Virus record (IMG/VR): IMGVR_UViG_3300035670_000069
Span: 1-64,000 of that record
DNA from: a virus
Length of the DNA: 64,000 bases
Strand: one strand, 5' to 3'
The position numbers and the translations under genes were made by a program. Below the pieces are notes generated by a model. It was not told where the DNA came from. It saw nothing but the letters and a program-made list of their open reading frames with translations, and did no database searches. Below are positions 1 through 64,000 of this stretch, piece after piece; positions within the stretch are counted from its first letter, which is position 1, and each line of letters opens with the position of its first letter.

Positions 1-60
1 GTAAACTTAACCACAGCAGATAAATTTCATATGTGGTTTATGTATGAATGTGTTGATTAA
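1..60 (+). CDS. C-terminal end of an unidentified protein (partial)
   Basis: Only the last 19 codons of this gene lie in the window; the frame ends FMYECVD followed by TAA at 58-60. It sits 20 bases before the collagen-like fibre gene on the same strand, so it is probably another virion or tail gene, but the fragment is too short to identify. The reading frame is open from base 1. Confidence 0.5.
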   Translation, partial: VNLTTADKFHMWFMYECVD

Positions 61-65
61 TAATC

Positions 66-74
66 TGAGATAAT
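66..74 (+). promoter_or_regulatory. Extended -10 promoter, probably leaderless start
   Basis: TGA-GATAAT forms an extended -10 element (hexamer 69-74) ending 7 bases before the ATG at 81. There is no Shine-Dalgarno sequence between them. Transcription would start at or next to the A of the start codon. The arrangement recurs at 7502, 8036, 8702, 22889, 31332 and 49494. Confidence 0.45.
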
Positions 75-80
75 ACGTTC

Positions 81-800
81 ATGGCAGTTTCTAAATCTAT
101 GGACTTTCCTGGCAAAAAGAAAAACTATGCATCTCAGGTTGTACAATCACAACAAACAACAGTTGATCAATCTGCAACATACATACCAGTTCCAGGGCCA
201 CAAGGCCCACAGGGACCTCAAGGACCACAAGGGGTACCAGGACCAAGGGGAGATAAAGGAAAAGACGGGGAGAGAGGCCCAAAAGGCGAAAGAGGCACAC
301 CTGGTAAAGATGGTCTAAGTTCTTTATCATCTTCTGGACAACAGGCTGGCTGGGGAGCATACTATAACTCAAACAAAAAATCTATCAGACTTGGAATTGA
401 TAAAGGCGACGAGGGATGGGTAAATATTTGGGTAGATTCAAATCCTAAAAATGAAAAATTTTTGCCAAAAGAAGCAACCAGCCTTTGGAATGAAAACCAA
501 AGAATGCTTAATTTTCATGGTATTAACATAGGCTCTCAAATATTTGTTACATATAACTTTGAACTTACTACATATAATAATAATACAGAGGTTTGGATTA
601 GAACATTTTTTCCTAAATCTGCCATCGATATTTCTCAGCATGTAGGATCATTAAAATATCAATATACCTACAATATGAACGTTACTCAGCACTTCTTCAT
701 AGAAAATGAAGATATGTGGAAAAATGGTGCGGTACCTCAAATCAGAACAGACTATGATGCAGATGTAATAATCAATTCTATACACGTATCTGTGATATAA
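81..800 (+). CDS. Collagen-like tail fibre or virion surface protein
   Basis: A 239-residue protein. Residues 39-78 are about 13 Gly-X-Y triplets: GPQ four times, then GVP, GPR, GDK, GKD, GER, GPK, GER, GTP and GKD. Such runs form trimeric collagen-like shafts in phage fibres and surface proteins. The remaining 160 residues are an unrecognised, probably globular, beta-rich domain that may be the exposed tip. The gene opens a run of fibre genes, and its last codons hold the next promoter. No ribosome binding site precedes ATG 81, while an extended -10 element does, so it may be translated without a leader. Proline-rich triplets make it a conceivable target for the phage's own 2OG oxygenases, which is inference. 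Confidence 0.75.
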   Translation: MAVSKSMDFPGKKKNYASQVVQSQQTTVDQSATYIPVPGPQGPQGPQGPQGVPGPRGDKGKDGERGPKGERGTPGKDGLSSLSSSGQQAGWGAYYNSNKKSIRLGIDKGDEGWVNIWVDSNPKNEKFLPKEATSLWNENQRMLNFHGINIGSQIFVTYNFELTTYNNNTEVWIRTFFPKSAIDISQHVGSLKYQYTYNMNVTQHFFIENEDMWKNGAVPQIRTDYDADVIINSIHVSVI

Positions 801-801
801 T
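793..801 (+). promoter_or_regulatory. Extended -10 promoter over a stop codon
   Basis: TGA-TATAAT (hexamer 796-801) overlaps the TAA stop (798-800) of the collagen-like gene. It lies 16 bases before ATG 817, with a GGAGG ribosome binding site between. Confidence 0.5.
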
Positions 802-816
802 TTACACGGAGGAATT

Positions 817-1233
817 ATGGCATTTCCAGGAACATTAAATATTTCGTATTACAAGGGTGACACCTATGAATTTCGTATATACCCTAAAACAGCAGATGGA
901 GATGTTTTTGATTTAACTCCATATGTAGGCGGAGATTATGATGATGATAACGATCCAGGAACTCCAGTTGTAGATGCCGACGCTGTCGTGTTTTCTTTTT
1001 CAGAAACTAGAGGAGAGCCAGATCCTCATAAATGTTTTGCTGAAATTTCAGATGATAAGACATACATAACTTGTGTAATCAGACCAGAAGACTCTCAGTA
1101 TTTAGATGCTGGAACAACATATGTTTACGATGTTCAAATTTTTAAACCAGCAGGTGATGGAATAACATATCCAACAATACATACATTGCTTACTGGTAAT
1201 ATAACTGTTACTGGGCAGGTATCTCAGTGGTAG
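817..1233 (+). CDS. Fibre/baseplate protein with BppU-N-like domain
   Basis: A 138-residue protein whose pattern matches the N-terminal domain of phage upper-baseplate/fibre proteins: an opening beta strand with KGDTYEFRIYP, a 'DLTPY' turn, an alternating beta core, a 'LDAGTTYVYDVQIF' segment and a closing 'TLLTGNITVTGQVS' strand. The same architecture recurs in the protein at 8036-8449, so the window has two copies of this module. A strong GGAGG site precedes ATG 817. The stop overlaps the next start by 7 bases, indicating translational coupling. The role is likely an adaptor or component of the distal tail; function is inferred from fold pattern only. Confidence 0.6.
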   Translation: MAFPGTLNISYYKGDTYEFRIYPKTADGDVFDLTPYVGGDYDDDNDPGTPVVDADAVVFSFSETRGEPDPHKCFAEISDDKTYITCVIRPEDSQYLDAGTTYVYDVQIFKPAGDGITYPTIHTLLTGNITVTGQVSQW

Positions 1234-1799
1234 ATGTAATTTTATCTAGTGATGACTTAGTTGTTCTTGGTGGGCCAGAATCTGTTAATGTTGAAGTAGA
1301 TTTCGGACCACAAGGTGATCGTGGAAGTTTAATTTTTGTGGGTAATGGAAAGCCAGATCTAGTTGATATTGGACAAACTCCAAATGTATTTGATCTTTAT
1401 ATAAATTTGCTTACAACCGATGATGAATATTTAATGATGTATCAATATGTTGAGGTATTAGGAACATTACAATGGCAAACTCTAACTAAATTAATTCCCA
1501 ATACATATGTTACAAATCAGAATATTGATTTTGATACCGCCAACTATTGCCATATTCCTATTGCATCAATAGTAGATCCATCTTATGTAGGAAGCACTGA
1601 TGCTTCTAACTTTAGTGTTCAGGTAACTTTTGGAACATCTGCAGGGTATCCAATTGTAAGTTCAATTAAAACAGAAGTAGTTACTCTTAGCAGTATTGAA
1701 AATTTAAAAATAACATTCTATGCCAAGGAATTTGATGGTACTAACTGGATCGATATAAGCGGTTCTAGAACAGCCAACCTTCATATTTCGGTGGTATAA
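1227..1799 (+). CDS. Putative virion structural protein
   Basis: A 190-residue protein with GTG start at 1227, overlapping the previous gene by 7 bases. The N-terminal half has 'VEVDFGPQGDRGSLIFVGNG', resembling short linker motifs of phage minor tail and fibre proteins. The rest is hydrophilic and probably beta-rich, with no enzyme motif. Its place between two fibre-type genes and coupling to the BppU-like gene upstream suggest a tail-fibre component. The final GTG-GTA-TAA codons form the next -10 promoter. Confidence 0.55.
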   Translation: MVDVILSSDDLVVLGGPESVNVEVDFGPQGDRGSLIFVGNGKPDLVDIGQTPNVFDLYINLLTTDDEYLMMYQYVEVLGTLQWQTLTKLIPNTYVTNQNIDFDTANYCHIPIASIVDPSYVGSTDASNFSVQVTFGTSAGYPIVSSIKTEVVTLSSIENLKITFYAKEFDGTNWIDISGSRTANLHISVV

Positions 1800-1800
1800 T
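1792..1800 (+). promoter_or_regulatory. Extended -10 promoter over a stop codon
   Basis: TGG-TATAAT (hexamer 1795-1800) contains the TAA stop at 1797-1799 of the upstream gene. The downstream GTG start at 1817 follows an AAAGGGGTGA-like ribosome binding site. Confidence 0.5.
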
Positions 1801-1816
1801 CAAAGGGGTGATGTAA

Positions 1817-2458
1817 GTGGCAGTTGAAGACATTGGTAGTTTATGGAATACCAAGCAGCCAGGATATGAAGATGCTGCAGATATTCAGGCAGCCCTAAAA
1901 GCATTCCTTTACGGTAGTTACGATTATGACCAAACAAATACAGACCCAACACAACTTCCAAACCCATCTCTTGCAAAACACCTACAGGGTTTAGACGACA
2001 GGATTACAGATCAAGAAACATTAGGAATAGGATCTGACTATCTTACCCTTTCAGAAATTGCAGCAATAGTATCCCCAGAAGACGGATATATTGCTATGGC
2101 ATCTGACTCTAATGGCGGAGCAGTTGAATCTTTATATGCCTCCGCATTTTACACAAATGAAGCCCCAACAACAGACATTGTAGATGGAGTTCTTTGGGTA
2201 GATAAAGATTCTGAAGCATTAGATACATATGTTTATGATGCAACAGACGAAGAATGGGTAAGAATTAATGATCTTAAGAATGTCATTCAGGCAAAGGGTG
2301 ATATACTTATCGGCAGTTCTGCAAGCAATATAGACAATTTGGCGATTGGTTCAAATGGAACTGTATTGACAGCAGATGACACTCAGCCACTTGGAGTCAA
2401 ATGGCAACAAGTAGATACTGAGTCTATTATAATTTCATCCGTGATGGGTGCGTATTAG
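1817..2458 (+). CDS. Tail fibre-type structural protein
   Basis: A 213-residue protein starting at GTG 1817 behind a good ribosome binding site (GGGGTGA). Its C-terminal part carries 'QAKGDILIGSSASNIDNLAIG' with 'GTVLTADDTQPLGVKWQ', a widespread phage fibre module usually read as KGDLL-GT-L-VG-NGQVLTAD-GVKW. The N-terminal part, including 'IGSLWNTKQPGYEDAADIQAAL', is not recognised. The neighbours are all fibre genes. Probably a trimeric fibre segment; receptor specificity cannot be told from sequence. Confidence 0.6.
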   Translation: MAVEDIGSLWNTKQPGYEDAADIQAALKAFLYGSYDYDQTNTDPTQLPNPSLAKHLQGLDDRITDQETLGIGSDYLTLSEIAAIVSPEDGYIAMASDSNGGAVESLYASAFYTNEAPTTDIVDGVLWVDKDSEALDTYVYDATDEEWVRINDLKNVIQAKGDILIGSSASNIDNLAIGSNGTVLTADDTQPLGVKWQQVDTESIIISSVMGAY

Positions 2459-2466
2459 GAGGAGAT

Positions 2467-2769
2467 ATGGCTACTACACCAAAATTAATGTATCGTGGAG
2501 CAGCAGCACTTACTGACACAACACTTTACACTGTGCCAGCAGATACAACTGCTATCGTAACAGATATTGTTGTGACAAACACTGACTCTACAGCAGCAAC
2601 ATTTACTATAAAGTTTGATACTGTAGAAGTTCTTTCTGGCGCTACCCTCGCTGCAAACAGTACTGCTACTTTTGAATTAAAGCAGGTACTAGAAGCAGCC
2701 GATGTAGTTTCTGGACTAGCATCTGCAACTACTGTTAAACTTCATATAAGCGGAGTTGAGATTGCATGA
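2467..2769 (+). CDS. Small virion protein, beta-sandwich-like
   Basis: A 100-residue Ala/Thr-rich protein with regular beta-strand alternation ('TAIVTDIVVTNTDSTAATFTIKF') and a C-terminal 'TVKLHISGVEIA' strand. Small proteins of this type occur in phage fibre cassettes and are generally annotated as structural. GGAGGAGAT precedes ATG 2467. The stop overlaps the next start by four bases (ATGA at 2766). The precise role is unknown. Confidence 0.5.
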   Translation: MATTPKLMYRGAAALTDTTLYTVPADTTAIVTDIVVTNTDSTAATFTIKFDTVEVLSGATLAANSTATFELKQVLEAADVVSGLASATTVKLHISGVEIA

Positions 2770-3284
2770 GTTATTCTGTATACCCTCCAGAAGAACAGGC
2801 ATCTGCAGTAACAGATAATTGGCAATTAATTGCTTCTAGTACACCAACTACTGGAACTACCGTTACATTTTCTGGAATAGCAACTGATTGGCGTAAACTT
2901 TGGATTTTGACACACGATCCAGTTTCTTTAAGTACTGGGGGAAATACATATATTCGTACAAACACTTTGAGCAATCCAACAGACTATGCATGGCTTGGTC
3001 CTAGTGGAACCAGTTCATTTAGATATAATGATGAAACTGGAATTTATAATTATACTGCAGCAACAGGCGCTAGTGCTATTTTTAATGTTTATATAACAAA
3101 CCCTTCTTCATCATTACCATTTGCAACTTTTGAAGGTGCGGGTTCTGCAGGTACTGGAGGAGATTCTTATCAACGAGGATGGATTAAAAATTTAACTTCA
3201 CCAGTTACACAAATTGATATTATAACAACAACTGGGTATAACGCAAGTAATACTGGTTCATTTAAGTTATATGGGAGCCTATAA
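2766..3284 (+). CDS. Putative tail fibre/surface protein
   Basis: A 172-residue protein in an ATGA overlap with the preceding gene. It starts MSYSVYPPEEQASAV and then has a jelly-roll-like pattern ('WQLIASSTPTTGTTVTFSGI', a Gly-Ser rich middle, a closing 'GSFKLYGSL'). That layout resembles receptor-binding or fibre-tip domains of other phages. No catalytic motif is seen. The start codon is fixed by coupling to 2467-2769. Confidence 0.5.
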   Translation: MSYSVYPPEEQASAVTDNWQLIASSTPTTGTTVTFSGIATDWRKLWILTHDPVSLSTGGNTYIRTNTLSNPTDYAWLGPSGTSSFRYNDETGIYNYTAATGASAIFNVYITNPSSSLPFATFEGAGSAGTGGDSYQRGWIKNLTSPVTQIDIITTTGYNASNTGSFKLYGSL

Positions 3285-3286
3285 AT

Positions 3287-3910
3287 ATGTCAACAGTTAG
3301 TTCAACCAGTAAAGTAGCATACATGTATGACCAAGCGTCAGATACTTGGTATGCTGTTGCTGGTACGGCTAACACAAATGTTGCATATACTTGGAATGCT
3401 GCTCACACTTTTGGATCTATCGTAACTGTTAATGATGTTATTAGAGCAAAAGGTGGAGTAAATAGATTTCAAAACCCTACCGCCAGAGATACAGTAATTC
3501 CTTCTCCAGTTAAGGGTACTGTATGTTTTGTTGAGCAAACAGACGGCGGTACTGATATAAACCAAGTTCAAATTTATAATGGTACATCATGGGTAGGAAT
3601 GTTAGATACAACTACTCTTAATAATCAGACATCTGACTATACCCTGGTTTTGGGGGATGCTGGAAAAACAATTACAGTTGATTCTACAATAGATAGAACA
3701 ATTACTATTCCAAGCAATGCTTCTGTACCCTTCGCAATTGGACAAAGACTTGATATTATTCGTATGAACACTGGCAACGTAACTATTGGCGGTACACCAA
3801 CTATTCTTAGTAAAAATTCTAACAAGAAAATTGCTGCGAGGTATTCTGGAGCAACTCTTATCAAAACTGATACAGATACCTGGGTACTTATTGGCGATTT
3901 GACGGCGTAG
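3287..3910 (+). CDS. Tail fibre protein with C-terminal beta domain shared with 11414-13015
   Basis: A 207-residue protein. Residues about 115-207 ('TSDYTLVLGDAGKTITVDST' to 'DTDTWVLIGDLTA') align by eye with the C-terminus of the 533-residue fibre at 11414-13015 ('ASYTLALTDSTNMVTVNSGS' to 'DTDTWYLTGDIVA'). Shared points are S-VPFAIG/S-VAFPIG, the D-I-Q/R-G-VTI core, YSGG/YSGA-LIK/LVK and the ending. This is a beta-sandwich module found at phage fibre tips. The N-terminal half is unrelated and contains 'NRFQNPTARDTVIPSPVKGT', a motif seen in other phage structural proteins. Confidence 0.6.
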   Translation: MSTVSSTSKVAYMYDQASDTWYAVAGTANTNVAYTWNAAHTFGSIVTVNDVIRAKGGVNRFQNPTARDTVIPSPVKGTVCFVEQTDGGTDINQVQIYNGTSWVGMLDTTTLNNQTSDYTLVLGDAGKTITVDSTIDRTITIPSNASVPFAIGQRLDIIRMNTGNVTIGGTPTILSKNSNKKIAARYSGATLIKTDTDTWVLIGDLTA

Positions 3911-3918
3911 GTGATCCC

Positions 3919-5466
3919 ATGCTTGGATGGCTTGGAAAATGGGCGGGATCCAAAGGAATGGGAAAAATCCCAGACCTTGAAGGCTTATCTAGAGCAGATG
4001 CAAGAAACGCAATTATAAATGCTGGATTTAGTTTAGGTAATGAAACTGTAAGAGGAAATAGTCAGGGAGCAACATCTTCTAATAATGGTAAGGCTAAGGG
4101 AAGAGTTGATACAAACGAATTACTTGATTACGAATCTCAGATAGATTTTGAATACTACTCTTGGGTTGATGAACAAAATACTCAAAATACTCAAAATACT
4201 CAGAACACAGTAAACACTGTAAATACTGTTGATACCGTAAACACTGTAAATACTGTTAATACAGTAAACACCGTAAACACTGTTGACACAGTACCAACAT
4301 GTCAATATAGTTATGGAGAATGGACATCGTTAGGTACAAGAGTAGAACAGACTTGCAATGGATCCATGCTAACTGTTACAAGCGGTCAAGCAGAGGCAAG
4401 ATTTTTGGTTGATTCTGGAAATAATCTTGTTTTATTCCCACCAGAGGGATGCGGTCCTGCAGTTGAGACTAGATGGATAGGTACTCCAGAAACTACCACA
4501 ACGGAAGATTGTTATTACTGTACATGTGAGGTTGATACAGTTAATACAGTAAACACGGTTGATACCGTTGATACAGTAACCACTGTTAACACTGTTAACA
4601 CTGTTAACACTGTAGATTCTGGCCCTGGATATTGTAGATCAGAAGTTAAGCAGGATGGAATTGGTGCATGTAGTTCTGGACTTGCAACTTATACAGTTTG
4701 TTATTCTAATTCAGACTTTACTGGAAGTGTAACTTATTCAGAATGGACTGAATGCTATGAGTCAGGTGTAAATACACAAAATACAGTTAATACTGTTAAT
4801 ACAGTTAATACTGTTAATACAGTTGATACTGTTAATACAGTTGATACTGTTAATACAGTTGATACAGTAAATACTGTTGTTAATATTCAAGATACCGTTG
4901 ATACTGTTAATACGGTAAACACAGTTGACACAGTTAATACAGTAAATACTCCATGCGGACAAGAATGGTATAACTTTACTGGAAATCTTACAGAATGCTG
5001 TGGTTTGGGAGAAAGAGATCAATTAATAGATTGTAATGGAGTAGTTCTTGAAACTGTTATTAGTTGTATTGATACATGTCAAAATACACAAAATACTCAA
5101 AACACCCAAAACACTCAAAACACCCAAAATACAGTTGATACTCAAAACACCCAAAATACAGTTGATACTCAAAACACCCAAAATACAGTTGATACTCAAA
5201 ACACCCAAAACACCCAAAATACCCAAAATACAGTTGATACTCAAAACACCCAAAATACAGTTGATACTCAAAACACCCAAAACACCCAAAATACAGTTGA
5301 TACTTTTGTTAATATTCAGGATACAGTTGATACCCAAAACACACAAAATACAGTTGATACTGTAGATACTCAAAATACAGTTGATACTCAAAATACCCAA
5401 AATACTCCATGCGATTCTTGTTGTCAGATAGGCTGTGTCACCGTTGGATCGAATTGTGCCTGTTAG
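3919..5466 (+). CDS. PASTA-like, tripeptide-repeat and cysteine-rich surface protein
   Basis: A 515-residue protein of unusual design. Residues 17-40 (IPDLEGLSRADARNAIINAG) fit the first half of a PASTA domain, a fold that binds peptidoglycan in bacterial kinases and penicillin-binding proteins. Four blocks then follow (residues 87-125, 205-232, 284-344 and 389-496) made almost only of the tripeptide [Asn/Asp]-Thr-[Val/Gln]. They are separated by three cysteine-rich modules (C128-C203; about 235-283; C346-C387). The chain ends in a 20-residue tail with seven cysteines. No signal peptide or membrane segment is seen. Position among fibre genes suggests a virion surface protein. The strict 3-residue period with Thr at the centre suggests a regular rod; its structure is unknown to me. 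Confidence 0.6.
   Translation: MLGWLGKWAGSKGMGKIPDLEGLSRADARNAIINAGFSLGNETVRGNSQGATSSNNGKAKGRVDTNELLDYESQIDFEYYSWVDEQNTQNTQNTQNTVNTVNTVDTVNTVNTVNTVNTVNTVDTVPTCQYSYGEWTSLGTRVEQTCNGSMLTVTSGQAEARFLVDSGNNLVLFPPEGCGPAVETRWIGTPETTTTEDCYYCTCEVDTVNTVNTVDTVDTVTTVNTVNTVNTVDSGPGYCRSEVKQDGIGACSSGLATYTVCYSNSDFTGSVTYSEWTECYESGVNTQNTVNTVNTVNTVNTVDTVNTVDTVNTVDTVNTVVNIQDTVDTVNTVNTVDTVNTVNTPCGQEWYNFTGNLTECCGLGERDQLIDCNGVVLETVISCIDTCQNTQNTQNTQNTQNTQNTVDTQNTQNTVDTQNTQNTVDTQNTQNTQNTQNTVDTQNTQNTVDTQNTQNTQNTVDTFVNIQDTVDTQNTQNTVDTVDTQNTVDTQNTQNTPCDSCCQIGCVTVGSNCAC
4177..4293 (+). repeat. Tripeptide repeat block 1 (residues 87-125)
   Basis: Nine-base repeats encode NTQ three times, then mixed NTV and DTV. Synonymous codons alternate (AAT/AAC, ACT/ACA/ACC, GTA/GTT), so the protein sequence is more regular than the DNA. 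Confidence 0.85.
4531..4614 (+). repeat. Tripeptide repeat block 2 (residues 205-232)
   Basis: Nine-base units encode VDT/VNT repeats between two cysteine-rich modules. One unit is TTV instead of NTV or DTV. Confidence 0.85.
4768..4950 (+). repeat. Tripeptide repeat block 3 (residues 284-344)
   Basis: Mostly VNT and VDT units. The phase is interrupted once by 'VVNIQDTVDT', and that interruption recurs in block 4, so the blocks appear to derive from one another. Confidence 0.85.
5083..5406 (+). repeat. Tripeptide repeat block 4 (residues 389-496), nearly identical 27-base units
   Basis: About 108 residues of NTQ, NTV and DTQ units. At DNA level a 27-base unit encoding VDTQNTQNT recurs almost unchanged, which points to recent expansion by recombination or slippage. 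A 'VNIQDT' interruption matches the one in block 3. Confidence 0.85.
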
Positions 5467-5468
5467 TA

Positions 5469-5477
5469 TGATATACT
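5469..5477 (+). promoter_or_regulatory. Extended -10 promoter
   Basis: TGA-TATACT (hexamer 5472-5477) lies directly after the stop of the repeat protein and 17 bases before ATG 5494. An AAGGAG ribosome binding site lies between. Confidence 0.5.
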
Positions 5478-5493
5478 TAAATAAGGAGAAAAA

Positions 5494-5691
5494 ATGATAA
5501 CTTTTGCAATTATTGTAGATAATGAGGTTGCTTCAACGCTTGTTATTACTGATGAAAATGAATCTTTGGACCAAACACAAAGACTTGCTGCTGCCCTTAG
5601 ATCAGACTTTACTATATTAGAAACAGAAAACCATAATGTTAAGCCTGGTTGGACCTGGGATGGAACTAATTTTGTAGAACCTTTGGAGTAG
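5494..5691 (+). CDS. Small tail-fibre-cassette protein
   Basis: A 65-residue protein with 'VKPGWTWDGTNFVEPLE' at its C-terminus, a motif (PGW-YDG-F) seen at the end of small phage fibre-assembly or fibre-accessory proteins. The N-terminal 'MITFAIIVDNEVASTLVI' also fits that type. A clear AAGGAG site precedes ATG 5494. Its TTGGAGTAG end supplies the ribosome binding site for the Hint-like gene at 5695, so the two are coupled. Confidence 0.5.
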   Translation: MITFAIIVDNEVASTLVITDENESLDQTQRLAAALRSDFTILETENHNVKPGWTWDGTNFVEPLE

Positions 5692-5694
5692 TTT

Positions 5695-6222
5695 GTGTCT
5701 GAAGAACTATCTGCTTGGCAAAAATATAAACTTCAACAAAAACAATCTATAAGTAAAAGCATTATAACTGGATATACAAAACTAGTTTATGGAACAAAAA
5801 TATTAATGGCTGATGGTACTTATAAAAAAGTTGAAGATATCTATATTGGAGATTCTATAAAAACTTTATCTATTAAAGATGCAGATTTTCCTTTTACTTT
5901 TCAACAATTAGGAGATTTTAATTTTTCTTCTTCAAAAGTTTATAATACAGTTCATAAAAAAGAAACCTTTACTCATAATATTTATAATCAATATTTTACA
6001 AGCACGTCTACCCTGCTGACTTTAAGGGATAGTCATCTAATTAAAGTTTTTGCATCTGATATTAAGTTACATGATAAAGTTTTAAACAATGAGGCAGATT
6101 TTGTTTCTATAGAAAAAATAGTTACAAATAATTTAAACATAGATTCAGTATCTTTAGATATTTATCCAGATAAAATATTTTTTACAGAACATCTTGCTAT
6201 TTTTTGTGAGGGTATAAAATGA
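5695..6222 (+). CDS. Degenerate Hint (hedgehog/intein) domain protein
   Basis: A 175-residue protein with GTG start. After a basic helix (residues 1-28) the segment 'VYGTKILMADGTYKKVEDIY' with IGD (residues 31-53) matches the N-terminal block of Hint domains (GT-V-MADG-K-V-DI-vGD). 'SHLIKV' fits the internal TxxH-like block, and 'YPDKIFFTEHLAIFCEG' fits the C-terminal block. The Hint protein at 13045-14433 ends similarly (PYDIFFTENALTHDG). The position normally held by the nucleophilic Cys/Ser is Lys29, and the C-terminal His-Asn pair is missing, so self-cleavage looks unlikely. It overlaps the 2OG oxygenase gene downstream by ATGA, suggesting a joint job. It is a stand-alone domain without extein. 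Confidence 0.6.
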   Translation: MSEELSAWQKYKLQQKQSISKSIITGYTKLVYGTKILMADGTYKKVEDIYIGDSIKTLSIKDADFPFTFQQLGDFNFSSSKVYNTVHKKETFTHNIYNQYFTSTSTLLTLRDSHLIKVFASDIKLHDKVLNNEADFVSIEKIVTNNLNIDSVSLDIYPDKIFFTEHLAIFCEGIK

Positions 6223-6821
6223 ATAAAAAAATACTAGACGACAGAATAGTAGAATATACAGGATTACTAAACAATCCAGATAAAATAATTAATGATATAT
6301 ATGATGTATGCAAAAAATATAGTTTAAAATTTGCAGAAAGTACAATTAATAATTATCAAATAGACAAAGACAAAGTGTCATCTACAGCCTTCTGGTTACA
6401 TGCTTCTCCAAAAGATATAGAAATTTCAACAACATTTCCAAATGAAAAATTTGAAATAAATTCTTATATAGATAAAGAAGTTTCTGAAGCAGTTTTTGAT
6501 TATATTGATAATTACGATGTTAAAATAAAGCAAAAAGAAAGATGGGGTATGGTTAGATATGAGAAAGATCAGTTTATTACTTGGCATCAAGATGGACCAG
6601 ATCCAAAAGATAACCCTAATGGAAGAAAACTTTCTTTTGTTTTATATTTAAATGATAATTATGAAAATGGTGGAATTCAGTTTAGAGATTATATTGGAGG
6701 AGAGGAATATAAACCAACTGCTGGGAGTTTATTAATATTCCCCTCCTACCCTCAATATTCACATAGAGTTATTCCTGTGAGTTCTGGAACAAAATATGTC
6801 AATATTTCTTTTGCTATTTAG
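6219..6821 (+). CDS. 2OG/Fe(II)-dependent oxygenase (prolyl-hydroxylase-like)
   Basis: A 200-residue protein with a full double-stranded beta-helix signature: H123-Q-D125 as the first iron ligands, 'FVLYLNDNYENGGIQF', the 'P-T-A-G-S-LLIFPSYPQYSH' stretch with the distal ligand His182, and 'SSGTKYVNISF' with Lys192 where the 2-oxoglutarate-binding Arg is usual. This is the layout of prolyl 4-hydroxylase-type enzymes. Target unknown; protein side chains or nucleic acid are both possible. It is coupled by ATGA to the Hint-like gene. Its stop overlaps the stop of the convergent lysozyme-like gene by four bases, and no terminator is visible between them. Confidence 0.75.
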   Translation: MNKKILDDRIVEYTGLLNNPDKIINDIYDVCKKYSLKFAESTINNYQIDKDKVSSTAFWLHASPKDIEISTTFPNEKFEINSYIDKEVSEAVFDYIDNYDVKIKQKERWGMVRYEKDQFITWHQDGPDPKDNPNGRKLSFVLYLNDNYENGGIQFRDYIGGEEYKPTAGSLLIFPSYPQYSHRVIPVSSGTKYVNISFAI

Positions 6822-7396
6822 TTAGGAAATTTTTCTAACCACTCCCTAGTTCTAGGGGTAATTCCTTTCCAAGAACTCCAGTTTTCTCCTCCTTGAGACA
6901 TATGAAATGCAATTTCTGCATTAACAACTGGATTAAACAAGTCTGCATTGTGATCTAGGTCATATTTTTTACGACGATCAGGACCAAGCATTCCAATCAT
7001 ATTAATTTGAAAAATACCATACGAACTGTCTCCAGTTCTGGAATTTCCATTGAATGCAAATGGCCTACCATTACTTTCTTTTTTAGCAATAGCCCATGCC
7101 TCCTTGAGACTTTGTCCCTTAAAGCCCACTAACCTAAGTAATTCTTTAAGGTCCTTATCAGATAGAGATGTAGCGTTTTCATATTTTTCTAACTGATCTT
7201 CTTTAGCCTTAGAAACGACTTCGGCCACTTCCGTGGCCTTTAGTGATTCCTCAAGCAGGACAACAACCTGTTCAGGCTGTTTAGTGTCCTCTAATCGGTT
7301 TTCAGAAGCATTGGCAATATTTGAGTAAACCCCAAACATAGCCAATATGCTGAGTGTACCAATGATGTTCCTATTATTATTCATAAAGTTAATCAT
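6818..7396 (-). CDS. Secreted lysozyme-like/lytic transglycosylase (endolysin candidate)
   Basis: A 192-residue protein and the only reverse-strand gene. Residues 10-30 form a hydrophobic segment ending in ANA|SE, a good signal-peptidase site. A short helical linker (40-75) follows, then a goose-lysozyme/SLT-like domain with 'AIAKKESNGRPFAFN' (catalytic Glu107) and 'GDSSYGIFQIN', the classical pattern of soluble lytic transglycosylases. It should cleave the peptidoglycan glycan backbone outside the membrane, either as a signal-bearing endolysin or as an aid to entry. ATG at 7396 is chosen because AAGGAGG lies just upstream; an in-frame extension to 7423 would include the ribosome binding site. 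No holin was recognised nearby. Confidence 0.75.
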   Translation of the reverse strand: MINFMNNNRNIIGTLSILAMFGVYSNIANASENRLEDTKQPEQVVVLLEESLKATEVAEVVSKAKEDQLEKYENATSLSDKDLKELLRLVGFKGQSLKEAWAIAKKESNGRPFAFNGNSRTGDSSYGIFQINMIGMLGPDRRKKYDLDHNADLFNPVVNAEIAFHMSQGGENWSSWKGITPRTREWLEKFPN

Positions 7397-7417
7397 AGTT
7401 TCCTCCTTAGAAACGAA

Positions 7418-7440
7418 AAACACCTTGTTTAAGGGTGTTT
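7418..7440 (-). other. Stem-loop in the 5' leader of the lysozyme-like gene
   Basis: AAACACC (7418-7424) pairs with GGTGTTT (7434-7440) across a 9-base loop. Read on the - strand it is followed by TTTTT. It lies between the -10 box (7451-7456) and the ribosome binding site, so it could be an attenuator or a transcript-stabilising 5' hairpin. Confidence 0.45.
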
Positions 7441-7450
7441 AACATTTCTT

Positions 7451-7480
7451 AGTATAACACAATTTGGGAAGGATAGTCAA
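7451..7480 (-). promoter_or_regulatory. Promoter for the reverse-strand lysozyme-like gene
   Basis: On the - strand TTGACT (7480-7475) and TATACT (7456-7451) are separated by 18 bases, the best -35/-10 pair in the window. It faces away from the + strand promoter at 7485-7493. Confidence 0.6.
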
Positions 7481-7484
7481 ATAG

Positions 7485-7493
7485 TGATATAAT
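7485..7493 (+). promoter_or_regulatory. Extended -10 promoter, leaderless start
   Basis: TGA-TATAAT (hexamer 7488-7493) ends 9 bases before ATG 7502, with no Shine-Dalgarno sequence between. A weak TTGGGA lies 18 bases upstream. It forms a divergent pair with the lysozyme promoter. Confidence 0.55.
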
Positions 7494-7501
7494 TATTTTC
7501 T

Positions 7502-8017
7502 ATGGCTGAGATAACTAATAATTATGGTTTAACATATCCAGAATCAACAGATTCTGTTAATGTACATAATGATATTAAAAAATTAGCAGATGATGTTGAT
7601 GATGCTATTTCTTCTCTTGATGCCTCAAATGTGAGGGTAAAAGTAATTAATAATTCAGGATCAAGTATAGGTGCAGCAAAACCAGTATATGCTGTAGGAC
7701 ATACAAATAATAAAACACAAATAGAATTATTTACATCAGATTTATCAGATAATTATCCAATTCTTGGTTTGACAAAAACATCATTAGATGATGGAGATAG
7801 TGGAGAAGTTGTTGTTGCTGGCGTTTTAACAAATGTAAATACAAGTAGTTTTTCTGTAGGAGAATTATTATATGTGGATGCTTATGGTGCCCTTACAACT
7901 ACCGTCACAGGTGGCGCAATAGGAATTGTTGCAGTGGCAGACGCATCAACTGGAGTAATTGTTATTCAGGCAAAGGGTAACGGCACTTGGGGAGCACTCA
8001 AGGCTGGCCTTGCTTAA
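7502..8017 (+). CDS. Virion structural/fibre protein
   Basis: A 171-residue protein beginning MAEITNNYGLTYPESTDSVN, a start common in phage tail proteins. It is followed by a beta-rich segment ('VKVINNSGSSIGAAKPVYAV', 'GELLYVDAYGALTTTVTGGA') that resembles small phage decoration or head-fibre beta domains. No enzyme motif. It opens the second fibre operon after the lysozyme gene. The absence of any ribosome binding site, with the -10 box ending 9 bases upstream, suggests a leaderless message. Confidence 0.55.
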   Translation: MAEITNNYGLTYPESTDSVNVHNDIKKLADDVDDAISSLDASNVRVKVINNSGSSIGAAKPVYAVGHTNNKTQIELFTSDLSDNYPILGLTKTSLDDGDSGEVVVAGVLTNVNTSSFSVGELLYVDAYGALTTTVTGGAIGIVAVADASTGVIVIQAKGNGTWGALKAGLA

Positions 8018-8020
8018 TTA

Positions 8021-8029
8021 TGGTATAAT
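8021..8029 (+). promoter_or_regulatory. Extended -10 promoter, leaderless start
   Basis: TGG-TATAAT (hexamer 8024-8029) ends 7 bases before ATG 8036, with no ribosome binding site between. Confidence 0.55.
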
Positions 8030-8035
8030 CACATT

Positions 8036-8449
8036 ATGGCAACAGCAAGAAATCTGTCTCAGGGAAAATATAATGTTGGAAATACTCCACCAGTAATTGT
8101 TTGGACTGTTGTTCGTGGAGACACAGCATCCTTTAGAGTATATGCAACAGATGATGCAAGAGAGCCATTAAACATTCCAGATTATACAATTACAATGGAA
8201 ATTAAAAGACCAAATGCAGAGGCTGATCTTGGACTAGGAACAGATGCTGCCACAATTATATTAACCTTAAACCCAGAACCAGATTCAGATGATGAGGCTG
8301 GAGAGTTTACTGTCTCATTAACAGCAGAACAATCTGCCCAACTTGAAACGGGAGATATTTTCGATATTGAACTTCGAAGCGCAGGAAACGCCCTTGTTTG
8401 GACGGTAGCGCAAGGAAGCATGAAAATAATTGAAGATATTACACTTTAA
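8036..8449 (+). CDS. BppU-N-like fibre/baseplate protein
   Basis: A 137-residue protein with the pattern of the BppU-type N-terminal domain: 'VRGDTASFRVYATDDAREPL', 'DYTITMEIKRP', 'GEFTVSLTAEQSAQLETGDI', 'FDIELRSAGNALVWTVAQGS' and a final 'MKIIEDITL' strand. It is the second copy of this domain in the window (first 817-1233) and a closer match to the family. It probably attaches fibres to the tail. The stop overlaps the next ATG (TAATGG at 8447-8451). Confidence 0.65.
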   Translation: MATARNLSQGKYNVGNTPPVIVWTVVRGDTASFRVYATDDAREPLNIPDYTITMEIKRPNAEADLGLGTDAATIILTLNPEPDSDDEAGEFTVSLTAEQSAQLETGDIFDIELRSAGNALVWTVAQGSMKIIEDITL

Positions 8450-8670
8450 TGGCAAGTGTAAAAATAGTAGAGAAAAAGAAAAAGAATCTTAAAGCAATTA
8501 ATGCAATCTCATATGCAATTATAAATGTTTCGCATAATACAAGGACGGTAAAGATAGAAGAAGTATTACCGTTTAGAGTTAAGTTTACAAATATAGGTAT
8601 ACCAAATCTAATTTCTTCTGCCCCTGGAATTGGCGTTGCAGTTATTGGATTTAATAACTATATCCTGTAA
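8449..8670 (+). CDS. Small basic protein of unknown function
   Basis: A 73-residue protein. The first 18 residues are strongly basic (KIVEKKKKNLK). The rest is hydrophobic/beta with 'FRVKFTNIGIPNLISSAPGIG' near the end. It overlaps the BppU-like stop by one base and so is translated from the same message. I do not recognise the family. Size and position suggest a small structural or assembly factor of the fibre operon. Confidence 0.5.
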   Translation: MASVKIVEKKKKNLKAINAISYAIINVSHNTRTVKIEEVLPFRVKFTNIGIPNLISSAPGIGVAVIGFNNYIL

Positions 8671-8689
8671 AAAAATATAAAAAAGGAGT

Positions 8690-8695
8690 TATAAT
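8690..8695 (+). promoter_or_regulatory. -10 box, probably leaderless start
   Basis: TATAAT at 8690-8695 ends 7 bases before ATG 8702. An AAAAGGAG motif at 8681-8688 is too far from the ATG (about 14 bases) to be a normal ribosome binding site. There is no TGN extension. Confidence 0.45.
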
Positions 8696-8701
8696 AACGA
8701 C

Positions 8702-9148
8702 ATGGCCAAAATATCAATTGCTGCAGTAAAAAGCAAATTTCAGACGGGTGATCGTCCTTCTCAAGAAGACTATGAAGATTTAATTGATACCCTTGCAGGT
8801 GCGGGTAATGATCTAGGAACAACAGGTAATAACGAAAATACAATTTCAGGGATTGAAAATGTTACAGTAATTGATAACTTTGATGCAACTGAATGGCGTA
8901 TGGTTAAATATCTTGTTTCTATAGCAAAGACTACAAATGGCGATAATAAATTTTATGCAACAGAATTGACCATATTGGTGGACGGTTCAAATGTGAACGT
9001 TTCAGAATATGGCACAATAGACAACGATGGGAATATTGGCACCATTAGTGTCTCTAGGACAGGAGATACAGTTGCTTTAACTGTTACTCCAGATCCAGTA
9101 ATTAAGCCAGTCACAGTTCGTTATGCACGAATTGGACTTAAGGCATAA
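8702..9148 (+). CDS. Virion structural protein, shares C-terminal domain with 9163-10866
   Basis: A 148-residue protein. The start 'MAKISIAAVKSKFQTGDRPSQ' followed by EEDYEDLIDTLA-type sequence is a common phage tail-protein N-terminus. Residues about 60-148 ('EWRMVKYLVSIAKTT' to 'TVRYARIGLKA') match the last 90 residues of the neighbouring long fibre ('DYRTAKFLVKTAYGT' to 'STVTVVGTLLA') in strand order and spacing. The same beta domain is therefore used by two adjacent genes. No catalytic residues. Confidence 0.6.
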   Translation: MAKISIAAVKSKFQTGDRPSQEDYEDLIDTLAGAGNDLGTTGNNENTISGIENVTVIDNFDATEWRMVKYLVSIAKTTNGDNKFYATELTILVDGSNVNVSEYGTIDNDGNIGTISVSRTGDTVALTVTPDPVIKPVTVRYARIGLKA

Positions 9149-9162
9149 AAGGAGATAAATAA

Positions 9163-10866
9163 ATGGCAACAGTAACAAAAGACTTTAAGGTAAAGAATGG
9201 TCTTATTGTTGAAGGCACAACAGGTACCATCGACGGACAAGACATTCTTACTAAGAAGCAAGATGACCAAAACTATATTATTGGTCTTATTGGCGGTTCT
9301 TCAGATTCCGCTAACACACCAAACACAGTCGTAAAGCGTGATGCTAATGGCGACTTTGCTGCGGGAGTAATAACAGCAGACCTAACTGGTGATGTAACTG
9401 GTAATGCAGATACAGCAACAGCACTTGAGACTGCTCGTACAATTTCTTTGGCTGGAGATGTAACAGGTTCTGTATCTTTTGATGGTACAGCAAATATAAG
9501 CATTACAGCAACAATCGATGGCTCTTTTGCAACAGATGCAGAAGTTGCTACAGCAAAGTCTGAAGCAATTGCAGATGCAGAAGATTATACAGATGGCCGT
9601 GAGACTGCTATCACAACTGCTTATCAGGCTTATGCTGATCAAGCAGAGACAGATGCAGTTGCATCTGCTGGTTCTTACACAGATGCTCGTGAAATTGCAA
9701 TTACCTCAGCATATGAGGCTTATGCAGATCAGGCTGAAGTAGATGCTAAGGCATATACAGATACTCGTGAAACCGCAATTACTTCTGCTTACCAAGCATA
9801 TGCTGACCAAGCAGAAACAGATGCTATTGCTTCTGCTAATTCTTACACAGATACAGCAGTTGCAAACCTTGTAGATTCTGCTCCAGCAACTCTTGATACC
9901 CTCAACGAGTTGGCAGCAGCACTTCAGGACAATCCAGACATTATTGGTGACCTTCAGACAATTGCTGCAGGAAAGCAAGATACATTAACTGCTGGTGCAA
10001 ACATTGACATTACAGGTGCAACAATATCTGTAACAGGTTTGACATCTGCAGAAATCTCTGACTTTGATGCACAGGCAGTAACAGCAAACACAGGTCTATG
10101 GGATGCTTCAGGTTCAGCATCAGCAGCACAGGCTGCAGCAGAATCTTATGCAGATGGCCTTGCTGTTAATTATGATGCAGCAGGTTCTGCTTCAGCAGCC
10201 CAAGCAGCAGCAATCGCAGCAGCAGAATCATATGCTGATGGTCTTGATGGAGCAACAAATACTCGTATTGATAACCTAACAACAACAGATGTTGCTGAGG
10301 GTACAAACCAGTATTACACAACTGCTCGTGCTCAAGGTGATGCAGCATCACTACTTACAGGTGCTACATTAACAAACATTCAGATCACTGGTGACGGAAA
10401 TGGTCTTACAATTACCGCAGAAAATGGTGTTGCAGACTCTGATACAGATGATCTTGTTGAAGGCTCAACAAACCTTTACTTCACAGATGCTCGTGCAGTA
10501 TCTGCTCTTGAAGCAGTAGTTCCAAACTTTGAAGCAGTAGAAATTGACTCACTTGCAAAGCAGGTAGCAGCAACAGTTTCTGTCCCAACTGCCTCAACAG
10601 TTACAGGATTCTCATGGGCAGCAGCAGACTACAGAACTGCAAAGTTCTTGGTTAAGACTGCTTATGGAACACACACAGATGTAGCAGAAGTTCTTTTGAC
10701 TCTTGATACATCAGATAATATTGCTATCACAGAATACGCAATGGTAGGCACAAATGGGTCTGCTATGACAATTTCTGCAGATGTTTCTGCTGGAGATGTC
10801 CGTCTTCGTGTAGCAACCGTCAACAATAACTCAACAGTTACTGTTGTAGGTACACTTTTAGCATAA
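9163..10866 (+). CDS. Long tail fibre with helical repeats
   Basis: A 567-residue protein. It has an N-terminal 'MATVTKDFKVKNGLIVEGTTG' (shared with 10897-11352), then 'DGDFAAGVITADLTGDVTGN' fibre strands. Residues about 145-240 carry three copies of an Ala-rich unit around 'AYQAYADQAETDA-ASA-SYTD'. Next come 'LVDSAPATLDTLNELAAALQ' (also present in 11414-13015), a 'YYTTARAQGDAASL' / 'LYFTDARAVSAL' pair, and a C-terminal beta domain shared with 8702-9148. These modules are typical of trimeric fibres in T4-like cyanophages and their relatives. AAGGAGAT precedes the ATG. Confidence 0.7.
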   Translation: MATVTKDFKVKNGLIVEGTTGTIDGQDILTKKQDDQNYIIGLIGGSSDSANTPNTVVKRDANGDFAAGVITADLTGDVTGNADTATALETARTISLAGDVTGSVSFDGTANISITATIDGSFATDAEVATAKSEAIADAEDYTDGRETAITTAYQAYADQAETDAVASAGSYTDAREIAITSAYEAYADQAEVDAKAYTDTRETAITSAYQAYADQAETDAIASANSYTDTAVANLVDSAPATLDTLNELAAALQDNPDIIGDLQTIAAGKQDTLTAGANIDITGATISVTGLTSAEISDFDAQAVTANTGLWDASGSASAAQAAAESYADGLAVNYDAAGSASAAQAAAIAAAESYADGLDGATNTRIDNLTTTDVAEGTNQYYTTARAQGDAASLLTGATLTNIQITGDGNGLTITAENGVADSDTDDLVEGSTNLYFTDARAVSALEAVVPNFEAVEIDSLAKQVAATVSVPTASTVTGFSWAAADYRTAKFLVKTAYGTHTDVAEVLLTLDTSDNIAITEYAMVGTNGSAMTISADVSAGDVRLRVATVNNNSTVTVVGTLLA

Positions 10867-10896
10867 CAAAATAAATAAAAGAGGGAGTGGTAGATC

Positions 10897-11352
10897 TTGG
10901 CAACAGTAGATAAAGATTTCAAGGTCAAAAATGGGCTAGTCGTCACTAATGGCGGTAGTTTCGGAGGATCTGTAGTTGTAGGAGAACCTACACTTGACAC
11001 GCATGCTGCTACTAAGGCCTATGTGGATTCACTAGCAAGCGGTATGGTTGTTGGATCTACCGCTCCCGAATCACCAGAAAATGGAGATTTATGGTTTGAT
11101 ACATTGACAGAAAGAGTTAATGTATATTATGGTGGCTCATGGCTTACCATAGCGTCAATTGATGACACCCTAACATTACGGGATCACATTCATGATACTT
11201 CAATTGATGGAAATGGACTAATAGTTTCTACCTTCATAAGTGGAGGTAGTTTTAATGACCCACAAGGAACGCCAGTAGATGGCGGTACTGCAACAACCTC
11301 ATCATGGGAAAATACTTATGATGGCGGGGTAGCAACAGATAACTTCAACTAA
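10897..11352 (+). CDS. Tail fibre protein, TTG start
   Basis: A 151-residue protein. The TTG start at 10897 is chosen because it gives MATVDKDFKVKNGLVV, matching the N-terminus of the preceding fibre (MATVTKDFKVKNGLIV), and a GAGGGAG site lies upstream. It continues with 'DTHAATKAYVDSLASG' (fibre repeat) and 'TAPESPENGDLWFDTLTERV' with NVYY-GSW, a widespread phage fibre motif. It looks like a short relative of the long fibre that arose by duplication of the N-terminal attachment part. Confidence 0.65.
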   Translation: MATVDKDFKVKNGLVVTNGGSFGGSVVVGEPTLDTHAATKAYVDSLASGMVVGSTAPESPENGDLWFDTLTERVNVYYGGSWLTIASIDDTLTLRDHIHDTSIDGNGLIVSTFISGGSFNDPQGTPVDGGTATTSSWENTYDGGVATDNFN

Positions 11353-11359
11353 AAATTGA

Positions 11360-11368
11360 TGTTATAAT
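11360..11368 (+). promoter_or_regulatory. Extended -10 promoter
   Basis: TGT-TATAAT (hexamer 11363-11368). A small hairpin TGGTA-GAAA-TACCA (11382-11395) follows in the leader, then a TAAGGAGAG ribosome binding site before ATG 11414. Confidence 0.5.
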
Positions 11369-11413
11369 TAGATCGAAAAACTGGTAGAAATACCATAAGG
11401 AGAGAATAAAAAT

Positions 11414-13015
11414 ATGGCAACAAGAATGCAACAGCGCAGAGGGACTGCAGCACAATGGACAGATGCAGATCCAATTTTAGCAGCAGGAGAAATCGGATTT
11501 GAGACCGACACTGGTAAATTTAAGATTGGTAATGGTACCTCTGAATGGTCTGCTCTCTCCTACTTTACAGACTCACAAGATTTTGATACAACAGATTTTG
11601 TTTTAAATGCACAAAAAGGAATTGCTAATGGTGTGGCAACACTAAATGGTAACGGGCATGTTCCCATTAGCCAATTAGGCGCACTTATTGATAATGCACC
11701 AGAAGCATTAAACACATTAAATGAATTGGCGACAGCAATAACTGATTTAGAAACAAGTCTTACAGCACAAATAACATCACAAATAGACACTAATATTACG
11801 GCTCATAGACAAGATACTACAGATGTTCATGGAATTGCAGATACATCAGAACTTGCCACACAAGGATATGTTGATACTACATCAAGTAATGCGGTAAGCA
11901 CACATAATGATTTAACAACAAACGTTCATGGTATTGACGATACGACAGATCTTGCAACACAAACCTACGTAGGCACTTCAATATCTACTTCCATAACTAC
12001 ACATAATGAGTTAACTGAAAATGTACATGGTATAGCAAACACAGGCCTATTAGCAACTTCAGATGATGTTTCTACTTCAGTAACTGCACATAATGACACG
12101 ACATCAAATGTACATGGTATAGCAGATACAACACAACTAGAAACAACAAGTGGCGCACAAGACAAAGCAAACGCAGCACAGGCTGCAGCAGAAGCAACAG
12201 CATCGTCAGACGCTACAACTAAAGCAAACGCAGCACAGACTGCAGCAGAAGCAACAGCAAGCACTGCTTTAGATAACCACAATTTAGATACAACAAACGT
12301 ACATGGTATTGCAGATACAGCAGACCTTGTTCTTACAAATGATGCTCGTTTGTCTGACGAAAGAACACCACTTGATTCTTCTGTAACAGATGCAAAGATC
12401 AATGGAACTCTTTCTCAGTCATCAATTACAAATCTTACAACAGATCTTGCTGCAAAGGCTCCTCTTGAGTCCCCAGCATTAACTGGAACACCAACTGCTC
12501 CAACAGCAACTGCTGGAGATAATAGCACTCAAGTTGCTACAACAGCATATGTTGATTCAGCAGTTACAGCACTTGTTGATTCAGCACCAGGAGCACTAGA
12601 CACTCTTAATGAGTTGGCTGCTGCGCTTGGAGATGACGCAAACTTCTCAACAACTGTTACAAACAGCCTTGCTTTGAAGTTAGAACAGTCAGATCTTGAT
12701 AGTGCAACATATTACACATTTAATGCTCAAACAGCAAGTTATACTCTTGCATTAACAGATTCAACAAATATGGTTACAGTAAATTCTGGTTCAGGAACAA
12801 CAGTAACAGTTCCACCAAATTCTTCAGTAGCCTTCCCAATCGGAACATATATTGATATTTTCCAATTAGGTGCGGGACAAGTAACAATCGCAGAAGGTTC
12901 TGGAGTTACAATTTATGCAACACCAGGAAAGAAACTTCGTACACAATACTCAGGTGGATCTCTTGTTAAAAGAGATACAGATACCTGGTATTTGACAGGC
13001 GATATCGTAGCATAA
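11414..13015 (+). CDS. Large tail fibre with Mtd-N-like start and VHGIADT repeats
   Basis: A 533-residue protein. Residues 1-50 (MQQRRGTAAQWTDADPILAA with GEIGFETDTGKFKIGNG) fit the N-terminal domain of major-tropism-determinant/phage fibre proteins. About six imperfect units of 'HN-TT-VHGIADT-L' follow (residues 130-300), mixed with Ala-rich helical units (KANAAQAAAEATAS). Next come the classical fibre repeat 'ALTGTPTAPTATAGDNSTQV' with ATTAYVD and two 'DSAPGALDTLNELAAAL'-type segments. The C-terminal beta domain is shared with 3287-3910. Probably a main trimeric fibre determining adsorption. AAGGAGAG lies before the ATG. Confidence 0.75.
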   Translation: MATRMQQRRGTAAQWTDADPILAAGEIGFETDTGKFKIGNGTSEWSALSYFTDSQDFDTTDFVLNAQKGIANGVATLNGNGHVPISQLGALIDNAPEALNTLNELATAITDLETSLTAQITSQIDTNITAHRQDTTDVHGIADTSELATQGYVDTTSSNAVSTHNDLTTNVHGIDDTTDLATQTYVGTSISTSITTHNELTENVHGIANTGLLATSDDVSTSVTAHNDTTSNVHGIADTTQLETTSGAQDKANAAQAAAEATASSDATTKANAAQTAAEATASTALDNHNLDTTNVHGIADTADLVLTNDARLSDERTPLDSSVTDAKINGTLSQSSITNLTTDLAAKAPLESPALTGTPTAPTATAGDNSTQVATTAYVDSAVTALVDSAPGALDTLNELAAALGDDANFSTTVTNSLALKLEQSDLDSATYYTFNAQTASYTLALTDSTNMVTVNSGSGTTVTVPPNSSVAFPIGTYIDIFQLGAGQVTIAEGSGVTIYATPGKKLRTQYSGGSLVKRDTDTWYLTGDIVA

Positions 13016-13044
13016 TTAAATTAAGTTAAAAGGAGAAGATAGAT

Positions 13045-14433
13045 ATGCCAATAAGAGGTAAAGGTGGTAAGGGTAGAGGTGGACGTTCTAAAACACGTCG
13101 TGAAGGAACAGTTCCAGGAGTACCAACTGGCGTAACTGCCACAGATGTTGGAACAAACCGTCCATATAATAACGGTGCAGTAACTGTAACATTTACAGCA
13201 GCATCAGACGGATCAACTCCAGCAACATCTTATACAGCATCAGGATTCTGTAGCGTACATAATACAACACATACAGTAACTGGGGCATCTTCTCCATTAA
13301 CTATAACTGGCTTTGGCTCTGGTGTATCAACAACGATTACCGTAAAGGCAAACAACCAATACGGCTCATCTGCTGATTCTTCACCATCTTCATCTGTTAC
13401 CGTAACAACTGTACCAGCCACACCTTCTGCACCTTCCGCATCTTCTCCTTCAGCAGGAACAGATAGCGTATCATGGTCAGCGCCAGCAAACGGTGGTAAG
13501 GCTATTACAAATTATTACTGGACATCATCAGATAGTAAGAGTGGAAATACAACATCTACATCTGTAAGCGTTGCTCAAGAACAGGGAACTGCTCAAACAT
13601 ATAATGTTCGTGCAGATAATGCTAACGGTTCTTCTGGAACGTCAGCAAACTCGGGATCTGTTACTACAACATTTTCTTTTACTCCGTTTAGCGTGTTCTC
13701 GTTCTCACCATTCGGCGTGTTCTCGTTCTCACCATTCGGTGTGTTCTCGTTCTCACCATTTGGTTTCTCACCATTCGGCGTGTTCTCGTTCTCACCATTC
13801 GGTGTGTTCTCGTTCTCACCATTTGGTTTCTCACCATTCAGTTTCTCACCATTTGGTTTCTCACCATTTGGTTTCTCACCATTCAGTTTCTCACCATTTG
13901 GTTTTTCACCATTTGGTTTCTCACCATTCGCTCCACTCTTTGGACCAAGAATTTATTCATTGTCTCCACATACAAAAGTAAGAATGGCTGATGGAACCTT
14001 AAAAGAGGCACAAGATATTGTTTTAGGAGATGAACTAATGTCTGTGATTCTTCCAGGACTTGGTGATGTATTTACAACAGAAAGTCTTGCTGCATGGTCT
14101 ACATCCGAAGATATTTCAGATTTAAATACTGTTTCAACAACTGTAAATAGAATCAAAACTCATACATCTGAGACTCTTCATATAATTAATGGAGATTCTT
14201 TCTCTCCTAGCCACCTTGTTTTAGTAAAAACAGATAATGATGTTTCTATGAAAAAAGTTTCTGACATTGTAGAAACAGATTTCGTTTGGTCTCAAGGGCA
14301 GTGGAATGAAATTACTACATTAGAAGTAATAGAATATCAAAATAATGTTATTAATATTAACTGCGAACCATATGATATTTTCTTTACAGAAAATGCCCTA
14401 ACCCACGATGGCGCCGAATACTATAACAATTAA
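13045..14433 (+). CDS. Fibronectin-type / SPF-repeat / Hint-domain surface protein
   Basis: A 462-residue mosaic. Residues 1-22 are Gly/Arg/Lys-rich. About 24-125 and 128-212 are two fibronectin type III-like domains. Residues 213-295 are repeats of SPFGVFSF and SPFGF. Residues about 303-462 are a Hint domain: 'SLSPHTKVRMADGTLKEAQD' with VLGDEL, S387-x-x-H390 as the TxxH-like block, and 'PYDIFFTENALTHDG' at the end. The nucleophile position is Ser305, and the usual C-terminal His-Asn is His-Asp. An autocatalytic reaction is possible but not assured. If active it would cleave after the SPF stalk or attach it to another molecule. AAGGAGA precedes ATG. A strong terminator follows. Confidence 0.7.
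   Translation: MPIRGKGGKGRGGRSKTRREGTVPGVPTGVTATDVGTNRPYNNGAVTVTFTAASDGSTPATSYTASGFCSVHNTTHTVTGASSPLTITGFGSGVSTTITVKANNQYGSSADSSPSSSVTVTTVPATPSAPSASSPSAGTDSVSWSAPANGGKAITNYYWTSSDSKSGNTTSTSVSVAQEQGTAQTYNVRADNANGSSGTSANSGSVTTTFSFTPFSVFSFSPFGVFSFSPFGVFSFSPFGFSPFGVFSFSPFGVFSFSPFGFSPFSFSPFGFSPFGFSPFSFSPFGFSPFGFSPFAPLFGPRIYSLSPHTKVRMADGTLKEAQDIVLGDELMSVILPGLGDVFTTESLAAWSTSEDISDLNTVSTTVNRIKTHTSETLHIINGDSFSPSHLVLVKTDNDVSMKKVSDIVETDFVWSQGQWNEITTLEVIEYQNNVININCEPYDIFFTENALTHDGAEYYNN
13681..13929 (+). repeat. SPF repeat tract (residues 213-295)
   Basis: Tandem DNA units of 24 bases (encoding SPFGVFSF) and 15 bases (encoding SPFGF or SPFSF) are almost identical in sequence. The peptide is about 40% Phe with regular Ser-Pro, strikingly hydrophobic for a virion surface stalk. 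Confidence 0.85.
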
Positions 14434-14446
14434 TAAATAGGAAAAT

Positions 14447-14478
14447 AGCCCCCTATAGCAGGGGGCTTTTTCTTTTTT
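14447..14478 (+). terminator. Rho-independent terminator after the fibre operon
   Basis: AGCCCCC (14447-14453) pairs with GGGGGCT (14461-14467) over a 7-base loop and is followed by a T-rich run. It ends the fibre operon right before a new promoter. Confidence 0.85.
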
Positions 14479-14479
14479 G

Positions 14480-14488
14480 TGGTATACT
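14480..14488 (+). promoter_or_regulatory. Extended -10 promoter for the 14508 operon
   Basis: TGG-TATACT (hexamer 14483-14488) directly follows the terminator T-run. A TAGGAGA ribosome binding site lies between it and ATG 14508. Confidence 0.55.
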
Positions 14489-14507
14489 TAATAAAGATAG
14501 GAGAATT

Positions 14508-15164
14508 ATGGATTATAACAATATACCCAAAAGCGTTAGTAAATCTACCAAACCTCATAAATTTTTTGAAAGAACTTTGAACAATAATTTAAATATTTTG
14601 TCATCTGAACTACATGATAGATATGAAAAAATAGAACAGGCAAAATTAATTGGAGTTACTCCTGTGGGCGAAGATGAACTATGGAAGTCTTCAAATAGCG
14701 TTTCTACTATGAAATGGAGACAGTATAATGTTTTTCAATTTCATTCAGTTGGAATATATGATTTATTCAAATCTGTACGAGAAATGACTGTTGAAGCCTG
14801 TGATTATTATAATTTAGATTTTGAAAAACAAAAATATATGATACAAGGATGGTTTAATATTAATTATTCAAAAAGGGGAAAGTTAGATTGGCATGATCAT
14901 GGCCCCCACGGCGCTCCTAATTTTCATGGGTATTATTGTGTAAAAGCAGAACCATCTATAACTTATTATAAAGTATTTGATAAAGATATAGAAAATCATA
15001 ATATAAATAATCGTGCAATTCTTTCAGAAATGGGACATCCCCATGCACAGGCTGACTGGGATTGGGATGGTCCAAGAATTACTATTGCATACGACATTAT
15101 CCCATTGAGAGATTTGTTAATGCATGCCAAAGATCAAGAACAGCATTGGATACCACTGGCATGA
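14508..15164 (+). CDS. 2OG/Fe(II) oxygenase-like protein, HDH type
   Basis: A 218-residue protein. A helical N-terminal part with 'KPHKFFERTLNNNLN' is followed by the beta-helix core: 'LDWHDHGPHGAPNFHGYYCV' (H129, H131), 'EPSITYYKVF', 'LSEMGHPHAQADW' (H177/H179) and 'GPRITIAYDIIP' (Arg190 as the 2-oxoglutarate ligand). The H-x-H-...-GYYCV layout resembles the 2OG-FeII_Oxy_5 type common in marine phages, where the second ligand may be His rather than Asp. Target unknown. It overlaps its paralogue at 15161 by ATGA. It is the first gene after a terminator-promoter pair. Confidence 0.65.
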   Translation: MDYNNIPKSVSKSTKPHKFFERTLNNNLNILSSELHDRYEKIEQAKLIGVTPVGEDELWKSSNSVSTMKWRQYNVFQFHSVGIYDLFKSVREMTVEACDYYNLDFEKQKYMIQGWFNINYSKRGKLDWHDHGPHGAPNFHGYYCVKAEPSITYYKVFDKDIENHNINNRAILSEMGHPHAQADWDWDGPRITIAYDIIPLRDLLMHAKDQEQHWIPLA

Positions 15165-15805
15165 TAGCAATGAAACCACCTCATAAATTTTTTGAAAGAT
15201 ATTTAGACAATAATTTAGATGAACTTTATAATTATTTAGAAGATCAACTAGATTTATTGATTTCTGGAAAATTGGTAGAAATTGATTCTGAAATTTTGTC
15301 AAAATTTAATAAATACAATGGTGCACCAACTCAACTAGGCATGCACTATAATATTTTTAATTTTGAAAATAAATTTATAAAAAATTTACAAAATGCATTA
15401 AGAGATGCGGTAAAAGAAGCATGCGAGTATTATGGTCACGATTATGAATCAATGAAATATATGATACATGGTTGGTATAACTATGATCCAAAAACTATGG
15501 ATGGTTCTTCTGGAGTCAACCCACTAAAAAATGATAAATTTTATCACGATCATATGGGCGGAGAAGGCGCCCCAGTTTATCATGGTTATTATTGTGTAAA
15601 TGCAGAGCCATCAATAACATACTATAAAATAAATAACGAAATTGATTTTGAAAATCATAATAAAAATAATCGAGCAATAGTTTCTGAAACTGGACATCCC
15701 CACGGAAGAGATGATTGGTATCAAGATAAGCCAAGAATTACTATTGCCTACGATATTATTCCAACATCTCACTATACGTTTGATAGTTTATGGATTGATT
15801 TATGA
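15161..15805 (+). CDS. 2OG/Fe(II) oxygenase-like protein, tandem paralogue of 14508-15164
   Basis: A 214-residue protein sharing 'KPPHKFFERYLDNNLDEL' at the start, 'FYHDHMGGEGAPVYHGYYCV' (H129, H131), 'AEPSITYYKI', 'NRAIVSETGHPHGRDDW' (H179/H181) and 'KPRITIAYDIIP' (Arg192) with the gene before it, so the pair arose by duplication. I take ATG 15161, in an ATGA overlap with the upstream stop; the longer frame would run through that gene and lacks homology. It has an insertion around residues 110-125 relative to its paralogue. Substrate unknown. Confidence 0.65.
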   Translation: MIAMKPPHKFFERYLDNNLDELYNYLEDQLDLLISGKLVEIDSEILSKFNKYNGAPTQLGMHYNIFNFENKFIKNLQNALRDAVKEACEYYGHDYESMKYMIHGWYNYDPKTMDGSSGVNPLKNDKFYHDHMGGEGAPVYHGYYCVNAEPSITYYKINNEIDFENHNKNNRAIVSETGHPHGRDDWYQDKPRITIAYDIIPTSHYTFDSLWIDL

Positions 15806-15933
15806 AAAAATTTTTGTGCTTTGTTTTGGGGCATAAAAAAGAAACAAAAGAATGTCCAATTACAGGTGCTAAACAAATTATATGTTTGAGATGTTTTCCC
15901 CAAAAGCATTCATCTAGAATGAGTTTTAATTAA
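15802..15933 (+). CDS. 43-residue cysteine-containing mini-protein
   Basis: The ATG lies in an ATGA overlap with the stop of the oxygenase-like gene, giving MKKFLCFVLGHKKETKECPI and so on, 43 residues. The opening 'FLCFVLGHKK' and a later 'C-P-...-ICLRC' resemble the small DUF1660-type phage proteins, which bear a GHK motif and a cysteine pair that may bind zinc. It is short, so coding status rests on the coupling and the motif. Confidence 0.5.
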   Translation: MKKFLCFVLGHKKETKECPITGAKQIICLRCFPQKHSSRMSFN

Positions 15934-15956
15934 GTATAAACTTAAAGAATAACATT

Positions 15957-15981
15957 AGAGTTTTGCAAAACTAAAAACTCT
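15957..15981 (+). other. Inverted repeat upstream of the reductase gene
   Basis: AGAGTTTT (15957-15964) pairs with AAAACTCT (15974-15981) over 9 bases. It abuts and slightly overlaps the extended -10 element. No T-run follows, so an operator or a weak terminator are both possible. Confidence 0.4.
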
Positions 15982-15989
15982 GGTATACT
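15981..15989 (+). promoter_or_regulatory. Extended -10 promoter for ribonucleotide reductase
   Basis: TGG-TATACT (hexamer 15984-15989) has a TTGCAA 15 bases upstream that could act as a weak -35. An AAAGGAG ribosome binding site lies before ATG 16022. Confidence 0.55.
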
Positions 15990-16021
15990 TAAACAATAAC
16001 AGTTTTTAAAGGAGCAAATCG

Positions 16022-18052
16022 ATGTCAGATTTTTTTAGTTTTCGTTTGTCTGAAGAATTCGTAAATGAGTATAAAACAAAAGAGGCGCCATTCGGTTTTT
16101 CAGACGCAGGTGGCAATTCATTGGGAGAGATTACATTTATTCGTACCTACTCTCGTATGAAAGAAGATGGAACTAAAGAAAGATGGTATGAGGTTTGTCG
16201 TCGTGTAATCGAGGGCATGTATTCAGCACAAAAGAATCATGCAAAAGAAAACAGGCTACCGTGGAATGATTATAAGGCTCAATCATCAGCAAAAGAAGCA
16301 TATGATCGTTTGTTTAATTTAAAATGGACACCACCAGGAAGAGGATTGTGGTCTTTTGGCACTGCTCTGACAATGGAAAAGAAAAATTCTGCAGCACTAC
16401 AAAATTGTGCCATGGTTTCTACAAAAGACATAGACAGAAATGATCCAGGACAACTATTTGGCTGGGTAATGGATGCCCTTATGATGGGCGTGGGCGTAGG
16501 CTTTGATACTTTGGGCGGGGAGAAAAATTTACCTATTTATGACCCTACGGAGCCAGCACAAATATATGAAATACCAGATACCCGTGAAGGTTGGGTTGAA
16601 TCTGTTAGATTATTAATTAATTCATTTTTAAAGCCCAACATGTATATTCAAGAGTTTAATTATGATCTTATTAGGCCCCTAGGCGCCCCTATAAAGGGCT
16701 TTGGAGGCACTGCAAGCGGTCCTGCACCACTTATACAACTACATAAGCAGATTAGGTCTGTAATAGGCGGTAGGGCTGGAGAAACACTAGACTCAAGAGC
16801 AATCGTAGATATCGTAAACCTTATTGGTACCTGCGTAGTGTCAGGAAATGTTAGACGATCTGCTACCCTGGCTTTAGGCGGAGCAGAAGACAAAGATTTT
16901 ATGAATTTAAAAAATGCTGAAGTTTTTCCTGAGCGTAATTCTTTTGATCCAGAAAATCCAGGGTGGGCATGGATGTCTAATAACTCCATTTCTGCGACGG
17001 TAGGTACAAAGTATGAAGACTATGTAGACCTAATAGTAAACAATGGAGAGCCAGGATTCATTTGGCTTGATGTGGCTAGAAACTATGGTCGTTTGGCTGA
17101 TCCAAAGGATGGTAAAGATTATCGTGTCATGGGCTTTAATCCATGTGCAGAGCAACCATTGGAGTCATACGAATTGTGTACTTTGGTTGAAGTGCACTTA
17201 AATCGTCATGAGTCTAAAGAAGACTTTTTACGTACATTAAAGTTTGCATATTTGTATGGCAAGACGGTAACGCTAATTCCTACACACTGGCAACAGACAA
17301 ATGGAATCATGCAGCGTAATCGTCGTATCGGAACATCTCTTACAGGTATTGCTTCATTCTCAGACAAATTTGGCTTGCCTGTTGTGAGAGAATGGATGGA
17401 CGAAGGATACAAGACTATCCGTAAATATGATCATTCATACTCAGAATGGTTATGTGTTCGTGAATCCATTAGAGTCACAACTGTTAAGCCATCAGGGTCT
17501 GTATCAATTCTTTCTGGCGCAACGCCAGGAGTTCACTGGGCACCAGGCGGAGATTATTTCTTAAGAGCAATTAGATTTGGAAATACTGACCCAATGATTC
17601 ATTTATTTAAGGCTGCTGGATATAAGATAGAAGATGATCTTGTATCTGCGAATACAACTGTCGTATATTTCCCAGTGCATTCTGGACATCCAAGATCTGA
17701 AAAAGATGTTACCTTATTTGAAAAGATTGCGCTTGCTGCTACTGCTCAGAAATATTGGTCTGATAATGGCGTTTCTGTAACGCTTTCATTTGACAAAGAA
17801 ACTGAAGCAAAGCATGTTGCGCCTGCGCTCCACATGTACGAAGGACAACTAAAGGCTGTTTCATTTTTACCAATGGGCAATACTGTCTATCCACAGCAGC
17901 CATATACTCAGATTACTGAAGAAGAGTATAATAGTTATATCGGCCAGATTAAAAAGATCGATTGGTCTGCTATTTATGATGGCGCCGAGAATTTGGAGGC
18001 ACAGGGAGAGATGTATTGTACAACTGATTCTTGTGAAATAAAGATAGGATAA
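16022..18052 (+). CDS. nrdJ: Adenosylcobalamin-dependent (class II, monomeric) ribonucleotide reductase
   Basis: A 676-residue enzyme that reduces ribonucleoside triphosphates to deoxy forms for phage DNA synthesis, using coenzyme B12. Visible active-site pieces: 'ALQNCAMVST' (Cys129, redox cysteine); N373-P-C375-A-E377, where Cys375 would be the thiyl radical and Glu377 the acid; Cys386, eleven residues on, as the redox partner; and the C-terminal pair C666-x4-C671 that shuttles electrons. This spacing matches the Lactobacillus-type monomeric reductase (about 740 residues). No small subunit gene is needed or seen. AAAGGAG precedes ATG. It sits between two pairs of 2OG oxygenase-like genes and depends on host B12. 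Confidence 0.92.
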   Translation: MSDFFSFRLSEEFVNEYKTKEAPFGFSDAGGNSLGEITFIRTYSRMKEDGTKERWYEVCRRVIEGMYSAQKNHAKENRLPWNDYKAQSSAKEAYDRLFNLKWTPPGRGLWSFGTALTMEKKNSAALQNCAMVSTKDIDRNDPGQLFGWVMDALMMGVGVGFDTLGGEKNLPIYDPTEPAQIYEIPDTREGWVESVRLLINSFLKPNMYIQEFNYDLIRPLGAPIKGFGGTASGPAPLIQLHKQIRSVIGGRAGETLDSRAIVDIVNLIGTCVVSGNVRRSATLALGGAEDKDFMNLKNAEVFPERNSFDPENPGWAWMSNNSISATVGTKYEDYVDLIVNNGEPGFIWLDVARNYGRLADPKDGKDYRVMGFNPCAEQPLESYELCTLVEVHLNRHESKEDFLRTLKFAYLYGKTVTLIPTHWQQTNGIMQRNRRIGTSLTGIASFSDKFGLPVVREWMDEGYKTIRKYDHSYSEWLCVRESIRVTTVKPSGSVSILSGATPGVHWAPGGDYFLRAIRFGNTDPMIHLFKAAGYKIEDDLVSANTTVVYFPVHSGHPRSEKDVTLFEKIALAATAQKYWSDNGVSVTLSFDKETEAKHVAPALHMYEGQLKAVSFLPMGNTVYPQQPYTQITEEEYNSYIGQIKKIDWSAIYDGAENLEAQGEMYCTTDSCEIKIG

Positions 18053-18054
18053 TT

Positions 18055-18663
18055 ATGAATATTGTAGAAAATTTTATTAGCGAAGAAGATGTTAAAGTAA
18101 TACAAGAATATATAAAAACTATTAAATTTAACACTAAGGAAGATCATGATCCACTACATGATAAATTATTTAGCATAGAAAATAATCATTTTGATATTCA
18201 CACAAGAGGAGAAATGCCAGATCATATCCTTGAAATTTTTTCAAAATATTCAAAAGGATTTTATAAAATTGTACAAGATTTAAATGAAGAAGAATATCAT
18301 CCTCCAATGTTTTCTAAGCACTACATACTAAGGTATAAGGAGGGCGCTAATTCTCCAGTTCATCATAATGAAGATTCAAAGCCGAAGGGCACGTATGGGT
18401 CAATCATTGTTTGGCAAAACGCAGACTCTGGAGGAGAAATAACATTCCCTTATTTAGAAAAAACAATTAAAACAAATCCAGGAGATTTAGTTTTCTTTGA
18501 AGAATTAGAATTAAATTCTCGTGGAATTTCAGACATACTTTCTGGCAACATGTTTATTTCTGAAGCCTGGATGGGTAAAAAGGGACAACTTTGGATGGAA
18601 AACAGAACCACATATGAAGAAGTTAACTGGGACGATTGGGAAATAAAAGGATTTCATGAATAA
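18055..18663 (+). CDS. 2OG/Fe(II) oxygenase-like protein lacking the distal His
   Basis: A 202-residue protein. The core 'YILRYKEGANSPVHHNEDSK', 'GSIIVWQNADSGGEITFPY' and 'NPGDLVFFEELELNSRG' follow the prolyl-hydroxylase-like fold, with H104 and E106 or D107 as possible first iron ligands. The place of the third ligand, normally a His after the 'GDLVFF' strand, reads N-S-R-G, and no Arg in the usual 2OG position is clear. It may be inactive, use different ligands or bind something else. It starts 2 bases after the reductase stop and overlaps the next gene by 8 bases. Confidence 0.5.
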   Translation: MNIVENFISEEDVKVIQEYIKTIKFNTKEDHDPLHDKLFSIENNHFDIHTRGEMPDHILEIFSKYSKGFYKIVQDLNEEEYHPPMFSKHYILRYKEGANSPVHHNEDSKPKGTYGSIIVWQNADSGGEITFPYLEKTIKTNPGDLVFFEELELNSRGISDILSGNMFISEAWMGKKGQLWMENRTTYEEVNWDDWEIKGFHE

Positions 18664-19165
18664 TCTTGTTAAACATATTCCAAATTTTATGAATGCAACA
18701 GATGCTGTAAACGTTTATTTATATGCAAAAGATAATGATTCTTTATTTACAGAATACGGGAATAACGAAAAAGAGTTTACTTTTCATGCTAGTTTTACAG
18801 ATGAAGATATTAAAAATATTTTAAATGAATATGGGAAAAATGTTTGGAATTTTGTTTCTGAAAATTATAACGGAGAATTTGCTCAATATGACAATTCAAA
18901 AACACATATTGCCAAATTTACAGAGGGATACGGAATGCATGAGCATTTTGATTCAACAAAACCAAACGATATAGCAACGTTAATTTATATTAATGACAAC
19001 TATGATGGAGGAGACATTTATTTCCCAGAACTTGGAATTTCTATTAAACCAGGCATAGGAGATTTAGTTTGTTTTCCAGATACACCAGACTTTGTCCATG
19101 GAGTAAAGCCAATTACAAATGGCATAAGATATACGTCTCCAAGATGGATAACACGGCTGGTATGA
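18656..19165 (+). CDS. 2OG/Fe(II)-dependent oxygenase (prolyl-hydroxylase-like)
   Basis: A 169-residue enzyme with a complete signature: 'GYGMHEHFDS' (H97-x-D99), 'LIYINDNYDGGDIYFPELG', 'KPGIGDLVCFPDTPDFVHGV' (distal His148) and 'TNGIRYTSPRW' (Arg158 for 2-oxoglutarate). This is the clearest prolyl 4-hydroxylase-type protein in the window, compact and without added domains. The substrate could be a side chain of a virion or host protein. It overlaps 18055-18663 by 8 bases. Its stop lies in the next promoter. Confidence 0.75.
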   Translation: MNNLVKHIPNFMNATDAVNVYLYAKDNDSLFTEYGNNEKEFTFHASFTDEDIKNILNEYGKNVWNFVSENYNGEFAQYDNSKTHIAKFTEGYGMHEHFDSTKPNDIATLIYINDNYDGGDIYFPELGISIKPGIGDLVCFPDTPDFVHGVKPITNGIRYTSPRWITRLV

Positions 19166-19166
19166 T
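19158..19166 (+). promoter_or_regulatory. Extended -10 promoter over a stop codon
   Basis: TGG-TATGAT (hexamer 19161-19166) overlaps the TGA stop at 19163-19165. ATG 19181 follows 15 bases later without a clear ribosome binding site. Confidence 0.4.
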
Positions 19167-19180
19167 AAAATATACCCATA

Positions 19181-22100
19181 ATGTCTAGTCCTTCTAATCT
19201 ATATGCTGAAAAAATATATGCGGAACATCCGCAGTTTTTGTGGGCACTAGATGATCAGGCTGATTATGTATCATTAATATCTGAATCAAACAGAGACATG
19301 TCTTTATGGTCAATAGATAATGGATCATCTATTGAAACAGAAGAACTTTTAGATGCACCTTTTCCAGACAGTATAATTAACAAGGTTACGCCAACAGCAG
19401 TATTATCAGAAACATTTTCTATGACTCTGGTAAGTCCAGAAATAATCAATGTAGATAATTTAAATCAAATTCTTAAAACATTTTCTATAGGATCCTATTT
19501 TTATACTGCAAGCCCATATGCCTTAAGTATTGATATTGGATATAGATATTATGATGATGCTCTAGAAACATATGTTGATGTTTTAAAGACATATGACGCA
19601 TCATTAAAGGATAGATGGTATTTTCTTTCAGAAACTTTTAGACCTCAATTTGAAAACTCTATAATAAGACTGATTATTAAAATAAATTACTTGGGTACAT
19701 CAGAAGAATTATCAGATTATATATTTTATATTAACGGAGTAACCATAGGTCAATGGGCAGAAGAATTTCAATCAAGTTCTCTAGGCGTTACGCCAATAAC
19801 CATTCCATCTAATATTGCATTAGAAAGTTCAGATGTTGTGCAAGCGTCAGCATATGGATTATCTGAAGATTTTGGATATTATCTAATAAAAGATAATTCT
19901 TTGACCGCTAAAAATTTTGGAGTTCCAATGGTTTTTGGATCTCAGAATGTAACTAAGTTATACGACAACGAAAACAAGCCAAGCGTAATAGTGCCCTCTA
20001 ATGGCATGTTGTCTAATGGCGGAAGATATCAAGAATTTACTTTAGAGTTTTGGTTAAGAACAAATAATTCTTCCTCAGTATCAAAAAGATTAGTTGGGCC
20101 AATTGGGTCTACAGACGGTATTTATCTAGACGGACCATTTTTAATATTAAAAATTAACAACGAATATTCTTCTTATTATGTAGGGCAATGGGAAAGGCCA
20201 ATGCTAATTCATTGGAGGTATTCCACAAACTTATCTACAGTGCTTTTAAATGGAGAAGAGATTATAAATTTAATTTTAGATAGTTCGGCCTTGTCCTTGC
20301 CAGAAAAATTAAATGAACTTGATAAAGATCAAGACTGGATAGGCTTTTATGCTTATACAGATATTCAGCCAGTAGAGTTAGACTGTGTGGCAATTTATCC
20401 ATACCTTGTCCCGTCCTTGGTTGCAAAAAGAAGGTTTGTATATGGTCAAGGCGTTCAGTATCCAGAGAACCTAAACTCATCTTATGGTGGAAGCACAGTA
20501 TTGTTTGATTATGCTTTTGCAGATTATACAAAAAATTATAACTATCCAGATTTAGGTTCATGGAGTCAAGCATCATTAGACAATGTTGTTGTTGAAGATA
20601 ACTACCTAAAGTCTCCAGCATTTTCTACTCCAGAAATATTTATAGATGATGTTACTAAAACACAATCTGATCTATTTACAGACTGTGCAGTAATTCAAAA
20701 TGAAGAATCATTGTTCTTAGATCTTAGGCCTTCTGGAGATTGGGATAATGTTAATTCGTATTTATATTTTAATAATTTTGCTATAGACGGACAAGTTCCT
20801 CATGCTTTTTATGGGTTATTTAAAAAATCATCAGTATATCTAGGTACAGAAGTGCTCATAAGGCTAGAGGATCAATCATCTAATTACTTTTCTATAGAAA
20901 TTGTTGGAAATGACATTCATTATATTCTTAAATATGGAGAAGAAAGTCCAATTATTATATATGAGGCCTTGTCTATTCCAGATGATGAAATTTTTGCCGT
21001 AGGTGTTGAAATAGATGTCTTCAGAGATTACTTTGGAAATGATGTAACTTCATTTTTTACAAACCCTAATCTTTCTATGTATGTTGGTGGAACAAAAGAA
21101 TTTACAAAAACATTTACTGGTAATATATATAAAATAGGCCTTTCTTCTGAAAAAAATGTAAAAGACATTTCAAATCTTTTCAATTTATTTGGAGTGCCAA
21201 AAGATTATGAAAATATATTTAATTTGTATGGCCCAACAATTGATTATGATGGCGGAGACGCAGATCAAGAGTTTTGGCAATATGTTCTTGACGGAGGATC
21301 TCATTCCGCATTTTTAACAAGCCAACTTTCAGGTCATAACCCAAGTTGTGGAATAACTCCTAAAAATTATTTTGACAGTTTTTATTTAGATGTTGATATT
21401 CGAGGATCTTGGAAAGACTACATTCCATTGTCATATTTTGGGCAGTATATAACTGACGAGTATGGAGACAGTAAGTTTGGTCTAGACTTTATACAGTTTA
21501 ATATAAATTATCCAGCACCAACAAAATTTAAAGAAACAGAATCTATCAGTGAAGATGGATGGCTTTATTCCGAACTTGCAGCAGAATATTCTTATCCAGT
21601 TCAAAGAACCTATGAAGCATTAGACAATTATCTTTATACTGGATATGTTGATTATCAAGACTTAGCAGAAAAATCTATTAAAACTTATTCTTATGATACC
21701 TCAGATGCAATTCTAAAAACATATATTACTTTTGAATATTTAGAAACTGGGGCAAATGCAACTAATGGATTTTTTGCAAACACACAATATGTTCCCAAAA
21801 ATGGCGTAATTTCTCCAGGGGACGAATGGATAAATACAAAATATGAAGTTGTAGACAATATAATTATTTATCCACCTAAGGGTGCTGACTTTAATGATCT
21901 TGCCATAGTCGTGCATTTAGAGTTTGAGGTAGATGGAATTAAATATCAGCCAGTAAAGATCAAAAATCTACAGTTAGCATCTCAAGCATTTAATTACAAC
22001 ACAGCAAACAATGTTGGTACCAGATTTGGTACTAATGTTTATCCATATGTTAACAATGGATATTATTATAATTATAAAGCAAAAAATCCTTTCACCATAT

Positions 22101-22870
22101 ACAAGGGGTCATCACCTTACTTATATCTGACAAGATACTCAGGGCTAGAAATGCGGGGAGACTATGATCCACTTATTAATCGTGGAGTAGCCATACCAGT
22201 TAATTCAAGCAAAACACAGAATTACGAAGTTATGGCAATGCAATCTTTGATTAGATTTAATGGAGACTTTTTCCCATATGCACCAACAAAGGTTATGCAA
22301 ATAAATGCAAAAAATAAAGTTATTAAATTTTATATGGTAGCAAATCATCCAACTGGCAAAAGGGCAAAAATATATGCAATAGATGGAAACACTGGTGCAT
22401 TATATGATGGTATTGTATTTTATCTAAATGGACAAATTGTTAAGGAGCCTATATTAAATATTAATGAATGGGCGATGCTAGGCATAGGCTTCCCAAGTAT
22501 TTTAAACTTTAAGTCATACGCTGGATCTATTATGATAAATGGTCCTATTATTTTTAATAGCCTATCTTATTATCAGACTACAAATCTTCAGGCAATTCAG
22601 TCTGTAACGAAAAGACCATGGGCAAGGGTAAAGTTTGCCCTAGAAGGACTGTTTGATTGGGAATACTGGAATCAATATTATTTATGGCAAGGGGTACTGG
22701 TTCAGTCGTCAGTTAGTTATTATGGAGTAAATCCGTCTGATCTTTATAAGGCCTATACAGGAACAAATAAAATAATTATTGATGATGACCGTGTTTTTAG
22801 TATTCAGGAGTACGAATACTCAGTATTTAAAGACCTGCTATGGCAATCACAAATATCAGACCCAGTATAA
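19181..22870 (+). CDS. Large LamG-like virion surface protein
   Basis: A 1229-residue protein beginning MSSPSNLYAEKIYAEHPQFL. Around residues 285-410 the sequence 'YQEFTLEFWLRTNNSSS', 'GIYLDGPFLILKIN', 'ERPMLIHWRYSTNLSTVLLN' and 'DWIGFYAYTDIQPVELDCVA' follows a concanavalin A-like/laminin-G fold, as found in carbohydrate-binding phage proteins. A second similar segment lies near 1050-1130 ('KVIKFYMVANHPTGKRAKIY', 'NEWAMLGIGFPSILNF'). No membrane segment or protease motif is seen. Probably a receptor- or glycan-binding component of the tail tip. It lies alone between the nucleotide/oxygenase genes and the portal operon. Confidence 0.6.
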   Translation: MSSPSNLYAEKIYAEHPQFLWALDDQADYVSLISESNRDMSLWSIDNGSSIETEELLDAPFPDSIINKVTPTAVLSETFSMTLVSPEIINVDNLNQILKTFSIGSYFYTASPYALSIDIGYRYYDDALETYVDVLKTYDASLKDRWYFLSETFRPQFENSIIRLIIKINYLGTSEELSDYIFYINGVTIGQWAEEFQSSSLGVTPITIPSNIALESSDVVQASAYGLSEDFGYYLIKDNSLTAKNFGVPMVFGSQNVTKLYDNENKPSVIVPSNGMLSNGGRYQEFTLEFWLRTNNSSSVSKRLVGPIGSTDGIYLDGPFLILKINNEYSSYYVGQWERPMLIHWRYSTNLSTVLLNGEEIINLILDSSALSLPEKLNELDKDQDWIGFYAYTDIQPVELDCVAIYPYLVPSLVAKRRFVYGQGVQYPENLNSSYGGSTVLFDYAFADYTKNYNYPDLGSWSQASLDNVVVEDNYLKSPAFSTPEIFIDDVTKTQSDLFTDCAVIQNEESLFLDLRPSGDWDNVNSYLYFNNFAIDGQVPHAFYGLFKKSSVYLGTEVLIRLEDQSSNYFSIEIVGNDIHYILKYGEESPIIIYEALSIPDDEIFAVGVEIDVFRDYFGNDVTSFFTNPNLSMYVGGTKEFTKTFTGNIYKIGLSSEKNVKDISNLFNLFGVPKDYENIFNLYGPTIDYDGGDADQEFWQYVLDGGSHSAFLTSQLSGHNPSCGITPKNYFDSFYLDVDIRGSWKDYIPLSYFGQYITDEYGDSKFGLDFIQFNINYPAPTKFKETESISEDGWLYSELAAEYSYPVQRTYEALDNYLYTGYVDYQDLAEKSIKTYSYDTSDAILKTYITFEYLETGANATNGFFANTQYVPKNGVISPGDEWINTKYEVVDNIIIYPPKGADFNDLAIVVHLEFEVDGIKYQPVKIKNLQLASQAFNYNTANNVGTRFGTNVYPYVNNGYYYNYKAKNPFTIYKGSSPYLYLTRYSGLEMRGDYDPLINRGVAIPVNSSKTQNYEVMAMQSLIRFNGDFFPYAPTKVMQINAKNKVIKFYMVANHPTGKRAKIYAIDGNTGALYDGIVFYLNGQIVKEPILNINEWAMLGIGFPSILNFKSYAGSIMINGPIIFNSLSYYQTTNLQAIQSVTKRPWARVKFALEGLFDWEYWNQYYLWQGVLVQSSVSYYGVNPSDLYKAYTGTNKIIIDDDRVFSIQEYEYSVFKDLLWQSQISDPV

Positions 22871-22872
22871 TA

Positions 22873-22881
22873 TGGTATACT
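22873..22881 (+). promoter_or_regulatory. Extended -10 promoter, leaderless start
   Basis: TGG-TATACT (hexamer 22876-22881) ends 8 bases before ATG 22889, with no Shine-Dalgarno sequence. A second TATAAT at 22866-22871 covers the stop of the LamG-like gene. Confidence 0.55.
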
Positions 22882-22888
22882 ATTGGTA

Positions 22889-23257
22889 ATGAAAAAGAAA
22901 AATCCTAACCAAATTGGTAAGTCAAAGATTAAAGTCATCGATAAGATGTACGACTGGGGCATATATGTCTGGAAAAAACAAAATGGAAAGTGGTTTACAG
23001 ACGGCCAGGGCAACGTATTAAATATACCTTCCATGAAGGGCGATATATCAAAAATAGCAGAATTAAAGAAAGTGGCAGCCCATTATGGCGAGCCAGATGG
23101 AGAGGCTGTATTTTTTGCAGGGCTTAACAGAGTAAGTGATGAAGAGTATGCAGAGCAAAAACAAAGAATGGCAGAAGGACTTATTCCAAATATGAATGAT
23201 CTTGGAGCCGTACATGCAGCACAGCAAACAATTAAAAAATATGGAGTTGAAGACTAA
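22889..23257 (+). CDS. Conserved-looking phage protein preceding the portal gene
   Basis: A 122-residue protein. I start it at ATG 22889 (MKKKNPNQIGKSKIKVIDKM) because the -10 box ends 8 bases upstream; an in-frame TTG at 22883 lies too close to that box. Features: a basic N-terminus, 'YVWKKQNGKWFTDGQGNVLN', and a helical C-terminal half ending 'HAAQQTIKKYGVED'. Genes of this type are found just before the portal in other siphophages, with no known function. The stop overlaps the portal start by one base. Confidence 0.55.
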   Translation: MKKKNPNQIGKSKIKVIDKMYDWGIYVWKKQNGKWFTDGQGNVLNIPSMKGDISKIAELKKVAAHYGEPDGEAVFFAGLNRVSDEEYAEQKQRMAEGLIPNMNDLGAVHAAQQTIKKYGVED

Positions 23258-24840
23258 TGTCAGATAGTCAAGAGTTTACTATAGGTGCTAGAATAGATGA
23301 TCTTTTTAATCCATTAGATCAATTTAAAAACGAAGATCCATTTAACAAACCATGGTCAGAACTAAAATCATATTCTGGAATGGACAATAATTTTAAAAGA
23401 CGCACATCTAGGTTAGTAGAAAAGGCAATGCCTAATGATCCTACTCAGGGATATCTTGATAGTGCTAGGGCAGAGCAGCACGGTATTGGTGATGCAAAGT
23501 CAAAAGAAATTAATCCAGGAACCGTATATCGTAACGGGTATGGATTATTTGATGTAATTACTCCACCATGGAATGTTTACGAACTTGCAAATTATTATGA
23601 TACATCTTTTGCTAATCATGCTGCAATTGATGCAAAGGTAGAAAACATTGTTGGCCTAGGGTATGACTTTGAAGTTTCTCCAAGTACAATGCTTCGTTTA
23701 GAATCTAATAAAGATTCTGGGCAGGTAGAAAGAGCAAGGAATAGAATTGAACGTGCAAAAATTGAAATGCACGAGTGGATAGAATCATTAAATGATGATG
23801 ATTCTTTTACAACAACAATGATGAAGGTTTATACAGATGTTCAGGCAGTTGGAAATGGATATCTTGAAATAGGAAGAACTACTCGTGGTGAGATAGGATA
23901 TATTGGACATATACCAGCAACTACAATGCGTGTTCGTAGACTACGTGATGGATATGTTCAAATTATAGGACAAAAGGTTGTTTATTTTAGAAATTTTGGA
24001 GCAAAGAATGCTAATCCAGTTACCTCTGATCCAAGACCTAATGAAATCATACACTTTAAACAGTATTCGCCTTTAAATACTTTTTATGGTGTTCCAGATA
24101 TAATGTCGGCAATAAACTCGCTCCATGGAGACCAGTTAGCGTCACAATATAATATTGACTACTTTAGCAATAAGGCTGTCCCTCGTTATGTTGTGACACT
24201 AAAGGGTGCACGACTTTCTGCAGATGCCGAAGATAAGATGTTTAGATTTTTGCAAACGGGACTCAAAGGACAATCTCATAGAACTCTATATATTCCTCTT
24301 CCAGGAGATAGCGATACAAACAAAGTTGACTTTAAGATGGAGCCAATTGAAAATGGAGTACAAGAGGGATCCTTTGAAAAGTATCGTAAGCAAAATAGAG
24401 ATGATATTTTAATAGCACATCAAGTTCCGTTGTCAAAGATAGGTGGAGGAGATTCTGGGGCTATTGCAGCAGCATTGGCCCAAGATCGCACCTTTAAAGA
24501 GCAGGTAGCACGTCCAGCCCAAAAAGAATTAGAAAAAATATTAAATAAGATTGTTAAAGAAAAAACAGATGTACTTGTTTTAAAGTTTAAAGAACTCACC
24601 CTGACCGATGAAATAGCACAATCTCAAATTTTGGAAAGATATGTTAAGACTCAAGTAATGCTTCCAAATGAGGCTAGATCAATCTTGGGTCTTCCACAAA
24701 GGGAGGGGGGAGATGAGCCTTTCCAGCCTAAGCCAGATGTAGAGAGGGCAAGGGACGGAGAACGAACGAATAATCAGTCCGATGGGGCAGCCACAATTAG
24801 TGGAAGAAATCCAAAAGGCGAGGGTAGATCTACTCCATAG
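23257..24840 (+). CDS. Portal protein (HK97/PBSX type)
   Basis: A 527-residue protein forming the dodecameric ring through which DNA enters and leaves the capsid. Diagnostic segments: 'GNGYLEIGRTTRGEIGYIGH' followed by 'IPATTMRVRR' (wing), 'EIIHFKQYSPLNTFYGVPDI', 'YNIDYFSNKAVPRYVV', and the C-terminal helical stem 'AALAQDRTFKEQVARPAQKE'. The ~60-residue C-terminal tail is polar and low in complexity. It starts in a one-base overlap with 22889-23257 and ends just before the DnaA-box-like cluster and protease promoter. The terminase partner genes lie 39 kb away, at 62358 onward. Confidence 0.88.
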   Translation: MSDSQEFTIGARIDDLFNPLDQFKNEDPFNKPWSELKSYSGMDNNFKRRTSRLVEKAMPNDPTQGYLDSARAEQHGIGDAKSKEINPGTVYRNGYGLFDVITPPWNVYELANYYDTSFANHAAIDAKVENIVGLGYDFEVSPSTMLRLESNKDSGQVERARNRIERAKIEMHEWIESLNDDDSFTTTMMKVYTDVQAVGNGYLEIGRTTRGEIGYIGHIPATTMRVRRLRDGYVQIIGQKVVYFRNFGAKNANPVTSDPRPNEIIHFKQYSPLNTFYGVPDIMSAINSLHGDQLASQYNIDYFSNKAVPRYVVTLKGARLSADAEDKMFRFLQTGLKGQSHRTLYIPLPGDSDTNKVDFKMEPIENGVQEGSFEKYRKQNRDDILIAHQVPLSKIGGGDSGAIAAALAQDRTFKEQVARPAQKELEKILNKIVKEKTDVLVLKFKELTLTDEIAQSQILERYVKTQVMLPNEARSILGLPQREGGDEPFQPKPDVERARDGERTNNQSDGAATISGRNPKGEGRSTP

Positions 24841-24872
24841 TTATCCACAAGTTTATTCACAGTTTATTAACA
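24841..24872 (+). repeat. Cluster of three DnaA-box-like 9-mers
   Basis: TTATCCACA (24841-24849), TTATTCACA (24853-24861) and TTATTAACA (24864-24872) stand in tandem with 3- and 2-base spacers. The first two fit the bacterial DnaA box TTATNCACA exactly. AT-rich sequence containing the protease promoter follows. This is a candidate replication origin, DnaA-titration site or DnaA-regulated promoter. Confidence 0.55.
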
Positions 24873-24890
24873 TTTGTGTAAAAAAGGCTC

Positions 24891-24896
24891 TATAAT
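24891..24896 (+). promoter_or_regulatory. -10 box of the protease/capsid operon
   Basis: TATAAT at 24891-24896 lies 11 bases before ATG 24907, with no ribosome binding site, so the leader would be 0-4 bases. The DnaA-box-like cluster lies immediately upstream where an activator could bind. Confidence 0.5.
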
Positions 24897-24906
24897 ATAT
24901 ACTAGT

Positions 24907-26214
24907 ATGACTATATCTAAGGCCCATTGGGATACCGATGGCGAATCAGTAAGGCTTTCCCTTCCATTTGCGAAGGTTGATAAGGAGAGACGTATCGTCT
25001 CAGGTTTTGCGTCACTTGATAACGTTGACAAGCAGGGAGATATAGTAACAGCAGAGGCTTCAATGAAAGCCTTTTCTGCTTTCCGTGGAAATATTCGTGA
25101 AATGCACCAGCCATCTGCTGTAGGCAAAATGGTTTCTTTTAAACAAGATCGTTATTTTGATACAGAAACTAAAAAGTTTTATAATGGCGTTTTTGTTTCA
25201 GCATATGTTTCAAAGGGTGCACAAGATGCATGGGAAAAAGTTTTGGATGGCACATACACAGGATTTTCTATTGGCGGTAGAATGAATAAGTGGGATGACG
25301 GATATGATGAGAAATCAGATTCCACAATTAGAATTATTAAAGATTATGATCTTGTTGAGTTGAGTCTTGTAGATTCCCCAGCAAATCAATTTGCAAATAT
25401 TATGCAAGTAGAAAAGGTAGATGGCAATGTTGTCGTAAAAGGACAAGATGTCGAATTAGAAAATGTTTTTTATGATGCAGAATCTGGAATCGTAATGGTT
25501 TCAGATCAAGAAACAGTTGCAAGTCCAGTTACTGGAAATGAAATGAAAAATATAGGTTTCGTTGAAAAAGAAGACAACGAAAAAATGGATATAGTCAAAT
25601 TCTTAGTAGATAGTGCTAAAGGCATTAATACTTCTAAGATAACGAAGGAGGTAAATCCTATGACAGAAGAAACAGCAGTTGTTGAAGAAACAACAGAAGT
25701 TACAAAGTCAGAAGAAATCGCTCCAGAGGCAGATGCCGTAGTTGAGGCTCCTGTTGCAGAAGAAGTTGCTGAAAAGTCTGATGAGACTCCAGCAGCAGAA
25801 GAAGTTGCCAAGGCAGAAGAAACTGTTGAGGCTCCTGCAGTAGAAGTTACTACAGAAGTATCTAAGTCAGATGAAGCAATTGTTGACGCAGTTGCTGAAA
25901 TCAAGAACACAATTACATCAGCCTTTAGCGATCTAGTTGAAACTGTTAAGTCTTTGCAGGCAGAAGTAGAAATGCTTAAGTCTTCAAAGGTTGATACAGA
26001 CGCAGTAAAAAGTTCTCTTGAAGCAGTCGCCAAAGACATTGCTGCTACAACAGAACAAGTTAATAAGTTTGGAAAGCGTGTTGACGCAGTAGAAGCAGAT
26101 ACAGCATTCCGAAAGTCTGGCGATCTAGGCGAGATCGTGCAGGAGCAACCAGAAATGGTTGAAAAATCCCTATGGGGCGGACGTTTCCTCAAAACAGCCG
26201 ACTTATTTAATTAA
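24907..26214 (+). CDS. Prohead protease fused to scaffold (HK97 family)
   Basis: A 435-residue protein. Residues 15-190 are a caseinolytic-type prohead protease: 'RIVSGFASLDNVDKQGDIV', His67 in 'REMHQPSAVGKM', Ser121 in 'YTGFSIGGRM', and 'DYDLVELSLVDSPANQFA'. From about 252 on the chain becomes an acidic Glu/Ala/Val/Pro region, then a coiled coil (about 335-405), as in scaffolding proteins. I use ATG 24907; a longer in-frame TTG start at 24874 would cover the promoter. A strong internal ribosome binding site allows a separate scaffold. The role is to template the procapsid and then digest the scaffold. Confidence 0.85.
   Translation: MTISKAHWDTDGESVRLSLPFAKVDKERRIVSGFASLDNVDKQGDIVTAEASMKAFSAFRGNIREMHQPSAVGKMVSFKQDRYFDTETKKFYNGVFVSAYVSKGAQDAWEKVLDGTYTGFSIGGRMNKWDDGYDEKSDSTIRIIKDYDLVELSLVDSPANQFANIMQVEKVDGNVVVKGQDVELENVFYDAESGIVMVSDQETVASPVTGNEMKNIGFVEKEDNEKMDIVKFLVDSAKGINTSKITKEVNPMTEETAVVEETTEVTKSEEIAPEADAVVEAPVAEEVAEKSDETPAAEEVAKAEETVEAPAVEVTTEVSKSDEAIVDAVAEIKNTITSAFSDLVETVKSLQAEVEMLKSSKVDTDAVKSSLEAVAKDIAATTEQVNKFGKRVDAVEADTAFRKSGDLGEIVQEQPEMVEKSLWGGRFLKTADLFN
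25660..26214 (+). CDS. Nested in-frame scaffolding protein
   Basis: Inside the protease gene, AAGGAGGT (25645-25652) lies 8 bases before an in-frame ATG at 25660, a far better ribosome binding site than that of the full-length gene. The product would be 184 residues: an acidic repeat segment (VEAP, EEVA and KSDE motifs), then a coiled coil and a C-terminal 'EKSLWGGRFLKTADLF' that may contact the capsid protein. This repeats the lambda C/Nu3 plan, in which protease and scaffold share one frame. Production of the short form is inferred. Confidence 0.6.
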   Translation: MTEETAVVEETTEVTKSEEIAPEADAVVEAPVAEEVAEKSDETPAAEEVAKAEETVEAPAVEVTTEVSKSDEAIVDAVAEIKNTITSAFSDLVETVKSLQAEVEMLKSSKVDTDAVKSSLEAVAKDIAATTEQVNKFGKRVDAVEADTAFRKSGDLGEIVQEQPEMVEKSLWGGRFLKTADLFN

Positions 26215-26237
26215 GTAATCACTTAGGAGGTGACAAT

Positions 26238-27365
26238 ATGTCGGAAGAGATTAAGAAAAACCAGCCAGGAGAATCTGGCGAACTAGGCGGAACCGCACCT
26301 GGTCTATACCAGGGACAAGGCGCTTTCGCTTCAGGTGGTATTGGTGGTGTTACAGATCCAGGTGCAGATACACTTGGAAACATCCCTAATGCGAACTTTG
26401 GTGTTACATCTGGTCCAAATGCCGTAAATCCTTCGGGTGATGCTGCAAGCGGAATCCTACGCCCTGAACAGGCACGTCGTTTTATTGACTACGTTTGGGA
26501 TGCTACCGTTCTCGCCCAAGATGGTCGTCGTGTGACGATGAGAGCAAACACTATGGAACTTGAGAAAGTTAACGTTGGTGAGCGTGTTATCCGTGCTGCT
26601 TCACAAGCACTCGGTGACTACACAAACACTGGCGCTACCTTCTCTAAGGTAGAACTTACAACCAAGAAACTACGTCTTGATTGGGAAGTATCTGCAGAAG
26701 CACTAGAAGACAATGTCGAGGGGGCTGCATTAGAAGATCATCTCGTACGCTTGATGACAAATGCATTCGCTAACGATATTGAAGATCTTGCGATCAATGG
26801 TGACGGTACAACTGCACCATTCTTGTCCATCATGGACGGCTTCGTAAAGAAGGAAACAGCAGGCAACTCTCATGAAGCAGTCGTTACTGTTGCTGATAAT
26901 GCATGGACTCCAGAGGTAATGCAGGATATTATCCTTGCAATGCCACGTAAGTATCGTGCAATCAAGAACAACCTTAAGTTCTACGCAGGTACAGATGCCT
27001 TCGCAGGTATCGTAAAGAATAACGGAACACTTGCTGATGCAGTTGCTGAAGCATTCAGTGGCCGTGTTTCTGGTACCTCTGCAAACCGTCAAGCATACCT
27101 TGATGGTGGAGCACAGACATTCGGTGGAGCACGTACAACACGTGTTCTAGGTATCGATGTACAAGAAGTTCCTTACTATCCAGATGGATTTGTCGATTTG
27201 ACATTCCCTCAGAACCGTGTATGGGGCTTCCAGCGTGATATCGTTGTAAACCGTGAATACGTAGCGAAGAAGGACACAATTGAATACACTGTATTCGTCC
27301 GCTTCGGTATTCAATGGGAAGAAGAAGACGCTATTGCATACGCTGATGCTGCTTCAGATTCATAA
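26238..27365 (+). CDS. Major capsid protein (HK97 fold)
   Basis: A 375-residue protein. The first ~70 residues are Gly/Pro-rich and flexible. The HK97-type core begins at 'LRPEQARRFIDYVWDATVLA' and includes the long spine helix 'AALEDHLVRLMTNAFANDIE' with 'DLAINGDGT', the A-domain 'NNLKFYAGTDAFAGIV' and 'LGIDVQEVPYYP', and the final strand 'IEYTVFVRFGIQWEEEDAIA'. A near-perfect AGGAGGTGA ribosome binding site and codon choice richer in C/G-ending and CGT codons than the neighbours fit very high expression. A strong terminator follows. Confidence 0.9.
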   Translation: MSEEIKKNQPGESGELGGTAPGLYQGQGAFASGGIGGVTDPGADTLGNIPNANFGVTSGPNAVNPSGDAASGILRPEQARRFIDYVWDATVLAQDGRRVTMRANTMELEKVNVGERVIRAASQALGDYTNTGATFSKVELTTKKLRLDWEVSAEALEDNVEGAALEDHLVRLMTNAFANDIEDLAINGDGTTAPFLSIMDGFVKKETAGNSHEAVVTVADNAWTPEVMQDIILAMPRKYRAIKNNLKFYAGTDAFAGIVKNNGTLADAVAEAFSGRVSGTSANRQAYLDGGAQTFGGARTTRVLGIDVQEVPYYPDGFVDLTFPQNRVWGFQRDIVVNREYVAKKDTIEYTVFVRFGIQWEEEDAIAYADAASDS

Positions 27366-27383
27366 TCTGAATTAGTACCTTTG

Positions 27384-27424
27384 AGAGGGGGAAGGGGTTA
27401 ATCTCCTCCCCCTCTTATCTTTAG
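27384..27424 (+). terminator. Rho-independent terminator after the capsid gene
   Basis: AGAGGGGG (27384-27391) pairs with CCCCCTCT (27408-27415) and is followed by TTATCTTT. It separates the capsid gene from the connector operon. Confidence 0.8.
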
Positions 27425-27429
27425 TATTC

Positions 27430-27438
27430 TGTTATAAT
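27430..27438 (+). promoter_or_regulatory. Extended -10 promoter of the connector operon
   Basis: TGT-TATAAT (hexamer 27433-27438) follows the capsid terminator. A TAGGAGGT ribosome binding site precedes ATG 27461. Confidence 0.6.
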
Positions 27439-27460
27439 AGTTCACATAGGAGGTTAAATA

Positions 27461-27952
27461 ATGGAAGAAAATACTTTTAATAATGAAATGCCAGCAGAAG
27501 ATTTTATTGCTCCAGAAGTTACTGTAGAAGCACCATGGGCTGAAGAGCCAGTTGTTGAGGCTCCTATGCCTGAAACTAAGGTGGAAGAAGTTGCTGCAGA
27601 AAATAATATTGAGGCTGTAATATCTGAGGCTGCAGAGCCAGTCGATGCAATTACTACATCTGATTTTAGCAAGTCTTCGTCTGACACAGTTCAGGCTGTA
27701 GGCTCTATTGTAAATGGAGTAATTGGTGTTGCAGAAACTCCAAGAGTGGCCAAGAAAACTGTTGCTCCTTCAAAGAAAAAGAAGGAAAATACAGTTGCCG
27801 TATATTCAACTAAAAATGTAAGTTGGAATGGAGTTGGTAAGGTTAGCAGAGGATATAATATTGTTACTGCAGAACAAGCAGAGCAATGGAAGACTCGTGA
27901 TCACATACGAATCGCTACACCAGAAGAGGTAGCCAGGGAGTTTGGTCGCTAA
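27461..27952 (+). CDS. Post-capsid protein with acidic N-terminus
   Basis: A 163-residue protein. Residues 1-70 are acidic low-complexity sequence with 'VEAPWAEEPVVEAP', very like the nested scaffold. A Lys-rich linker (about 100-108) follows, then a C-terminal domain 'VAVYSTKNVSWNGVGKVSRG' with YNIV and 'TRDHIRIATPEEVAREFG'. That C-terminal motif is familiar from proteins encoded just after the capsid gene in many actinobacteriophages, where the role is unknown. It may bind or decorate the capsid or assist connector assembly. Confidence 0.6.
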   Translation: MEENTFNNEMPAEDFIAPEVTVEAPWAEEPVVEAPMPETKVEEVAAENNIEAVISEAAEPVDAITTSDFSKSSSDTVQAVGSIVNGVIGVAETPRVAKKTVAPSKKKKENTVAVYSTKNVSWNGVGKVSRGYNIVTAEQAEQWKTRDHIRIATPEEVAREFGR

Positions 27953-28831
27953 ATGCAAATTCTTAGAGTTCCGCCATATGATTTATCCGTAACACTAGAT
28001 GTTTCTGAAGCATCTACTGAATACGACTACGTTATTGTAGATATGGCGGATCTCTCTGAATCAACTGGAACAATAGTATCAAGTTCTGAAAGCAAGGTAG
28101 AAATACCTTTATCATCTGAATATGATACAGAATATAAAATAACTGTAGATGGATCTGATACATATATTGATGTAGTAAGACCATATGTAGATCCAAACGA
28201 GCATGGAACAACTGCAAGCGAAATTGCAGCATACGCAGCAAATGAAGAATTAGCCAGAGCAATCATTGACTCTGTTTGCGATGTAGATTTTTATTTTAAA
28301 AAGAGAATAATTGAAACAACAGGTCTTGGGGTAGATTATTTACCAATATGGGTAGATGCACTAGACGTTATTAAGGTTTATGAAAATAATGTACTACTTT
28401 ATGATGCAAGTGATTTAGAAAATTCTGTTAGCGAATTTGAAATTATTGCAGACAAATCTGCTATTACAATGACATATAGCGATGCAATTAATAGAGATGA
28501 GTCTGCTCGTATTTTGCTACCCGCTTCACCAACAGATATTGCAGAACTAGATTATTCTGCACGAGGATTTCCCAAGGGATGGGATTATAGAATTACATTA
28601 GAGGTTGGATATCACAAAGTCCCTGCAGATATCAAGAGGGCAGCAGAATTATTAATTCATGATATTGATTGTGGTAAATTAGATTACTATAAGCGTTATA
28701 TTAATTCATATAATACAGATCAGTTTAGAGTTCAATTTGATAAGGCAGTATTTGAAGGTACTGGCAATTTGATTGTAGATAAAATCCTTGATAAGTACCG
28801 CAAACCGATTGAGTTCGTTGGAGTACTGTAA
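27953..28831 (+). CDS. Head-tail connector/adaptor protein
   Basis: A 292-residue protein directly abutting the previous gene. A beta-rich N-terminal domain (residues 1-85) is followed by a part containing 'EIAAYAANEELARAIIDSVC' and 'RITLEVGYHKVPADIKRAAE' with 'LLIHDIDCGK', the pattern of HK97 gp6-like adaptor proteins that bind beneath the portal. The N-terminal domain is an extension relative to the smallest family members. Its position, after capsid and before head closure, supports the call. Confidence 0.65.
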   Translation: MQILRVPPYDLSVTLDVSEASTEYDYVIVDMADLSESTGTIVSSSESKVEIPLSSEYDTEYKITVDGSDTYIDVVRPYVDPNEHGTTASEIAAYAANEELARAIIDSVCDVDFYFKKRIIETTGLGVDYLPIWVDALDVIKVYENNVLLYDASDLENSVSEFEIIADKSAITMTYSDAINRDESARILLPASPTDIAELDYSARGFPKGWDYRITLEVGYHKVPADIKRAAELLIHDIDCGKLDYYKRYINSYNTDQFRVQFDKAVFEGTGNLIVDKILDKYRKPIEFVGVL

Positions 28832-29280
28832 TGGCTATATGCGAAACTACAGACTTCGCATTTCCTATGCAAGCAGATGTATATCATCCAATTGTTGAAC
28901 AAGGGCCGTATGGCAACATCAAAAAGACTTGGGTTTTAGATAGAACTATTGCTTGTTCTTTTTCTCCAGCAGGATCTGCTTTTAAAGAAGAAGTAACTCC
29001 AAACGTAAACATAACACAAGAAAAGATATTATTAGGTCGTGTCAGAACTGATATTAGGGTGTCTAGCGAAGAAGCCAATAATTCAATTACAAACGTTATT
29101 ATTACAAACATTAAAGATAAAAATTGTAATGAGGTTTATTTAGAAACGGTTGGTCCACGTGCTGGTAAATCAACCATATTTGAAATAGCAACTCAGGACC
29201 CATTTGTTGGACCATTTGGAAATGTTGAATATTATAATGTTGTTATACGTAGGTCAGAAAATCAGGCAAGTGATATATGA
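28831..29280 (+). CDS. Head closure/stopper protein
   Basis: A 149-residue protein that starts in a one-base overlap (TAATG) with the adaptor gene. 'QADVYHPIVEQGPYGNIKKT', a predicted SH3-like beta barrel, and 'STIFEIATQDPFVGPFG' fit the second connector ring (head-completion) protein in gene order. Sequence motifs are weak, so the call rests mainly on synteny: adaptor, closure, neck/tail and terminator in sequence. The stop overlaps the next ATG by 4 bases. Confidence 0.55.
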   Translation: MAICETTDFAFPMQADVYHPIVEQGPYGNIKKTWVLDRTIACSFSPAGSAFKEEVTPNVNITQEKILLGRVRTDIRVSSEEANNSITNVIITNIKDKNCNEVYLETVGPRAGKSTIFEIATQDPFVGPFGNVEYYNVVIRRSENQASDI

Positions 29281-29951
29281 TAGCCGTAAAACTAGATAGC
29301 AATTTATTCAGAAAAGAAATGAATAACATTATTAATTATTCTACAGGCTTTCTTGATGGAGTTCAAAAGGGAAAGAAAGTATTTCTTGATAACCTAGGAA
29401 GAGATACTATTGAATTGCTTAAACAATATATTGATTCAAGCGCCAGAGTTAGCCCACAAACTTTGCATCATGTTTATGAATGGTATCAGGTTGGAAGTCC
29501 AGATGCAAGATTATTTGATATAGACTATACATTGAGTGGCCTTGGTCTTTCTTTTAGATCTTCATTTAGGCAATCTTCATCTGTTAAAGATGGATCTAGA
29601 GAACCCTTTTACAATAAAGCAATTATTATGGAACAGGGTCAGCCAGTTATTATTAAACCAAAAAATGCACAGGCTTTAAGATTTGAGGTAGATGGAGAAG
29701 AGGTATTTACTAGACAACCCGTTGTAGTTAATAATCCTGGTGGCGCAACAGAGCGTGGCTTTGAAAAGGTATTTGATTCATTCTTTAGTAGATATTTTAA
29801 GCAAACATTTTTACGTAAAAGCGGTATGCTAAAAGATTTTGAAAATCCAGTTGCATATAAAAAGAATCTTAAATCAGGTGCTAAACTTGGCAGAGGCAAG
29901 GGTATCGAAACAGGATATCGTTGGATTGCTAATATAAAGGCGGTTAAATAA
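29277..29951 (+). CDS. Neck/tail-completion protein (HK97 gp10-like by position)
   Basis: A 224-residue protein in an ATGA overlap with the closure gene. N-terminal helices ('NLGRDTIELLKQYIDSSARV') followed by 'TLHHVYEWYQVGSPDARLFD' and a C-terminal helical segment 'ERGFEKVFDSFFSRYFKQTF' give the shape of gp10-type tail-completion proteins. It ends in a basic Gly/Lys-rich stretch. It probably joins head connector to tail tube; assignment by order and size. Confidence 0.5.
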   Translation: MIAVKLDSNLFRKEMNNIINYSTGFLDGVQKGKKVFLDNLGRDTIELLKQYIDSSARVSPQTLHHVYEWYQVGSPDARLFDIDYTLSGLGLSFRSSFRQSSSVKDGSREPFYNKAIIMEQGQPVIIKPKNAQALRFEVDGEEVFTRQPVVVNNPGGATERGFEKVFDSFFSRYFKQTFLRKSGMLKDFENPVAYKKNLKSGAKLGRGKGIETGYRWIANIKAVK

Positions 29952-30556
29952 TGACTTATGCAGAATTATATGGCCCAAATGCATCATCAATTAATACACC
30001 AGTGCTTTGGATAAACAAATATCTTGAAGAAAAAATTCCAGAACTATCTGGGCTTGGAAATTTTCCATTTTTTCCTTCTACTCCATCAACAATAAATGAT
30101 TTAACTGAATACTTTAACAGCAGCACAATAGGGGCAGCAGCAACATGGGATAGATTAATAAAAATGAGAAGATCTGCATTTCCACATATAAAGTGTGAAC
30201 AGGTTATGTATTATTTTTATGCACAGGGGTCAAACCCAATAGAGACTATGATTCATATACAAGAAACAGTGCTAAGGCTATTAGATAGAGGAGACGAGTC
30301 TGCTCGTGAAATAAACAACTGGGCAATGAACAGGCAAATTAGAATTGACAACAATACTGTATTTGACAATCAATTTTATTTTCATGATTTTAAAATATAT
30401 CAGTTAGAAGAGACTAGGGATATTATAGATTTTGGCACCGCACGTACATACGGGGGAAATAAGATTATTATAGATTATGACTACCATCAATCCAAAGACC
30501 TTACAAATCAAGATTGGCAGCCAGAACCCAAGGCAGCAACCAAGTTAATAATTTAA
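29951..30556 (+). CDS. Putative tail terminator protein
   Basis: A 201-residue protein in a one-base overlap with the preceding gene and last before the major tail protein, the standard place for the tail terminator. It has 'PHIKCEQVMYYFYAQGSNPI', 'MIHIQETVLRLLDRGDESAR' (amphipathic helix) and 'FYFHDFKIYQLEETRDIIDF', consistent with the alpha/beta terminator fold. No catalytic motifs. It caps the tail tube and fixes tail length together with the tape measure. Confidence 0.5.
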   Translation: MTYAELYGPNASSINTPVLWINKYLEEKIPELSGLGNFPFFPSTPSTINDLTEYFNSSTIGAAATWDRLIKMRRSAFPHIKCEQVMYYFYAQGSNPIETMIHIQETVLRLLDRGDESAREINNWAMNRQIRIDNNTVFDNQFYFHDFKIYQLEETRDIIDFGTARTYGGNKIIIDYDYHQSKDLTNQDWQPEPKAATKLII

Positions 30557-30557
30557 T

Positions 30558-30596
30558 AAAAGGCTGTATACTTATACTGAGGAAACACGCCTTTTT
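30558..30596 (+). terminator. Terminator-like hairpin enclosing a promoter
   Basis: AAAAGGC (30558-30564) pairs with GCCTTTT (30589-30595) and runs into a T tract. The 24-base loop contains a TATACT box (30567-30572), so terminator and promoter are interleaved before the major tail gene. Confidence 0.5.
30567..30572 (+). promoter_or_regulatory. -10 box for the major tail gene
   Basis: TATACT sits in the loop of the preceding hairpin, about 54 bases before ATG 30626. An AGAGGTGA ribosome binding site precedes that ATG. Confidence 0.4.
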
Positions 30597-30625
30597 ATTC
30601 TATAGAAAAAAAAGAGGTGAAATAA

Positions 30626-31258
30626 ATGGCTCTAGGTAATAGTAATAATATTATCGTCGGTGCAGCCCAGGTCTTCGTTTACGATGGACCTTTGGCAGTG
30701 GGTGGAAACCCAACACCAGAAGAAGGAGAAGCCTATGTAACCACACTTGAGGGTACAACAGGCTTTGACAGTATTGGTTACACTATGAATGGTTTGGAAC
30801 TCGTTTTCCAGCCAGACTTTGGTGAAGTTCAAGTTGACCAGATTCTTGACGTTGCTAAGTTATATAAGCAAGGTATGCAGGTAAACCTAAATACCACTTT
30901 TGCTGAAGCAACTTTAGAAAACTTAATTATCGCAGTAGCAGCAAACGCTGAGACTGATCTTACTGGTGACAAAACAACTACAACAGGCCAAGTATTCAAC
31001 ATGAAGTCAGGCTCTCTAGGCGAATGCCCAGTTGAGCGTGGTCTTGTTGCTGTTGGTCCTGGAACTGGCGATTGCGAAGAGGGTTCCAACTTGGAACGTA
31101 TCTATGTCGCATATCGTGCACTCTCGATTGAAAATGTGACTGTTTCTGCAAAGCGTGATGAGGCTACAATGTTTGAAGTTTCATTCCGTCTACTTCCAGA
31201 AGATAGCACAGGCTCTTATGGTAAGATCATTGATCGTACTGTAACTACCACACCATAA
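30626..31258 (+). CDS. Major tail tube protein
   Basis: A 210-residue protein with its own promoter, a strong AGAGGTGA site and well-expressed codon use, as expected for the subunit that polymerises into the tail tube. Beta-rich features: 'IIVGAAQVFVYDGPLAVGG', 'TTGFDSIGYTMNGLELVFQP', 'YKQGMQVNLNTTFAEATLEN' and 'ALSIENVTVSAKRDEATMFE'. The pattern 'VGAA-VFVYDGP-G' with 'E-G-SIG-T-G' is typical of siphovirus tail tubes in actinobacteriophages. It is followed by a terminator and then the chaperone genes, the classical order. Confidence 0.8.
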   Translation: MALGNSNNIIVGAAQVFVYDGPLAVGGNPTPEEGEAYVTTLEGTTGFDSIGYTMNGLELVFQPDFGEVQVDQILDVAKLYKQGMQVNLNTTFAEATLENLIIAVAANAETDLTGDKTTTTGQVFNMKSGSLGECPVERGLVAVGPGTGDCEEGSNLERIYVAYRALSIENVTVSAKRDEATMFEVSFRLLPEDSTGSYGKIIDRTVTTTP

Positions 31259-31274
31259 TACAACTTAATAAAAA

Positions 31275-31314
31275 CAGAAGGCTCAGTCATATTTGAAAAG
31301 GCTGGGCCTTTCTG
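31275..31314 (+). terminator. Terminator after the major tail gene
   Basis: Two alternative pairings are possible: CAGAAGGCTCAG (31275-31286) with CTGGGCCTTTCTG (31302-31314), imperfect, or a compact AAAGGC-TGG-GCCTTT (31297-31311). Both are followed by a short T-rich stretch that merges into the next promoter. Confidence 0.65.
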
Positions 31315-31316
31315 TT

Positions 31317-31325
31317 TGCTATAAT
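31317..31325 (+). promoter_or_regulatory. Extended -10 promoter, leaderless start
   Basis: TGC-TATAAT (hexamer 31320-31325) ends 7 bases before ATG 31332, with no ribosome binding site between. Confidence 0.55.
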
Positions 31326-31331
31326 TGTTTA

Positions 31332-32015
31332 ATGGCTAAAAATGTATACGAAGTTGGATATATAGAAACATTATCTGGAGATGTAATTGAAATCTCCCCG
31401 CTTAAAATAAAATACATGAAGCAATTTATGGACAAATTTGAGCAGGTAAAAAGTGCAAAAGATAATGACGAATCTATAGATATTTTAATTGAATGCTCAG
31501 TTATAGCAATGAAACAATTTAGGCCAGGAAAATATAAAACAAAAGAAGATTTAGAACTAGACTTTGACATGCAAAGTTTATATAAGATATTAGAGTATTG
31601 CGCTGATGTAAAAATAAAAGATAATGAAGAGAAAGAATCATCAATAAAAACAAAAGATGACGGGTCTAGTTGGGAGACCATGGACTTGCCTAAATTAGAG
31701 GCTGAAGTATTTATGACTGGAATCTGGAAAAATTTTGAGGAACTTGAAGAGTCCATATCTATGCCAGAACTAGTATTATTGTTATCAACAAAAAGAGATT
31801 TAGACTATGATAATAAAAAATTTAATGCAGCATTACAGGGCGTAGATTTAGATAAACAGTCAAATAAAAATAATGCCTGGGAAGATATGAAGGCCAGGGT
31901 ATTTAGCAAGGGTAGGGCCACAGATTCTAAGGATATATTAGCACTACAAGGTATAAATGCTCAACAGGCAGGGTTTGGAATAGGCATGGGCATTGACTAC
32001 GAAAAGATAAATTAA
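31332..32015 (+). CDS. Tail assembly chaperone, long form
   Basis: A 227-residue protein. I start at ATG 31332 (MAKNVYEVGYIETLSGDVIE), since the -10 box ends 7 bases upstream; an in-frame upstream start would lie in the terminator. Residues 1-100 ('ISPLKIKYMKQFMDKFEQV', 'DILIECSVIAMKQF', 'DMQSLYKILEYCADVKI') are homologous to the 111-residue protein at 32064. The C-terminal half has 'VFMTGIWKNFEELEESISMP' and 'FNAALQGVDLDK', as in the extended G-T chaperone form of siphophages. Here it is one continuous gene, not a frameshift product. Confidence 0.7.
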   Translation: MAKNVYEVGYIETLSGDVIEISPLKIKYMKQFMDKFEQVKSAKDNDESIDILIECSVIAMKQFRPGKYKTKEDLELDFDMQSLYKILEYCADVKIKDNEEKESSIKTKDDGSSWETMDLPKLEAEVFMTGIWKNFEELEESISMPELVLLLSTKRDLDYDNKKFNAALQGVDLDKQSNKNNAWEDMKARVFSKGRATDSKDILALQGINAQQAGFGIGMGIDYEKIN

Positions 32016-32028
32016 TAAAGTTCCAGTG

Positions 32029-32037
32029 TGATATAAT
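32029..32037 (+). promoter_or_regulatory. Extended -10 promoter of the second chaperone
   Basis: TGA-TATAAT (hexamer 32032-32037). An ACGGAGGAA ribosome binding site lies before ATG 32064. Confidence 0.55.
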
Positions 32038-32063
32038 TGGAAAAGTCGATAACGGAGGAATAA

Positions 32064-32399
32064 ATGACGACAACAGTACATGAAAAGCAAACAGTATCCT
32101 TGATGGATGGCACAGAAATACAACTTAAGCCACTTAATATTGCTCTGCTTCGTAAGTTTATGAAGAACTTTGAAAAGATTCAAAAGGTAGCAGACGATAA
32201 TGATAAGTCAATGACTGTCCTTATGGAATGCGTACAAATTGCTATGCAGCAATACAAGCCAGACTTGGCGGGGGATCTAGAAAAGTTAGAAAACAATATT
32301 GATCTTCCAACAGTCTATAAAATTGTGGATGTTGCATCAGGTATTAAATTAGGAGAAGATAACCCTCTTGGCAATCCTCTCGTAAATGTAAATGCCTAA
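32064..32399 (+). CDS. Tail assembly chaperone, short form
   Basis: A 111-residue protein: 'TVSLMDGTEIQLKPLNIALL', 'RKFMKNFEKIQKVADDNDKS', 'TVLMECVQIAMQQYKPD' and 'DLPTVYKIVDVASGIKLGED'. It parallels residues 1-100 of the long form upstream, but has its own promoter and ribosome binding site. It lies directly before the tape measure gene, where the G-type chaperone is expected, and should coat the tape measure during tail assembly. It stops soon after the shared domain. Confidence 0.7.
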   Translation: MTTTVHEKQTVSLMDGTEIQLKPLNIALLRKFMKNFEKIQKVADDNDKSMTVLMECVQIAMQQYKPDLAGDLEKLENNIDLPTVYKIVDVASGIKLGEDNPLGNPLVNVNA

Positions 32400-32424
32400 T
32401 TAAATAAAAAAGAGGTGGAAATGA

Positions 32425-35400
32425 ATGGCAGATGTTAATGCTAATATTAGCGTTAATATTGACACGTCTGCAGCGCTATCAGAGTTAAAAAATTTACAGC
32501 GTCAAATATCAAATTTCCATAACTCTATTGCAAAGTCTAGCGCTTCTGCAGCGATAGCACAAAGAAATCTGCAGCAGGGGTTCGTCGATTCAATAAATTC
32601 AACGGGACAGTTTGCTGCCCGTATACAAACAATCCGAACCTCTGCTGAATCTTTTACTAATTCTCTTGAGAAGAATAAGTTCTCAATGCGAGAATACTTT
32701 AGATATGGCATTGCATCTTCTAAGATGTTTGGCAAGGTATTTAAAACCGAATTTGATACTATAAATAAAGTTGCCATAGAAAGAACAAGAAAACTTCAAA
32801 CCCAGTATATAAAAATGGGTCGTGATGCTAATGGAGCAATGAAGGCAATTGCCGTAACACCTCTTGCTCTTGATATGGAAGATTTAGCAACAAAGACTAT
32901 GATTGCTGCACAAAAACAGCAACTATTTAATCAACTTTTATCACAAGGCAGCACCAACTTAATTAATTTTGGTAAGAACACTCAGTGGGCTGGACGACAG
33001 TTAATGGTTGGTTTTACCCTTCCACTATCTGTATTTGGCAGCACAGCATCCAAGGTCTTTATGGATCTTGAGATGGAAATGATTAGGTTTAAGCGTGTTT
33101 ATGGAGATTTGTTTACCATAGACGAAGAGACTGATGCTAATATGCAAAGCATCAGAGGTTTGGCTCAAGAGTTCACAAGATATGGCGTTACAGTACAAGA
33201 AACTCTTGCAACAGCAGCAGATGCAGCAGCAGCAGGTTTTAGTGGAACAAAACTTGAAGCAACAGTAAGACAAGCAACTCGACTTTCTGTACTTGGTGAA
33301 GTTGAAAGGCAAGAGGCGTTTAAGGCTACTATCGCACTACAAACAGCATTTAAATTAAATAATAATGAATTGGCAGACTCTATTAACTTTTTGAACGCAG
33401 TTGAAAACCAATCTGTTGTTAGCCTTCAAAATTTAACTGATGCTATACCAAGAGTTGCTCCTATTATTAAAGGACTTGGCGGAGACGTTAGAGATCTTTC
33501 CGTATTTCTTGCTGCTATGCAAGAAGGTGGTGTAGATGCAGTATCTGCAGCAAATGGTTTGAAATCAGCGCTTGCTTCTATTATTAACCCAACTAAAGTT
33601 GCAAAAGAAATGCTTAATAGTGCGGGTATTGATATTAAAAATATTGTAGACAGAAATGTTGGCAATCTAATGCGTACTGTATTAGATCTTGGAGACGCAC
33701 TAAAAACACTGACTCCATTAGCAAGACAAAAAATACTTGAGCAATTATTTGGTAAGTTCCAGTTTGCTAGAGTCGGAGCATTGTTTGAAAATATAGCAAA
33801 AGAAGGATCTCAGGCTCAACGCACCATGGAACTTATGCAGATGTCTGCACAAGATCTTGCACAACTTGCAAATAAAGAATTGGCTGCCATTGAAGAAAGT
33901 TCTGCTACAAAATTTAAGGCTGCTGTTGAAGAATTAAGAGCAGCAATTGCACCAATGGGAGAACTATTCCTTGAAATTGTTACTCCAGTTCTTAAGGCAA
34001 TAACTTCATTGGTTGAAAGATTTAATAATCTATCAGACAATAGCAAGAAAACAATAGGTACTATTATTACAATATTGGGTGGAGTAGCCCCAATTGTTCT
34101 TATGCTTGTCGGTTTATTTGCTAACTTTGCTGGTAACTTAATGAAGTTTTTTGGCATACTAAGAAATGGATATTTAAAACTAACTGGTCAATCTAAATAT
34201 CTTGGAGAGCAAACTAATTATTTGACCAGCGAGCAAATGGAGGCAGAGGCTGTTGCTTCTTCTCTTGATCAGGTACACGCAAGACTAACACAAAGATTTA
34301 CATCAGAAGCAGAGGCATTATTTGCTTTAACTAATGCATATCGACAAGCATCAGAAGCAGCAAGAAGATTTGCAATTAATAACCCTGGCATGATGAATCC
34401 ACAAGGGCCAATGCGTAAATATAATAAGGGTGTCAGCATAGTTCCAGGTAGTGGCAATAGAGATACAGTTCCCACAATGCTAACCCCTGGAGAATCTGTA
34501 ATTCCAGCAGATATGACCAAGAAATATGGCGGTCTTATTCAGAGTATGATTTCCGATAATATTCCAGGATTTAAAAAAGGCGTTGCTGGAGTTGGTACTG
34601 GTGCAACAATAGGAACTGTACTAGGAGGAACTTTTCAGCAAAGAAGATTCTCTCCTGTAGCAATGATGGCACCAGGTAATTATGCTGGTGGATTTGGTAT
34701 GGATCCAGAATGGCTTGCTTTAAATGAAGAAGCAAAGGCATCTTTTGCATCTGCATTAAGAACTGCAGCAATGGCAGAGGCTGGAATTAGACAAACTAAA
34801 GATAATTATCAAAATTTCTGGTCTGGTCTTAATCCAGTATTAGACGGAATATTTGATATTTTTGCACAAGGAATAACTCCTGATGTAAAAAATGTTGCAG
34901 ATGTTGGACAATCTCAATATCCATTAATGATAAATCATATTGATCAATTAGAAAGCAATCTTGCAATTAGTGCAGATGTTGCAGAACAATTACGTAACTC
35001 ATTAAGAAAATTAGTTGTACCTTTAGAGTCTGATTTAACTCAACAGGATGTTAGAAGAGCAGAGATAGCAGTAGATGATTTAGGCGAGGCATATGTTAAA
35101 AGAGCATCATACGAAAGATCTGGAACAACTCTAAAACCACAGGTTGTAAGAAATTTTCCAAGAGAATTAGAGATGCGAGGATTGCTTCCTCCAACATATG
35201 AAGATTATACGTTTGCACACATACCACAAGCAATGTCTTCTGAAGTAACAATTCCTCCATATTTGAGAAAGAAATCTGGAACTGGTAATCCTGCAGAACT
35301 TGCTTTAATGGAACAAATAAGTTCTGGAGCAGTTATAAAAGAAGGATATCAAATAGGTGTTAATTTAGGTAAAGAATATAAGGCTGGAGTAGAAAAAAGT

Positions 35401-38400
35401 GGGGCACAGGATATATATTTAGAAACTCGTGACAGACAAAGCCCCCATAGATTAGCGCCACAAGATGGAAAAGATGATGCTATTGCTTATACTAGTGCAA
35501 GAGATCAAGAATTAAAGAGGGCTGCCTCTAATTATGTTCAAACAGATTCTGGCTTATTAGTTCCACCTGGAACTCCAACTGGAGGAGGGACAACTTCTGG
35601 CAGTTCTCCAGTATTCCTAGGCATGCCAGGTGTAAGACAAAAAGAATCACTTGGACAAAGAATGCGAGGAAAGTATTCTGCACTATCAGACAGAATGGCT
35701 AACACTAGAGCAAGTATGCAACCAATGATGAATAAGTTTAATGGCGCTGCTATGGCTTTGACAAGTGTCGGTATTGCTGCTTCTATGATACCTGGTCCAT
35801 TTGGTCAAATAGCACAACAGGCAATGCCAGTTATTATGGGTATTCAGGGATTAGCAATGGCACTTCCAATGCTAATGACTCCAATGGGTGCTGCTGTAGG
35901 AATTGTTGCAGCAGTAGCAGCAGGGTTTTATTTAGTTAATAAAGCACAGAAAGATTATGTAAAGAGCGTAAAAGAAAATGCAGAGAAAGAGGCAAAGATA
36001 AGACAAGGATCCGCAGACTCTGTAAGGTCATACTCTGAATTTTTGGGAGAAGGCGGTACTCCAAGTCAAAGACAATTTAATCGTCGTGGAGATACAAGAT
36101 TTATTAGTGCTGAAAATGCCAAGTTGGCAAAGTTTAGAGAGTATTACGAAGGTGTTGGCAAAGAGTCTGCTGAAGTTATTAAGTTTTCAGCAACGAAGGG
36201 AAGCGCTGAAGCATTAGCAGCAACTGCACAAGATATAGCAAATAGAGTTTCTGTATTTGGACTAGATCCAAAAGACATTGCTGCAAACATTAAGGCTGCT
36301 GCAGAACTTTCTGGGGTAAATGAATTAGAACTTAAGGCTAAATTACAAGAACTTCTTGCTCCCAATGGACAAGATATTCTTACTACTCCATTGACTATTG
36401 AGGCAAGAATAAAGTTTTTATCTAAAAGTTTAACTAAAGACTTGAAGGGTATAGAGTCTCAAATATCTTCTTTGACTGGAACACAAGTTGCTGGCTTTGG
36501 CACTAGGATGCTAAGAAGTCTTGGAACCGCATACTTGGGAACAAAAGACAAAACAGGTGATGAACAAAAAGCCTTTGAACAAGACCAAAAAGCAATGGCA
36601 TTAATTCAAAACCAGTTAGATGTTTCTTTTACAAAATCATCTGAGGCTCTTGCAATGTTGAATGCCCAATATGTAGATGGAGCAATAAACGCTAAAGAAT
36701 ACAATGCTCAGCATATGGCAATTATGCAATCATTTGATGAATTATCAGAAAGTACTAATTCTTATCTAGAAAAACTAAAAGAAATTGATCCAACAGGCAA
36801 GTATGCAGCAGATGCAATGTCTGATATTGCAGACAATGTCTTGGCGCCATTTGTAAAGGCAAATAAAAAAGTTGGGGGGCAGATAAAAGAAATAATAACA
36901 TCTTTGCCAACCGAAGTACAAACAAATGTTTTGGTAAATCTTTCAAGAGGAAGTTTAACTCCTACAGATATATTGCAAATGGATTTATTGTTAGAGCAAA
37001 TGCAAGGAAAAACAGTAGAGCAAAAATATCAATTTATAGCCGATCTTCCCTCTTTGTCTAAAAACTTAAAAGCAATAATGAATCTTCATATTGCATATGA
37101 GGAACTAACTGCAGCAGAAAGAGTTAAAATACAGGCAATGGCAAATTGGACCATTGGACAAATGATTACAATGGAACAGGCAAGAGCAAACAATGCATAC
37201 TTAAATGCTAAGGATAAGGTTGATAAATTAGAGGCAAGAATTAAGAAAATGAATCGTGTTACCAAAGATTCTCCAGAACTTGATGGAACTACTGATATAA
37301 CAGAAGACGGGTCTGGCTCAGATCCATATGCATTCTTAGACCCATTGCTTTCTAGATTAAAGCAGGTACGAAAAGAATCAATAAATGCTGCTGGTGGCGT
37401 AGAATATTTTGTTAAACTATTAAGCAAGGACATGAAGGGCTTCAAGGGCATGGACCAAATGCTTCGTGCTGCTGGAGCAACTCAAGGATTTATTGATATT
37501 GTAAATGGACTTGATTCAGATCAACTTAAATTATTTGGCGACAGACTGTATAAGATTAAAGATGGCAAGATTATATTTGGTGATCTTGGTAAGGCAATTC
37601 AAAGATTTACTAAAGAGGTAGAACTTGGCAATTTCCAAGATCAAATGCAACAAACAATTGTAGATGCAGAAAATCAATATAAAGCGTATGTTAAGTTACG
37701 TGCTGCAGGCTTAAGTGCTTCTAAGACATTAGAGATTTTAGCAGAACAAGGACTTGCAGCAGCAATTGCAGCAGAAAGTGTTGATAGTGTTGACTTTAAA
37801 AACTTTATTGCGGGTGCAAAAAAGAGCACAGAAGAAACAAAAAAATTAGCAAAAGAACTTAAGGCTTTAAGATTTGAAGCAGAGCAAGAACAGGAAACTG
37901 AAGCAGATAAGATAGATGATTTCTTTGCATATGAAGAAGCCAGAATTAAATTAGAAAAATATCGCCAGTTTGTTGAAAAACAAGGAATGTCTCCTGCAGA
38001 CTTTGAAAGAAATAGAATTAAGCCTGCTGAAAAAGCAGTTGAAGCAGCACAAGATGCTGTAGATGCAATACAAGATCAAATAGATGCAGAACAAGAATTT
38101 ATTGATCAATACAATCGTGGAATAGAACTCATTGGTAGACAAGAGGATATAATTAATGAAGAGTATGATAAACGAAATGAAGCAATAGATCAACAGATAA
38201 ATGCTTTAGATAAAGTTCAGCAATTAAATCAAAATATTGCAGAAAATCAAAAGAGACAAACAACTCTTGCAGATGCCTTAAGCACTGGTGATATCGCTGC
38301 TGCAGCACAAATTGCACAAGAGATGAGATCTGCCTCTGCACAGCAATCTATTGAAGCACAAAAGGCTGCTCTTGAGGAACAAAAGAATAGATTAGAACTA

Positions 38401-39486
38401 GAAAGACTTGCTAAAATTAAAGCATTACAAGTTAGTATTAATGGGGTACTTTATACAAGAGATCAACTAAATGCTCTTATAACTGAAAAAGAAGATAAAA
38501 TTTATGAAATTCAAAATACAACATTAAAAGATGCAGAAAAAATAGTTGTAGAAAAACAAAATGAACTTAAGGTTTTAGAGGATATTCTTAGAACATATGA
38601 AGAAGATTTGTCTGCTGCAATTGCAAATATTAAAACAGAGTCTGGTTTGACAAAAACAGAATGGGAACTTATTAGAGATGCTGTAAATGCTACAAATGAT
38701 TATTTTGATACCATGGTTCTTGATTTGGATGCTATTGCTACAGGAACATTGAATATTGCATCAGCATGGGATGCTGTAACTGCTGCAATTAATGCTGCTA
38801 TTGCTGCTCAGGCTGCTTTTGCTGCAGGCGCAGGCGCAGGCGGAGGCGGAGGCGGAGGCGGTGGAGGCGGAGGCGGTGGAGGCGGAGGCGGCTCACAGGT
38901 TGTTATGACTAGTGTTGGGGGTACTGAATTTACTGCCGATCAAGTTAAAGATCAAATAAAAACTCTTACAGATTTAAGAGAAACAACAAAAGTTGGTACT
39001 GGAATTAACTTCTTGCTAAAAGAGAATATAGATGAATTAACTGATGCCTTAAAAAATCCAAAAACAGGACCAAATGTTGTTGATGAACAAACAAAACGTG
39101 CTGCCATGGCTGCAGCAACCGTAGCCTCAAATGCTTCTAAGCCTACATTCGGCGGTGGCGGTGGAAGGTATGGAATGCTATTTGAATCTAAGGGTGGATT
39201 TATTAAGCCTAAATATTTAGCAGCAGGAGGATTTGCAAGGGGATCCGACAAGATACCAGCAATGCTTACCCCTGGAGAATTTGTAATGAATAAATATGCT
39301 GTTCAATCTTATGGCCTAGATAAAATGAAGGCTATTAATTCTGGAGAATACAATGGCGACAGCATGTATAATTATAATCTAACGGTTAACGTAAAGTCTG
39401 ACGCTAATCCAAATGAAATTGCAAATACTGTCATGGGTCAACTACGACAGATTGAGTCTAAGAGATTGAGGAGGGATAAAATCTAA
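32425..39486 (+). CDS. Tape measure protein
   Basis: A 2353-residue protein setting tail length. N-terminal coiled coil (residues about 15-100); TP901-type tape measure core (about 230-400, including 'GVTVQETLATAADAAAAGFS' and 'GGDVRDLSVFLAAMQEGGVD'); hydrophobic segment near 545-570; a second hydrophobic stretch near 1110-1175; long coiled coils near 1810-2060; an 18-glycine run (2139-2156). The motif 'VPTMLTPGESVIPADMTKKYG' near 680 is echoed by 'IPAMLTPGEFVMNKYAVQSYG' near 2275. No lysozyme or peptidase domain is evident. ATG 32425 follows AGAGGTGG. A tail of about 350 nm is predicted. Confidence 0.92.
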   Translation: MADVNANISVNIDTSAALSELKNLQRQISNFHNSIAKSSASAAIAQRNLQQGFVDSINSTGQFAARIQTIRTSAESFTNSLEKNKFSMREYFRYGIASSKMFGKVFKTEFDTINKVAIERTRKLQTQYIKMGRDANGAMKAIAVTPLALDMEDLATKTMIAAQKQQLFNQLLSQGSTNLINFGKNTQWAGRQLMVGFTLPLSVFGSTASKVFMDLEMEMIRFKRVYGDLFTIDEETDANMQSIRGLAQEFTRYGVTVQETLATAADAAAAGFSGTKLEATVRQATRLSVLGEVERQEAFKATIALQTAFKLNNNELADSINFLNAVENQSVVSLQNLTDAIPRVAPIIKGLGGDVRDLSVFLAAMQEGGVDAVSAANGLKSALASIINPTKVAKEMLNSAGIDIKNIVDRNVGNLMRTVLDLGDALKTLTPLARQKILEQLFGKFQFARVGALFENIAKEGSQAQRTMELMQMSAQDLAQLANKELAAIEESSATKFKAAVEELRAAIAPMGELFLEIVTPVLKAITSLVERFNNLSDNSKKTIGTIITILGGVAPIVLMLVGLFANFAGNLMKFFGILRNGYLKLTGQSKYLGEQTNYLTSEQMEAEAVASSLDQVHARLTQRFTSEAEALFALTNAYRQASEAARRFAINNPGMMNPQGPMRKYNKGVSIVPGSGNRDTVPTMLTPGESVIPADMTKKYGGLIQSMISDNIPGFKKGVAGVGTGATIGTVLGGTFQQRRFSPVAMMAPGNYAGGFGMDPEWLALNEEAKASFASALRTAAMAEAGIRQTKDNYQNFWSGLNPVLDGIFDIFAQGITPDVKNVADVGQSQYPLMINHIDQLESNLAISADVAEQLRNSLRKLVVPLESDLTQQDVRRAEIAVDDLGEAYVKRASYERSGTTLKPQVVRNFPRELEMRGLLPPTYEDYTFAHIPQAMSSEVTIPPYLRKKSGTGNPAELALMEQISSGAVIKEGYQIGVNLGKEYKAGVEKSGAQDIYLETRDRQSPHRLAPQDGKDDAIAYTSARDQELKRAASNYVQTDSGLLVPPGTPTGGGTTSGSSPVFLGMPGVRQKESLGQRMRGKYSALSDRMANTRASMQPMMNKFNGAAMALTSVGIAASMIPGPFGQIAQQAMPVIMGIQGLAMALPMLMTPMGAAVGIVAAVAAGFYLVNKAQKDYVKSVKENAEKEAKIRQGSADSVRSYSEFLGEGGTPSQRQFNRRGDTRFISAENAKLAKFREYYEGVGKESAEVIKFSATKGSAEALAATAQDIANRVSVFGLDPKDIAANIKAAAELSGVNELELKAKLQELLAPNGQDILTTPLTIEARIKFLSKSLTKDLKGIESQISSLTGTQVAGFGTRMLRSLGTAYLGTKDKTGDEQKAFEQDQKAMALIQNQLDVSFTKSSEALAMLNAQYVDGAINAKEYNAQHMAIMQSFDELSESTNSYLEKLKEIDPTGKYAADAMSDIADNVLAPFVKANKKVGGQIKEIITSLPTEVQTNVLVNLSRGSLTPTDILQMDLLLEQMQGKTVEQKYQFIADLPSLSKNLKAIMNLHIAYEELTAAERVKIQAMANWTIGQMITMEQARANNAYLNAKDKVDKLEARIKKMNRVTKDSPELDGTTDITEDGSGSDPYAFLDPLLSRLKQVRKESINAAGGVEYFVKLLSKDMKGFKGMDQMLRAAGATQGFIDIVNGLDSDQLKLFGDRLYKIKDGKIIFGDLGKAIQRFTKEVELGNFQDQMQQTIVDAENQYKAYVKLRAAGLSASKTLEILAEQGLAAAIAAESVDSVDFKNFIAGAKKSTEETKKLAKELKALRFEAEQEQETEADKIDDFFAYEEARIKLEKYRQFVEKQGMSPADFERNRIKPAEKAVEAAQDAVDAIQDQIDAEQEFIDQYNRGIELIGRQEDIINEEYDKRNEAIDQQINALDKVQQLNQNIAENQKRQTTLADALSTGDIAAAAQIAQEMRSASAQQSIEAQKAALEEQKNRLELERLAKIKALQVSINGVLYTRDQLNALITEKEDKIYEIQNTTLKDAEKIVVEKQNELKVLEDILRTYEEDLSAAIANIKTESGLTKTEWELIRDAVNATNDYFDTMVLDLDAIATGTLNIASAWDAVTAAINAAIAAQAAFAAGAGAGGGGGGGGGGGGGGGGGGSQVVMTSVGGTEFTADQVKDQIKTLTDLRETTKVGTGINFLLKENIDELTDALKNPKTGPNVVDEQTKRAAMAAATVASNASKPTFGGGGGRYGMLFESKGGFIKPKYLAAGGFARGSDKIPAMLTPGEFVMNKYAVQSYGLDKMKAINSGEYNGDSMYNYNLTVNVKSDANPNEIANTVMGQLRQIESKRLRRDKI
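38839..38892 (+). repeat. Poly-glycine tract in the tape measure gene
   Basis: Eighteen consecutive Gly codons, built from GGA-GGC and GGT-GGA units, lie near the C-terminal end of the tape measure gene. This is a GC-rich island in AT-rich surroundings and prone to length change. Confidence 0.8.
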
Positions 39487-40127
39487 TGTCAACAGCAGAT
39501 TATATGCTTGGTAGAAAGAAATATCAAAGGCCACAGGCCATGCTTTGGTCTGATAATTCTGGAACACTTGTTGATGGGTTATATGTTCCAAATGGTCTAG
39601 AGGTAGGCCAAGATGTTGGTTCAGAAACCGATGAATCTTTATATAATCAATTTTTAATATTATCTGACAACAATAGATCTCCTATTGATATTTCTCCAAC
39701 AAGAATTGAAAAAAGAGAACGAATGATTAATGGTCGTATGCGTTCATACCATATTGCTGACAAACTTACTATTAGTACATCATGGGAAATGCTACCATCT
39801 AGATCATATTATACTGTTCCAGAATTTAACGCAACAACTGGAATATCACCTCATGCTGGAGACAATAGCCTTGAATATACTACAGACGGAGGAGCAGGCG
39901 GAGTAGAGTTGTTAGATTGGTATGAAAATCATCAAGGTCCATTCTGGGTATATATGGCATATGATAAGTATTCTAATTTTGGAAAAGACTCAAATGCATA
40001 TGCACATTTATCTCAGTATAATCAATTGGTTCAAATGTATTTCGCTGATTTTAATTACTCCGTTGTAAAGCGAGGCGGTAGTAATTTCGACTTCTGGAAC
40101 ATATCAGTAACACTGGAAGAGGTATAA
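39486..40127 (+). CDS. Minor tail protein (distal-tail position)
   Basis: A 213-residue protein in a one-base overlap with the tape measure gene, the usual place of the distal tail protein that closes the tube. It has 'ISPTRIEKRERMINGRMRSY' followed by 'HIADKLTISTSWEMLPSRSY' and ends with 'NYSVVKRGGSNFDFWNISVT', a pattern seen in actinophage minor tail proteins. No catalytic residues. It leads directly, with a one-base overlap, into the 1469-residue baseplate protein. Confidence 0.6.
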   Translation: MSTADYMLGRKKYQRPQAMLWSDNSGTLVDGLYVPNGLEVGQDVGSETDESLYNQFLILSDNNRSPIDISPTRIEKRERMINGRMRSYHIADKLTISTSWEMLPSRSYYTVPEFNATTGISPHAGDNSLEYTTDGGAGGVELLDWYENHQGPFWVYMAYDKYSNFGKDSNAYAHLSQYNQLVQMYFADFNYSVVKRGGSNFDFWNISVTLEEV

Positions 40128-43100
40128 TGTTTCAGAACGAAGATTTAAAATCTCATCTAGAATCATCTAGTACAGTAAAAACACAAGCAGCAATTATTGC
40201 TGAGTGGAATATGAATACTGCAGACAATATATTTAAAATAGGTAACTATAGATATAGGCCTACTGCTTCAAACAATACTGAAGACCCAGATTTTAAATAT
40301 AAGATTATTCCAAATACATTCGATGTAAATGATGTGGGAAATTTTTATACTGGAGCAACAGACTCAGATGTAAAAATAGACGGTGGAATAAATCCAGTAG
40401 ATAATGAGCAACCATGGTTTTTATTGTCACAAAACCAAAAAAACAAAATGCTTTATTCTTTAGAGGATTGTTTTAAGCGTTTTAGACCAAGGTCGGGAAT
40501 TAATAAGGCAGTTGCTATGCCAGGTAGAAAATTACATCACTCAAATCTAAATATGTCAAACAGACCACGATACTATATGGCAGATAAGAACGATAACTTC
40601 AAATATTGGACCTCATATAGAAAAGAGTCTGGAGAAGAAAGGGGCATAGCAAATATACCTCTTAATGGCCAACATTACATTAAAGATGCCTGCCCATTTG
40701 TTGTGTATGAAAACGAAGTCCCTGCTAACAGAGTTGTAATTAAAATGCAAACAAATGTTGGGTCTATTGATCTTGGCCCATTCTCAAATGCTTCTGGATC
40801 ATTTTCTGATCCTTTGTATGGAGATGAAAATAGAACCGTACCATCAAAATGGAAGATTCAACATTTAAAAGGCAATAACTGGGTTGATGTTATTAGTTTT
40901 AATTCTTCTTCACGCAGAAGTAACGGAACACAAATTATTAAAAATGATGGATATGTAGAATTGGCTTATGGGCTAAAGGTTCCAGACAAATATAAAGATA
41001 TTTTTATTAGAGCAGAAGAATATAATAATGAATCATTTTTACCAGAAAAAGCAATTAATGGATATGCTTATTTAATAAAAGAAAACGATAACGATCTTGG
41101 GGTTTATCATATTTGGGTAGATGGGACTTGGCAAACCTTTGTTCCAGAATATGGCTGGTATCTTGAAGAAGAAACAGTTACAAGATTAACTAACTTTGTA
41201 ACAGATTTAACAGACCCCATTAGTTTTACATCACCAACTGATGGAAGTAATATATTCAGAGAGTTTGAAAAAATCAGGGGAGTCAGGGTAGTTGTTGAAA
41301 CTATGAACAAAGTAAACTCTACTTTTGATCTAATAGAAATATCTCCAAGGCTAGTTGTTGATATATCAGAAAAGGCTGTATCTTTTAATGTACAAAAAAT
41401 AGCATCAGATCTTGGAACTAGTGGTTTGCCAGTTGGACAACTTTTGGCATCTATCGGAAGTCTTGATATTTTTGATTATGACGATGCGTTTAACGATAAT
41501 AATACTGGAAGCCTTGTAAATAATTACTTATCAAATAATATACAATTTAAGTTTTATGATGTTGTAGTAAATGTAGACGGATATGATTATTTGATTCCAT
41601 TAAAAACTTTATACTCTGAAGGTTTTCCACAATATACGCCAGGAGAAAGAAGGGTTACTCTTGAATTAAGAGATCTATATTTTTATTTTGAATCAATAAA
41701 GGCTCCAGAGATGCTGGTTACAAATGTATCATTGAGTTATGCTATATCACTTTTGCTAGACTCTGTAGGTTTTTCAAATTATACTTTCAAAAGAATTGAT
41801 CAAGAAAAAGAATTAATAATTCCATTTTTCTATATAGCACCAGATAAAACTGTGGCAGACATATTAAACGATTTAGCGGTATCAACACAAACTGCAATGT
41901 TTTTTGATGAGTATAATAATTTTGTAATGATGAGTAAAAACTACATGATGCCATCAAATGGCGAAAGAGATGTAGACTTTACGCTATACGGAACAAATGA
42001 CTTTGTGGATTCTGGTGTTATTGAAAATCAAAATGCAAATGTTAAACTTACAAACATTATAGACATTGCCTCTACAGACAAAAATATTTTTAACGACGGC
42101 AAAATCAATTATACAAATAGATATATTCAAAGATCATACGGCAGTTTAAAGCAAGCCACAATGATAGATAATGAGGCTGCTGCTAAAAACTGGATATATA
42201 AACCAGCACTGCTTTGGGAGATAACTGGAGATCAATCTCTTAGGTCTATAAATGAAGAAACGTCAACTCAGTCTAAATATAGTTTATCGGCTATACCATT
42301 AAATTCTGATATATCAGCAAATGTTCCGTCAGTTGTAAATAATCAACTAATAAACAACGTCATAGATTTGGGAGAGGCTGTTTATTGGCTTGGAAGACAT
42401 GCTGGATATTTTTATGCCAACGGAGAAATTATTAGGTTTGATGCTATTCAATACAATATTCCAGGAGCGGAAAAAACAATTATTAGAGAAGAATCAAATG
42501 GAACATCAACATTTACAACCGAAATATCTGGGGCAATTGGAAATGTATGGATAAGTAGTAATCAAGAGTACCAATATTATATGTCTAAACTTCCTTTTAA
42601 TGGAAAGATATATCCAACTGGACTAGTTAGAATTTATACAGAGCCAAAATATGAGGAGATTGATGGAATCACCATTATGAAAAATGGCGAGGTAGCACGA
42701 CATGGTCGTGGACAATTCTCTACTCCAGTATTAGAACACAAGGCTGGACTAAACAGTTATTGGTCTAATAACTCTTATATTCGAGGTATGGAGATGGAGT
42801 CTAAGCATATTTTTGGATTAATTGATGGAGATATCCTAGACAATACAGATATTGCTGAACTATCATTAACAACTAATGCAGCAGGAATAAGCAACACAAG
42901 AGCAAGAGAAAATGTAAGAACTGGTGTAATAAAAAACTTTTTGTCAACCTCATATACAAATGAAGTTCAGAATAATACCATAAAGTCAACACAGACTGGA
43001 TCAGTTCAGGCTTCTGCCCTTGTAATGAGTGGTCCGTCTTTTAGTACGACAGAAACTCCGATAGACTTTGTTTCATATCAGTATAAAGCGCTTGACAATA

Positions 43101-44536
43101 AGTTTAAGCATTTTGGAACTAGGATGAGAATTATTGGAAAGGTAGAGTCTAGCGAGACAAGAGGTCAAACTGCAATCAATGCAACGCCTTATTACGTTTT
43201 ATCTGGTTCACAACCCAATCAAAGTTTAAATATATCTGGAGGCTCTGGCGGAATTGCTGTGATGGTTAATCCAGATACAAACGTTGGTTATTACTTTGAA
43301 ATTATAGCCCTAACAGAAAGAAATGTTAGTGAATACTCTACAGAAGCAGACATACTTCATAATATAGTTTTTTATAAAATTTATGCTGACTCATCTGGAA
43401 ATGCCATACCAATAAAACTTTGGGGCGGATTGGGAAATATAATTGTTGACGACGGAAAGTTTACTGGACAATATAGATTTGTAGGAGAAGAGAATCCAAC
43501 AGTTTATGATCTTGCCGTTGAGTACCAAGACATAGGATCAACAAGAAGATTCTATCTTTATATAAATAACAAACTTATAGAGGTGGTAGATGATACCAGT
43601 CCATTACCAATCTATAATAATATGGCCCTGTTTGTTCGTGGCGGATCTAAGTGTATGTTTGAAAACGTTTATGCATTAACAAATAACTATAGTCAAAATA
43701 CTGTTTTTGCTTTAGATACTCCAGTAGCAGCAGCCTTTGGAGACGATGAAATTAATGCAAATGAATCGTTTAGAAAATATGCAATGAGTGGAGTTGTTCA
43801 GTCAACATATCTTGCGGGGTTAAGTACCAATCAGCCACCAAAATTTAATATGTATTTTGAAGAGTTTGGAACAATTATGAGAGAGGCTGCGTACTTAAAG
43901 GTAAGATATGACAAAGCCTATCCAGCATTATATGCACAGATATCTCCAACATTTAACAGAATAAAGGGCTATGTTGTTTCTGGATTTAGAGCAGGATCTT
44001 ACGGTGCAGAATTTTTAATATTTAATTCTACTGATACAACTCTTAATTTAGACGAAACGAGCGGTAACTATTTAAGAATTCAAGGAATTACATTTACACA
44101 ACAATCAACAAATGAGTTAAGTGTTGATAATTATTTTGCTAAAAATAGCAACTTTTCTGATCCAGAAATTAGCAAGAGCGGAATTATAATTTCTCCACTT
44201 AGGGCACAGAAGGATTATGATAAAATCAAAACAAGCAGACTGACTTACGGTAAAAAAGAATTTGTCATAGATCCACAATACATTCAAACAGAGGATGATG
44301 CAAAAGACCTAATGTCATGGATTATTCAAAAAGTAATGAGGCCAAGAAAAAATGTGGGTGTTTCAATATTTAGCACACCCATTATCCAGTTGGGAGACAT
44401 AGTAAATATTGTTTATAAAAATGAATTAGAGCAAAATGTTATAGCGCCAGAAACATCAAACTTTGTGGTATATAATATAGAATATTCTAGGGATATAGGT
44501 GGACCTAACATGACCCTATATTTGAGTGAGGTATAA
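40127..44536 (+). CDS. Large minor tail / baseplate hub protein
   Basis: A 1469-residue protein. The central part (about 440-680) with 'ERRVTLELRDLYFYFESIKA' and 'TVADILNDLAVSTQTAMFFD', and the C-terminal 'FVIDPQYIQTEDDAKDLMSW' with 'PIIQLGDIVNIVYKNELEQN', resemble tail-hub/tail-tip proteins in which a domain crosses the tube. A middle segment (about 1060-1200) looks lectin-like. The size, place after the distal tail gene and lack of enzyme motifs support a hub role. The next start lies 1 base after its stop. Confidence 0.65.
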   Translation: MFQNEDLKSHLESSSTVKTQAAIIAEWNMNTADNIFKIGNYRYRPTASNNTEDPDFKYKIIPNTFDVNDVGNFYTGATDSDVKIDGGINPVDNEQPWFLLSQNQKNKMLYSLEDCFKRFRPRSGINKAVAMPGRKLHHSNLNMSNRPRYYMADKNDNFKYWTSYRKESGEERGIANIPLNGQHYIKDACPFVVYENEVPANRVVIKMQTNVGSIDLGPFSNASGSFSDPLYGDENRTVPSKWKIQHLKGNNWVDVISFNSSSRRSNGTQIIKNDGYVELAYGLKVPDKYKDIFIRAEEYNNESFLPEKAINGYAYLIKENDNDLGVYHIWVDGTWQTFVPEYGWYLEEETVTRLTNFVTDLTDPISFTSPTDGSNIFREFEKIRGVRVVVETMNKVNSTFDLIEISPRLVVDISEKAVSFNVQKIASDLGTSGLPVGQLLASIGSLDIFDYDDAFNDNNTGSLVNNYLSNNIQFKFYDVVVNVDGYDYLIPLKTLYSEGFPQYTPGERRVTLELRDLYFYFESIKAPEMLVTNVSLSYAISLLLDSVGFSNYTFKRIDQEKELIIPFFYIAPDKTVADILNDLAVSTQTAMFFDEYNNFVMMSKNYMMPSNGERDVDFTLYGTNDFVDSGVIENQNANVKLTNIIDIASTDKNIFNDGKINYTNRYIQRSYGSLKQATMIDNEAAAKNWIYKPALLWEITGDQSLRSINEETSTQSKYSLSAIPLNSDISANVPSVVNNQLINNVIDLGEAVYWLGRHAGYFYANGEIIRFDAIQYNIPGAEKTIIREESNGTSTFTTEISGAIGNVWISSNQEYQYYMSKLPFNGKIYPTGLVRIYTEPKYEEIDGITIMKNGEVARHGRGQFSTPVLEHKAGLNSYWSNNSYIRGMEMESKHIFGLIDGDILDNTDIAELSLTTNAAGISNTRARENVRTGVIKNFLSTSYTNEVQNNTIKSTQTGSVQASALVMSGPSFSTTETPIDFVSYQYKALDNKFKHFGTRMRIIGKVESSETRGQTAINATPYYVLSGSQPNQSLNISGGSGGIAVMVNPDTNVGYYFEIIALTERNVSEYSTEADILHNIVFYKIYADSSGNAIPIKLWGGLGNIIVDDGKFTGQYRFVGEENPTVYDLAVEYQDIGSTRRFYLYINNKLIEVVDDTSPLPIYNNMALFVRGGSKCMFENVYALTNNYSQNTVFALDTPVAAAFGDDEINANESFRKYAMSGVVQSTYLAGLSTNQPPKFNMYFEEFGTIMREAAYLKVRYDKAYPALYAQISPTFNRIKGYVVSGFRAGSYGAEFLIFNSTDTTLNLDETSGNYLRIQGITFTQQSTNELSVDNYFAKNSNFSDPEISKSGIIISPLRAQKDYDKIKTSRLTYGKKEFVIDPQYIQTEDDAKDLMSWIIQKVMRPRKNVGVSIFSTPIIQLGDIVNIVYKNELEQNVIAPETSNFVVYNIEYSRDIGGPNMTLYLSEV

Positions 44537-44537
44537 A

Positions 44538-45041
44538 ATGGCAGAAGTAAATGCAACACCTAATCTACCAAGGCTAGTAATCCCAGAGTCCGTAGAAGTA
44601 AAAAATGTAAAGCCAGCAACCCCAGATGTAATTTTGTTTGATGATGAGTCTGTTCCAATTGAGGTAATGACTGACCTTATATTTGAAAATATTGGAGGGC
44701 AGGAATTAATAAATATCGTAAGATCAGATATAGTAAATGGACAAGATGTAATATATCAGCCAATCAAGAATTTAAGTAGTGTATATTTTCAGTATAACCC
44801 ACAAAATATATTAGGTCTTCAGGATATAGATTTTAATTATTTTAAAAAGTTTCCTATTAATTTTGCAAACAAGGTGCCAGAATGCGGAACTGGGCCAGAC
44901 TGTTCTATAGTATATATTGACTCAGAAACGGGTAATTTGATAATAAATGTAGTGAATATGGCAAACGACGAACAGGTAGAGGTTTCAATAATAGCAGACG
45001 GGGCAGTGTTAGATGATACAATATACGAGGTGAATTTATGA
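44538..45041 (+). CDS. Minor tail protein
   Basis: A 167-residue protein; ATG 44538 is preferred over an in-frame GTG at 44526, because GAGGT just upstream acts as the ribosome binding site. It contains 'KPATPDVILFDDESVPIEVM' and 'YFQYNPQNILGLQDIDFNYF', a Pro/Asp-rich beta pattern without a recognised domain. It is coupled to the next gene by an ATGA overlap. Probably a tail-tip component. Confidence 0.5.
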   Translation: MAEVNATPNLPRLVIPESVEVKNVKPATPDVILFDDESVPIEVMTDLIFENIGGQELINIVRSDIVNGQDVIYQPIKNLSSVYFQYNPQNILGLQDIDFNYFKKFPINFANKVPECGTGPDCSIVYIDSETGNLIINVVNMANDEQVEVSIIADGAVLDDTIYEVNL

Positions 45042-46156
45042 TAACTAATACAGGCAAAAGCATATTGGCAAAGTACTTAATTGGTCAGGCACCAGCATAT
45101 GCCTCATATGTTGCCGTAGGCTGTGGAGCAAAACCTTTAGCAACAAATGAAGAATTTGGAGACTATTCTGATAAAGAAACTTTAGATTTTGAAATGTTTC
45201 GAGTGCCAATTACATCTAGAGGATATGTAAATGATGCTGGAGTAAATAAAATTGTTTTAACTGCAGAGTTGCCAACAGATGAAAGGTATGAGATTTCTGA
45301 AGTAGGTATTTATTCTGCGGGAGCAAACCCATCTGCTGGAGCATACGATAGCCGTTCTCTGTTTGCCTTTACTGTAAATGAAAATTGGGAATATCACACG
45401 GAGGATACAGCAGTTGCCCTTCCAATCATATACGAACCATTGGACGGTGTTTTAGAGGATGGAAATATAAACCAAACAGATTTAGTATTTCAAACAAATT
45501 CAGACAATAGATTATTTACTAATACAGATAGAATTGCAAGATACGAACGTGCTAGATTTTTTAATAACATTGTAATGATGCGAGGAGATACATCAGAACT
45601 TAATGTATCTGGTGATCATTTAGAAATAGGAACAAATACAAACCACATTCATCTGCTTGGAACTGGATTAGACTTTAATAAAAATGCTCCAACAGATCAA
45701 ATGAAGTTAGCATTTAATATTATAAATAAAGATCCAGACCCCTCAATAGTTCCTGACGAAGTAAGAATTTTGTTAGAATTTGCAGAAAGTGATTCTCCAG
45801 GAACTGGGGAGTGGGCAAGGTTTGAAGTTATTATGGCAGCAGAAGATTATGATTTTGCTAATAATAGATATTATGTAATAACAAAAGAACTTCAAGAATT
45901 GTATAAAAGCACAGGCTTTACCTGGAACAATGTAAGTATTATAAAAATATACACAACAATAATTAATGGCGGTGTGGCCTCAGAGGATTTTTATATTGGG
46001 CTAGATGCAATTAGATTTGAAAATGTTTCTACAACAAATCCAGTATATGGATTAACTGGATATACAGTATTAAAAAATACAAATGCAGAAACTATTGTTA
46101 AGGCAGCAAATACAACAAACTATATAGAGTTTAGATTTGCGATGGATGTGCAATAG
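45038..46156 (+). CDS. Tail fibre/tip protein with collar-type N-terminus
   Basis: A 372-residue protein. Residues 1-120 ('TGKSILAKYLIGQAPAYASY' with VAVGCG, then 'FRVPITSRGY', 'ELPTDERYEISEVGIYSAGA') fit the N-terminal domain of phage fibre/tail-collar proteins that attach to the baseplate. The rest is beta-rich, with a lectin-like segment near 215-345. It overlaps the previous gene by 4 bases and shares its final G with the next GTG start. Confidence 0.6.
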   Translation: MITNTGKSILAKYLIGQAPAYASYVAVGCGAKPLATNEEFGDYSDKETLDFEMFRVPITSRGYVNDAGVNKIVLTAELPTDERYEISEVGIYSAGANPSAGAYDSRSLFAFTVNENWEYHTEDTAVALPIIYEPLDGVLEDGNINQTDLVFQTNSDNRLFTNTDRIARYERARFFNNIVMMRGDTSELNVSGDHLEIGTNTNHIHLLGTGLDFNKNAPTDQMKLAFNIINKDPDPSIVPDEVRILLEFAESDSPGTGEWARFEVIMAAEDYDFANNRYYVITKELQELYKSTGFTWNNVSIIKIYTTIINGGVASEDFYIGLDAIRFENVSTTNPVYGLTGYTVLKNTNAETIVKAANTTNYIEFRFAMDVQ

Positions 46157-46596
46157 TGGCAACACCAGATCGTGGAATAAAAAAAATAATTATTCCTAAG
46201 TCTAGCCTACCTGGATTTTTTGGGGAAAATAAGCAATATATTTTGAGATATAGATTTGTGTCAGAAGATAAAAATAGGACCTCACATTGGTCTCCTGTTT
46301 ATAAGATTATTGCCGAAGATACTCCAACAGAAATTTTAAATAGTATTATTATAGATACTTCTAATAGAGTTGTTAATTTAGCGTGGGAGCCACAAGAAAA
46401 TTTACAGGAATACTTTATTTATGTACAGTGGAATAGCGGAGATTGGCAATATTATGCAAAAACATCTCAAACAAATTACTCTATAGTTTATGGAGTAGAT
46501 AAAGAATACATAAATGTTGCAGTCCAAACAAACACTATCCCGCTTGAAAGATTTTCAAATGCTACATTATTTGAAAATGAGGGAAGTCTGATATAA
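46156..46596 (+). CDS. Fibronectin-like minor tail protein
   Basis: A 146-residue protein beginning at GTG 46156, which overlaps the TAG of the previous gene. 'QYILRYRFVSEDKNRTSHWS', 'NRVVNLAWEPQENLQEYFIY' and 'QYYAKTSQTNYSIVYG' show the strand pattern of a fibronectin type III domain, common as a decoration on phage tail tips. Its TAA stop is part of the next promoter. Confidence 0.55.
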   Translation: MATPDRGIKKIIIPKSSLPGFFGENKQYILRYRFVSEDKNRTSHWSPVYKIIAEDTPTEILNSIIIDTSNRVVNLAWEPQENLQEYFIYVQWNSGDWQYYAKTSQTNYSIVYGVDKEYINVAVQTNTIPLERFSNATLFENEGSLI

Positions 46597-46597
46597 T
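46589..46597 (+). promoter_or_regulatory. Extended -10 promoter over a stop codon
   Basis: TGA-TATAAT (hexamer 46592-46597) includes the TAA at 46594-46596. A CAGGAGGAA ribosome binding site precedes ATG 46613. Confidence 0.55.
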
Positions 46598-46612
46598 TAG
46601 ACAGGAGGAATT

Positions 46613-47056
46613 ATGGCAAAAATACCATTACCAGAACTAGGTCAACCAATAGATGTTTCTTATATCTATCAAATAGTAAACGCTATTAATGAGGTGTCTG
46701 TGCAGGTTTCTCCAGCCATCTATAAGTATGTTACAGTTGACGTCCCTAATGGCGTACAACAAAGCGCAAAGGCCTCAGAGACCCGTTTTATAGGCGGGTA
46801 TGTAGATGTAGTCAAAAGTTCGAACCAAAGCGTAGGAAGCCAACAAGCATTTACCTATAATTTTCCAGCAGATTTTAAGTTTGTTCCAATAGTAACTGCA
46901 ACCCCAGTTAATATCGGCGGAACAGAGGCTGGTAAAAATGTTTCAGTTGTATTGAAATCAGTAACGACATCAAAGGTAGATGGAGTGGTAAACTTTAATT
47001 CTGGCGGAGATGTTTCAATCGGCGTTAATATAATTATCGTCGGCATACCTAATTAA
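46613..47056 (+). CDS. Phage structural protein
   Basis: A 147-residue protein. Opening 'PELGQPIDVSYIYQIVNAIN' and then 'FTYNFPADFKFVPIVTATPV' with 'NFNSGGDVSIGVNIIIVGIP' form a beta-rich pattern resembling the H-type-lectin-like C-terminal modules of phage tail proteins. It has its own promoter and strong ribosome binding site, and is the last structural gene before the DNA-metabolism region. The stop overlaps the next ATG (TAATG). Confidence 0.5.
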   Translation: MAKIPLPELGQPIDVSYIYQIVNAINEVSVQVSPAIYKYVTVDVPNGVQQSAKASETRFIGGYVDVVKSSNQSVGSQQAFTYNFPADFKFVPIVTATPVNIGGTEAGKNVSVVLKSVTTSKVDGVVNFNSGGDVSIGVNIIIVGIPN

Positions 47057-47247
47057 TGATCAAGTGCAAAAAATGCAAAAGAAATATGATGGTAGACAGG
47101 GTTTATACATCGATATCTCATTTAGAAATTTATTGTTTGACTTGTGGCTCAAGGAGGTTTTTTCATCCACCCTCAGATTCGGAGGAAGGTAGATGGCTAC
47201 TCGTAAAGGAAATAAAACGATCGAAGAGTACAACAGCGCCCCTGTAA
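47056..47247 (+). CDS. Zinc-ribbon mini-protein
   Basis: A 63-residue protein with C4-x2-C7 ('IKCKKCKRNM') and a second pair in 'YCLTCGSRRFF', i.e. a CxxC-x(n)-CxxC zinc ribbon followed by a basic tail. Probably a DNA- or RNA-binding regulator, or a zinc-stabilised partner. It begins the replication region. Its last 55 bases overlap the next gene in another frame. Confidence 0.55.
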   Translation: MIKCKKCKRNMMVDRVYTSISHLEIYCLTCGSRRFFHPPSDSEEGRWLLVKEIKRSKSTTAPL

Positions 47248-47735
47248 TTCCTGGTAATAAAAAAGTTTGGTTTTTGAACGGGGACTTAGTAAGAGTTCAT
47301 CATTTAAATAAATCTAATGGAATTATGTCTGTATATAATATTACAAAAGATCAGATTGAAAGTTGTTTAATAAACGATTTTAAAAATAAAAGAGAAAGAG
47401 CATACACTGTTGGAGAAACAGCAGACCTTGTTAACAGACATAAAAAATATATGCCATCATTAATGAAACGTGGAATTATACCATTTCCAACGGGATCACA
47501 AAAGGGCGGAGCAAGAGGTTGGCAAGTTAGATCTTATTATTCTGAGTCGCAAGTAAAAGACATACGTGATATACTGGCAACGTACCATATTGGTAGGCCA
47601 CGCAAAGATAAGTTAATAACAAATGATATAACGCCTACAAAGGCTGAGTTGACACGAAGAATGGGCGATGGTATACTTACATATACGAGAACTGAAGATG
47701 GTAGATTTATACCGATTTGGTCAGAATCAATTTAG
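47193..47735 (+). CDS. DNA-binding protein with MerR-like helix-turn-helix
   Basis: A 180-residue protein. Residues about 68-125 ('AYTVGETADLVNRHKKYMPS', 'LMKRGIIPFPTGSQKGGARG', 'YYSESQVKDIRDILAT') fit a MerR/excisionase-type winged helix: a helix-turn-helix, a wing with a Gly-rich loop, then 'Y-E-Q-V-D-I'. Flanks are basic ('GRPRKDKL'). Likely a transcriptional regulator or replication-associated DNA binder. GGAGGAAGGTAG precedes ATG 47193 within the zinc-ribbon gene, so the two are coupled. Confidence 0.6.
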   Translation: MATRKGNKTIEEYNSAPVIPGNKKVWFLNGDLVRVHHLNKSNGIMSVYNITKDQIESCLINDFKNKRERAYTVGETADLVNRHKKYMPSLMKRGIIPFPTGSQKGGARGWQVRSYYSESQVKDIRDILATYHIGRPRKDKLITNDITPTKAELTRRMGDGILTYTRTEDGRFIPIWSESI

Positions 47736-47749
47736 CAGAAGGGTATGAA

Positions 47750-47956
47750 ATGGAAGATACAAAAGTATCTGTAACACTTGGATATACACTTAATCTTGGA
47801 AACTTTCAATCGCTTAGATTAGATCTAGGCGTAACAGATTCAAAGCGTGATGGAGAAAATACAGATCAGGCCTTTGAACGTGTATACAAGTTTGTTGAAG
47901 AAAAACTAACTAACAAAATCACAGAAGCCAAAGCGGAACTAGAAGAAAGCGAATAG
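47750..47956 (+). CDS. Small conserved-looking phage protein
   Basis: A 68-residue protein starting at ATG 47750 behind AGAAGGG; a longer TTG start at 47717 would overlap the previous gene. 'VSVTLGYTLNLGNFQSLRLD' with 'LGVTDSKRDGENTDQAFERV' and a C-terminal helix 'YKFVEEKLTNKITEAKAEL' recall small proteins encoded beside replication genes in other actinophages. Function unknown. Confidence 0.55.
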   Translation: MEDTKVSVTLGYTLNLGNFQSLRLDLGVTDSKRDGENTDQAFERVYKFVEEKLTNKITEAKAELEESE

Positions 47957-47957
47957 T

Positions 47958-48266
47958 GTGACCGATAAACAGAAGCGATTGGCTCTGTTAAGTAGGTTTG
48001 ATAAACACTATAAGTTTAAATTCGGACAGGCGCCAAAGTATAACAAGTGGGTAGAACAGTGGTCTGCTGATGCTTTAATAGAATCATATGGTCTCGATGG
48101 TTGTTATGAATTGTTAGAATATTATTTTGAAGTTACGGAAAATCCAACCTGGAATCATTTCTCATATATAGCACATGATATACTGGAAGCAATACAGGCA
48201 CAAAGCAAAGATTTAAAAGAAAGACTAGAGCGTAGACAGAAGGCAAAGGAATGGCTAAGTGAATAA
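47958..48266 (+). CDS. Unknown protein upstream of the helicase
   Basis: A 102-residue, helix-rich, charged protein with GTG start at 47958. It includes 'KFKFGQAPKYNKWVEQWSAD', 'YGLDGCYELLEYYFEVTENP' and a basic C-terminal helix. It overlaps the DnaB-like gene by 8 bases, so a role as helicase loader or partner is conceivable, but that rests only on position. Confidence 0.5.
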   Translation: MTDKQKRLALLSRFDKHYKFKFGQAPKYNKWVEQWSADALIESYGLDGCYELLEYYFEVTENPTWNHFSYIAHDILEAIQAQSKDLKERLERRQKAKEWLSE

Positions 48267-49485
48267 TACAGAGTCTAAGTTAATATCAGCCGTCCTTAAA
48301 GATAAGCAAGCACATGTAATGCTTCAGGCCAACGTCGATGGAATATTAAAAACTCACTTAGATGTATGGCAGTTTATTAGAAAATACTATGAGACTAATG
48401 GGACAGTTCCGCCAACAGATCTGGTGGTTGAAAAGTTTAGGGACTTTGAGCCAGCAGATGGTGTAGGTGCCACCAAACATCATCTTGAAGAGTTACAGTC
48501 TGAATATTTAGTAAATAGTTTAAAAGATATCATTCGTGCTGCAGCAACAGATGTTCAGGGTGGTTTGGGAGTAGAGGCGCTAGAGACATTAATTACTAAA
48601 ACTGCAGAATTAAGAAAAAATACTGCAGCAATTAGGGACATTGATGTAACAGATTTAGACTCTGCAATCGGGTATTTTGAAAATCTAAAAAAACAACAAG
48701 AGGCTGGTGCACTTGGAATTAAAACTGGCTTGCCAGGATTTGACAACTATTTACCATCTGGAATCATGCCAGGACAGTTAGGAGTTTTTCTTGCATATCC
48801 AGGCATAGGAAAGTCATGGCTGTCTCTCTATTTCGCCGTACAGGCTTGGAAACAGGGTCGTAGCCCAATGATCATAAGCCTTGAGATGTCTGAGGTTGAA
48901 GTTAGAAATCGTGTCTTTGCTATTATGGGCGAAGGAGTTTGGTCACATAGAAAATTAAGTGCTGGACAGATTGAACTAGATATGCTTAAGTCGTGGCACG
49001 AAAAACATGTTAAGGGTAAGCCAGAGTTTCATATTATATCTAATGATACAGGTGGAGACATTACTCCTTTAGTTTTAAGGGGAAAGATAGATCAATATAA
49101 ACCAGATTTTGTTATTGTAGATTACCTACAACTTATGTCTCCAAACCAAAAGTCTGATAATGAAACGATTAGAATGAAAAATTTATCTCGTGAACTAAAG
49201 TTAATGGCAATTTCAGAAGAAGTTCCTATTATTGCTATTTCTTCTGCTACTCCTGATGATGTAACTAAACTTGAAACCGTTCCAACTCTTGGTCAAACTG
49301 CATGGTCAAGACAGATTGCCTACGATGCTGACTGGGTATTAGCATTAGGTCGTGGCACAAATAGTGATATTATAGAGTGTGTTTTTAGAAAGAATCGTAA
49401 TGGTTTTATGGGAGAATTCTTAGTCCAGGCCGATTTTGATAAGGGATATTACAGATATAAAGATTATGAAGATAAGTCAGTATAA
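48259..49485 (+). CDS. DnaB-like replicative helicase
   Basis: A 408-residue protein starting at GTG 48259. It contains an N-terminal DnaB-type helical domain and a RecA-like core: Walker A 'AYPGIGKS' (residues 179-186), 'PMIISLEMSEVEVRNRVFAI', Walker B 'FVIVDYLQLM', 'LSRELKLMAISEEVPIIAIS' and 'DADWVLALGR'. It unwinds DNA at the fork with the primase encoded two genes downstream. The N-domain is shorter than in cellular DnaB (about 460-470 residues). Its stop codon overlaps the -10 box at 49481. Confidence 0.85.
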   Translation: MNNTESKLISAVLKDKQAHVMLQANVDGILKTHLDVWQFIRKYYETNGTVPPTDLVVEKFRDFEPADGVGATKHHLEELQSEYLVNSLKDIIRAAATDVQGGLGVEALETLITKTAELRKNTAAIRDIDVTDLDSAIGYFENLKKQQEAGALGIKTGLPGFDNYLPSGIMPGQLGVFLAYPGIGKSWLSLYFAVQAWKQGRSPMIISLEMSEVEVRNRVFAIMGEGVWSHRKLSAGQIELDMLKSWHEKHVKGKPEFHIISNDTGGDITPLVLRGKIDQYKPDFVIVDYLQLMSPNQKSDNETIRMKNLSRELKLMAISEEVPIIAISSATPDDVTKLETVPTLGQTAWSRQIAYDADWVLALGRGTNSDIIECVFRKNRNGFMGEFLVQADFDKGYYRYKDYEDKSV

Positions 49486-49486
49486 T
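49481..49486 (+). promoter_or_regulatory. -10 box, leaderless start
   Basis: TATAAT at 49481-49486 overlaps the TAA stop (49483-49485) of the helicase and ends 8 bases before ATG 49494, with no ribosome binding site. Confidence 0.5.
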
Positions 49487-49493
49487 ATGTTCC

Positions 49494-49820
49494 ATGGAAA
49501 TGTATCAGCACAAGCCTATAAAAAGGTTTGGTTTGGATGGGGTAATTTATGATGACTCATCCATATATAGATTACAGCAAGAATATATTAGGCTTGTTGT
49601 TATGGAAATGCGTCTATCTGGATATGTTCCAAGACTTGACATTGATCCACAATTTACGATAGAATATAATGAGAATAAAAACACATATAACTTTACATTA
49701 AGCATATATGGAATATATACAGGGAGAAAAAAGAGCGAATGTATAATAGGGATAGACGGAACGAGACCAATATATACACAGCCAATCAAATTAAAAGAGT
49801 ACTCGCAGGATCTGGCATAA
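49494..49820 (+). CDS. Unknown protein overlapping the primase gene
   Basis: A 108-residue protein with an apparently leaderless ATG at 49494; an in-frame second Met lies at 49500. It includes 'EYIRLVVMEMRLSGYVPRLD' and 'KNTYNFTLSIYGIYTGRKKS'. No family recognised. Its last 82 bases are also the start of the primase gene in another frame, an unusually long overlap. Position suggests a small replication factor. Confidence 0.5.
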   Translation: MEMYQHKPIKRFGLDGVIYDDSSIYRLQQEYIRLVVMEMRLSGYVPRLDIDPQFTIEYNENKNTYNFTLSIYGIYTGRKKSECIIGIDGTRPIYTQPIKLKEYSQDLA

Positions 49821-50683
49821 CTGTTGAAAAAGAAACAGAGTCAGAGTATATAGTATTTTGTCCCTTTCATTCAAATCACAGAACCCCTGCTGGAGAAATA
49901 AATAAGTTTTCTGGATTATTTTTTTGTTTTTCATGTAGCAAAACTGCAGACCTAATTGAACTTGTCATGCATTTTTCTAATAGAACATATTTTGAATCTA
50001 TAAGATTTATTAAGAGTAAAGAGGTAGAGATAGATATAATTGCTGACATTTCTTCAAAGTTAAAAGATAAAGAAGAGTGGTCTGAATTTGATAGTAATAC
50101 AATTAATAGGCTATGCGATCAGGCAATACACAGTGCTAGGGCAGTTGATTATTTTAAGATTAGAAAAATCTCTTTAGACTCAATCAAAAACTTTAAACTT
50201 GGTTATTCAGAAACACAAGATATGGTAACTGTGCCAGTTCATAATCATGAGGGGGTATGTGTTGGATTTGTTGCAAGATCTATTGAGGGAAAAGATTTTA
50301 AGAATACTCCAGGTTTGCCAAAATCTAAAATATTATTTAATTTAAATCGTGTAAAAAATGCCAGCAGGGTCTATGTTGTAGAATCCTCTTTTGATGCTAT
50401 TAGGCTTGACCAAGTTGGTATGCCAGCAGTAGCAACTCTTGGCGCTAATATATCGTTAAAGCAAACTGATTTGCTTAAAAGGTACTTTAGTGATATAATA
50501 ATTATTGCTGATAATGATGAGGCTGGGGGTAACATGAAAGACAAAATAATCGAAAGATTAGGCTCAAGTGTTACTGTTGTAAATATAGACAAGCAGTACA
50601 AAGATATTGGCGATATGGAAGATAAGTCAATAAAAGAACTGGATTTACAGTTTGACAAATCAATAGTTTCCATGCTAAACTAG
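49739..50683 (+). CDS. DnaG-like DNA primase
   Basis: A 314-residue protein. A CHC2-type zinc domain has C41-x2-H44 ('FCPFHSN') and C63-x2-C66 ('CFSCSK'). A Toprim domain follows: 'VYVVESSFDAIRLDQVG' (catalytic Glu) and 'IIIADNDEAGG' (Asp pair). It makes RNA primers for the DnaE-type polymerase. It is shorter than cellular DnaG, lacking the helicase-interacting C-terminal domain. No alternative start lies between ATG 49739 and the zinc finger, so the overlap with 49494-49820 is real. Confidence 0.85.
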   Translation: MYNRDRRNETNIYTANQIKRVLAGSGITVEKETESEYIVFCPFHSNHRTPAGEINKFSGLFFCFSCSKTADLIELVMHFSNRTYFESIRFIKSKEVEIDIIADISSKLKDKEEWSEFDSNTINRLCDQAIHSARAVDYFKIRKISLDSIKNFKLGYSETQDMVTVPVHNHEGVCVGFVARSIEGKDFKNTPGLPKSKILFNLNRVKNASRVYVVESSFDAIRLDQVGMPAVATLGANISLKQTDLLKRYFSDIIIIADNDEAGGNMKDKIIERLGSSVTVVNIDKQYKDIGDMEDKSIKELDLQFDKSIVSMLN

Positions 50684-50702
50684 AAAAAACAAAGGAGAAA
50701 AA

Positions 50703-51362
50703 ATGAGCGTTATTAAAGGACTAAAGAATATCAATGCCTTGCTCGATAAGAAAAATGATGAAGGCGCACCAAAGGTAAAGTGGCTAAAGTTGGCAGATGG
50801 TCAGTCTGTAAAGATTAGATTCATCGAAGAATTAGACGAAGACTCTGCACACTACAATGCAGATCGTGGACTTGCTCTTGTTGTTAAAGAGCATACAAAT
50901 CCAAAAGATTATAAGCGTAAGGCTGTAGATACAATGGATGCTGAGGGTCGTGACTGGGCAGAGGAAATGTACCGAAAAGATCCAAAGGGAAATAGCGGAT
51001 GGCGTGGCCGTCTTCGTTTCTATTGCAACGTTTTGGTTGATGACGGAATTGAGTCACCATATGTGGCAATTTGGTCAATGGGTGTAAGTAAGCAATCAGC
51101 ATTTAATACTATTCGTGAATATGCACTTGAGACTGGAAGCATTTCTAATCTTCAGTGGAAGTTAAAGCGAAACGGTCAGGGAACAGAAACATCATATACC
51201 CTTATCCCATCTGCTCCAGACAAGGAGCCTTTTACATGGGAAGGTATTGAACCATATCCACTAGAGAAGGCATTACGTCGTGTGCCTTATGCAGAACAAG
51301 AAGCGTTCTATCTAGGATTTGATTCTCCATCTACTACATCAGCGACTAACATCGACTGGTAG
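50703..51362 (+). CDS. Putative single-stranded DNA-binding protein
   Basis: A 219-residue protein behind an AAAGGAG site. 'KVKWLKLADGQSVKIRFIEE' opens an OB-like domain, followed by 'GWRGRLRFYCNVLVDDGIES', 'YVAIWSMGVSKQSAFNTIRE' and 'LQWKLKRNGQGTETSYTLIP', the pattern of ssDNA-binding proteins in phages with DnaE-type polymerases. The chain ends in a short Ser/Thr/Asp tail (ATNIDW) rather than the long acidic tail of bacterial SSB. Placement directly before the polymerase supports the call. Confidence 0.6.
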   Translation: MSVIKGLKNINALLDKKNDEGAPKVKWLKLADGQSVKIRFIEELDEDSAHYNADRGLALVVKEHTNPKDYKRKAVDTMDAEGRDWAEEMYRKDPKGNSGWRGRLRFYCNVLVDDGIESPYVAIWSMGVSKQSAFNTIREYALETGSISNLQWKLKRNGQGTETSYTLIPSAPDKEPFTWEGIEPYPLEKALRRVPYAEQEAFYLGFDSPSTTSATNIDW

Positions 51363-51365
51363 TAG

Positions 51366-54300
51366 ATGAACTACGTCCCATTACATTTACATACTCACTT
51401 TTCATTATTCGATGGTATTGGGTTGCCATCTGAATATGTTGAACGTGCTACAAAGTTGGGCATGCCTGCAATAGCGATTACTGATCATGGCTCACTTTCT
51501 GGTCATAGAGAAATGTATCGTGTTGCTAAATCTAATGGGATAAAGCCTATTCTTGGCATAGAAGGGTACATGTGCGAAGATAGATTTGATCAGCGAGATA
51601 AAGCAGATCGAACTACTCCACTTGATATGGTTTATAATCATATTATCCTTCTTGCCAAGAATAAACAGGGATTAGAAAATCTTAATAAATTAAATGAAAT
51701 AGCATGGACAGAAGGCTATTATAAAAAACCAAGAATAGATTTTGAGATTCTCTCAAAGTATAAAGAAGGAATTATTGTTTCATCTGCTTGCCCAAGTGGA
51801 ATTATTGCCAAGTCAATCGAACTTGGCGAACTTGGCATGGCAAAAAAATATATTAAATGGTTTAAAGAAGAGTTTGGCGATGACTATTACCTTGAGGTAA
51901 TGCCACACAATAATGAATCAATAAATAGTACCATATTACAACTAGCAGACGAGTTTAAGATTAAGCCTATAGTTACTCCAGACTGCCACCATGTTGATTC
52001 ATCACAAAAAGAAATACAAGAATTAAAATTAATTCTAAATACTTATTCTAATAAGATTCAAAAAGATGCTACATATGAGAAGTCGAAAAAGCAAGGGGAT
52101 CTAATGAAACGCCTTGACTATCTATATGGTGCAGATAGGCAAATGTCATTTAATAAGTTTGATATTCATTTGTTGTCATATGAAGAAATCCAGGCTGCTA
52201 TGGAAAAACAAGCAATTTTCAGAACAGATATTTACGAAAACACAATTGACCTTGCCAACAAGATTGAAGACTATGATATTAAAGATAATCTAAATCTATT
52301 ACCTGTTCAATACAAAAATCCAGACAAGCAATTGTCAGATCTTGCTTATCAAGGATTAAAAGATAAAGGCCTTGCAGATAATAAAGAATATATAGATAGG
52401 CTTGAAGAAGAACTAAAGGTTATCAAAGATAAAAAATTTGGTCCATACTTTCTTGTTGTTCAAAGTATGATATCTTGGGCTAAAAAAGAGGGGATTATGG
52501 TAGGCCCAGGCCGTGGATCGTCTGCTGGATCCTTGCTCTGCTACACCCTTGGAATTACAGATATTGATCCAATAGAGAACGGTCTTTTGTTTTTTCGATT
52601 TATTAACCCAGAGCGTAATGACTTTCCTGATATTGATACAGACATTCAAGATACACGTCGTGATGAAGTAAAAGACTACTTAATAAGACAGTACAAGCAT
52701 GTTGCTTCTATTGCAACATTTTTAGAATTTAAAGATAAAGGCGTAGTGCGAGATGTTGCTCGTGCTTTAAATATTCCATTGGCAGATGTTAACAAGGTTC
52801 TTAAGTTGGTTGACACTTGGGATGAATACTGCACTTCAAAAACAACTGCATGGTTTAGAGAGAAATATCCAGAGGTAGAACAATATGGAGAACAATTACG
52901 TGGTCGTATTAGAGGTACTGGCATACACGCTGCTGGTGTTGTCACTAGTAAAAATCCTATTTTTAGGTACGCACCGTTGGAGACACGCTCTTCTCCTGGT
53001 TCCGATGACCGCATACCTGTTGTGGCGGTGGACATGGAAGAGGCTGAAAAAATCGGGCTTATCAAGATAGATGCCCTTGGTCTTAAGACTCTTAGTGTTA
53101 TTAATGATACATTAAAAATTATTAAAGAAAGAGAGGGCACATCTATAGACTTGCTTAATATAGATATGTCTGATCAAAAGGTTTATCAAATGCTTTCAGA
53201 AGGATATACAAAGGGAGTCTTTCAGTGTGAAGCAACACCATATACCAACCTTTTGGTAAAGATGGGCGTAAAGAGTTTAGCAGAACTTTCAGCATCAAAT
53301 GCGCTTGTTCGTCCAGGAGCAATGAATACTATTGGGAAAGACTATATTGATCGTAAGCACGGCAGACAGGCGGTAAATTACCTTCATCAGACCATGAAGC
53401 CTTTCACAGAAGAAACATATGGGTGTATCCTATACCAAGAGCAGGTTATGCAGGCTTGCGTCGAGTTGGGAGGGATGTCTTGGTCTGAAGCCGATAAGGT
53501 TCGTAAGATTATTGGTAAAAAGAAAGATGCGAGAGAATTTGATGCGTTCCAGGAACAGTTTGTTAAAGGTGCTTCTAGGTTTATTAGTCCTAACCAGGCT
53601 CGTGATTTATGGCATGACTTTGAAGCGCATGCGGGATATTCGTTCAACAAGAGTCATGCGGTTGCTTATTCTACGCTCTCGTATTGGACGGCATGGCTAA
53701 AATACTATTATCCAATTGAGTTTATGTATTCACTATTAAAAAATGAAAAGGACAAAGATGCACGAACTGAATATCTTATTGAAGCGAAAAGAATGGGGAT
53801 TAGCATTAAACTACCTCATGTTAATGATTCGGATATTGATTTTAAGATTGAGGGTAAAGGTATTCGGTTTGGACTCTCAGGGATCAAGTTTATCTCTGAT
53901 AAGATTGCAGAACGATATATATCAGCACGACCTTTTAAGTCTTTTGAGGAACTTAGAGAGTTTACATTCACAAAAGGTAATGGAGTAAACAGCAGAGCCT
54001 TAGAAGCATTGAGACTTATAGGTGCTGCAACATTTCCAGATAATCCAAGAAATGATAATGAAATTAGAGATAATCTATATGAGTATCTAGGATTACCTGA
54101 ATTTACTCAAACTGTTCCATCACACTATCATGCATTTATTAATCCAGTAGAAGATTTCGAAGAAAAAGGTTCGTTTATTCTTATGGGTATGGTTAAGGGA
54201 ATTAAACGAGGCAAGGGTTGGTCTCGTGTAGAGATATTAGATAAGACTGGAAGCATAGGAGTATTTGATGAAGAGCAAACAACAATTGAGGCTGGACGAA

Positions 54301-54641
54301 GTTATATTGCACTCTGTTCTGATAATAGAATTGTTAGTGCTGTTCCTGTAGATGAAATAAAAGGATCAGACTCTGCCTTAATTAAATTCTTAAATTATAG
54401 AATGTTGCCATACAAAGACGATGAACTTTTTGTGGTATCATTTAAGCCTAGAATAACTAAAGCAGGAAAGAAGATGGCTTCATTAACATTAGCAGATACA
54501 TCAAGAGAACTTCATCCTGTAACTGTATTTCCTACAGCATTTGCTAAAGCATATATGAAAATTGAAGAGGGTAATGCATATAAATTTGAATTAGGAAAAA
54601 CAAAAGACGGAACTGTTATATTGGAGGATATAAATGTTTGA
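51366..54641 (+). CDS. DNA polymerase III alpha subunit-type polymerase (PHP domain)
   Basis: A 1091-residue C-family replicative polymerase. Residues 1-250 are a PHP domain ('VPLHLHTHFSLFDG', 'AITDHGSLSGHREM', 'TPDCHHVD'). The palm has 'VGPGRGSSAGSLLCYTLGIT' and 'DFPDIDTDIQDTRRDEV' with the catalytic Asp pair. 'HAGYSFNKSHAVAYSTLSYW' marks the fingers, and the C-terminus has an OB-type domain ('GSIGVFDEEQTTIE'). No separate epsilon exonuclease is seen, so proofreading may rest in the PHP domain. It lies between the putative SSB and the MazG-like gene. Confidence 0.92.
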   Translation: MNYVPLHLHTHFSLFDGIGLPSEYVERATKLGMPAIAITDHGSLSGHREMYRVAKSNGIKPILGIEGYMCEDRFDQRDKADRTTPLDMVYNHIILLAKNKQGLENLNKLNEIAWTEGYYKKPRIDFEILSKYKEGIIVSSACPSGIIAKSIELGELGMAKKYIKWFKEEFGDDYYLEVMPHNNESINSTILQLADEFKIKPIVTPDCHHVDSSQKEIQELKLILNTYSNKIQKDATYEKSKKQGDLMKRLDYLYGADRQMSFNKFDIHLLSYEEIQAAMEKQAIFRTDIYENTIDLANKIEDYDIKDNLNLLPVQYKNPDKQLSDLAYQGLKDKGLADNKEYIDRLEEELKVIKDKKFGPYFLVVQSMISWAKKEGIMVGPGRGSSAGSLLCYTLGITDIDPIENGLLFFRFINPERNDFPDIDTDIQDTRRDEVKDYLIRQYKHVASIATFLEFKDKGVVRDVARALNIPLADVNKVLKLVDTWDEYCTSKTTAWFREKYPEVEQYGEQLRGRIRGTGIHAAGVVTSKNPIFRYAPLETRSSPGSDDRIPVVAVDMEEAEKIGLIKIDALGLKTLSVINDTLKIIKEREGTSIDLLNIDMSDQKVYQMLSEGYTKGVFQCEATPYTNLLVKMGVKSLAELSASNALVRPGAMNTIGKDYIDRKHGRQAVNYLHQTMKPFTEETYGCILYQEQVMQACVELGGMSWSEADKVRKIIGKKKDAREFDAFQEQFVKGASRFISPNQARDLWHDFEAHAGYSFNKSHAVAYSTLSYWTAWLKYYYPIEFMYSLLKNEKDKDARTEYLIEAKRMGISIKLPHVNDSDIDFKIEGKGIRFGLSGIKFISDKIAERYISARPFKSFEELREFTFTKGNGVNSRALEALRLIGAATFPDNPRNDNEIRDNLYEYLGLPEFTQTVPSHYHAFINPVEDFEEKGSFILMGMVKGIKRGKGWSRVEILDKTGSIGVFDEEQTTIEAGRSYIALCSDNRIVSAVPVDEIKGSDSALIKFLNYRMLPYKDDELFVVSFKPRITKAGKKMASLTLADTSRELHPVTVFPTAFAKAYMKIEEGNAYKFELGKTKDGTVILEDINV

Positions 54642-54951
54642 TGAGTTGGCAGAAGAAATACATAAAAACGCTATAGATAAAGGATTTTGGGATAGAACTG
54701 TAGATCCAATTTTTATAGCAAAACAGATGATGATGATTGTTTCTGAGGTATCAGAGGCAATGGAAGCGCTTCGTAAGGAGATGGATCCAGAGCAAATATC
54801 AGATGAGTTTGCAGATATTCTTATCCGTACCTTAGATTTATACGCAGGCATAGCAGAAGCAGGGTATGTAACAAAATCATTAGACTATGCAGTAAAAGAA
54901 AAGATGGAGAAGAACTCTAAAAGACCAATGAGGCATGGGGTGAGATTCTAA
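54634..54951 (+). CDS. MazG-like nucleotide pyrophosphohydrolase
   Basis: A 105-residue all-helical protein: 'AKQMMMIVSEVSEAMEALRK' and 'EQISDEFADILIRTLDLYAG' give the Glu-rich EExxE and ExxD magnesium-binding motifs of MazG-type enzymes, which hydrolyse nucleoside triphosphates to monophosphates. It may clean nucleotide pools or lower alarmones during infection. It overlaps the end of the polymerase gene by 8 bases with GGAGG inside that gene, and the recombinase gene by 1. Confidence 0.75.
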   Translation: MFDELAEEIHKNAIDKGFWDRTVDPIFIAKQMMMIVSEVSEAMEALRKEMDPEQISDEFADILIRTLDLYAGIAEAGYVTKSLDYAVKEKMEKNSKRPMRHGVRF

Positions 54952-55964
54952 TGACAGTTTCAGTAGAAGATGTAATTGCTCAACTTAATCCAAAGTTAAG
55001 AAAAAGCATATTAGTTGGAGATGCTGTTCCTAAAACAGAGTATGCTCCAACGCCAAGTTATGGATTAAATAGAGCACTAAATGGTGGTCTTCCGTATGGA
55101 CGCCAAGTTCTTATTTGGGGAAGCAAATCTAGCGCAAAGTCTTCTCTATGTTTGCAAACAATAGGTCTCGCACAAAAAGAAGGAAAGATCTGCGCTTGGA
55201 TTGATGCAGAAATGTCTTATGACAAAGCATGGGCAGAAAGTCTTGGCGTTGACACCTCAAAGTTAATTGTTTCACAGGCAAGAACAATTAATGAGATGGT
55301 TGAGGTTGGGGTTAGTTTAATCGAGGCGGGAGTAGATATAATTGTTATTGATTCTATAACATCACTGCTTCCAGCGATATATTTTGAAAAAGATTCTGAT
55401 GAATTAAAGGCTCTTGAAAACACAAAACAGATTGGCGCAGAATCTAGAGATTTTAGTAATGCTTGGAAAATGCTTAACTATGCAAATAATAAAGTTAAGC
55501 CTACACTATTAATACTTATTTCTCAGTCTCGTAATAATATTAATGCAATGTATACTAGCCAGCAACCAACTGGTGGTCAGGCTACAAAGTTTTACTCATC
55601 TACAGTTGTTAAGTTGTTTTCTTCTGAATCAGATAACCAAGCCTTGAAGGGAAAGATATATGTTGGCGACAAGGCTATTGAAGAAAAGGTTGGAAGAAAA
55701 GTTAGATGGGAACTCCAGTTTAGTAAAACCAGTCCTGCCTTTCAGTCTGGTGAATATGATTTCTATTTTAGAGGCGATAACCTGGGCATCGATGGGGTCG
55801 CTGATCTTGTTGATACTGCTGAGTTAATGGGTATAGTTGAACGTACTGGCGCTTGGTATTTGCTTCCAGATGGCTCAAAGGTTCAGGGTAGAGAAGGATT
55901 TGTCAATAGAGTAAGAGAGGACCTTGATCTACAAGACATGATTAAGAACAAAATCAGTGGATAA
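54951..55964 (+). CDS. RecA-like recombinase
   Basis: A 337-residue protein with the RecA core: Walker A-like 'GSKSSAKS' (57-64), 'KICAWIDAEMSYDKAWAESL', Walker B 'VDIIVIDSITSLLP', 'TLLILISQSRNN' (L1 start) and the L2-like Gly-rich loop 'QQPTGGQATKFYSSTVV'. Strand exchange supports recombination-dependent replication and repair. The Walker A carries Ala62 where Gly is usual. It overlaps the next gene by 8 bases and follows the MazG-like gene in a one-base overlap. Confidence 0.88.
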   Translation: MTVSVEDVIAQLNPKLRKSILVGDAVPKTEYAPTPSYGLNRALNGGLPYGRQVLIWGSKSSAKSSLCLQTIGLAQKEGKICAWIDAEMSYDKAWAESLGVDTSKLIVSQARTINEMVEVGVSLIEAGVDIIVIDSITSLLPAIYFEKDSDELKALENTKQIGAESRDFSNAWKMLNYANNKVKPTLLILISQSRNNINAMYTSQQPTGGQATKFYSSTVVKLFSSESDNQALKGKIYVGDKAIEEKVGRKVRWELQFSKTSPAFQSGEYDFYFRGDNLGIDGVADLVDTAELMGIVERTGAWYLLPDGSKVQGREGFVNRVREDLDLQDMIKNKISG

Positions 55965-56142
55965 GTATACAATTTACGAAGGTCAGTTTCCTTGTAAAGT
56001 ATGTAAGAAAGAGGTTAGAACAATAAGACTGTATGCAAAAACTGGAATGGCTTCTTGGATGTGTCCAGACAAACATTTATCAGAGGTGTTATTATTTAAA
56101 GTAGGTTATAAAAAGAAGCAGGGCAATGAGCGAAAAGAGTGA
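55957..56142 (+). CDS. Zinc-finger-like small protein
   Basis: A 61-residue protein from GTG 55957. It has one CxxC ('FPCKVCKKEV') and a later 'WMCPDKHLSEV', forming a possible C-C-C-H zinc site. The C-terminus is very basic ('KKKQGNERKE'). Coupled to the recombinase (8-base overlap) and to the following gene (17-base overlap). Probably a nucleic-acid-binding accessory of recombination; unproven. Confidence 0.5.
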   Translation: MDKYTIYEGQFPCKVCKKEVRTIRLYAKTGMASWMCPDKHLSEVLLFKVGYKKKQGNERKE

Positions 56143-56425
56143 AAGTAAAAGATTAGGTGCTAGTCAGCATAAAAACTCTGGAAGAAATACCAAAAAGGGT
56201 GATGCTACTTGGCAAAACTTTACTGTAGATTTTAAAGAAGTCAAAAAATCATTTACCATTAATCAAGACATATGGGCAAAAGCAGTTACTGATGCAATTA
56301 AAAATAATAATGATCCAGCAGTAGTTTTAATTATTGGGGAGGGTAACAAAAAAATTAGACTTGCACTTTTAGAATTAGACTTATTAGAAAATATTTTGGG
56401 GTATAATAATGTATATGATAAATAA
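56126..56425 (+). CDS. Putative recombination/nuclease accessory protein
   Basis: A 99-residue protein. 'RLGASQHKNSGRNTKKGDAT' followed by 'WQNFTVDFKEVKKSFTINQD' and 'PAVVLIIGEGNKKIRLALLE' form an alpha/beta pattern in which 'GD-x(n)-VDFKEVKK' could be a D/E-x-K nuclease motif. That would suit an Hjc-like resolvase, but a RuvC-like enzyme also exists at 61185. It is in the recombinase operon by overlaps at both ends. Confidence 0.45.
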   Translation: MSEKSESKRLGASQHKNSGRNTKKGDATWQNFTVDFKEVKKSFTINQDIWAKAVTDAIKNNNDPAVVLIIGEGNKKIRLALLELDLLENILGYNNVYDK

Positions 56426-57035
56426 TAAACTTAAAGATGTTTTTACGAAAAATGAAAGGGCTGAGATTTATTCCTCTATTAATAAAGAGTTGTCCTCAAG
56501 AGAAACTGTAGAGTGGGATGATGCCTCAATGGGGGGGACTCACAAAGAAAACCTTATAAGAATTAAAAGAAAAGGACTGGGCAGACTAGAGATTAACAAT
56601 CTTCCATTGCCAAATACAATTATTCAAAAAATATTTAGAATAAGCCAACAAATTTATCAGTTGGATGTTTCATACCCTAAAAATATAAGTGGAATTACCT
56701 ATGTAGAATATAATCCAAAATATGGAGAGCCAGTTTTAAATGTTCATAAAGATAACGGCACATGCGGATTAATATTAGACTATCAATTAGAATCTAATAC
56801 ATCCTGGGAATTCGGAGTAGAAAAAACGCTTTATACTCTAGAAGATAATGAATTAATTGCAATGTACCCAATAACTCATTATCATTGGAGACCAAAAAAG
56901 GTTTGGAACGAGGGCGAATATATAAAATTAATATTTTTTGAATTCTTTACTCCAAAATTAGAAAAGTTAGAAGATGAAAGTTTAAAAAATGAAATTATAA
57001 ACTTTTCAAAGGAGTACTTACAAAATGAATTATAA
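56409..57035 (+). CDS. 2OG/Fe(II) oxygenase-like protein, HWR array member 1
   Basis: A 208-residue protein. 'GITYVEYNPKYG' leads to H113-K-D115 ('LNVHKDNG'), then 'LDYQLESNTSWEFGVE', 'YTLEDNELIAMYP' and 'ITHYHWRPKKVWNEGEYIKL', with H159-W-R161. The H-x-D and distal His of 2OG enzymes are therefore present, with an Arg two residues after the distal His. It is the most divergent member of the five-gene array (56409-59735) and overlaps both neighbours (17 and 11 bases). Substrate unknown. Codon use is AT-rich, dominated by AGA and TTA. Confidence 0.6.
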   Translation: MYMINNKLKDVFTKNERAEIYSSINKELSSRETVEWDDASMGGTHKENLIRIKRKGLGRLEINNLPLPNTIIQKIFRISQQIYQLDVSYPKNISGITYVEYNPKYGEPVLNVHKDNGTCGLILDYQLESNTSWEFGVEKTLYTLEDNELIAMYPITHYHWRPKKVWNEGEYIKLIFFEFFTPKLEKLEDESLKNEIINFSKEYLQNEL

Positions 57036-57681
57036 TGAATTTAAAAAAGACTCTGGTTTTGTAGAAAATGAAAACTTTAATCCTATTATTGTTAAAGATA
57101 TTTTTTCTGCAGATCAAATTAAAAGAATATATGATGCAGTTAATAATACCAAAATTGAAAATACTCATTTACAAAAATGGGCAGGACACAGGGCTTGGGA
57201 TACAAAATTTGATAAAGATATTGAAGACTCTATAACTGAAAAAGCAAAAGAGCATTTTGGAGATAATATATCGCTGTGCGGAGACTATTCATTTGCAAGA
57301 TATTCTCCAAGTTACGGATATGTATGTAAATTATTTCCACATTATGATACAAGAGACTACCAAAGAATTACATTTGACATTCAGTTAAATGCCTCAGAAG
57401 AATGGGCTATTGTTGTTGAGGGCAATCGTTATGTTCTTGAAAACAATCAAGCCTTAATGTTTGCTGGAACACAGCAGATACATTGGCGAGAGAACAAGCA
57501 AATTAACCAGGAGGCTTCTATAGACATGATATTTTGTCATCTTCAGTATGTTCCAAACAAAGAAATAGAAAATGGGCAAAATGAAATTTTAACAAAAAGG
57601 GCTAACTTTTTAATAGAAGAAACAGGCATTTCAAATGAAGAAATTGAAATAGGGTATAATATACTAGGAGGCAAATTATGA
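57025..57681 (+). CDS. 2OG/Fe(II) oxygenase-like protein, HWR array member 2
   Basis: A 218-residue protein with 'FARYSPSYGY', H106-Y-D108 ('LFPHYDTRD'), 'TFDIQLNASEEWAIVVEGN', 'ALMFAGTQQIHWREN' (H153-W-R155) and a helical C-terminal tail. The start at 57025 sits in an 11-base overlap with member 1, behind the AAGGAGT-like segment in that gene. The middle pattern 'D-x-Q-L-N-x(3)-W-x(3)-E' recurs in member 3, so these two are close paralogues. Confidence 0.65.
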   Translation: MNYNEFKKDSGFVENENFNPIIVKDIFSADQIKRIYDAVNNTKIENTHLQKWAGHRAWDTKFDKDIEDSITEKAKEHFGDNISLCGDYSFARYSPSYGYVCKLFPHYDTRDYQRITFDIQLNASEEWAIVVEGNRYVLENNQALMFAGTQQIHWRENKQINQEASIDMIFCHLQYVPNKEIENGQNEILTKRANFLIEETGISNEEIEIGYNILGGKL

Positions 57682-58292
57682 AATATGATGAAATAAATAC
57701 AGTAGTTGAGCAAGTTTTTACCAGTGATGAAATTAGTGATATCTATAAGGCAATAGAGAATAATGTTGGGGGAGACTTTGTAAAAGTACATTCTCAAGCC
57801 AATACATTTATTTCTTTACCAGAAAATATATTAAATAAGGTTAGAGATAAATCAAGAGAACTTTCAGGAAATAACAATTTAGAAATAACCGAATATTGTC
57901 ATGCAAGATATAACAATGTTACAAGTAATTGTGGACAGTTTCATTTTAAGCCATCCTTGTTCCCACACTATGATGAAACATTTAAGCAGCCTAGATTTAC
58001 TTTTGACTATCAACTTAATTCAAATATAGACTGGGCTTTAGTTGTTGAACCAGATAAAGAGTTTATCTTAAAAGATAACGAGGCTCTAACATTTAGCGGG
58101 ACACATCAAATACATTGGAGAAAACCTACACATTTTGAAGATGATCAATATGTAGAGATGTTATTCTTTCATTTATCTGATCCAAACTCTGGACCCAAGG
58201 GCGAGGATGTAAATAAAATTATGAATGAAAAAGCAAATTATTATAAAGAAATATTTTATGCAAATGGTGGATTTAGTAATTTGGATAAATAA
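57678..58292 (+). CDS. 2OG/Fe(II) oxygenase-like protein, HWR array member 3
   Basis: A 204-residue protein with H97-Y-D99 ('LFPHYDETF'), 'FDYQLNSNIDWALVVEPD', 'EALTFSGTHQIHWRKP' (H146-W-R148) and 'FHLSDPNS'. It is closest to member 2 and retains the same lengths between ligands. It begins in an ATGA overlap, with AGGAGG upstream inside member 2, and shares one base with member 4. Confidence 0.65.
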   Translation: MKYDEINTVVEQVFTSDEISDIYKAIENNVGGDFVKVHSQANTFISLPENILNKVRDKSRELSGNNNLEITEYCHARYNNVTSNCGQFHFKPSLFPHYDETFKQPRFTFDYQLNSNIDWALVVEPDKEFILKDNEALTFSGTHQIHWRKPTHFEDDQYVEMLFFHLSDPNSGPKGEDVNKIMNEKANYYKEIFYANGGFSNLDK

Positions 58293-58954
58293 TGAAAAAA
58301 TCAGCATTTGAGTATAAATATTTAAATGGTTCAAAAAATTTTAAAAAGCAGGTTCCATTTTATATTGATAACTTTTTAACAAATCAAGAAATTGTTGATT
58401 TAAAAAAAGCAATATTGGATGGCAAGGACACGTCTGTAAATAAAAATGGGACAGATTATGTTAACTTTATTTGCCCAGATAGCATTGAAAAAAAATCAAC
58501 TGAAATAGGAAATGACGTATATGATTTAGAATTAAAACTTTTACATAAATCATATATTGCGTATAAATATAATTCTGAACAAGAAACAATTTTGTCTCCA
58601 CACATAGATAATACAGAAAATATAATTACTATAGATTATTGCTTAGATACAAATATAGATTGGCCTATAACTATATGTGATATAGATAATAATTTTGATT
58701 GTAATGATTTTTCTATAAGGCCAAACCAAGCACTAGTTTTTAGCGGAATAAATCAGGTTCATTGGAGGCCAAAAAGAATTTTTTCTGAGGGCGAATTTTG
58801 CGACATTGTTGTTTTATCATTATCTTCTATAGAAGCGGATATAGAAAAAGATAACAATTCCAAAGTAAATCATGTTTTAAAATATTTAGAAATAAACAAA
58901 AGACCAGAAATAATTGATGCTTTTAAAAAATATAATGGGGGTAGCCTTGGCTGA
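58292..58954 (+). CDS. 2OG/Fe(II) oxygenase-like protein, HWR array member 4
   Basis: A 220-residue protein. It opens with 'KKQVPFYIDNFLTNQEIVDL', then H104-I-D106 ('LSPHIDNTEN'), 'TIDYCLDTNIDWPITICD', 'ALVFSGINQVHWRPKRIFSE' (H157-W-R159) and 'GEFCDIVVLSL'. It is a close paralogue of member 5, sharing 'YCLDTNI-W', 'HWRPKR' and a C-terminal 'RPEIIDAFKKYN' / 'RPDMISAFNLWN'. It starts in a one-base overlap (TAATG) with member 3. Confidence 0.65.
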   Translation: MKKSAFEYKYLNGSKNFKKQVPFYIDNFLTNQEIVDLKKAILDGKDTSVNKNGTDYVNFICPDSIEKKSTEIGNDVYDLELKLLHKSYIAYKYNSEQETILSPHIDNTENIITIDYCLDTNIDWPITICDIDNNFDCNDFSIRPNQALVFSGINQVHWRPKRIFSEGEFCDIVVLSLSSIEADIEKDNNSKVNHVLKYLEINKRPEIIDAFKKYNGGSLG

Positions 58955-59735
58955 ATTACACAAATACTTAACTGGGTTTGATCAATATAATAAGGATTTG
59001 CCATTTTATATTGATGATTTATTTTCAGAAGATCAGGCTACAAGAATTAAAAACTTGATAGAAAAAAATAGAAAAATTGAACCTTTTATAATTGGGGATA
59101 GAATTGAAGATGGTTATATTAGGACATCAACTTTTAGAAGTAGGTATCAGCCAAAAATTGCTAAAAATATGTCTAGAACATTGATTGAATTTGATATGCC
59201 AGAAGATTGTGAAAAACGACTAGATGAAATAGCAAAACCACTATATAAAGAAGATATAGCGCTATGTCATTGGAATTATATAGATTATAATTTAAAGTAT
59301 GGGTATGGAGACAACAGTCCAGCGCTTCCGCCACATTTAGATGCAGATGAAAATTTAGTAACAATAAATTATTGCCTTGACACTAATATAGAATGGGATT
59401 TGTATGTGGGGAACTGGAATGATACTGGGAATTTTACTAAATATACTTTGGGTGCAGGACAAACAATTGTATTTAGTGCTGTTAATCAAATTCACTGGAG
59501 ACCAAAACGTAAGTTTAAAGATGGTGAATTCTGTGAAATTATAAGCATGGATTATTGTAGACTAAGCAGTTATAGATTTACTGGAGAAAAAAATCCAATA
59601 GATCCAGAGCATTTTCCAGAAAAAAGAAAAGAATATTTGGATAAGTTACAGTCTAGGCCAGACATGATTTCTGCTTTTAATTTATGGAATTCCGAAGGAA
59701 TAAAAAATAACATACCTATAGAATCGATGGGATAA
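58947..59735 (+). CDS. 2OG/Fe(II) oxygenase-like protein, HWR array member 5
   Basis: A 262-residue protein with 'LPFYIDDLFSEDQATRIKNL', H130-L-D132 ('LPPHLDADEN'), 'TINYCLDTNIEWDLYVGNWN', 'TIVFSAVNQIHWRPKRKF' (H183-W-R185) and 'GEFCEIISMDYCRL'. I prefer the TTG start at 58947 because GGGGG (58937-58941) serves as its ribosome binding site; an in-frame ATG at 58935 lacks one. It is the longest member, with a C-terminal extension. The stop overlaps the next ATG by one base. Confidence 0.6.
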   Translation: MAELHKYLTGFDQYNKDLPFYIDDLFSEDQATRIKNLIEKNRKIEPFIIGDRIEDGYIRTSTFRSRYQPKIAKNMSRTLIEFDMPEDCEKRLDEIAKPLYKEDIALCHWNYIDYNLKYGYGDNSPALPPHLDADENLVTINYCLDTNIEWDLYVGNWNDTGNFTKYTLGAGQTIVFSAVNQIHWRPKRKFKDGEFCEIISMDYCRLSSYRFTGEKNPIDPEHFPEKRKEYLDKLQSRPDMISAFNLWNSEGIKNNIPIESMG

Positions 59736-60040
59736 TGGAAAATCAACAAACAACAATAGAAATGATTAATGGTTTATCTGAAATATCTGAGTATATGGAA
59801 GATGAAGAACTTACGTCAGCACTAACAACAATAGCAAAACTTATTTTAAAGCCAGACATTCCAATGAATGTAGCAACTCTTGAAATAGTTAGGCTTCAGG
59901 CAATTGCTGCAAAAATGTCACTAAAGGCTACGTGGATGGCTAATGTTGATAAAAGCAATAGGGGTAAAAAGAATATTTATTATACAGCAGCAGAGGCAAT
60001 TAATAATCTTGTATCTGCTCTTAAATACATCACTCGCTGA
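59735..60040 (+). CDS. Small helical protein of unknown function
   Basis: A 101-residue all-helical protein: 'GLSEISEYMEDEELTSALTT', 'NVATLEIVRLQAIAAKMSLK', and a C-terminal 'YYTAAEAINNLVSALKYITR'. It overlaps the stop of the 2OG array by one base and precedes the Cas4-like nuclease promoter. Proteins of this size and pattern are found next to such nucleases in actinophages, with no known role. Confidence 0.55.
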   Translation: MENQQTTIEMINGLSEISEYMEDEELTSALTTIAKLILKPDIPMNVATLEIVRLQAIAAKMSLKATWMANVDKSNRGKKNIYYTAAEAINNLVSALKYITR

Positions 60041-60044
60041 TTTC

Positions 60045-60053
60045 TGATATAAT
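60045..60053 (+). promoter_or_regulatory. Extended -10 promoter of the nuclease operon
   Basis: TGA-TATAAT (hexamer 60048-60053). A TAAAGGA ribosome binding site precedes ATG 60076. Confidence 0.55.
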
Positions 60054-60075
60054 AGTTAAAACTTAAAGGATACTT

Positions 60076-60936
60076 ATGACAAAAAACTTGTTAAAAGAAG
60101 TAATGATTAAAAAAGAAAAGAAGCCAGAAATTGTCAAGCATGAAGTGTTTGATGTAGAAGGAATGATTGAAAAAATACAGTCTGGATACCTTGTTGGGCG
60201 TGAGCCAAAACAAGAAAAAAAGAAAACCTTTGCTCCATCAACTTTGGCGTACGGCCAAGGAGAATGTCCTAGATATTGGTATTTAGCATTTGAAGGTGGA
60301 ATGTTTGAGAAAAATGACACACCATATGGCGTAGCCAATATGACTTCTGGAACATTATCTCATGACAGGATTCAGGATGCTATGCTTAAATCTGGCATAG
60401 CAAAATCTTTCTTGGATGAGAAAGAAACAGAAAAGCAGGGTAAAGAGGTTTATACTACAGAGTTTAAGGTTATAAATAATGATCCACCAATCTTTGGATA
60501 TGGCGATGCTATGATCCTGTGGAATGATGAAGAGATTGTTGGAGAAATTAAAACAATGCCTAATGATGCATTCGAATATTTTAAAACTGTACAAAAGCCT
60601 AAAAAGGGTCATGTTATTCAGTTATTAATATATATGAAGGTATTAGATAAAGCAAAAGGTGTTTTAATTTATGAAAATAAAAATAATCATGAATTATTAA
60701 CATTTCCAATACAAGTAAACAGTCACTATATTCGGTGGGTAAATCAAACATTTGACTGGTTGCGTGAGACAAGAAAGGCATGGGTTGACAAAACCTTGCC
60801 CAAGAAAAATTATAGATCTAATTCAAAGGTCTGTAAGGTATGTCCATTGCAACAGGCATGTGCTGATGCTGGGGACGGAACTATAAAAATCAAATCCCTG
60901 GAGCCACTAGAAGATGAAACATTGCCAATGGTGTGA
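60076..60936 (+). CDS. Cas4/RecB-like PD-(D/E)XK nuclease with iron-sulfur cysteines
   Basis: A 286-residue protein. Nuclease motifs: His96 ('GTLSHDRIQ'), Asp144 ('GYGDAMIL'), Glu157-x-Lys159 ('VGEIKTM') and Gln182 ('HVIQLLIYM'). Four cysteines, one near the N-terminus (C64) and three near the C-terminus (C253-x2-C256-x5-C262), match the Cas4/AddB arrangement holding a 4Fe-4S cluster. In phages such single-strand exonucleases serve recombination or DNA degradation. No CRISPR array or cas1/cas2 is present, so it is not part of a CRISPR locus. Confidence 0.82.
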   Translation: MTKNLLKEVMIKKEKKPEIVKHEVFDVEGMIEKIQSGYLVGREPKQEKKKTFAPSTLAYGQGECPRYWYLAFEGGMFEKNDTPYGVANMTSGTLSHDRIQDAMLKSGIAKSFLDEKETEKQGKEVYTTEFKVINNDPPIFGYGDAMILWNDEEIVGEIKTMPNDAFEYFKTVQKPKKGHVIQLLIYMKVLDKAKGVLIYENKNNHELLTFPIQVNSHYIRWVNQTFDWLRETRKAWVDKTLPKKNYRSNSKVCKVCPLQQACADAGDGTIKIKSLEPLEDETLPMV

Positions 60937-61204
60937 TAAAGAGTTTGAATCAAAGATATCTTATCAGATCTATTGTTCTGAAGAATGCAGAGATGCTGCA
61001 ACTAAAGAAAAAATAGCACAAAGGTATATTCAAACAAGAAGGCAAAAACGAAAGGGAAAGCATAGGGTTTGCAAACAATGTGGAGAAAAATTGTCTATAT
61101 ATAATGACGATCCACTATGCGTTAAATGTAATATTCATCCAGGAGACGTAAAAAAAGCATTAAAAGAAATAAAAGGAATGACAAATGCTAAACGAAAAAA
61201 GTGA
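60914..61204 (+). CDS. Two-zinc-finger basic protein
   Basis: A 96-residue protein. 'KHCQWCDKEFESKISYQIYC' with SEEC forms a CxxC-x(n)-CxxxC finger. A basic linker follows ('TRRQKRKGKHRV'), then a second CxxC ... CxxC ('CKQCGEKLSIYNDDPLCVKC'). It likely binds DNA or RNA. It begins inside the nuclease gene (23-base overlap) and ends inside the resolvase gene (20-base overlap). Confidence 0.6.
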   Translation: MKHCQWCDKEFESKISYQIYCSEECRDAATKEKIAQRYIQTRRQKRKGKHRVCKQCGEKLSIYNDDPLCVKCNIHPGDVKKALKEIKGMTNAKRKK

Positions 61205-61748
61205 AATATATAATATTTGTGCAATAGATGCAAGCACAAATAGTTTAGCCTTTGCTATTTATTCTCACGGCAAGTTAGCAAAATATGGAAAGATAAACTT
61301 TGAAGGCAAAGATGTATACGAAAAAATAATTGACGCATGCAAAAAATCTAAAGCACTGTTTACTTATTATAATTGCATGCAGGCTATAGTAATTGAGCAT
61401 ACTGTTTTTATGAATTCCCCCAAAACAGCAGCAGACCTAGCACTTGTTCAAGGTGCAATTCTTGGAGGTGCTGGTATGGCGGGGATTAATAAAATAGGCA
61501 AGGTCTCGCCAATAACCTGGCAAAGTTATCTGGGTAACAAAAAATTAACTAAAGAAGAACAATTACAGATAAGGTCCGCCAACCCAGGCAAATCTATTTC
61601 TTGGTATAAAACCTACGAAAGAGATTTTAGAAAGAAAAGAACCATCAAGTTATTAGATATTATTTATGATAAAAAAATAGATGACTATGACGTAGCAGAC
61701 GCCTGCGGTATAGGTCATTGGGCAGTCAATAATTTGGAGAAGGCATGA
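61185..61748 (+). CDS. RuvC-like Holliday junction resolvase
   Basis: A 187-residue RNase H-fold protein: Asp15 in 'ICAIDASTNSLAFAI', Glu71 in 'AIVIEHTVFMNSPKTAADLA' and a C-terminal Asp cluster in 'KIDDYDVADACGIGHWA' (D167/D169/D172). 'KVSPITWQSYLGNKKLTKEE' also fits RuvC-type enzymes. It would resolve branched DNA before packaging, working with the RecA-like protein. Coupled by overlaps to both neighbours. Confidence 0.78.
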   Translation: MLNEKSEIYNICAIDASTNSLAFAIYSHGKLAKYGKINFEGKDVYEKIIDACKKSKALFTYYNCMQAIVIEHTVFMNSPKTAADLALVQGAILGGAGMAGINKIGKVSPITWQSYLGNKKLTKEEQLQIRSANPGKSISWYKTYERDFRKKRTIKLLDIIYDKKIDDYDVADACGIGHWAVNNLEKA

Positions 61749-61981
61749 ATAAGGCTGAACTTAAAGTAGAAATGTTGATGGAACATCTTTTGCTACAAAA
61801 TGCAATAGAGGTTGAGGGGTTTGACAAAAGCACTGGGGAGACGGTATACTCTATTACAGACAAACTAAAAGAGGTGGCCCCAGAAATGTATGCTGACTTA
61901 AACAAACAATTCACCGCTCACATGCTGGCCCTAATTGATGAGGGGCCAAAAACAATGAGGTGGAAAATAAATAATGCCTAA
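61745..61981 (+). CDS. Small acidic protein of unknown function
   Basis: A 78-residue protein in an ATGA overlap with the resolvase gene. Mainly helical ('LKVEMLMEHLLLQNAIEVEG', 'PEMYADLNKQFTAHMLALID') and ends 'TMRWKINNA'. No family recognised. The stop lies within the 51-residue helix-turn-helix gene that follows. Confidence 0.5.
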   Translation: MNKAELKVEMLMEHLLLQNAIEVEGFDKSTGETVYSITDKLKEVAPEMYADLNKQFTAHMLALIDEGPKTMRWKINNA

Positions 61982-62129
61982 TAAATTTTATACTAACTCT
62001 GATTGGCTGCGTAAAAGATATGCTGTAGATAAAAGATCTCCACAAGATATTGCAAAAGAGTGTGGTGTATCCGTAGAAACAATATATGTATATTTGGCAA
62101 AATTTGGATTAAGGAAATCAAAGCGATGA
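61974..62129 (+). CDS. 51-residue helix-turn-helix protein
   Basis: MPNKFYTNSDWLRKRYAVDK, then a helix-turn-helix 'SPQDIAKECGVSVETIYVYL' and a basic end 'AKFGLRKSKR'. It reads as a minimal DNA-binding domain with a resolvase/Xre-like helix-turn-helix. Start ATG 61974 overlaps the previous stop by 8 bases, and the end overlaps the next gene by ATGA (62126-62129). The coupling at both ends supports a real gene despite its size. Confidence 0.6.
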   Translation: MPNKFYTNSDWLRKRYAVDKRSPQDIAKECGVSVETIYVYLAKFGLRKSKR

Positions 62130-62371
62130 CAGAAAAATTTAATATTACAGTTGATCAGGTAAATCATCCAACTCATTACACCTCAGATCCTTCAGGTGTT
62201 GAGTGTATTCAAATTACAAGACATAGAAACTTTAATATAGGAAATGCCTTTAAATATCTTTGGAGAGCGGGATTAAAAAACCAAGACACTCAAATTGAAG
62301 ATTTAAAAAAGGCTATCTTTTATATTCAGGATGAAATTAAAAGACTAGAGGGCAGACATGTCAACGACTGA
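62126..62371 (+). CDS. DUF3310 protein
   Basis: An 81-residue protein from ATG 62126, in an ATGA overlap with the preceding gene; the longer frame upstream would lie inside that gene. 'VNHPTHYTSDPSGVECIQIT' and 'FNIGNAFKYLWRAGLKNQDT' with 'IEDLKKAIFYIQDEI' are the hallmark of DUF3310, a small phage family often linked to nucleotide metabolism, function unsettled. It overlaps the putative small terminase gene by 14 bases. Confidence 0.8.
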   Translation: MTEKFNITVDQVNHPTHYTSDPSGVECIQITRHRNFNIGNAFKYLWRAGLKNQDTQIEDLKKAIFYIQDEIKRLEGRHVND

Positions 62372-62894
62372 AGAAGACTTAACCAAACACTTAGATGAGA
62401 TTAACACCGTTGTTGGAGAATATCTAAAAGGTAATGACGCTACCAAAATATCTAAAGATCTTGCTATACCAAGAACCCGTGTAGTACAGCATATCAATGA
62501 GTGGAAAGTTATGGCCTCTGCCAATGATGCAATTCGTGCACGTGCAAAAGAAGCCCTTGCTGTTGCAGATACACATTATAATAAATTAATATCTAGATCA
62601 TACGAAGTAATTGACGAGGCATCTCTTACTAATAATCTAAGTGCTAAGACTGCAGCAATTAAATTAGTAATGGATATTGAATCTAAAAGAATTGATATGT
62701 TACAAAAGGCAGGTTTGTTAGAGAACAAAGAACTGGCAGAAGAAATGCTGCAAATAGAAAAGAAGCAAGATATTCTCATGGGTATTTTAAAAGATATAGC
62801 ATCAGAATATCCTCAAATACGTGATGAGATTATGCGTAGGCTATCTGATATTTCTAAAAAGGATGAAGTGATTACAATTGTCCATGATGTTTGA
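62358..62894 (+). CDS. Putative terminase small subunit
   Basis: A 178-residue helical protein with an N-terminal helix-turn-helix ('VGEYLKGNDATKISKDLAIP' and 'RTRVVQHINEW'), then a long central coiled coil and a C-terminal 'KKQDILMGILKDIASEYPQI'. This fits DNA-recognition small terminases. It directly precedes, and overlaps by 11 bases, the large terminase gene. Assignment by fold pattern and position. Confidence 0.65.
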   Translation: MSTTEEDLTKHLDEINTVVGEYLKGNDATKISKDLAIPRTRVVQHINEWKVMASANDAIRARAKEALAVADTHYNKLISRSYEVIDEASLTNNLSAKTAAIKLVMDIESKRIDMLQKAGLLENKELAEEMLQIEKKQDILMGILKDIASEYPQIRDEIMRRLSDISKKDEVITIVHDV

Positions 62895-64000
62895 TGATTT
62901 TTTAGAGGCCCTTGCTGATAATCATTTTGAAGAAACTCCAGTAGATGCAAAAACTTTTGTTGAGTCTCCAGATTATTTGGGACAGCCAGCACTTTCTGAT
63001 ATTCAATACGACATTGTAGAAGCAATGAGTCAAATTTATCGCAAAGAAGATCTTCAAACAATTATGGGAGAAGAGGAAGGAGCAAGATATTATGAAAAAT
63101 ACACAAAGAACGAAATTATTCTTCAACTTGGGAAGGGCAGTGGGAAGGACTTTACCTCTACTGTTGCCTGCTCTTATATTGTATATAAGTTATTATGTCT
63201 TAAAGACCCTGCAAGATATTTCGGAAAACCAAGTGGAGATGCAATAGATCTTATCAATGTTGCTATTAATGCACAGCAGGCTAAGAATGTTTTCTTTAAA
63301 GGCTTTAAATCAAAAATAGAAAGATCACCTTGGTTCGCTGGCAAGTATGAAGCAAAGGTAGATTCTATTAGTTTTGACAAATCAATTACAGTTTATTCTG
63401 GACACTCAGAAAGAGAGTCTCATGAGGGCCTTAATCTTTTATTAGCAGTTCTTGACGAGATTTCTGGTTTTGCATCAGAGGTGGCAACAGGAAATGAACA
63501 AGGAAAGACTGCTGACAATATCTATAAAGCATTTCGTGGATCAGTTGACTCTCGCTTCCCTGATCTTGGCAAAGTAGTTCTTCTTTCGTTCCCAAGATAT
63601 AACGGAGACTTTATTTCTGAGCGGTACGAATCAGTAATTGCAGATAAAGAAGTTATAAGCAAAACACATAGGTTTATTATTAATCCATTATTACCAGAGG
63701 ATGATAAAGATAATTGGTTTGATATTGCTTGGGATGAAGATCATATTAAATCATATAAATACCCTGGAGTATTTGCATTAAAAAGACCAACATGGGAAGT
63801 TAATCCTACAAGAAAAATTGATGATTTTAAGATTGCCTTTATGACTGACCTTGGAGATGCAATGATGCGTTTTGCTTGTGTGCCAACATATGCTTCTGAT
63901 GCATTTTTTAAGCAGGCTGACAAAGTAAGGGCATGTATGACTATTAGAAATCCTCTTGATGCCTTTAGAAGATTTGAGGAAAACTTTAAGCCAGACCCAG
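62884..64000 (+). CDS. Terminase large subunit (partial, runs off the window)
   Basis: The first 372 codons of the packaging ATPase. ATG 62884 or 62887, within the end of the small subunit gene. Walker A 'LGKGSGKD' (residues 82-89), a 'NVAINAQQAKNVFFKGF' motif, Walker B 'LLLAVLDEISGF' and coupling motif 'GKVVLLSFPRYNGDFISERY' are visible; the nuclease domain would follow beyond base 64000. The frame stays open to the end. It pumps DNA into the capsid through the portal encoded at 23257, far away in this map. Confidence 0.85.
   Translation, partial: MMFDDFLEALADNHFEETPVDAKTFVESPDYLGQPALSDIQYDIVEAMSQIYRKEDLQTIMGEEEGARYYEKYTKNEIILQLGKGSGKDFTSTVACSYIVYKLLCLKDPARYFGKPSGDAIDLINVAINAQQAKNVFFKGFKSKIERSPWFAGKYEAKVDSISFDKSITVYSGHSERESHEGLNLLLAVLDEISGFASEVATGNEQGKTADNIYKAFRGSVDSRFPDLGKVVLLSFPRYNGDFISERYESVIADKEVISKTHRFIINPLLPEDDKDNWFDIAWDEDHIKSYKYPGVFALKRPTWEVNPTRKIDDFKIAFMTDLGDAMMRFACVPTYASDAFFKQADKVRACMTIRNPLDAFRRFEENFKPDP

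Follow-up and report, generated by a model that had tools for sequence, protein, structure and literature searches.

The rod gene and its surroundings

The window analysed here, 64,000 nucleotides in length, belongs to a virus record of 108,556 bases. Genes for a portal, a major capsid protein, a tape measure protein, an Mtd-type tail fibre and a DnaE-like polymerase were found in the record, and the virus is therefore a tailed phage. Among isolates it is nearest to large Streptomyces phages such as BillNye and Bmoc, with 53-56% identity in the polymerase and 43-44% in the capsid protein, and this points to a host that is probably an actinobacterium. Cellular genomes searched with the profile of the Hint domain described below gave distant Hint proteins only, none with an adjoining oxygenase gene, and no host or prophage was found in this way.

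The rod gene, P0001 (3919-5466, + strand), is an intact open reading frame encoding 515 amino acids. Its product begins with a head (3919-4167, residues 1-83) within which residues 16-80 form a PASTA-like domain. Beyond this lie four blocks of the tripeptide [ND]T[VQ], as had been described in the initial annotation of this DNA, separated by cysteine-rich modules. Block 1 (4177-4293, residues 87-125) is followed by a cysteine-rich beta module (4300-4533, residues 128-205) that is modelled with pLDDT ~80 over residues 130-197, and block 2 (4534-4614, residues 206-232) by a second module delimited by sequence (4615-4770, residues 233-284). Block 3 (4771-4953, residues 285-345) precedes a third module (4954-5082, residues 346-388), with the pattern ECCG...DCNG, that is common to relatives with NTQ stalks, and block 4 (5083-5409, residues 389-497) leads into the C-terminal tail (5410-5463). 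The tail, CDSCCQIGCVTVGSNCAC, contains six of the 22 cysteines of the whole protein and not seven as first counted; in its place the NTQ relatives have a glycine-rich linker and a Hint domain.

The repeat is real. There are 72 [ND]T[VQ] triplets in P0001 (NTV 32, NTQ 19, DTV 13 and DTQ 8), compared with a maximum of 13 in 1000 shuffles, and they occupy 216 of the 515 residues where some 230 had been estimated. The period of three is strict, the central threonine is invariant and asparagine or aspartate remains in register, with one V-N-I-Q interruption in each of blocks 3 and 4. The earlier observation that the protein is more regular than the DNA in blocks 1-3 holds: the threonine codons are mixed, and NTV is spelled by 6, 4 and 5 different 9-mers in blocks 1, 2 and 3, compared with one in block 4. 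The DNA of block 4 is indeed near-identical from unit to unit, but is better described as nested repeats of 27, 45 and 99 bp (the last at 97% match) than as 27-base units. Selection at the level of protein, also claimed at the outset, is borne out by the relatives, in which the frames stay open and the triplet grammar persists as the number of repeats changes, from 87 to 219 NT residues across the PASTA-NTQ/NTV group. No frame break was seen in any of the relatives.

The repeat has no match to any family in Pfam, PHROGs or NCBIfam, in agreement with the first impression that it is not a named one, and a tblastn search of 50,697 phage records with P0001 returned zero matches. It is not collagen-like, the triplets being [ND]T[VQ] and not Gly-X-Y, with no glycine in register. 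The cysteine-rich modules of P0001 gave no match to the thrombospondin type 1 profile (PF00090); one relative, L066, has such a match, at 34.9 bits against a cut-off of 21.6. An AlphaFold monomer calculated from a shallow alignment of 4 sequences has pLDDT ~25-37 in all the repeat blocks, and a fold search with this poor model gave no structural match, with nothing under E = 0.2. The stalk is predicted to be extended and unstructured.

Directly upstream of the rod is a tail-associated gene (3287-3910, + strand), the C-terminal domain of which corresponds to PHROG 8780/21510, minor tail protein. In the relatives L209 and L089 this domain and the rod form one continuous reading frame, and the stalk can thus be assigned to the tail-fibre apparatus. 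The initial proposal of an extended spacer or rod is supported, and its location would be the surface of the virion. A separate tail fibre, encoded at 11414-13015, has the N-terminal domain of the Major tropism determinant (Mtd_N).

Downstream of the rod are a small ORF of 65 amino acids (5494-5691, + strand; PHROG 14370, function not assigned), a stand-alone Hint gene, P0002 (5695-6222, + strand), and a 2OG-Fe(II) oxygenase gene, P0003 (6219-6821, + strand), that starts ~750 bp past the end of the rod. The Hint and oxygenase genes, like the PASTA-like domain, were absent from the initial annotation. P0003 matches PF13640 (P4H-like) with 52.7 bits against a cut-off of 27. The HxD...H triad is kept as H123, D125 and H182, all invariant in the alignment, and Lys192 lies in the Arg/Lys column of the 2OG-binding basic residue. 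The closest matches of the oxygenase profile are PKHD-type hydroxylases and prolyl hydroxylases. Directly past P0003 is a lysozyme-like/SLT transglycosylase gene (6818-7423, - strand), and at the corresponding place three NTQ relatives (L002, L003 and L005) also have a gene on the opposite strand, similar in its size and its start. A second 2OG-Fe(II) oxygenase, with 38 bits against PF13640, is encoded at 18656-19165, two genes past a B12-dependent ribonucleotide reductase and not beside a rod.

Interchangeable stalks and the Hint domain

All the relatives are metagenomic contigs. P0001 itself has no match to the Pfam PASTA profile PF03793 at its gathering cut-off of 23.2, but relatives pass: L005, an NTQ relative with a head 60% identical, scores 35.0 bits, L079 scores 31.0 and L098, with three copies, 89.6. 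Among PDB entries the head profile matches PknB PASTA chains best. In the NTQ relatives L002, L003 and L005, which come from other metagenomes, the PASTA head, NTQ stalks, cysteine modules, glycine-rich linker and C-terminal Hint domain are contained in a single ORF, and the oxygenase gene begins within a few bases after it.

Within the PASTA-head family the stalks are of the types NTQ, NTV, NTI, VTP, TPTP, NPPYY, NTDPPVV and APVAAPT. A search with the Hint profile found stalks of NTI, ATI, NTV, ATQ, VTP, TPTP, FFPYFPP, NPPVYS and APPFFFSPP preceding a Hint domain, behind unrelated heads. In rods of the NT type, positions 1 and 3 vary freely (N/D/A and V/I/Q). Comparison of the predicted proteins shows that stalk chemistry is interchangeable between relatives. 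Long DTV arrays are also present near the C-terminus of unrelated phage proteins (L031, L032, L043 and L044), with no Hint or oxygenase match in the stretch examined. Two rod proteins, L061 and L066, lack a Hint domain and have a cysteine-rich tail like that of P0001, as if disulfides replaced Hint-mediated attachment.

The AlphaFold model of P0002 (pLDDT 85) has the Hint fold, its best match being BIL2 6y75 (E 8e-9, TM 0.67-0.69/0.78), followed by 2lwy, inteins and Hedgehog 1at0. BIL type A domains are defined by Cys/Ser1, TxxH and a C-terminal His-Asn with no +1 nucleophile (PMC4031507). All three motifs are lost in P0002, with Lys29 replacing Cys1, and neither the block-B TxxH nor the C-terminal His-Asn being kept. 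Judged by these motifs P0002 is a degenerate and catalytically dead relative rather than an active BIL; despite this it is kept as an open gene. In the NT-rod relatives Cys1, TxEH and HN are all kept in the Hint, and none of the 18 His-Asn rows of the NT-rod group has Cys, Ser or Thr after the asparagine, although L073, in another set, has Ser. With the motifs kept and none of these residues following the asparagine, the Hint domains of the NT-rod relatives conform to the BIL type A pattern. The likeliest reading is that the window phage carries an ancestral design with the Hint domain split off.

A second protein of the same design is encoded in the window (13045-14433, + strand). It has an Ig/Fn3-like region, recognised by eye, an (FSPFG)n rod and a C-terminal Hint domain (Ser1, SxxH, His-Asp). 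There is no adjacent oxygenase gene, and the enzyme encoded at 18656-19165 could act on the FSPFG rod in trans. Hint domains also occur in other phage settings. Proteins of ~580 amino acids (L108-L134, which start like MPRTNLSLGNLYRAVSGS) have the Hint from ~residue 172, an internal, intein-like position with a long part after it, and no oxygenase gene adjoins. A Hint protein of ~910 amino acids without a rod (L121, L135 and L136) is followed by three consecutive 2OG oxygenases.

Pairing of rods with downstream oxygenases

The association was counted in three samples collected by different anchors, namely the Hint domain, the oxygenase and the DNA pattern of the rods; some contigs are common to samples. 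In the rod-anchored sample the rods were found by DNA pattern only and dereplicated, and an oxygenase gene within 1.5 kb was scored both upstream and downstream. Among the matches listed, NTI rods have an oxygenase downstream in 11 of 12 cases and upstream in none of 8. The corresponding downstream counts among the matches listed for VTP rods (17/48, with 0/40 upstream) and FFPP rods (33/54, with 0/47 upstream) are lower bounds, because the HMM was seeded with NT-rod loci and L060 and would miss other oxygenase families. Pooled over the three rod types, an oxygenase lies downstream in 61 of 114 and upstream in 0 of 95, again among the matches listed.

The same orientation is seen from the enzyme. 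With seed contigs excluded and one low-complexity cut-off applied, a low-complexity ORF was present within 3 kb upstream of the oxygenase at 17 of 26 independent loci, and downstream at 3 of 44 (p = 3e-7). In the Hint-anchored test, the oxygenase was the next gene for 15 of 18 distinct rod-Hint ORFs, and for none of the 79 cellular Hint loci. It was also next for 6 of the 25 Hint ORFs that did not score as rods, and four of these (L073, L074, L076 and L141) in fact belong to rod or window loci that narrowly exceeded the entropy limit, were truncated or were split. In NT loci the spacing between rod and oxygenase genes is near zero, or the genes overlap. Among the matches listed, a Hint domain is part of 12 of 13 NTI rods, and of few of the VTP (7/59) and FFPP (8/65) rods, so that the oxygenase goes with the stalk and not with the Hint. 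A per-ORF control, in which a low-complexity ORF was sought among the two previous genes, gave no enrichment (45 of 262 oxygenases versus 50 of 279 other ORFs); this comparison is uninformative because ORFs just past a rod-oxygenase pair also score and arrays were not dereplicated, and the rod-anchored comparison of upstream with downstream took its place.

Not every rod is paired. There is no adjacent oxygenase in about two thirds of the VTP rods among the matches listed, nor in L061, L066, L075 and L090, though an unlinked oxygenase could act in trans. The possibility that Asn/Asp rods alone are paired, and Pro/Phe rods are not, was ruled out by the oxygenase-anchored scan, in which FFPP, APPGFF, PPAT and VTP rods were also seen beside oxygenases. 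In L162, L172, L174, L184, L191 and L218, three to five 2OG oxygenase genes stand in a row with no rod in view.

Oxygenase phylogeny was compared with rod chemistry. In a first tree of 47 rows the enzymes of NT rods form a clade with support of 100/100, which extends across PASTA, WWRK, KHLQ and other heads. A tree of 63 rows was made from the rod-anchored sample (among the matches listed) together with P0003; for NTI loci with two oxygenases, the one with the better score was entered. Here too the NT enzymes, including P0003, form one clade (SH-aLRT 98). The three rod chemistries require 3 changes on this tree, the minimum possible being 2, and when the labels were shuffled the mean was 25.4 changes with 0 of 200 shuffles as low as 3, bearing in mind that shuffles ignore relatedness. 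We propose as a class an NT rod with an oxygenase of the NT clade downstream, and P0001 and P0003 have this arrangement.

Some relatives have exchanged stalks. The PASTA head of L060 is 82% identical to that of the window, yet its rod is VTP and its oxygenase is of the VTP type. L089 has a head in common with L168 and L209, and it has an NT stalk (with TPTP) and an NT-type oxygenase, whereas in L209 and L168 the stalks are VTP or PVAAP and the oxygenase is of the other type. On sequence comparison these are natural swaps that separate the ancestry of the head from that of the stalk, and in them stalk and enzyme are kept together and matched. Transfer of a cassette by linkage would give the same co-switching, which does not by itself prove contact between enzyme and substrate.

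A candidate self-modified tail fibre

We think it probable that P0001 is a tail-associated fibre with an extended stalk that is hydroxylated by the dedicated oxygenase encoded adjacently, in a modular tail-fibre system. The PASTA head, which would provide an anchor or contact the cell wall, is followed by long [ND]T[VQ] stalks, predicted to be extended and largely unfolded and broken by disulfide-capable beta modules. As part of the virion this stalk would be the substrate of P0003, which most likely hydroxylates residues of the repeat, and the modification might stiffen or decorate the stalk, or prepare it for glycosylation. In the majority of relatives that have such a stalk, the type-A BIL-like Hint domain that follows the glycine linker would cleave itself off; alternatively, the C-terminus of the stalk might be passed through a thioester to a nucleophile. 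In the window phage, where the Hint domain is split off and catalytically dead, the stalk ends in a six-cysteine cap instead.

Proline is the obvious target of hydroxylation in the FFPP and VTP stalks. The NT stalks contain no proline, and thus lack the substrate known for the closest enzymes that have been characterised, which counts against our explanation. Threonine together with Val/Ile/Gln is common to all the NT stalks, and no residue but threonine is shared by every rod of the NT oxygenase clade. A more ambitious form of the proposal has proline-free [NDA]T[VIQ] rods hydroxylated by a 2OG clade of their own at a residue for which such modification is not known in proteins, with a BIL/Hint thioester serving covalent attachment in the intact members; such self-modified stalks, a class not recognised before, we put forward tentatively, as an unlikely combination. 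A little easier to credit, though still not what we would expect, is that the Hint domain is a self-removing assembly domain and not a device for covalent attachment, with the window fibre assembling without it. Its C-terminal location past a flexible glycine linker and the retention of all three catalytic motifs in the NT-rod group are consistent with this, and the S74 domain has been discussed as a precedent for low-complexity tail fibres (PMC7824862). Yet the free Hint of the window is kept as an open gene even though catalytically dead. Moreover, Hint domains are to our knowledge not known as chaperones.

Aquatic phages commonly carry 2OG-Fe(II) oxygenases, for which roles in host nitrogen metabolism or DNA repair have so far been guessed. 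Modulation of 2OG levels has been proposed, with DNA repair cited (Sullivan et al. 2010, PMC3037559), and the phage gene has been placed among the auxiliary metabolic genes (Roux et al. 2014, PMC4164917). In line with this literature, P0003 might serve host metabolism through 2-oxoglutarate/nitrogen signalling, or nucleic-acid repair, and lie in a cargo hot spot beside fibre genes, as the arrays of 3-5 oxygenases without a rod in view (L162, L172 and L184) might suggest. We consider this rather improbable, since neither the strict direction among the matches listed (61/114 downstream versus 0/95 upstream of rods), nor the genes that almost touch or overlap in NT loci, nor the match of clade and chemistry across unrelated heads would be expected of a cargo hot spot.

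The other alternatives concern the repeat itself. It might fold as a regular rod, either a beta-solenoid or a trimeric fibre, with a functional face, and the initial annotation had raised the possibility of an ice- or glycan-binding surface. The strict period of three, the invariant central threonine and the Asn/Asp in register would suit this, and the monomer prediction is compatible with a trimeric fold. However, pLDDT is 25-37 in every repeat block of the monomer with no structural match, positions 1 (N/D/A) and 3 (V/I/Q) vary freely, and VTP, TPTP, NPPYY or APVAAPT are found behind the same head. A specific binding lattice would not tolerate such swaps, so a rigid binding surface is disfavoured and a folded rod of any kind seems to us improbable. 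Least probable of all is that the repeats are near-neutral filler generated by slippage, unmodified and with length as their sole role. While the near-identical DNA units of block 4 and the spread in NT content of the PASTA-NTQ/NTV group (87 to 219 residues) are what slippage would produce, blocks 1-3 keep the peptide as codons vary, NT rods recur after heads of unrelated kinds and are still paired with the same clade of oxygenases, and the relatives have no visible frame breaks.

If the hydroxylated-fibre explanation is correct, a set of phage 'auxiliary metabolic genes' would be explained as virion-modifying enzymes, and many phage 2OG oxygenases now counted as metabolic would be enzymes that modify fibres. 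Three groups of low-complexity phage proteins would gain a role, and enzyme-substrate pairs with simple repeat substrates, one of them proline-free, would become available for protein engineering. Phage stalks join the proteins bearing Hedgehog/intein-like domains, and the pairing suggests that phages chemically modify their own fibres.

In the open-access literature we found no paper on phage proteins with Hint domains or low-complexity stalks paired with 2OG oxygenases, on the direction of such pairing, or on a match of clade with chemistry. There are nevertheless several systems with which comparison can be made. BIL type A domains (6y75 and 2lwy; PMC4031507) have the same fold, and the relatives share with them Cys1, TxxH, the terminal His-Asn and the lack of a +1 nucleophile; unlike these, the window encodes its Hint as a gene of its own in which none of the three motifs is left, and the Hint of the relatives caps phage stalks beside an oxygenase. 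In the Dickeya/Erwinia jumbo phages (phage AD1 gp108; PHROG 38766) there is similarly a tail-region protein, annotated as structural in the virion, that carries a C-terminal Hint domain, but no oxygenase is annotated among the seven genes shown for the AD1 locus, and the AD1 paper does not report detection of gp108 in virions by mass spectrometry.

The closest precedents are a pointer to collagen in viral tail fibres, made where phage prolyl hydroxylases are described as cryptic (PMC9301287), and the viral prolyl 4-hydroxylase of PBCV-1 (Eriksson et al. 1999, as cited in PMC9301287). Collagen-like phage tail fibres are alike in that a tripeptide-repeat fibre is encoded near a 2OG oxygenase, but there it is a Gly-X-Y triple helix and the NT repeats of P0001 have neither glycine nor proline. 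In Synechococcus phage ACG-2014f (L235) the genes for a collagen repeat protein, a glycosyltransferase, a 2OG oxygenase and a tail fibre lie close together. In PBCV-1 also, a virus-encoded 2OG-Fe(II) hydroxylase is thought to act on short-period repeats of the virus itself, its presumed substrates being short proline repeats of viral proteins. PBCV-1, however, is an algal virus with proline repeats, whereas the NT rods are proline-free, and we know of no adjacent gene pair, Hint or PASTA domain in it. The antifreeze glycoprotein (Ala-Ala-Thr)n is, like the NT stalk, an extended tripeptide repeat centred on threonine, and in fish it is modified at that residue; it differs in its other residues and in the phage fibre context of P0001. 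The pairing may be of a known general kind, a virus-encoded hydroxylase for viral repeat proteins, of which modification of a proline-free rod may be a more radical form.
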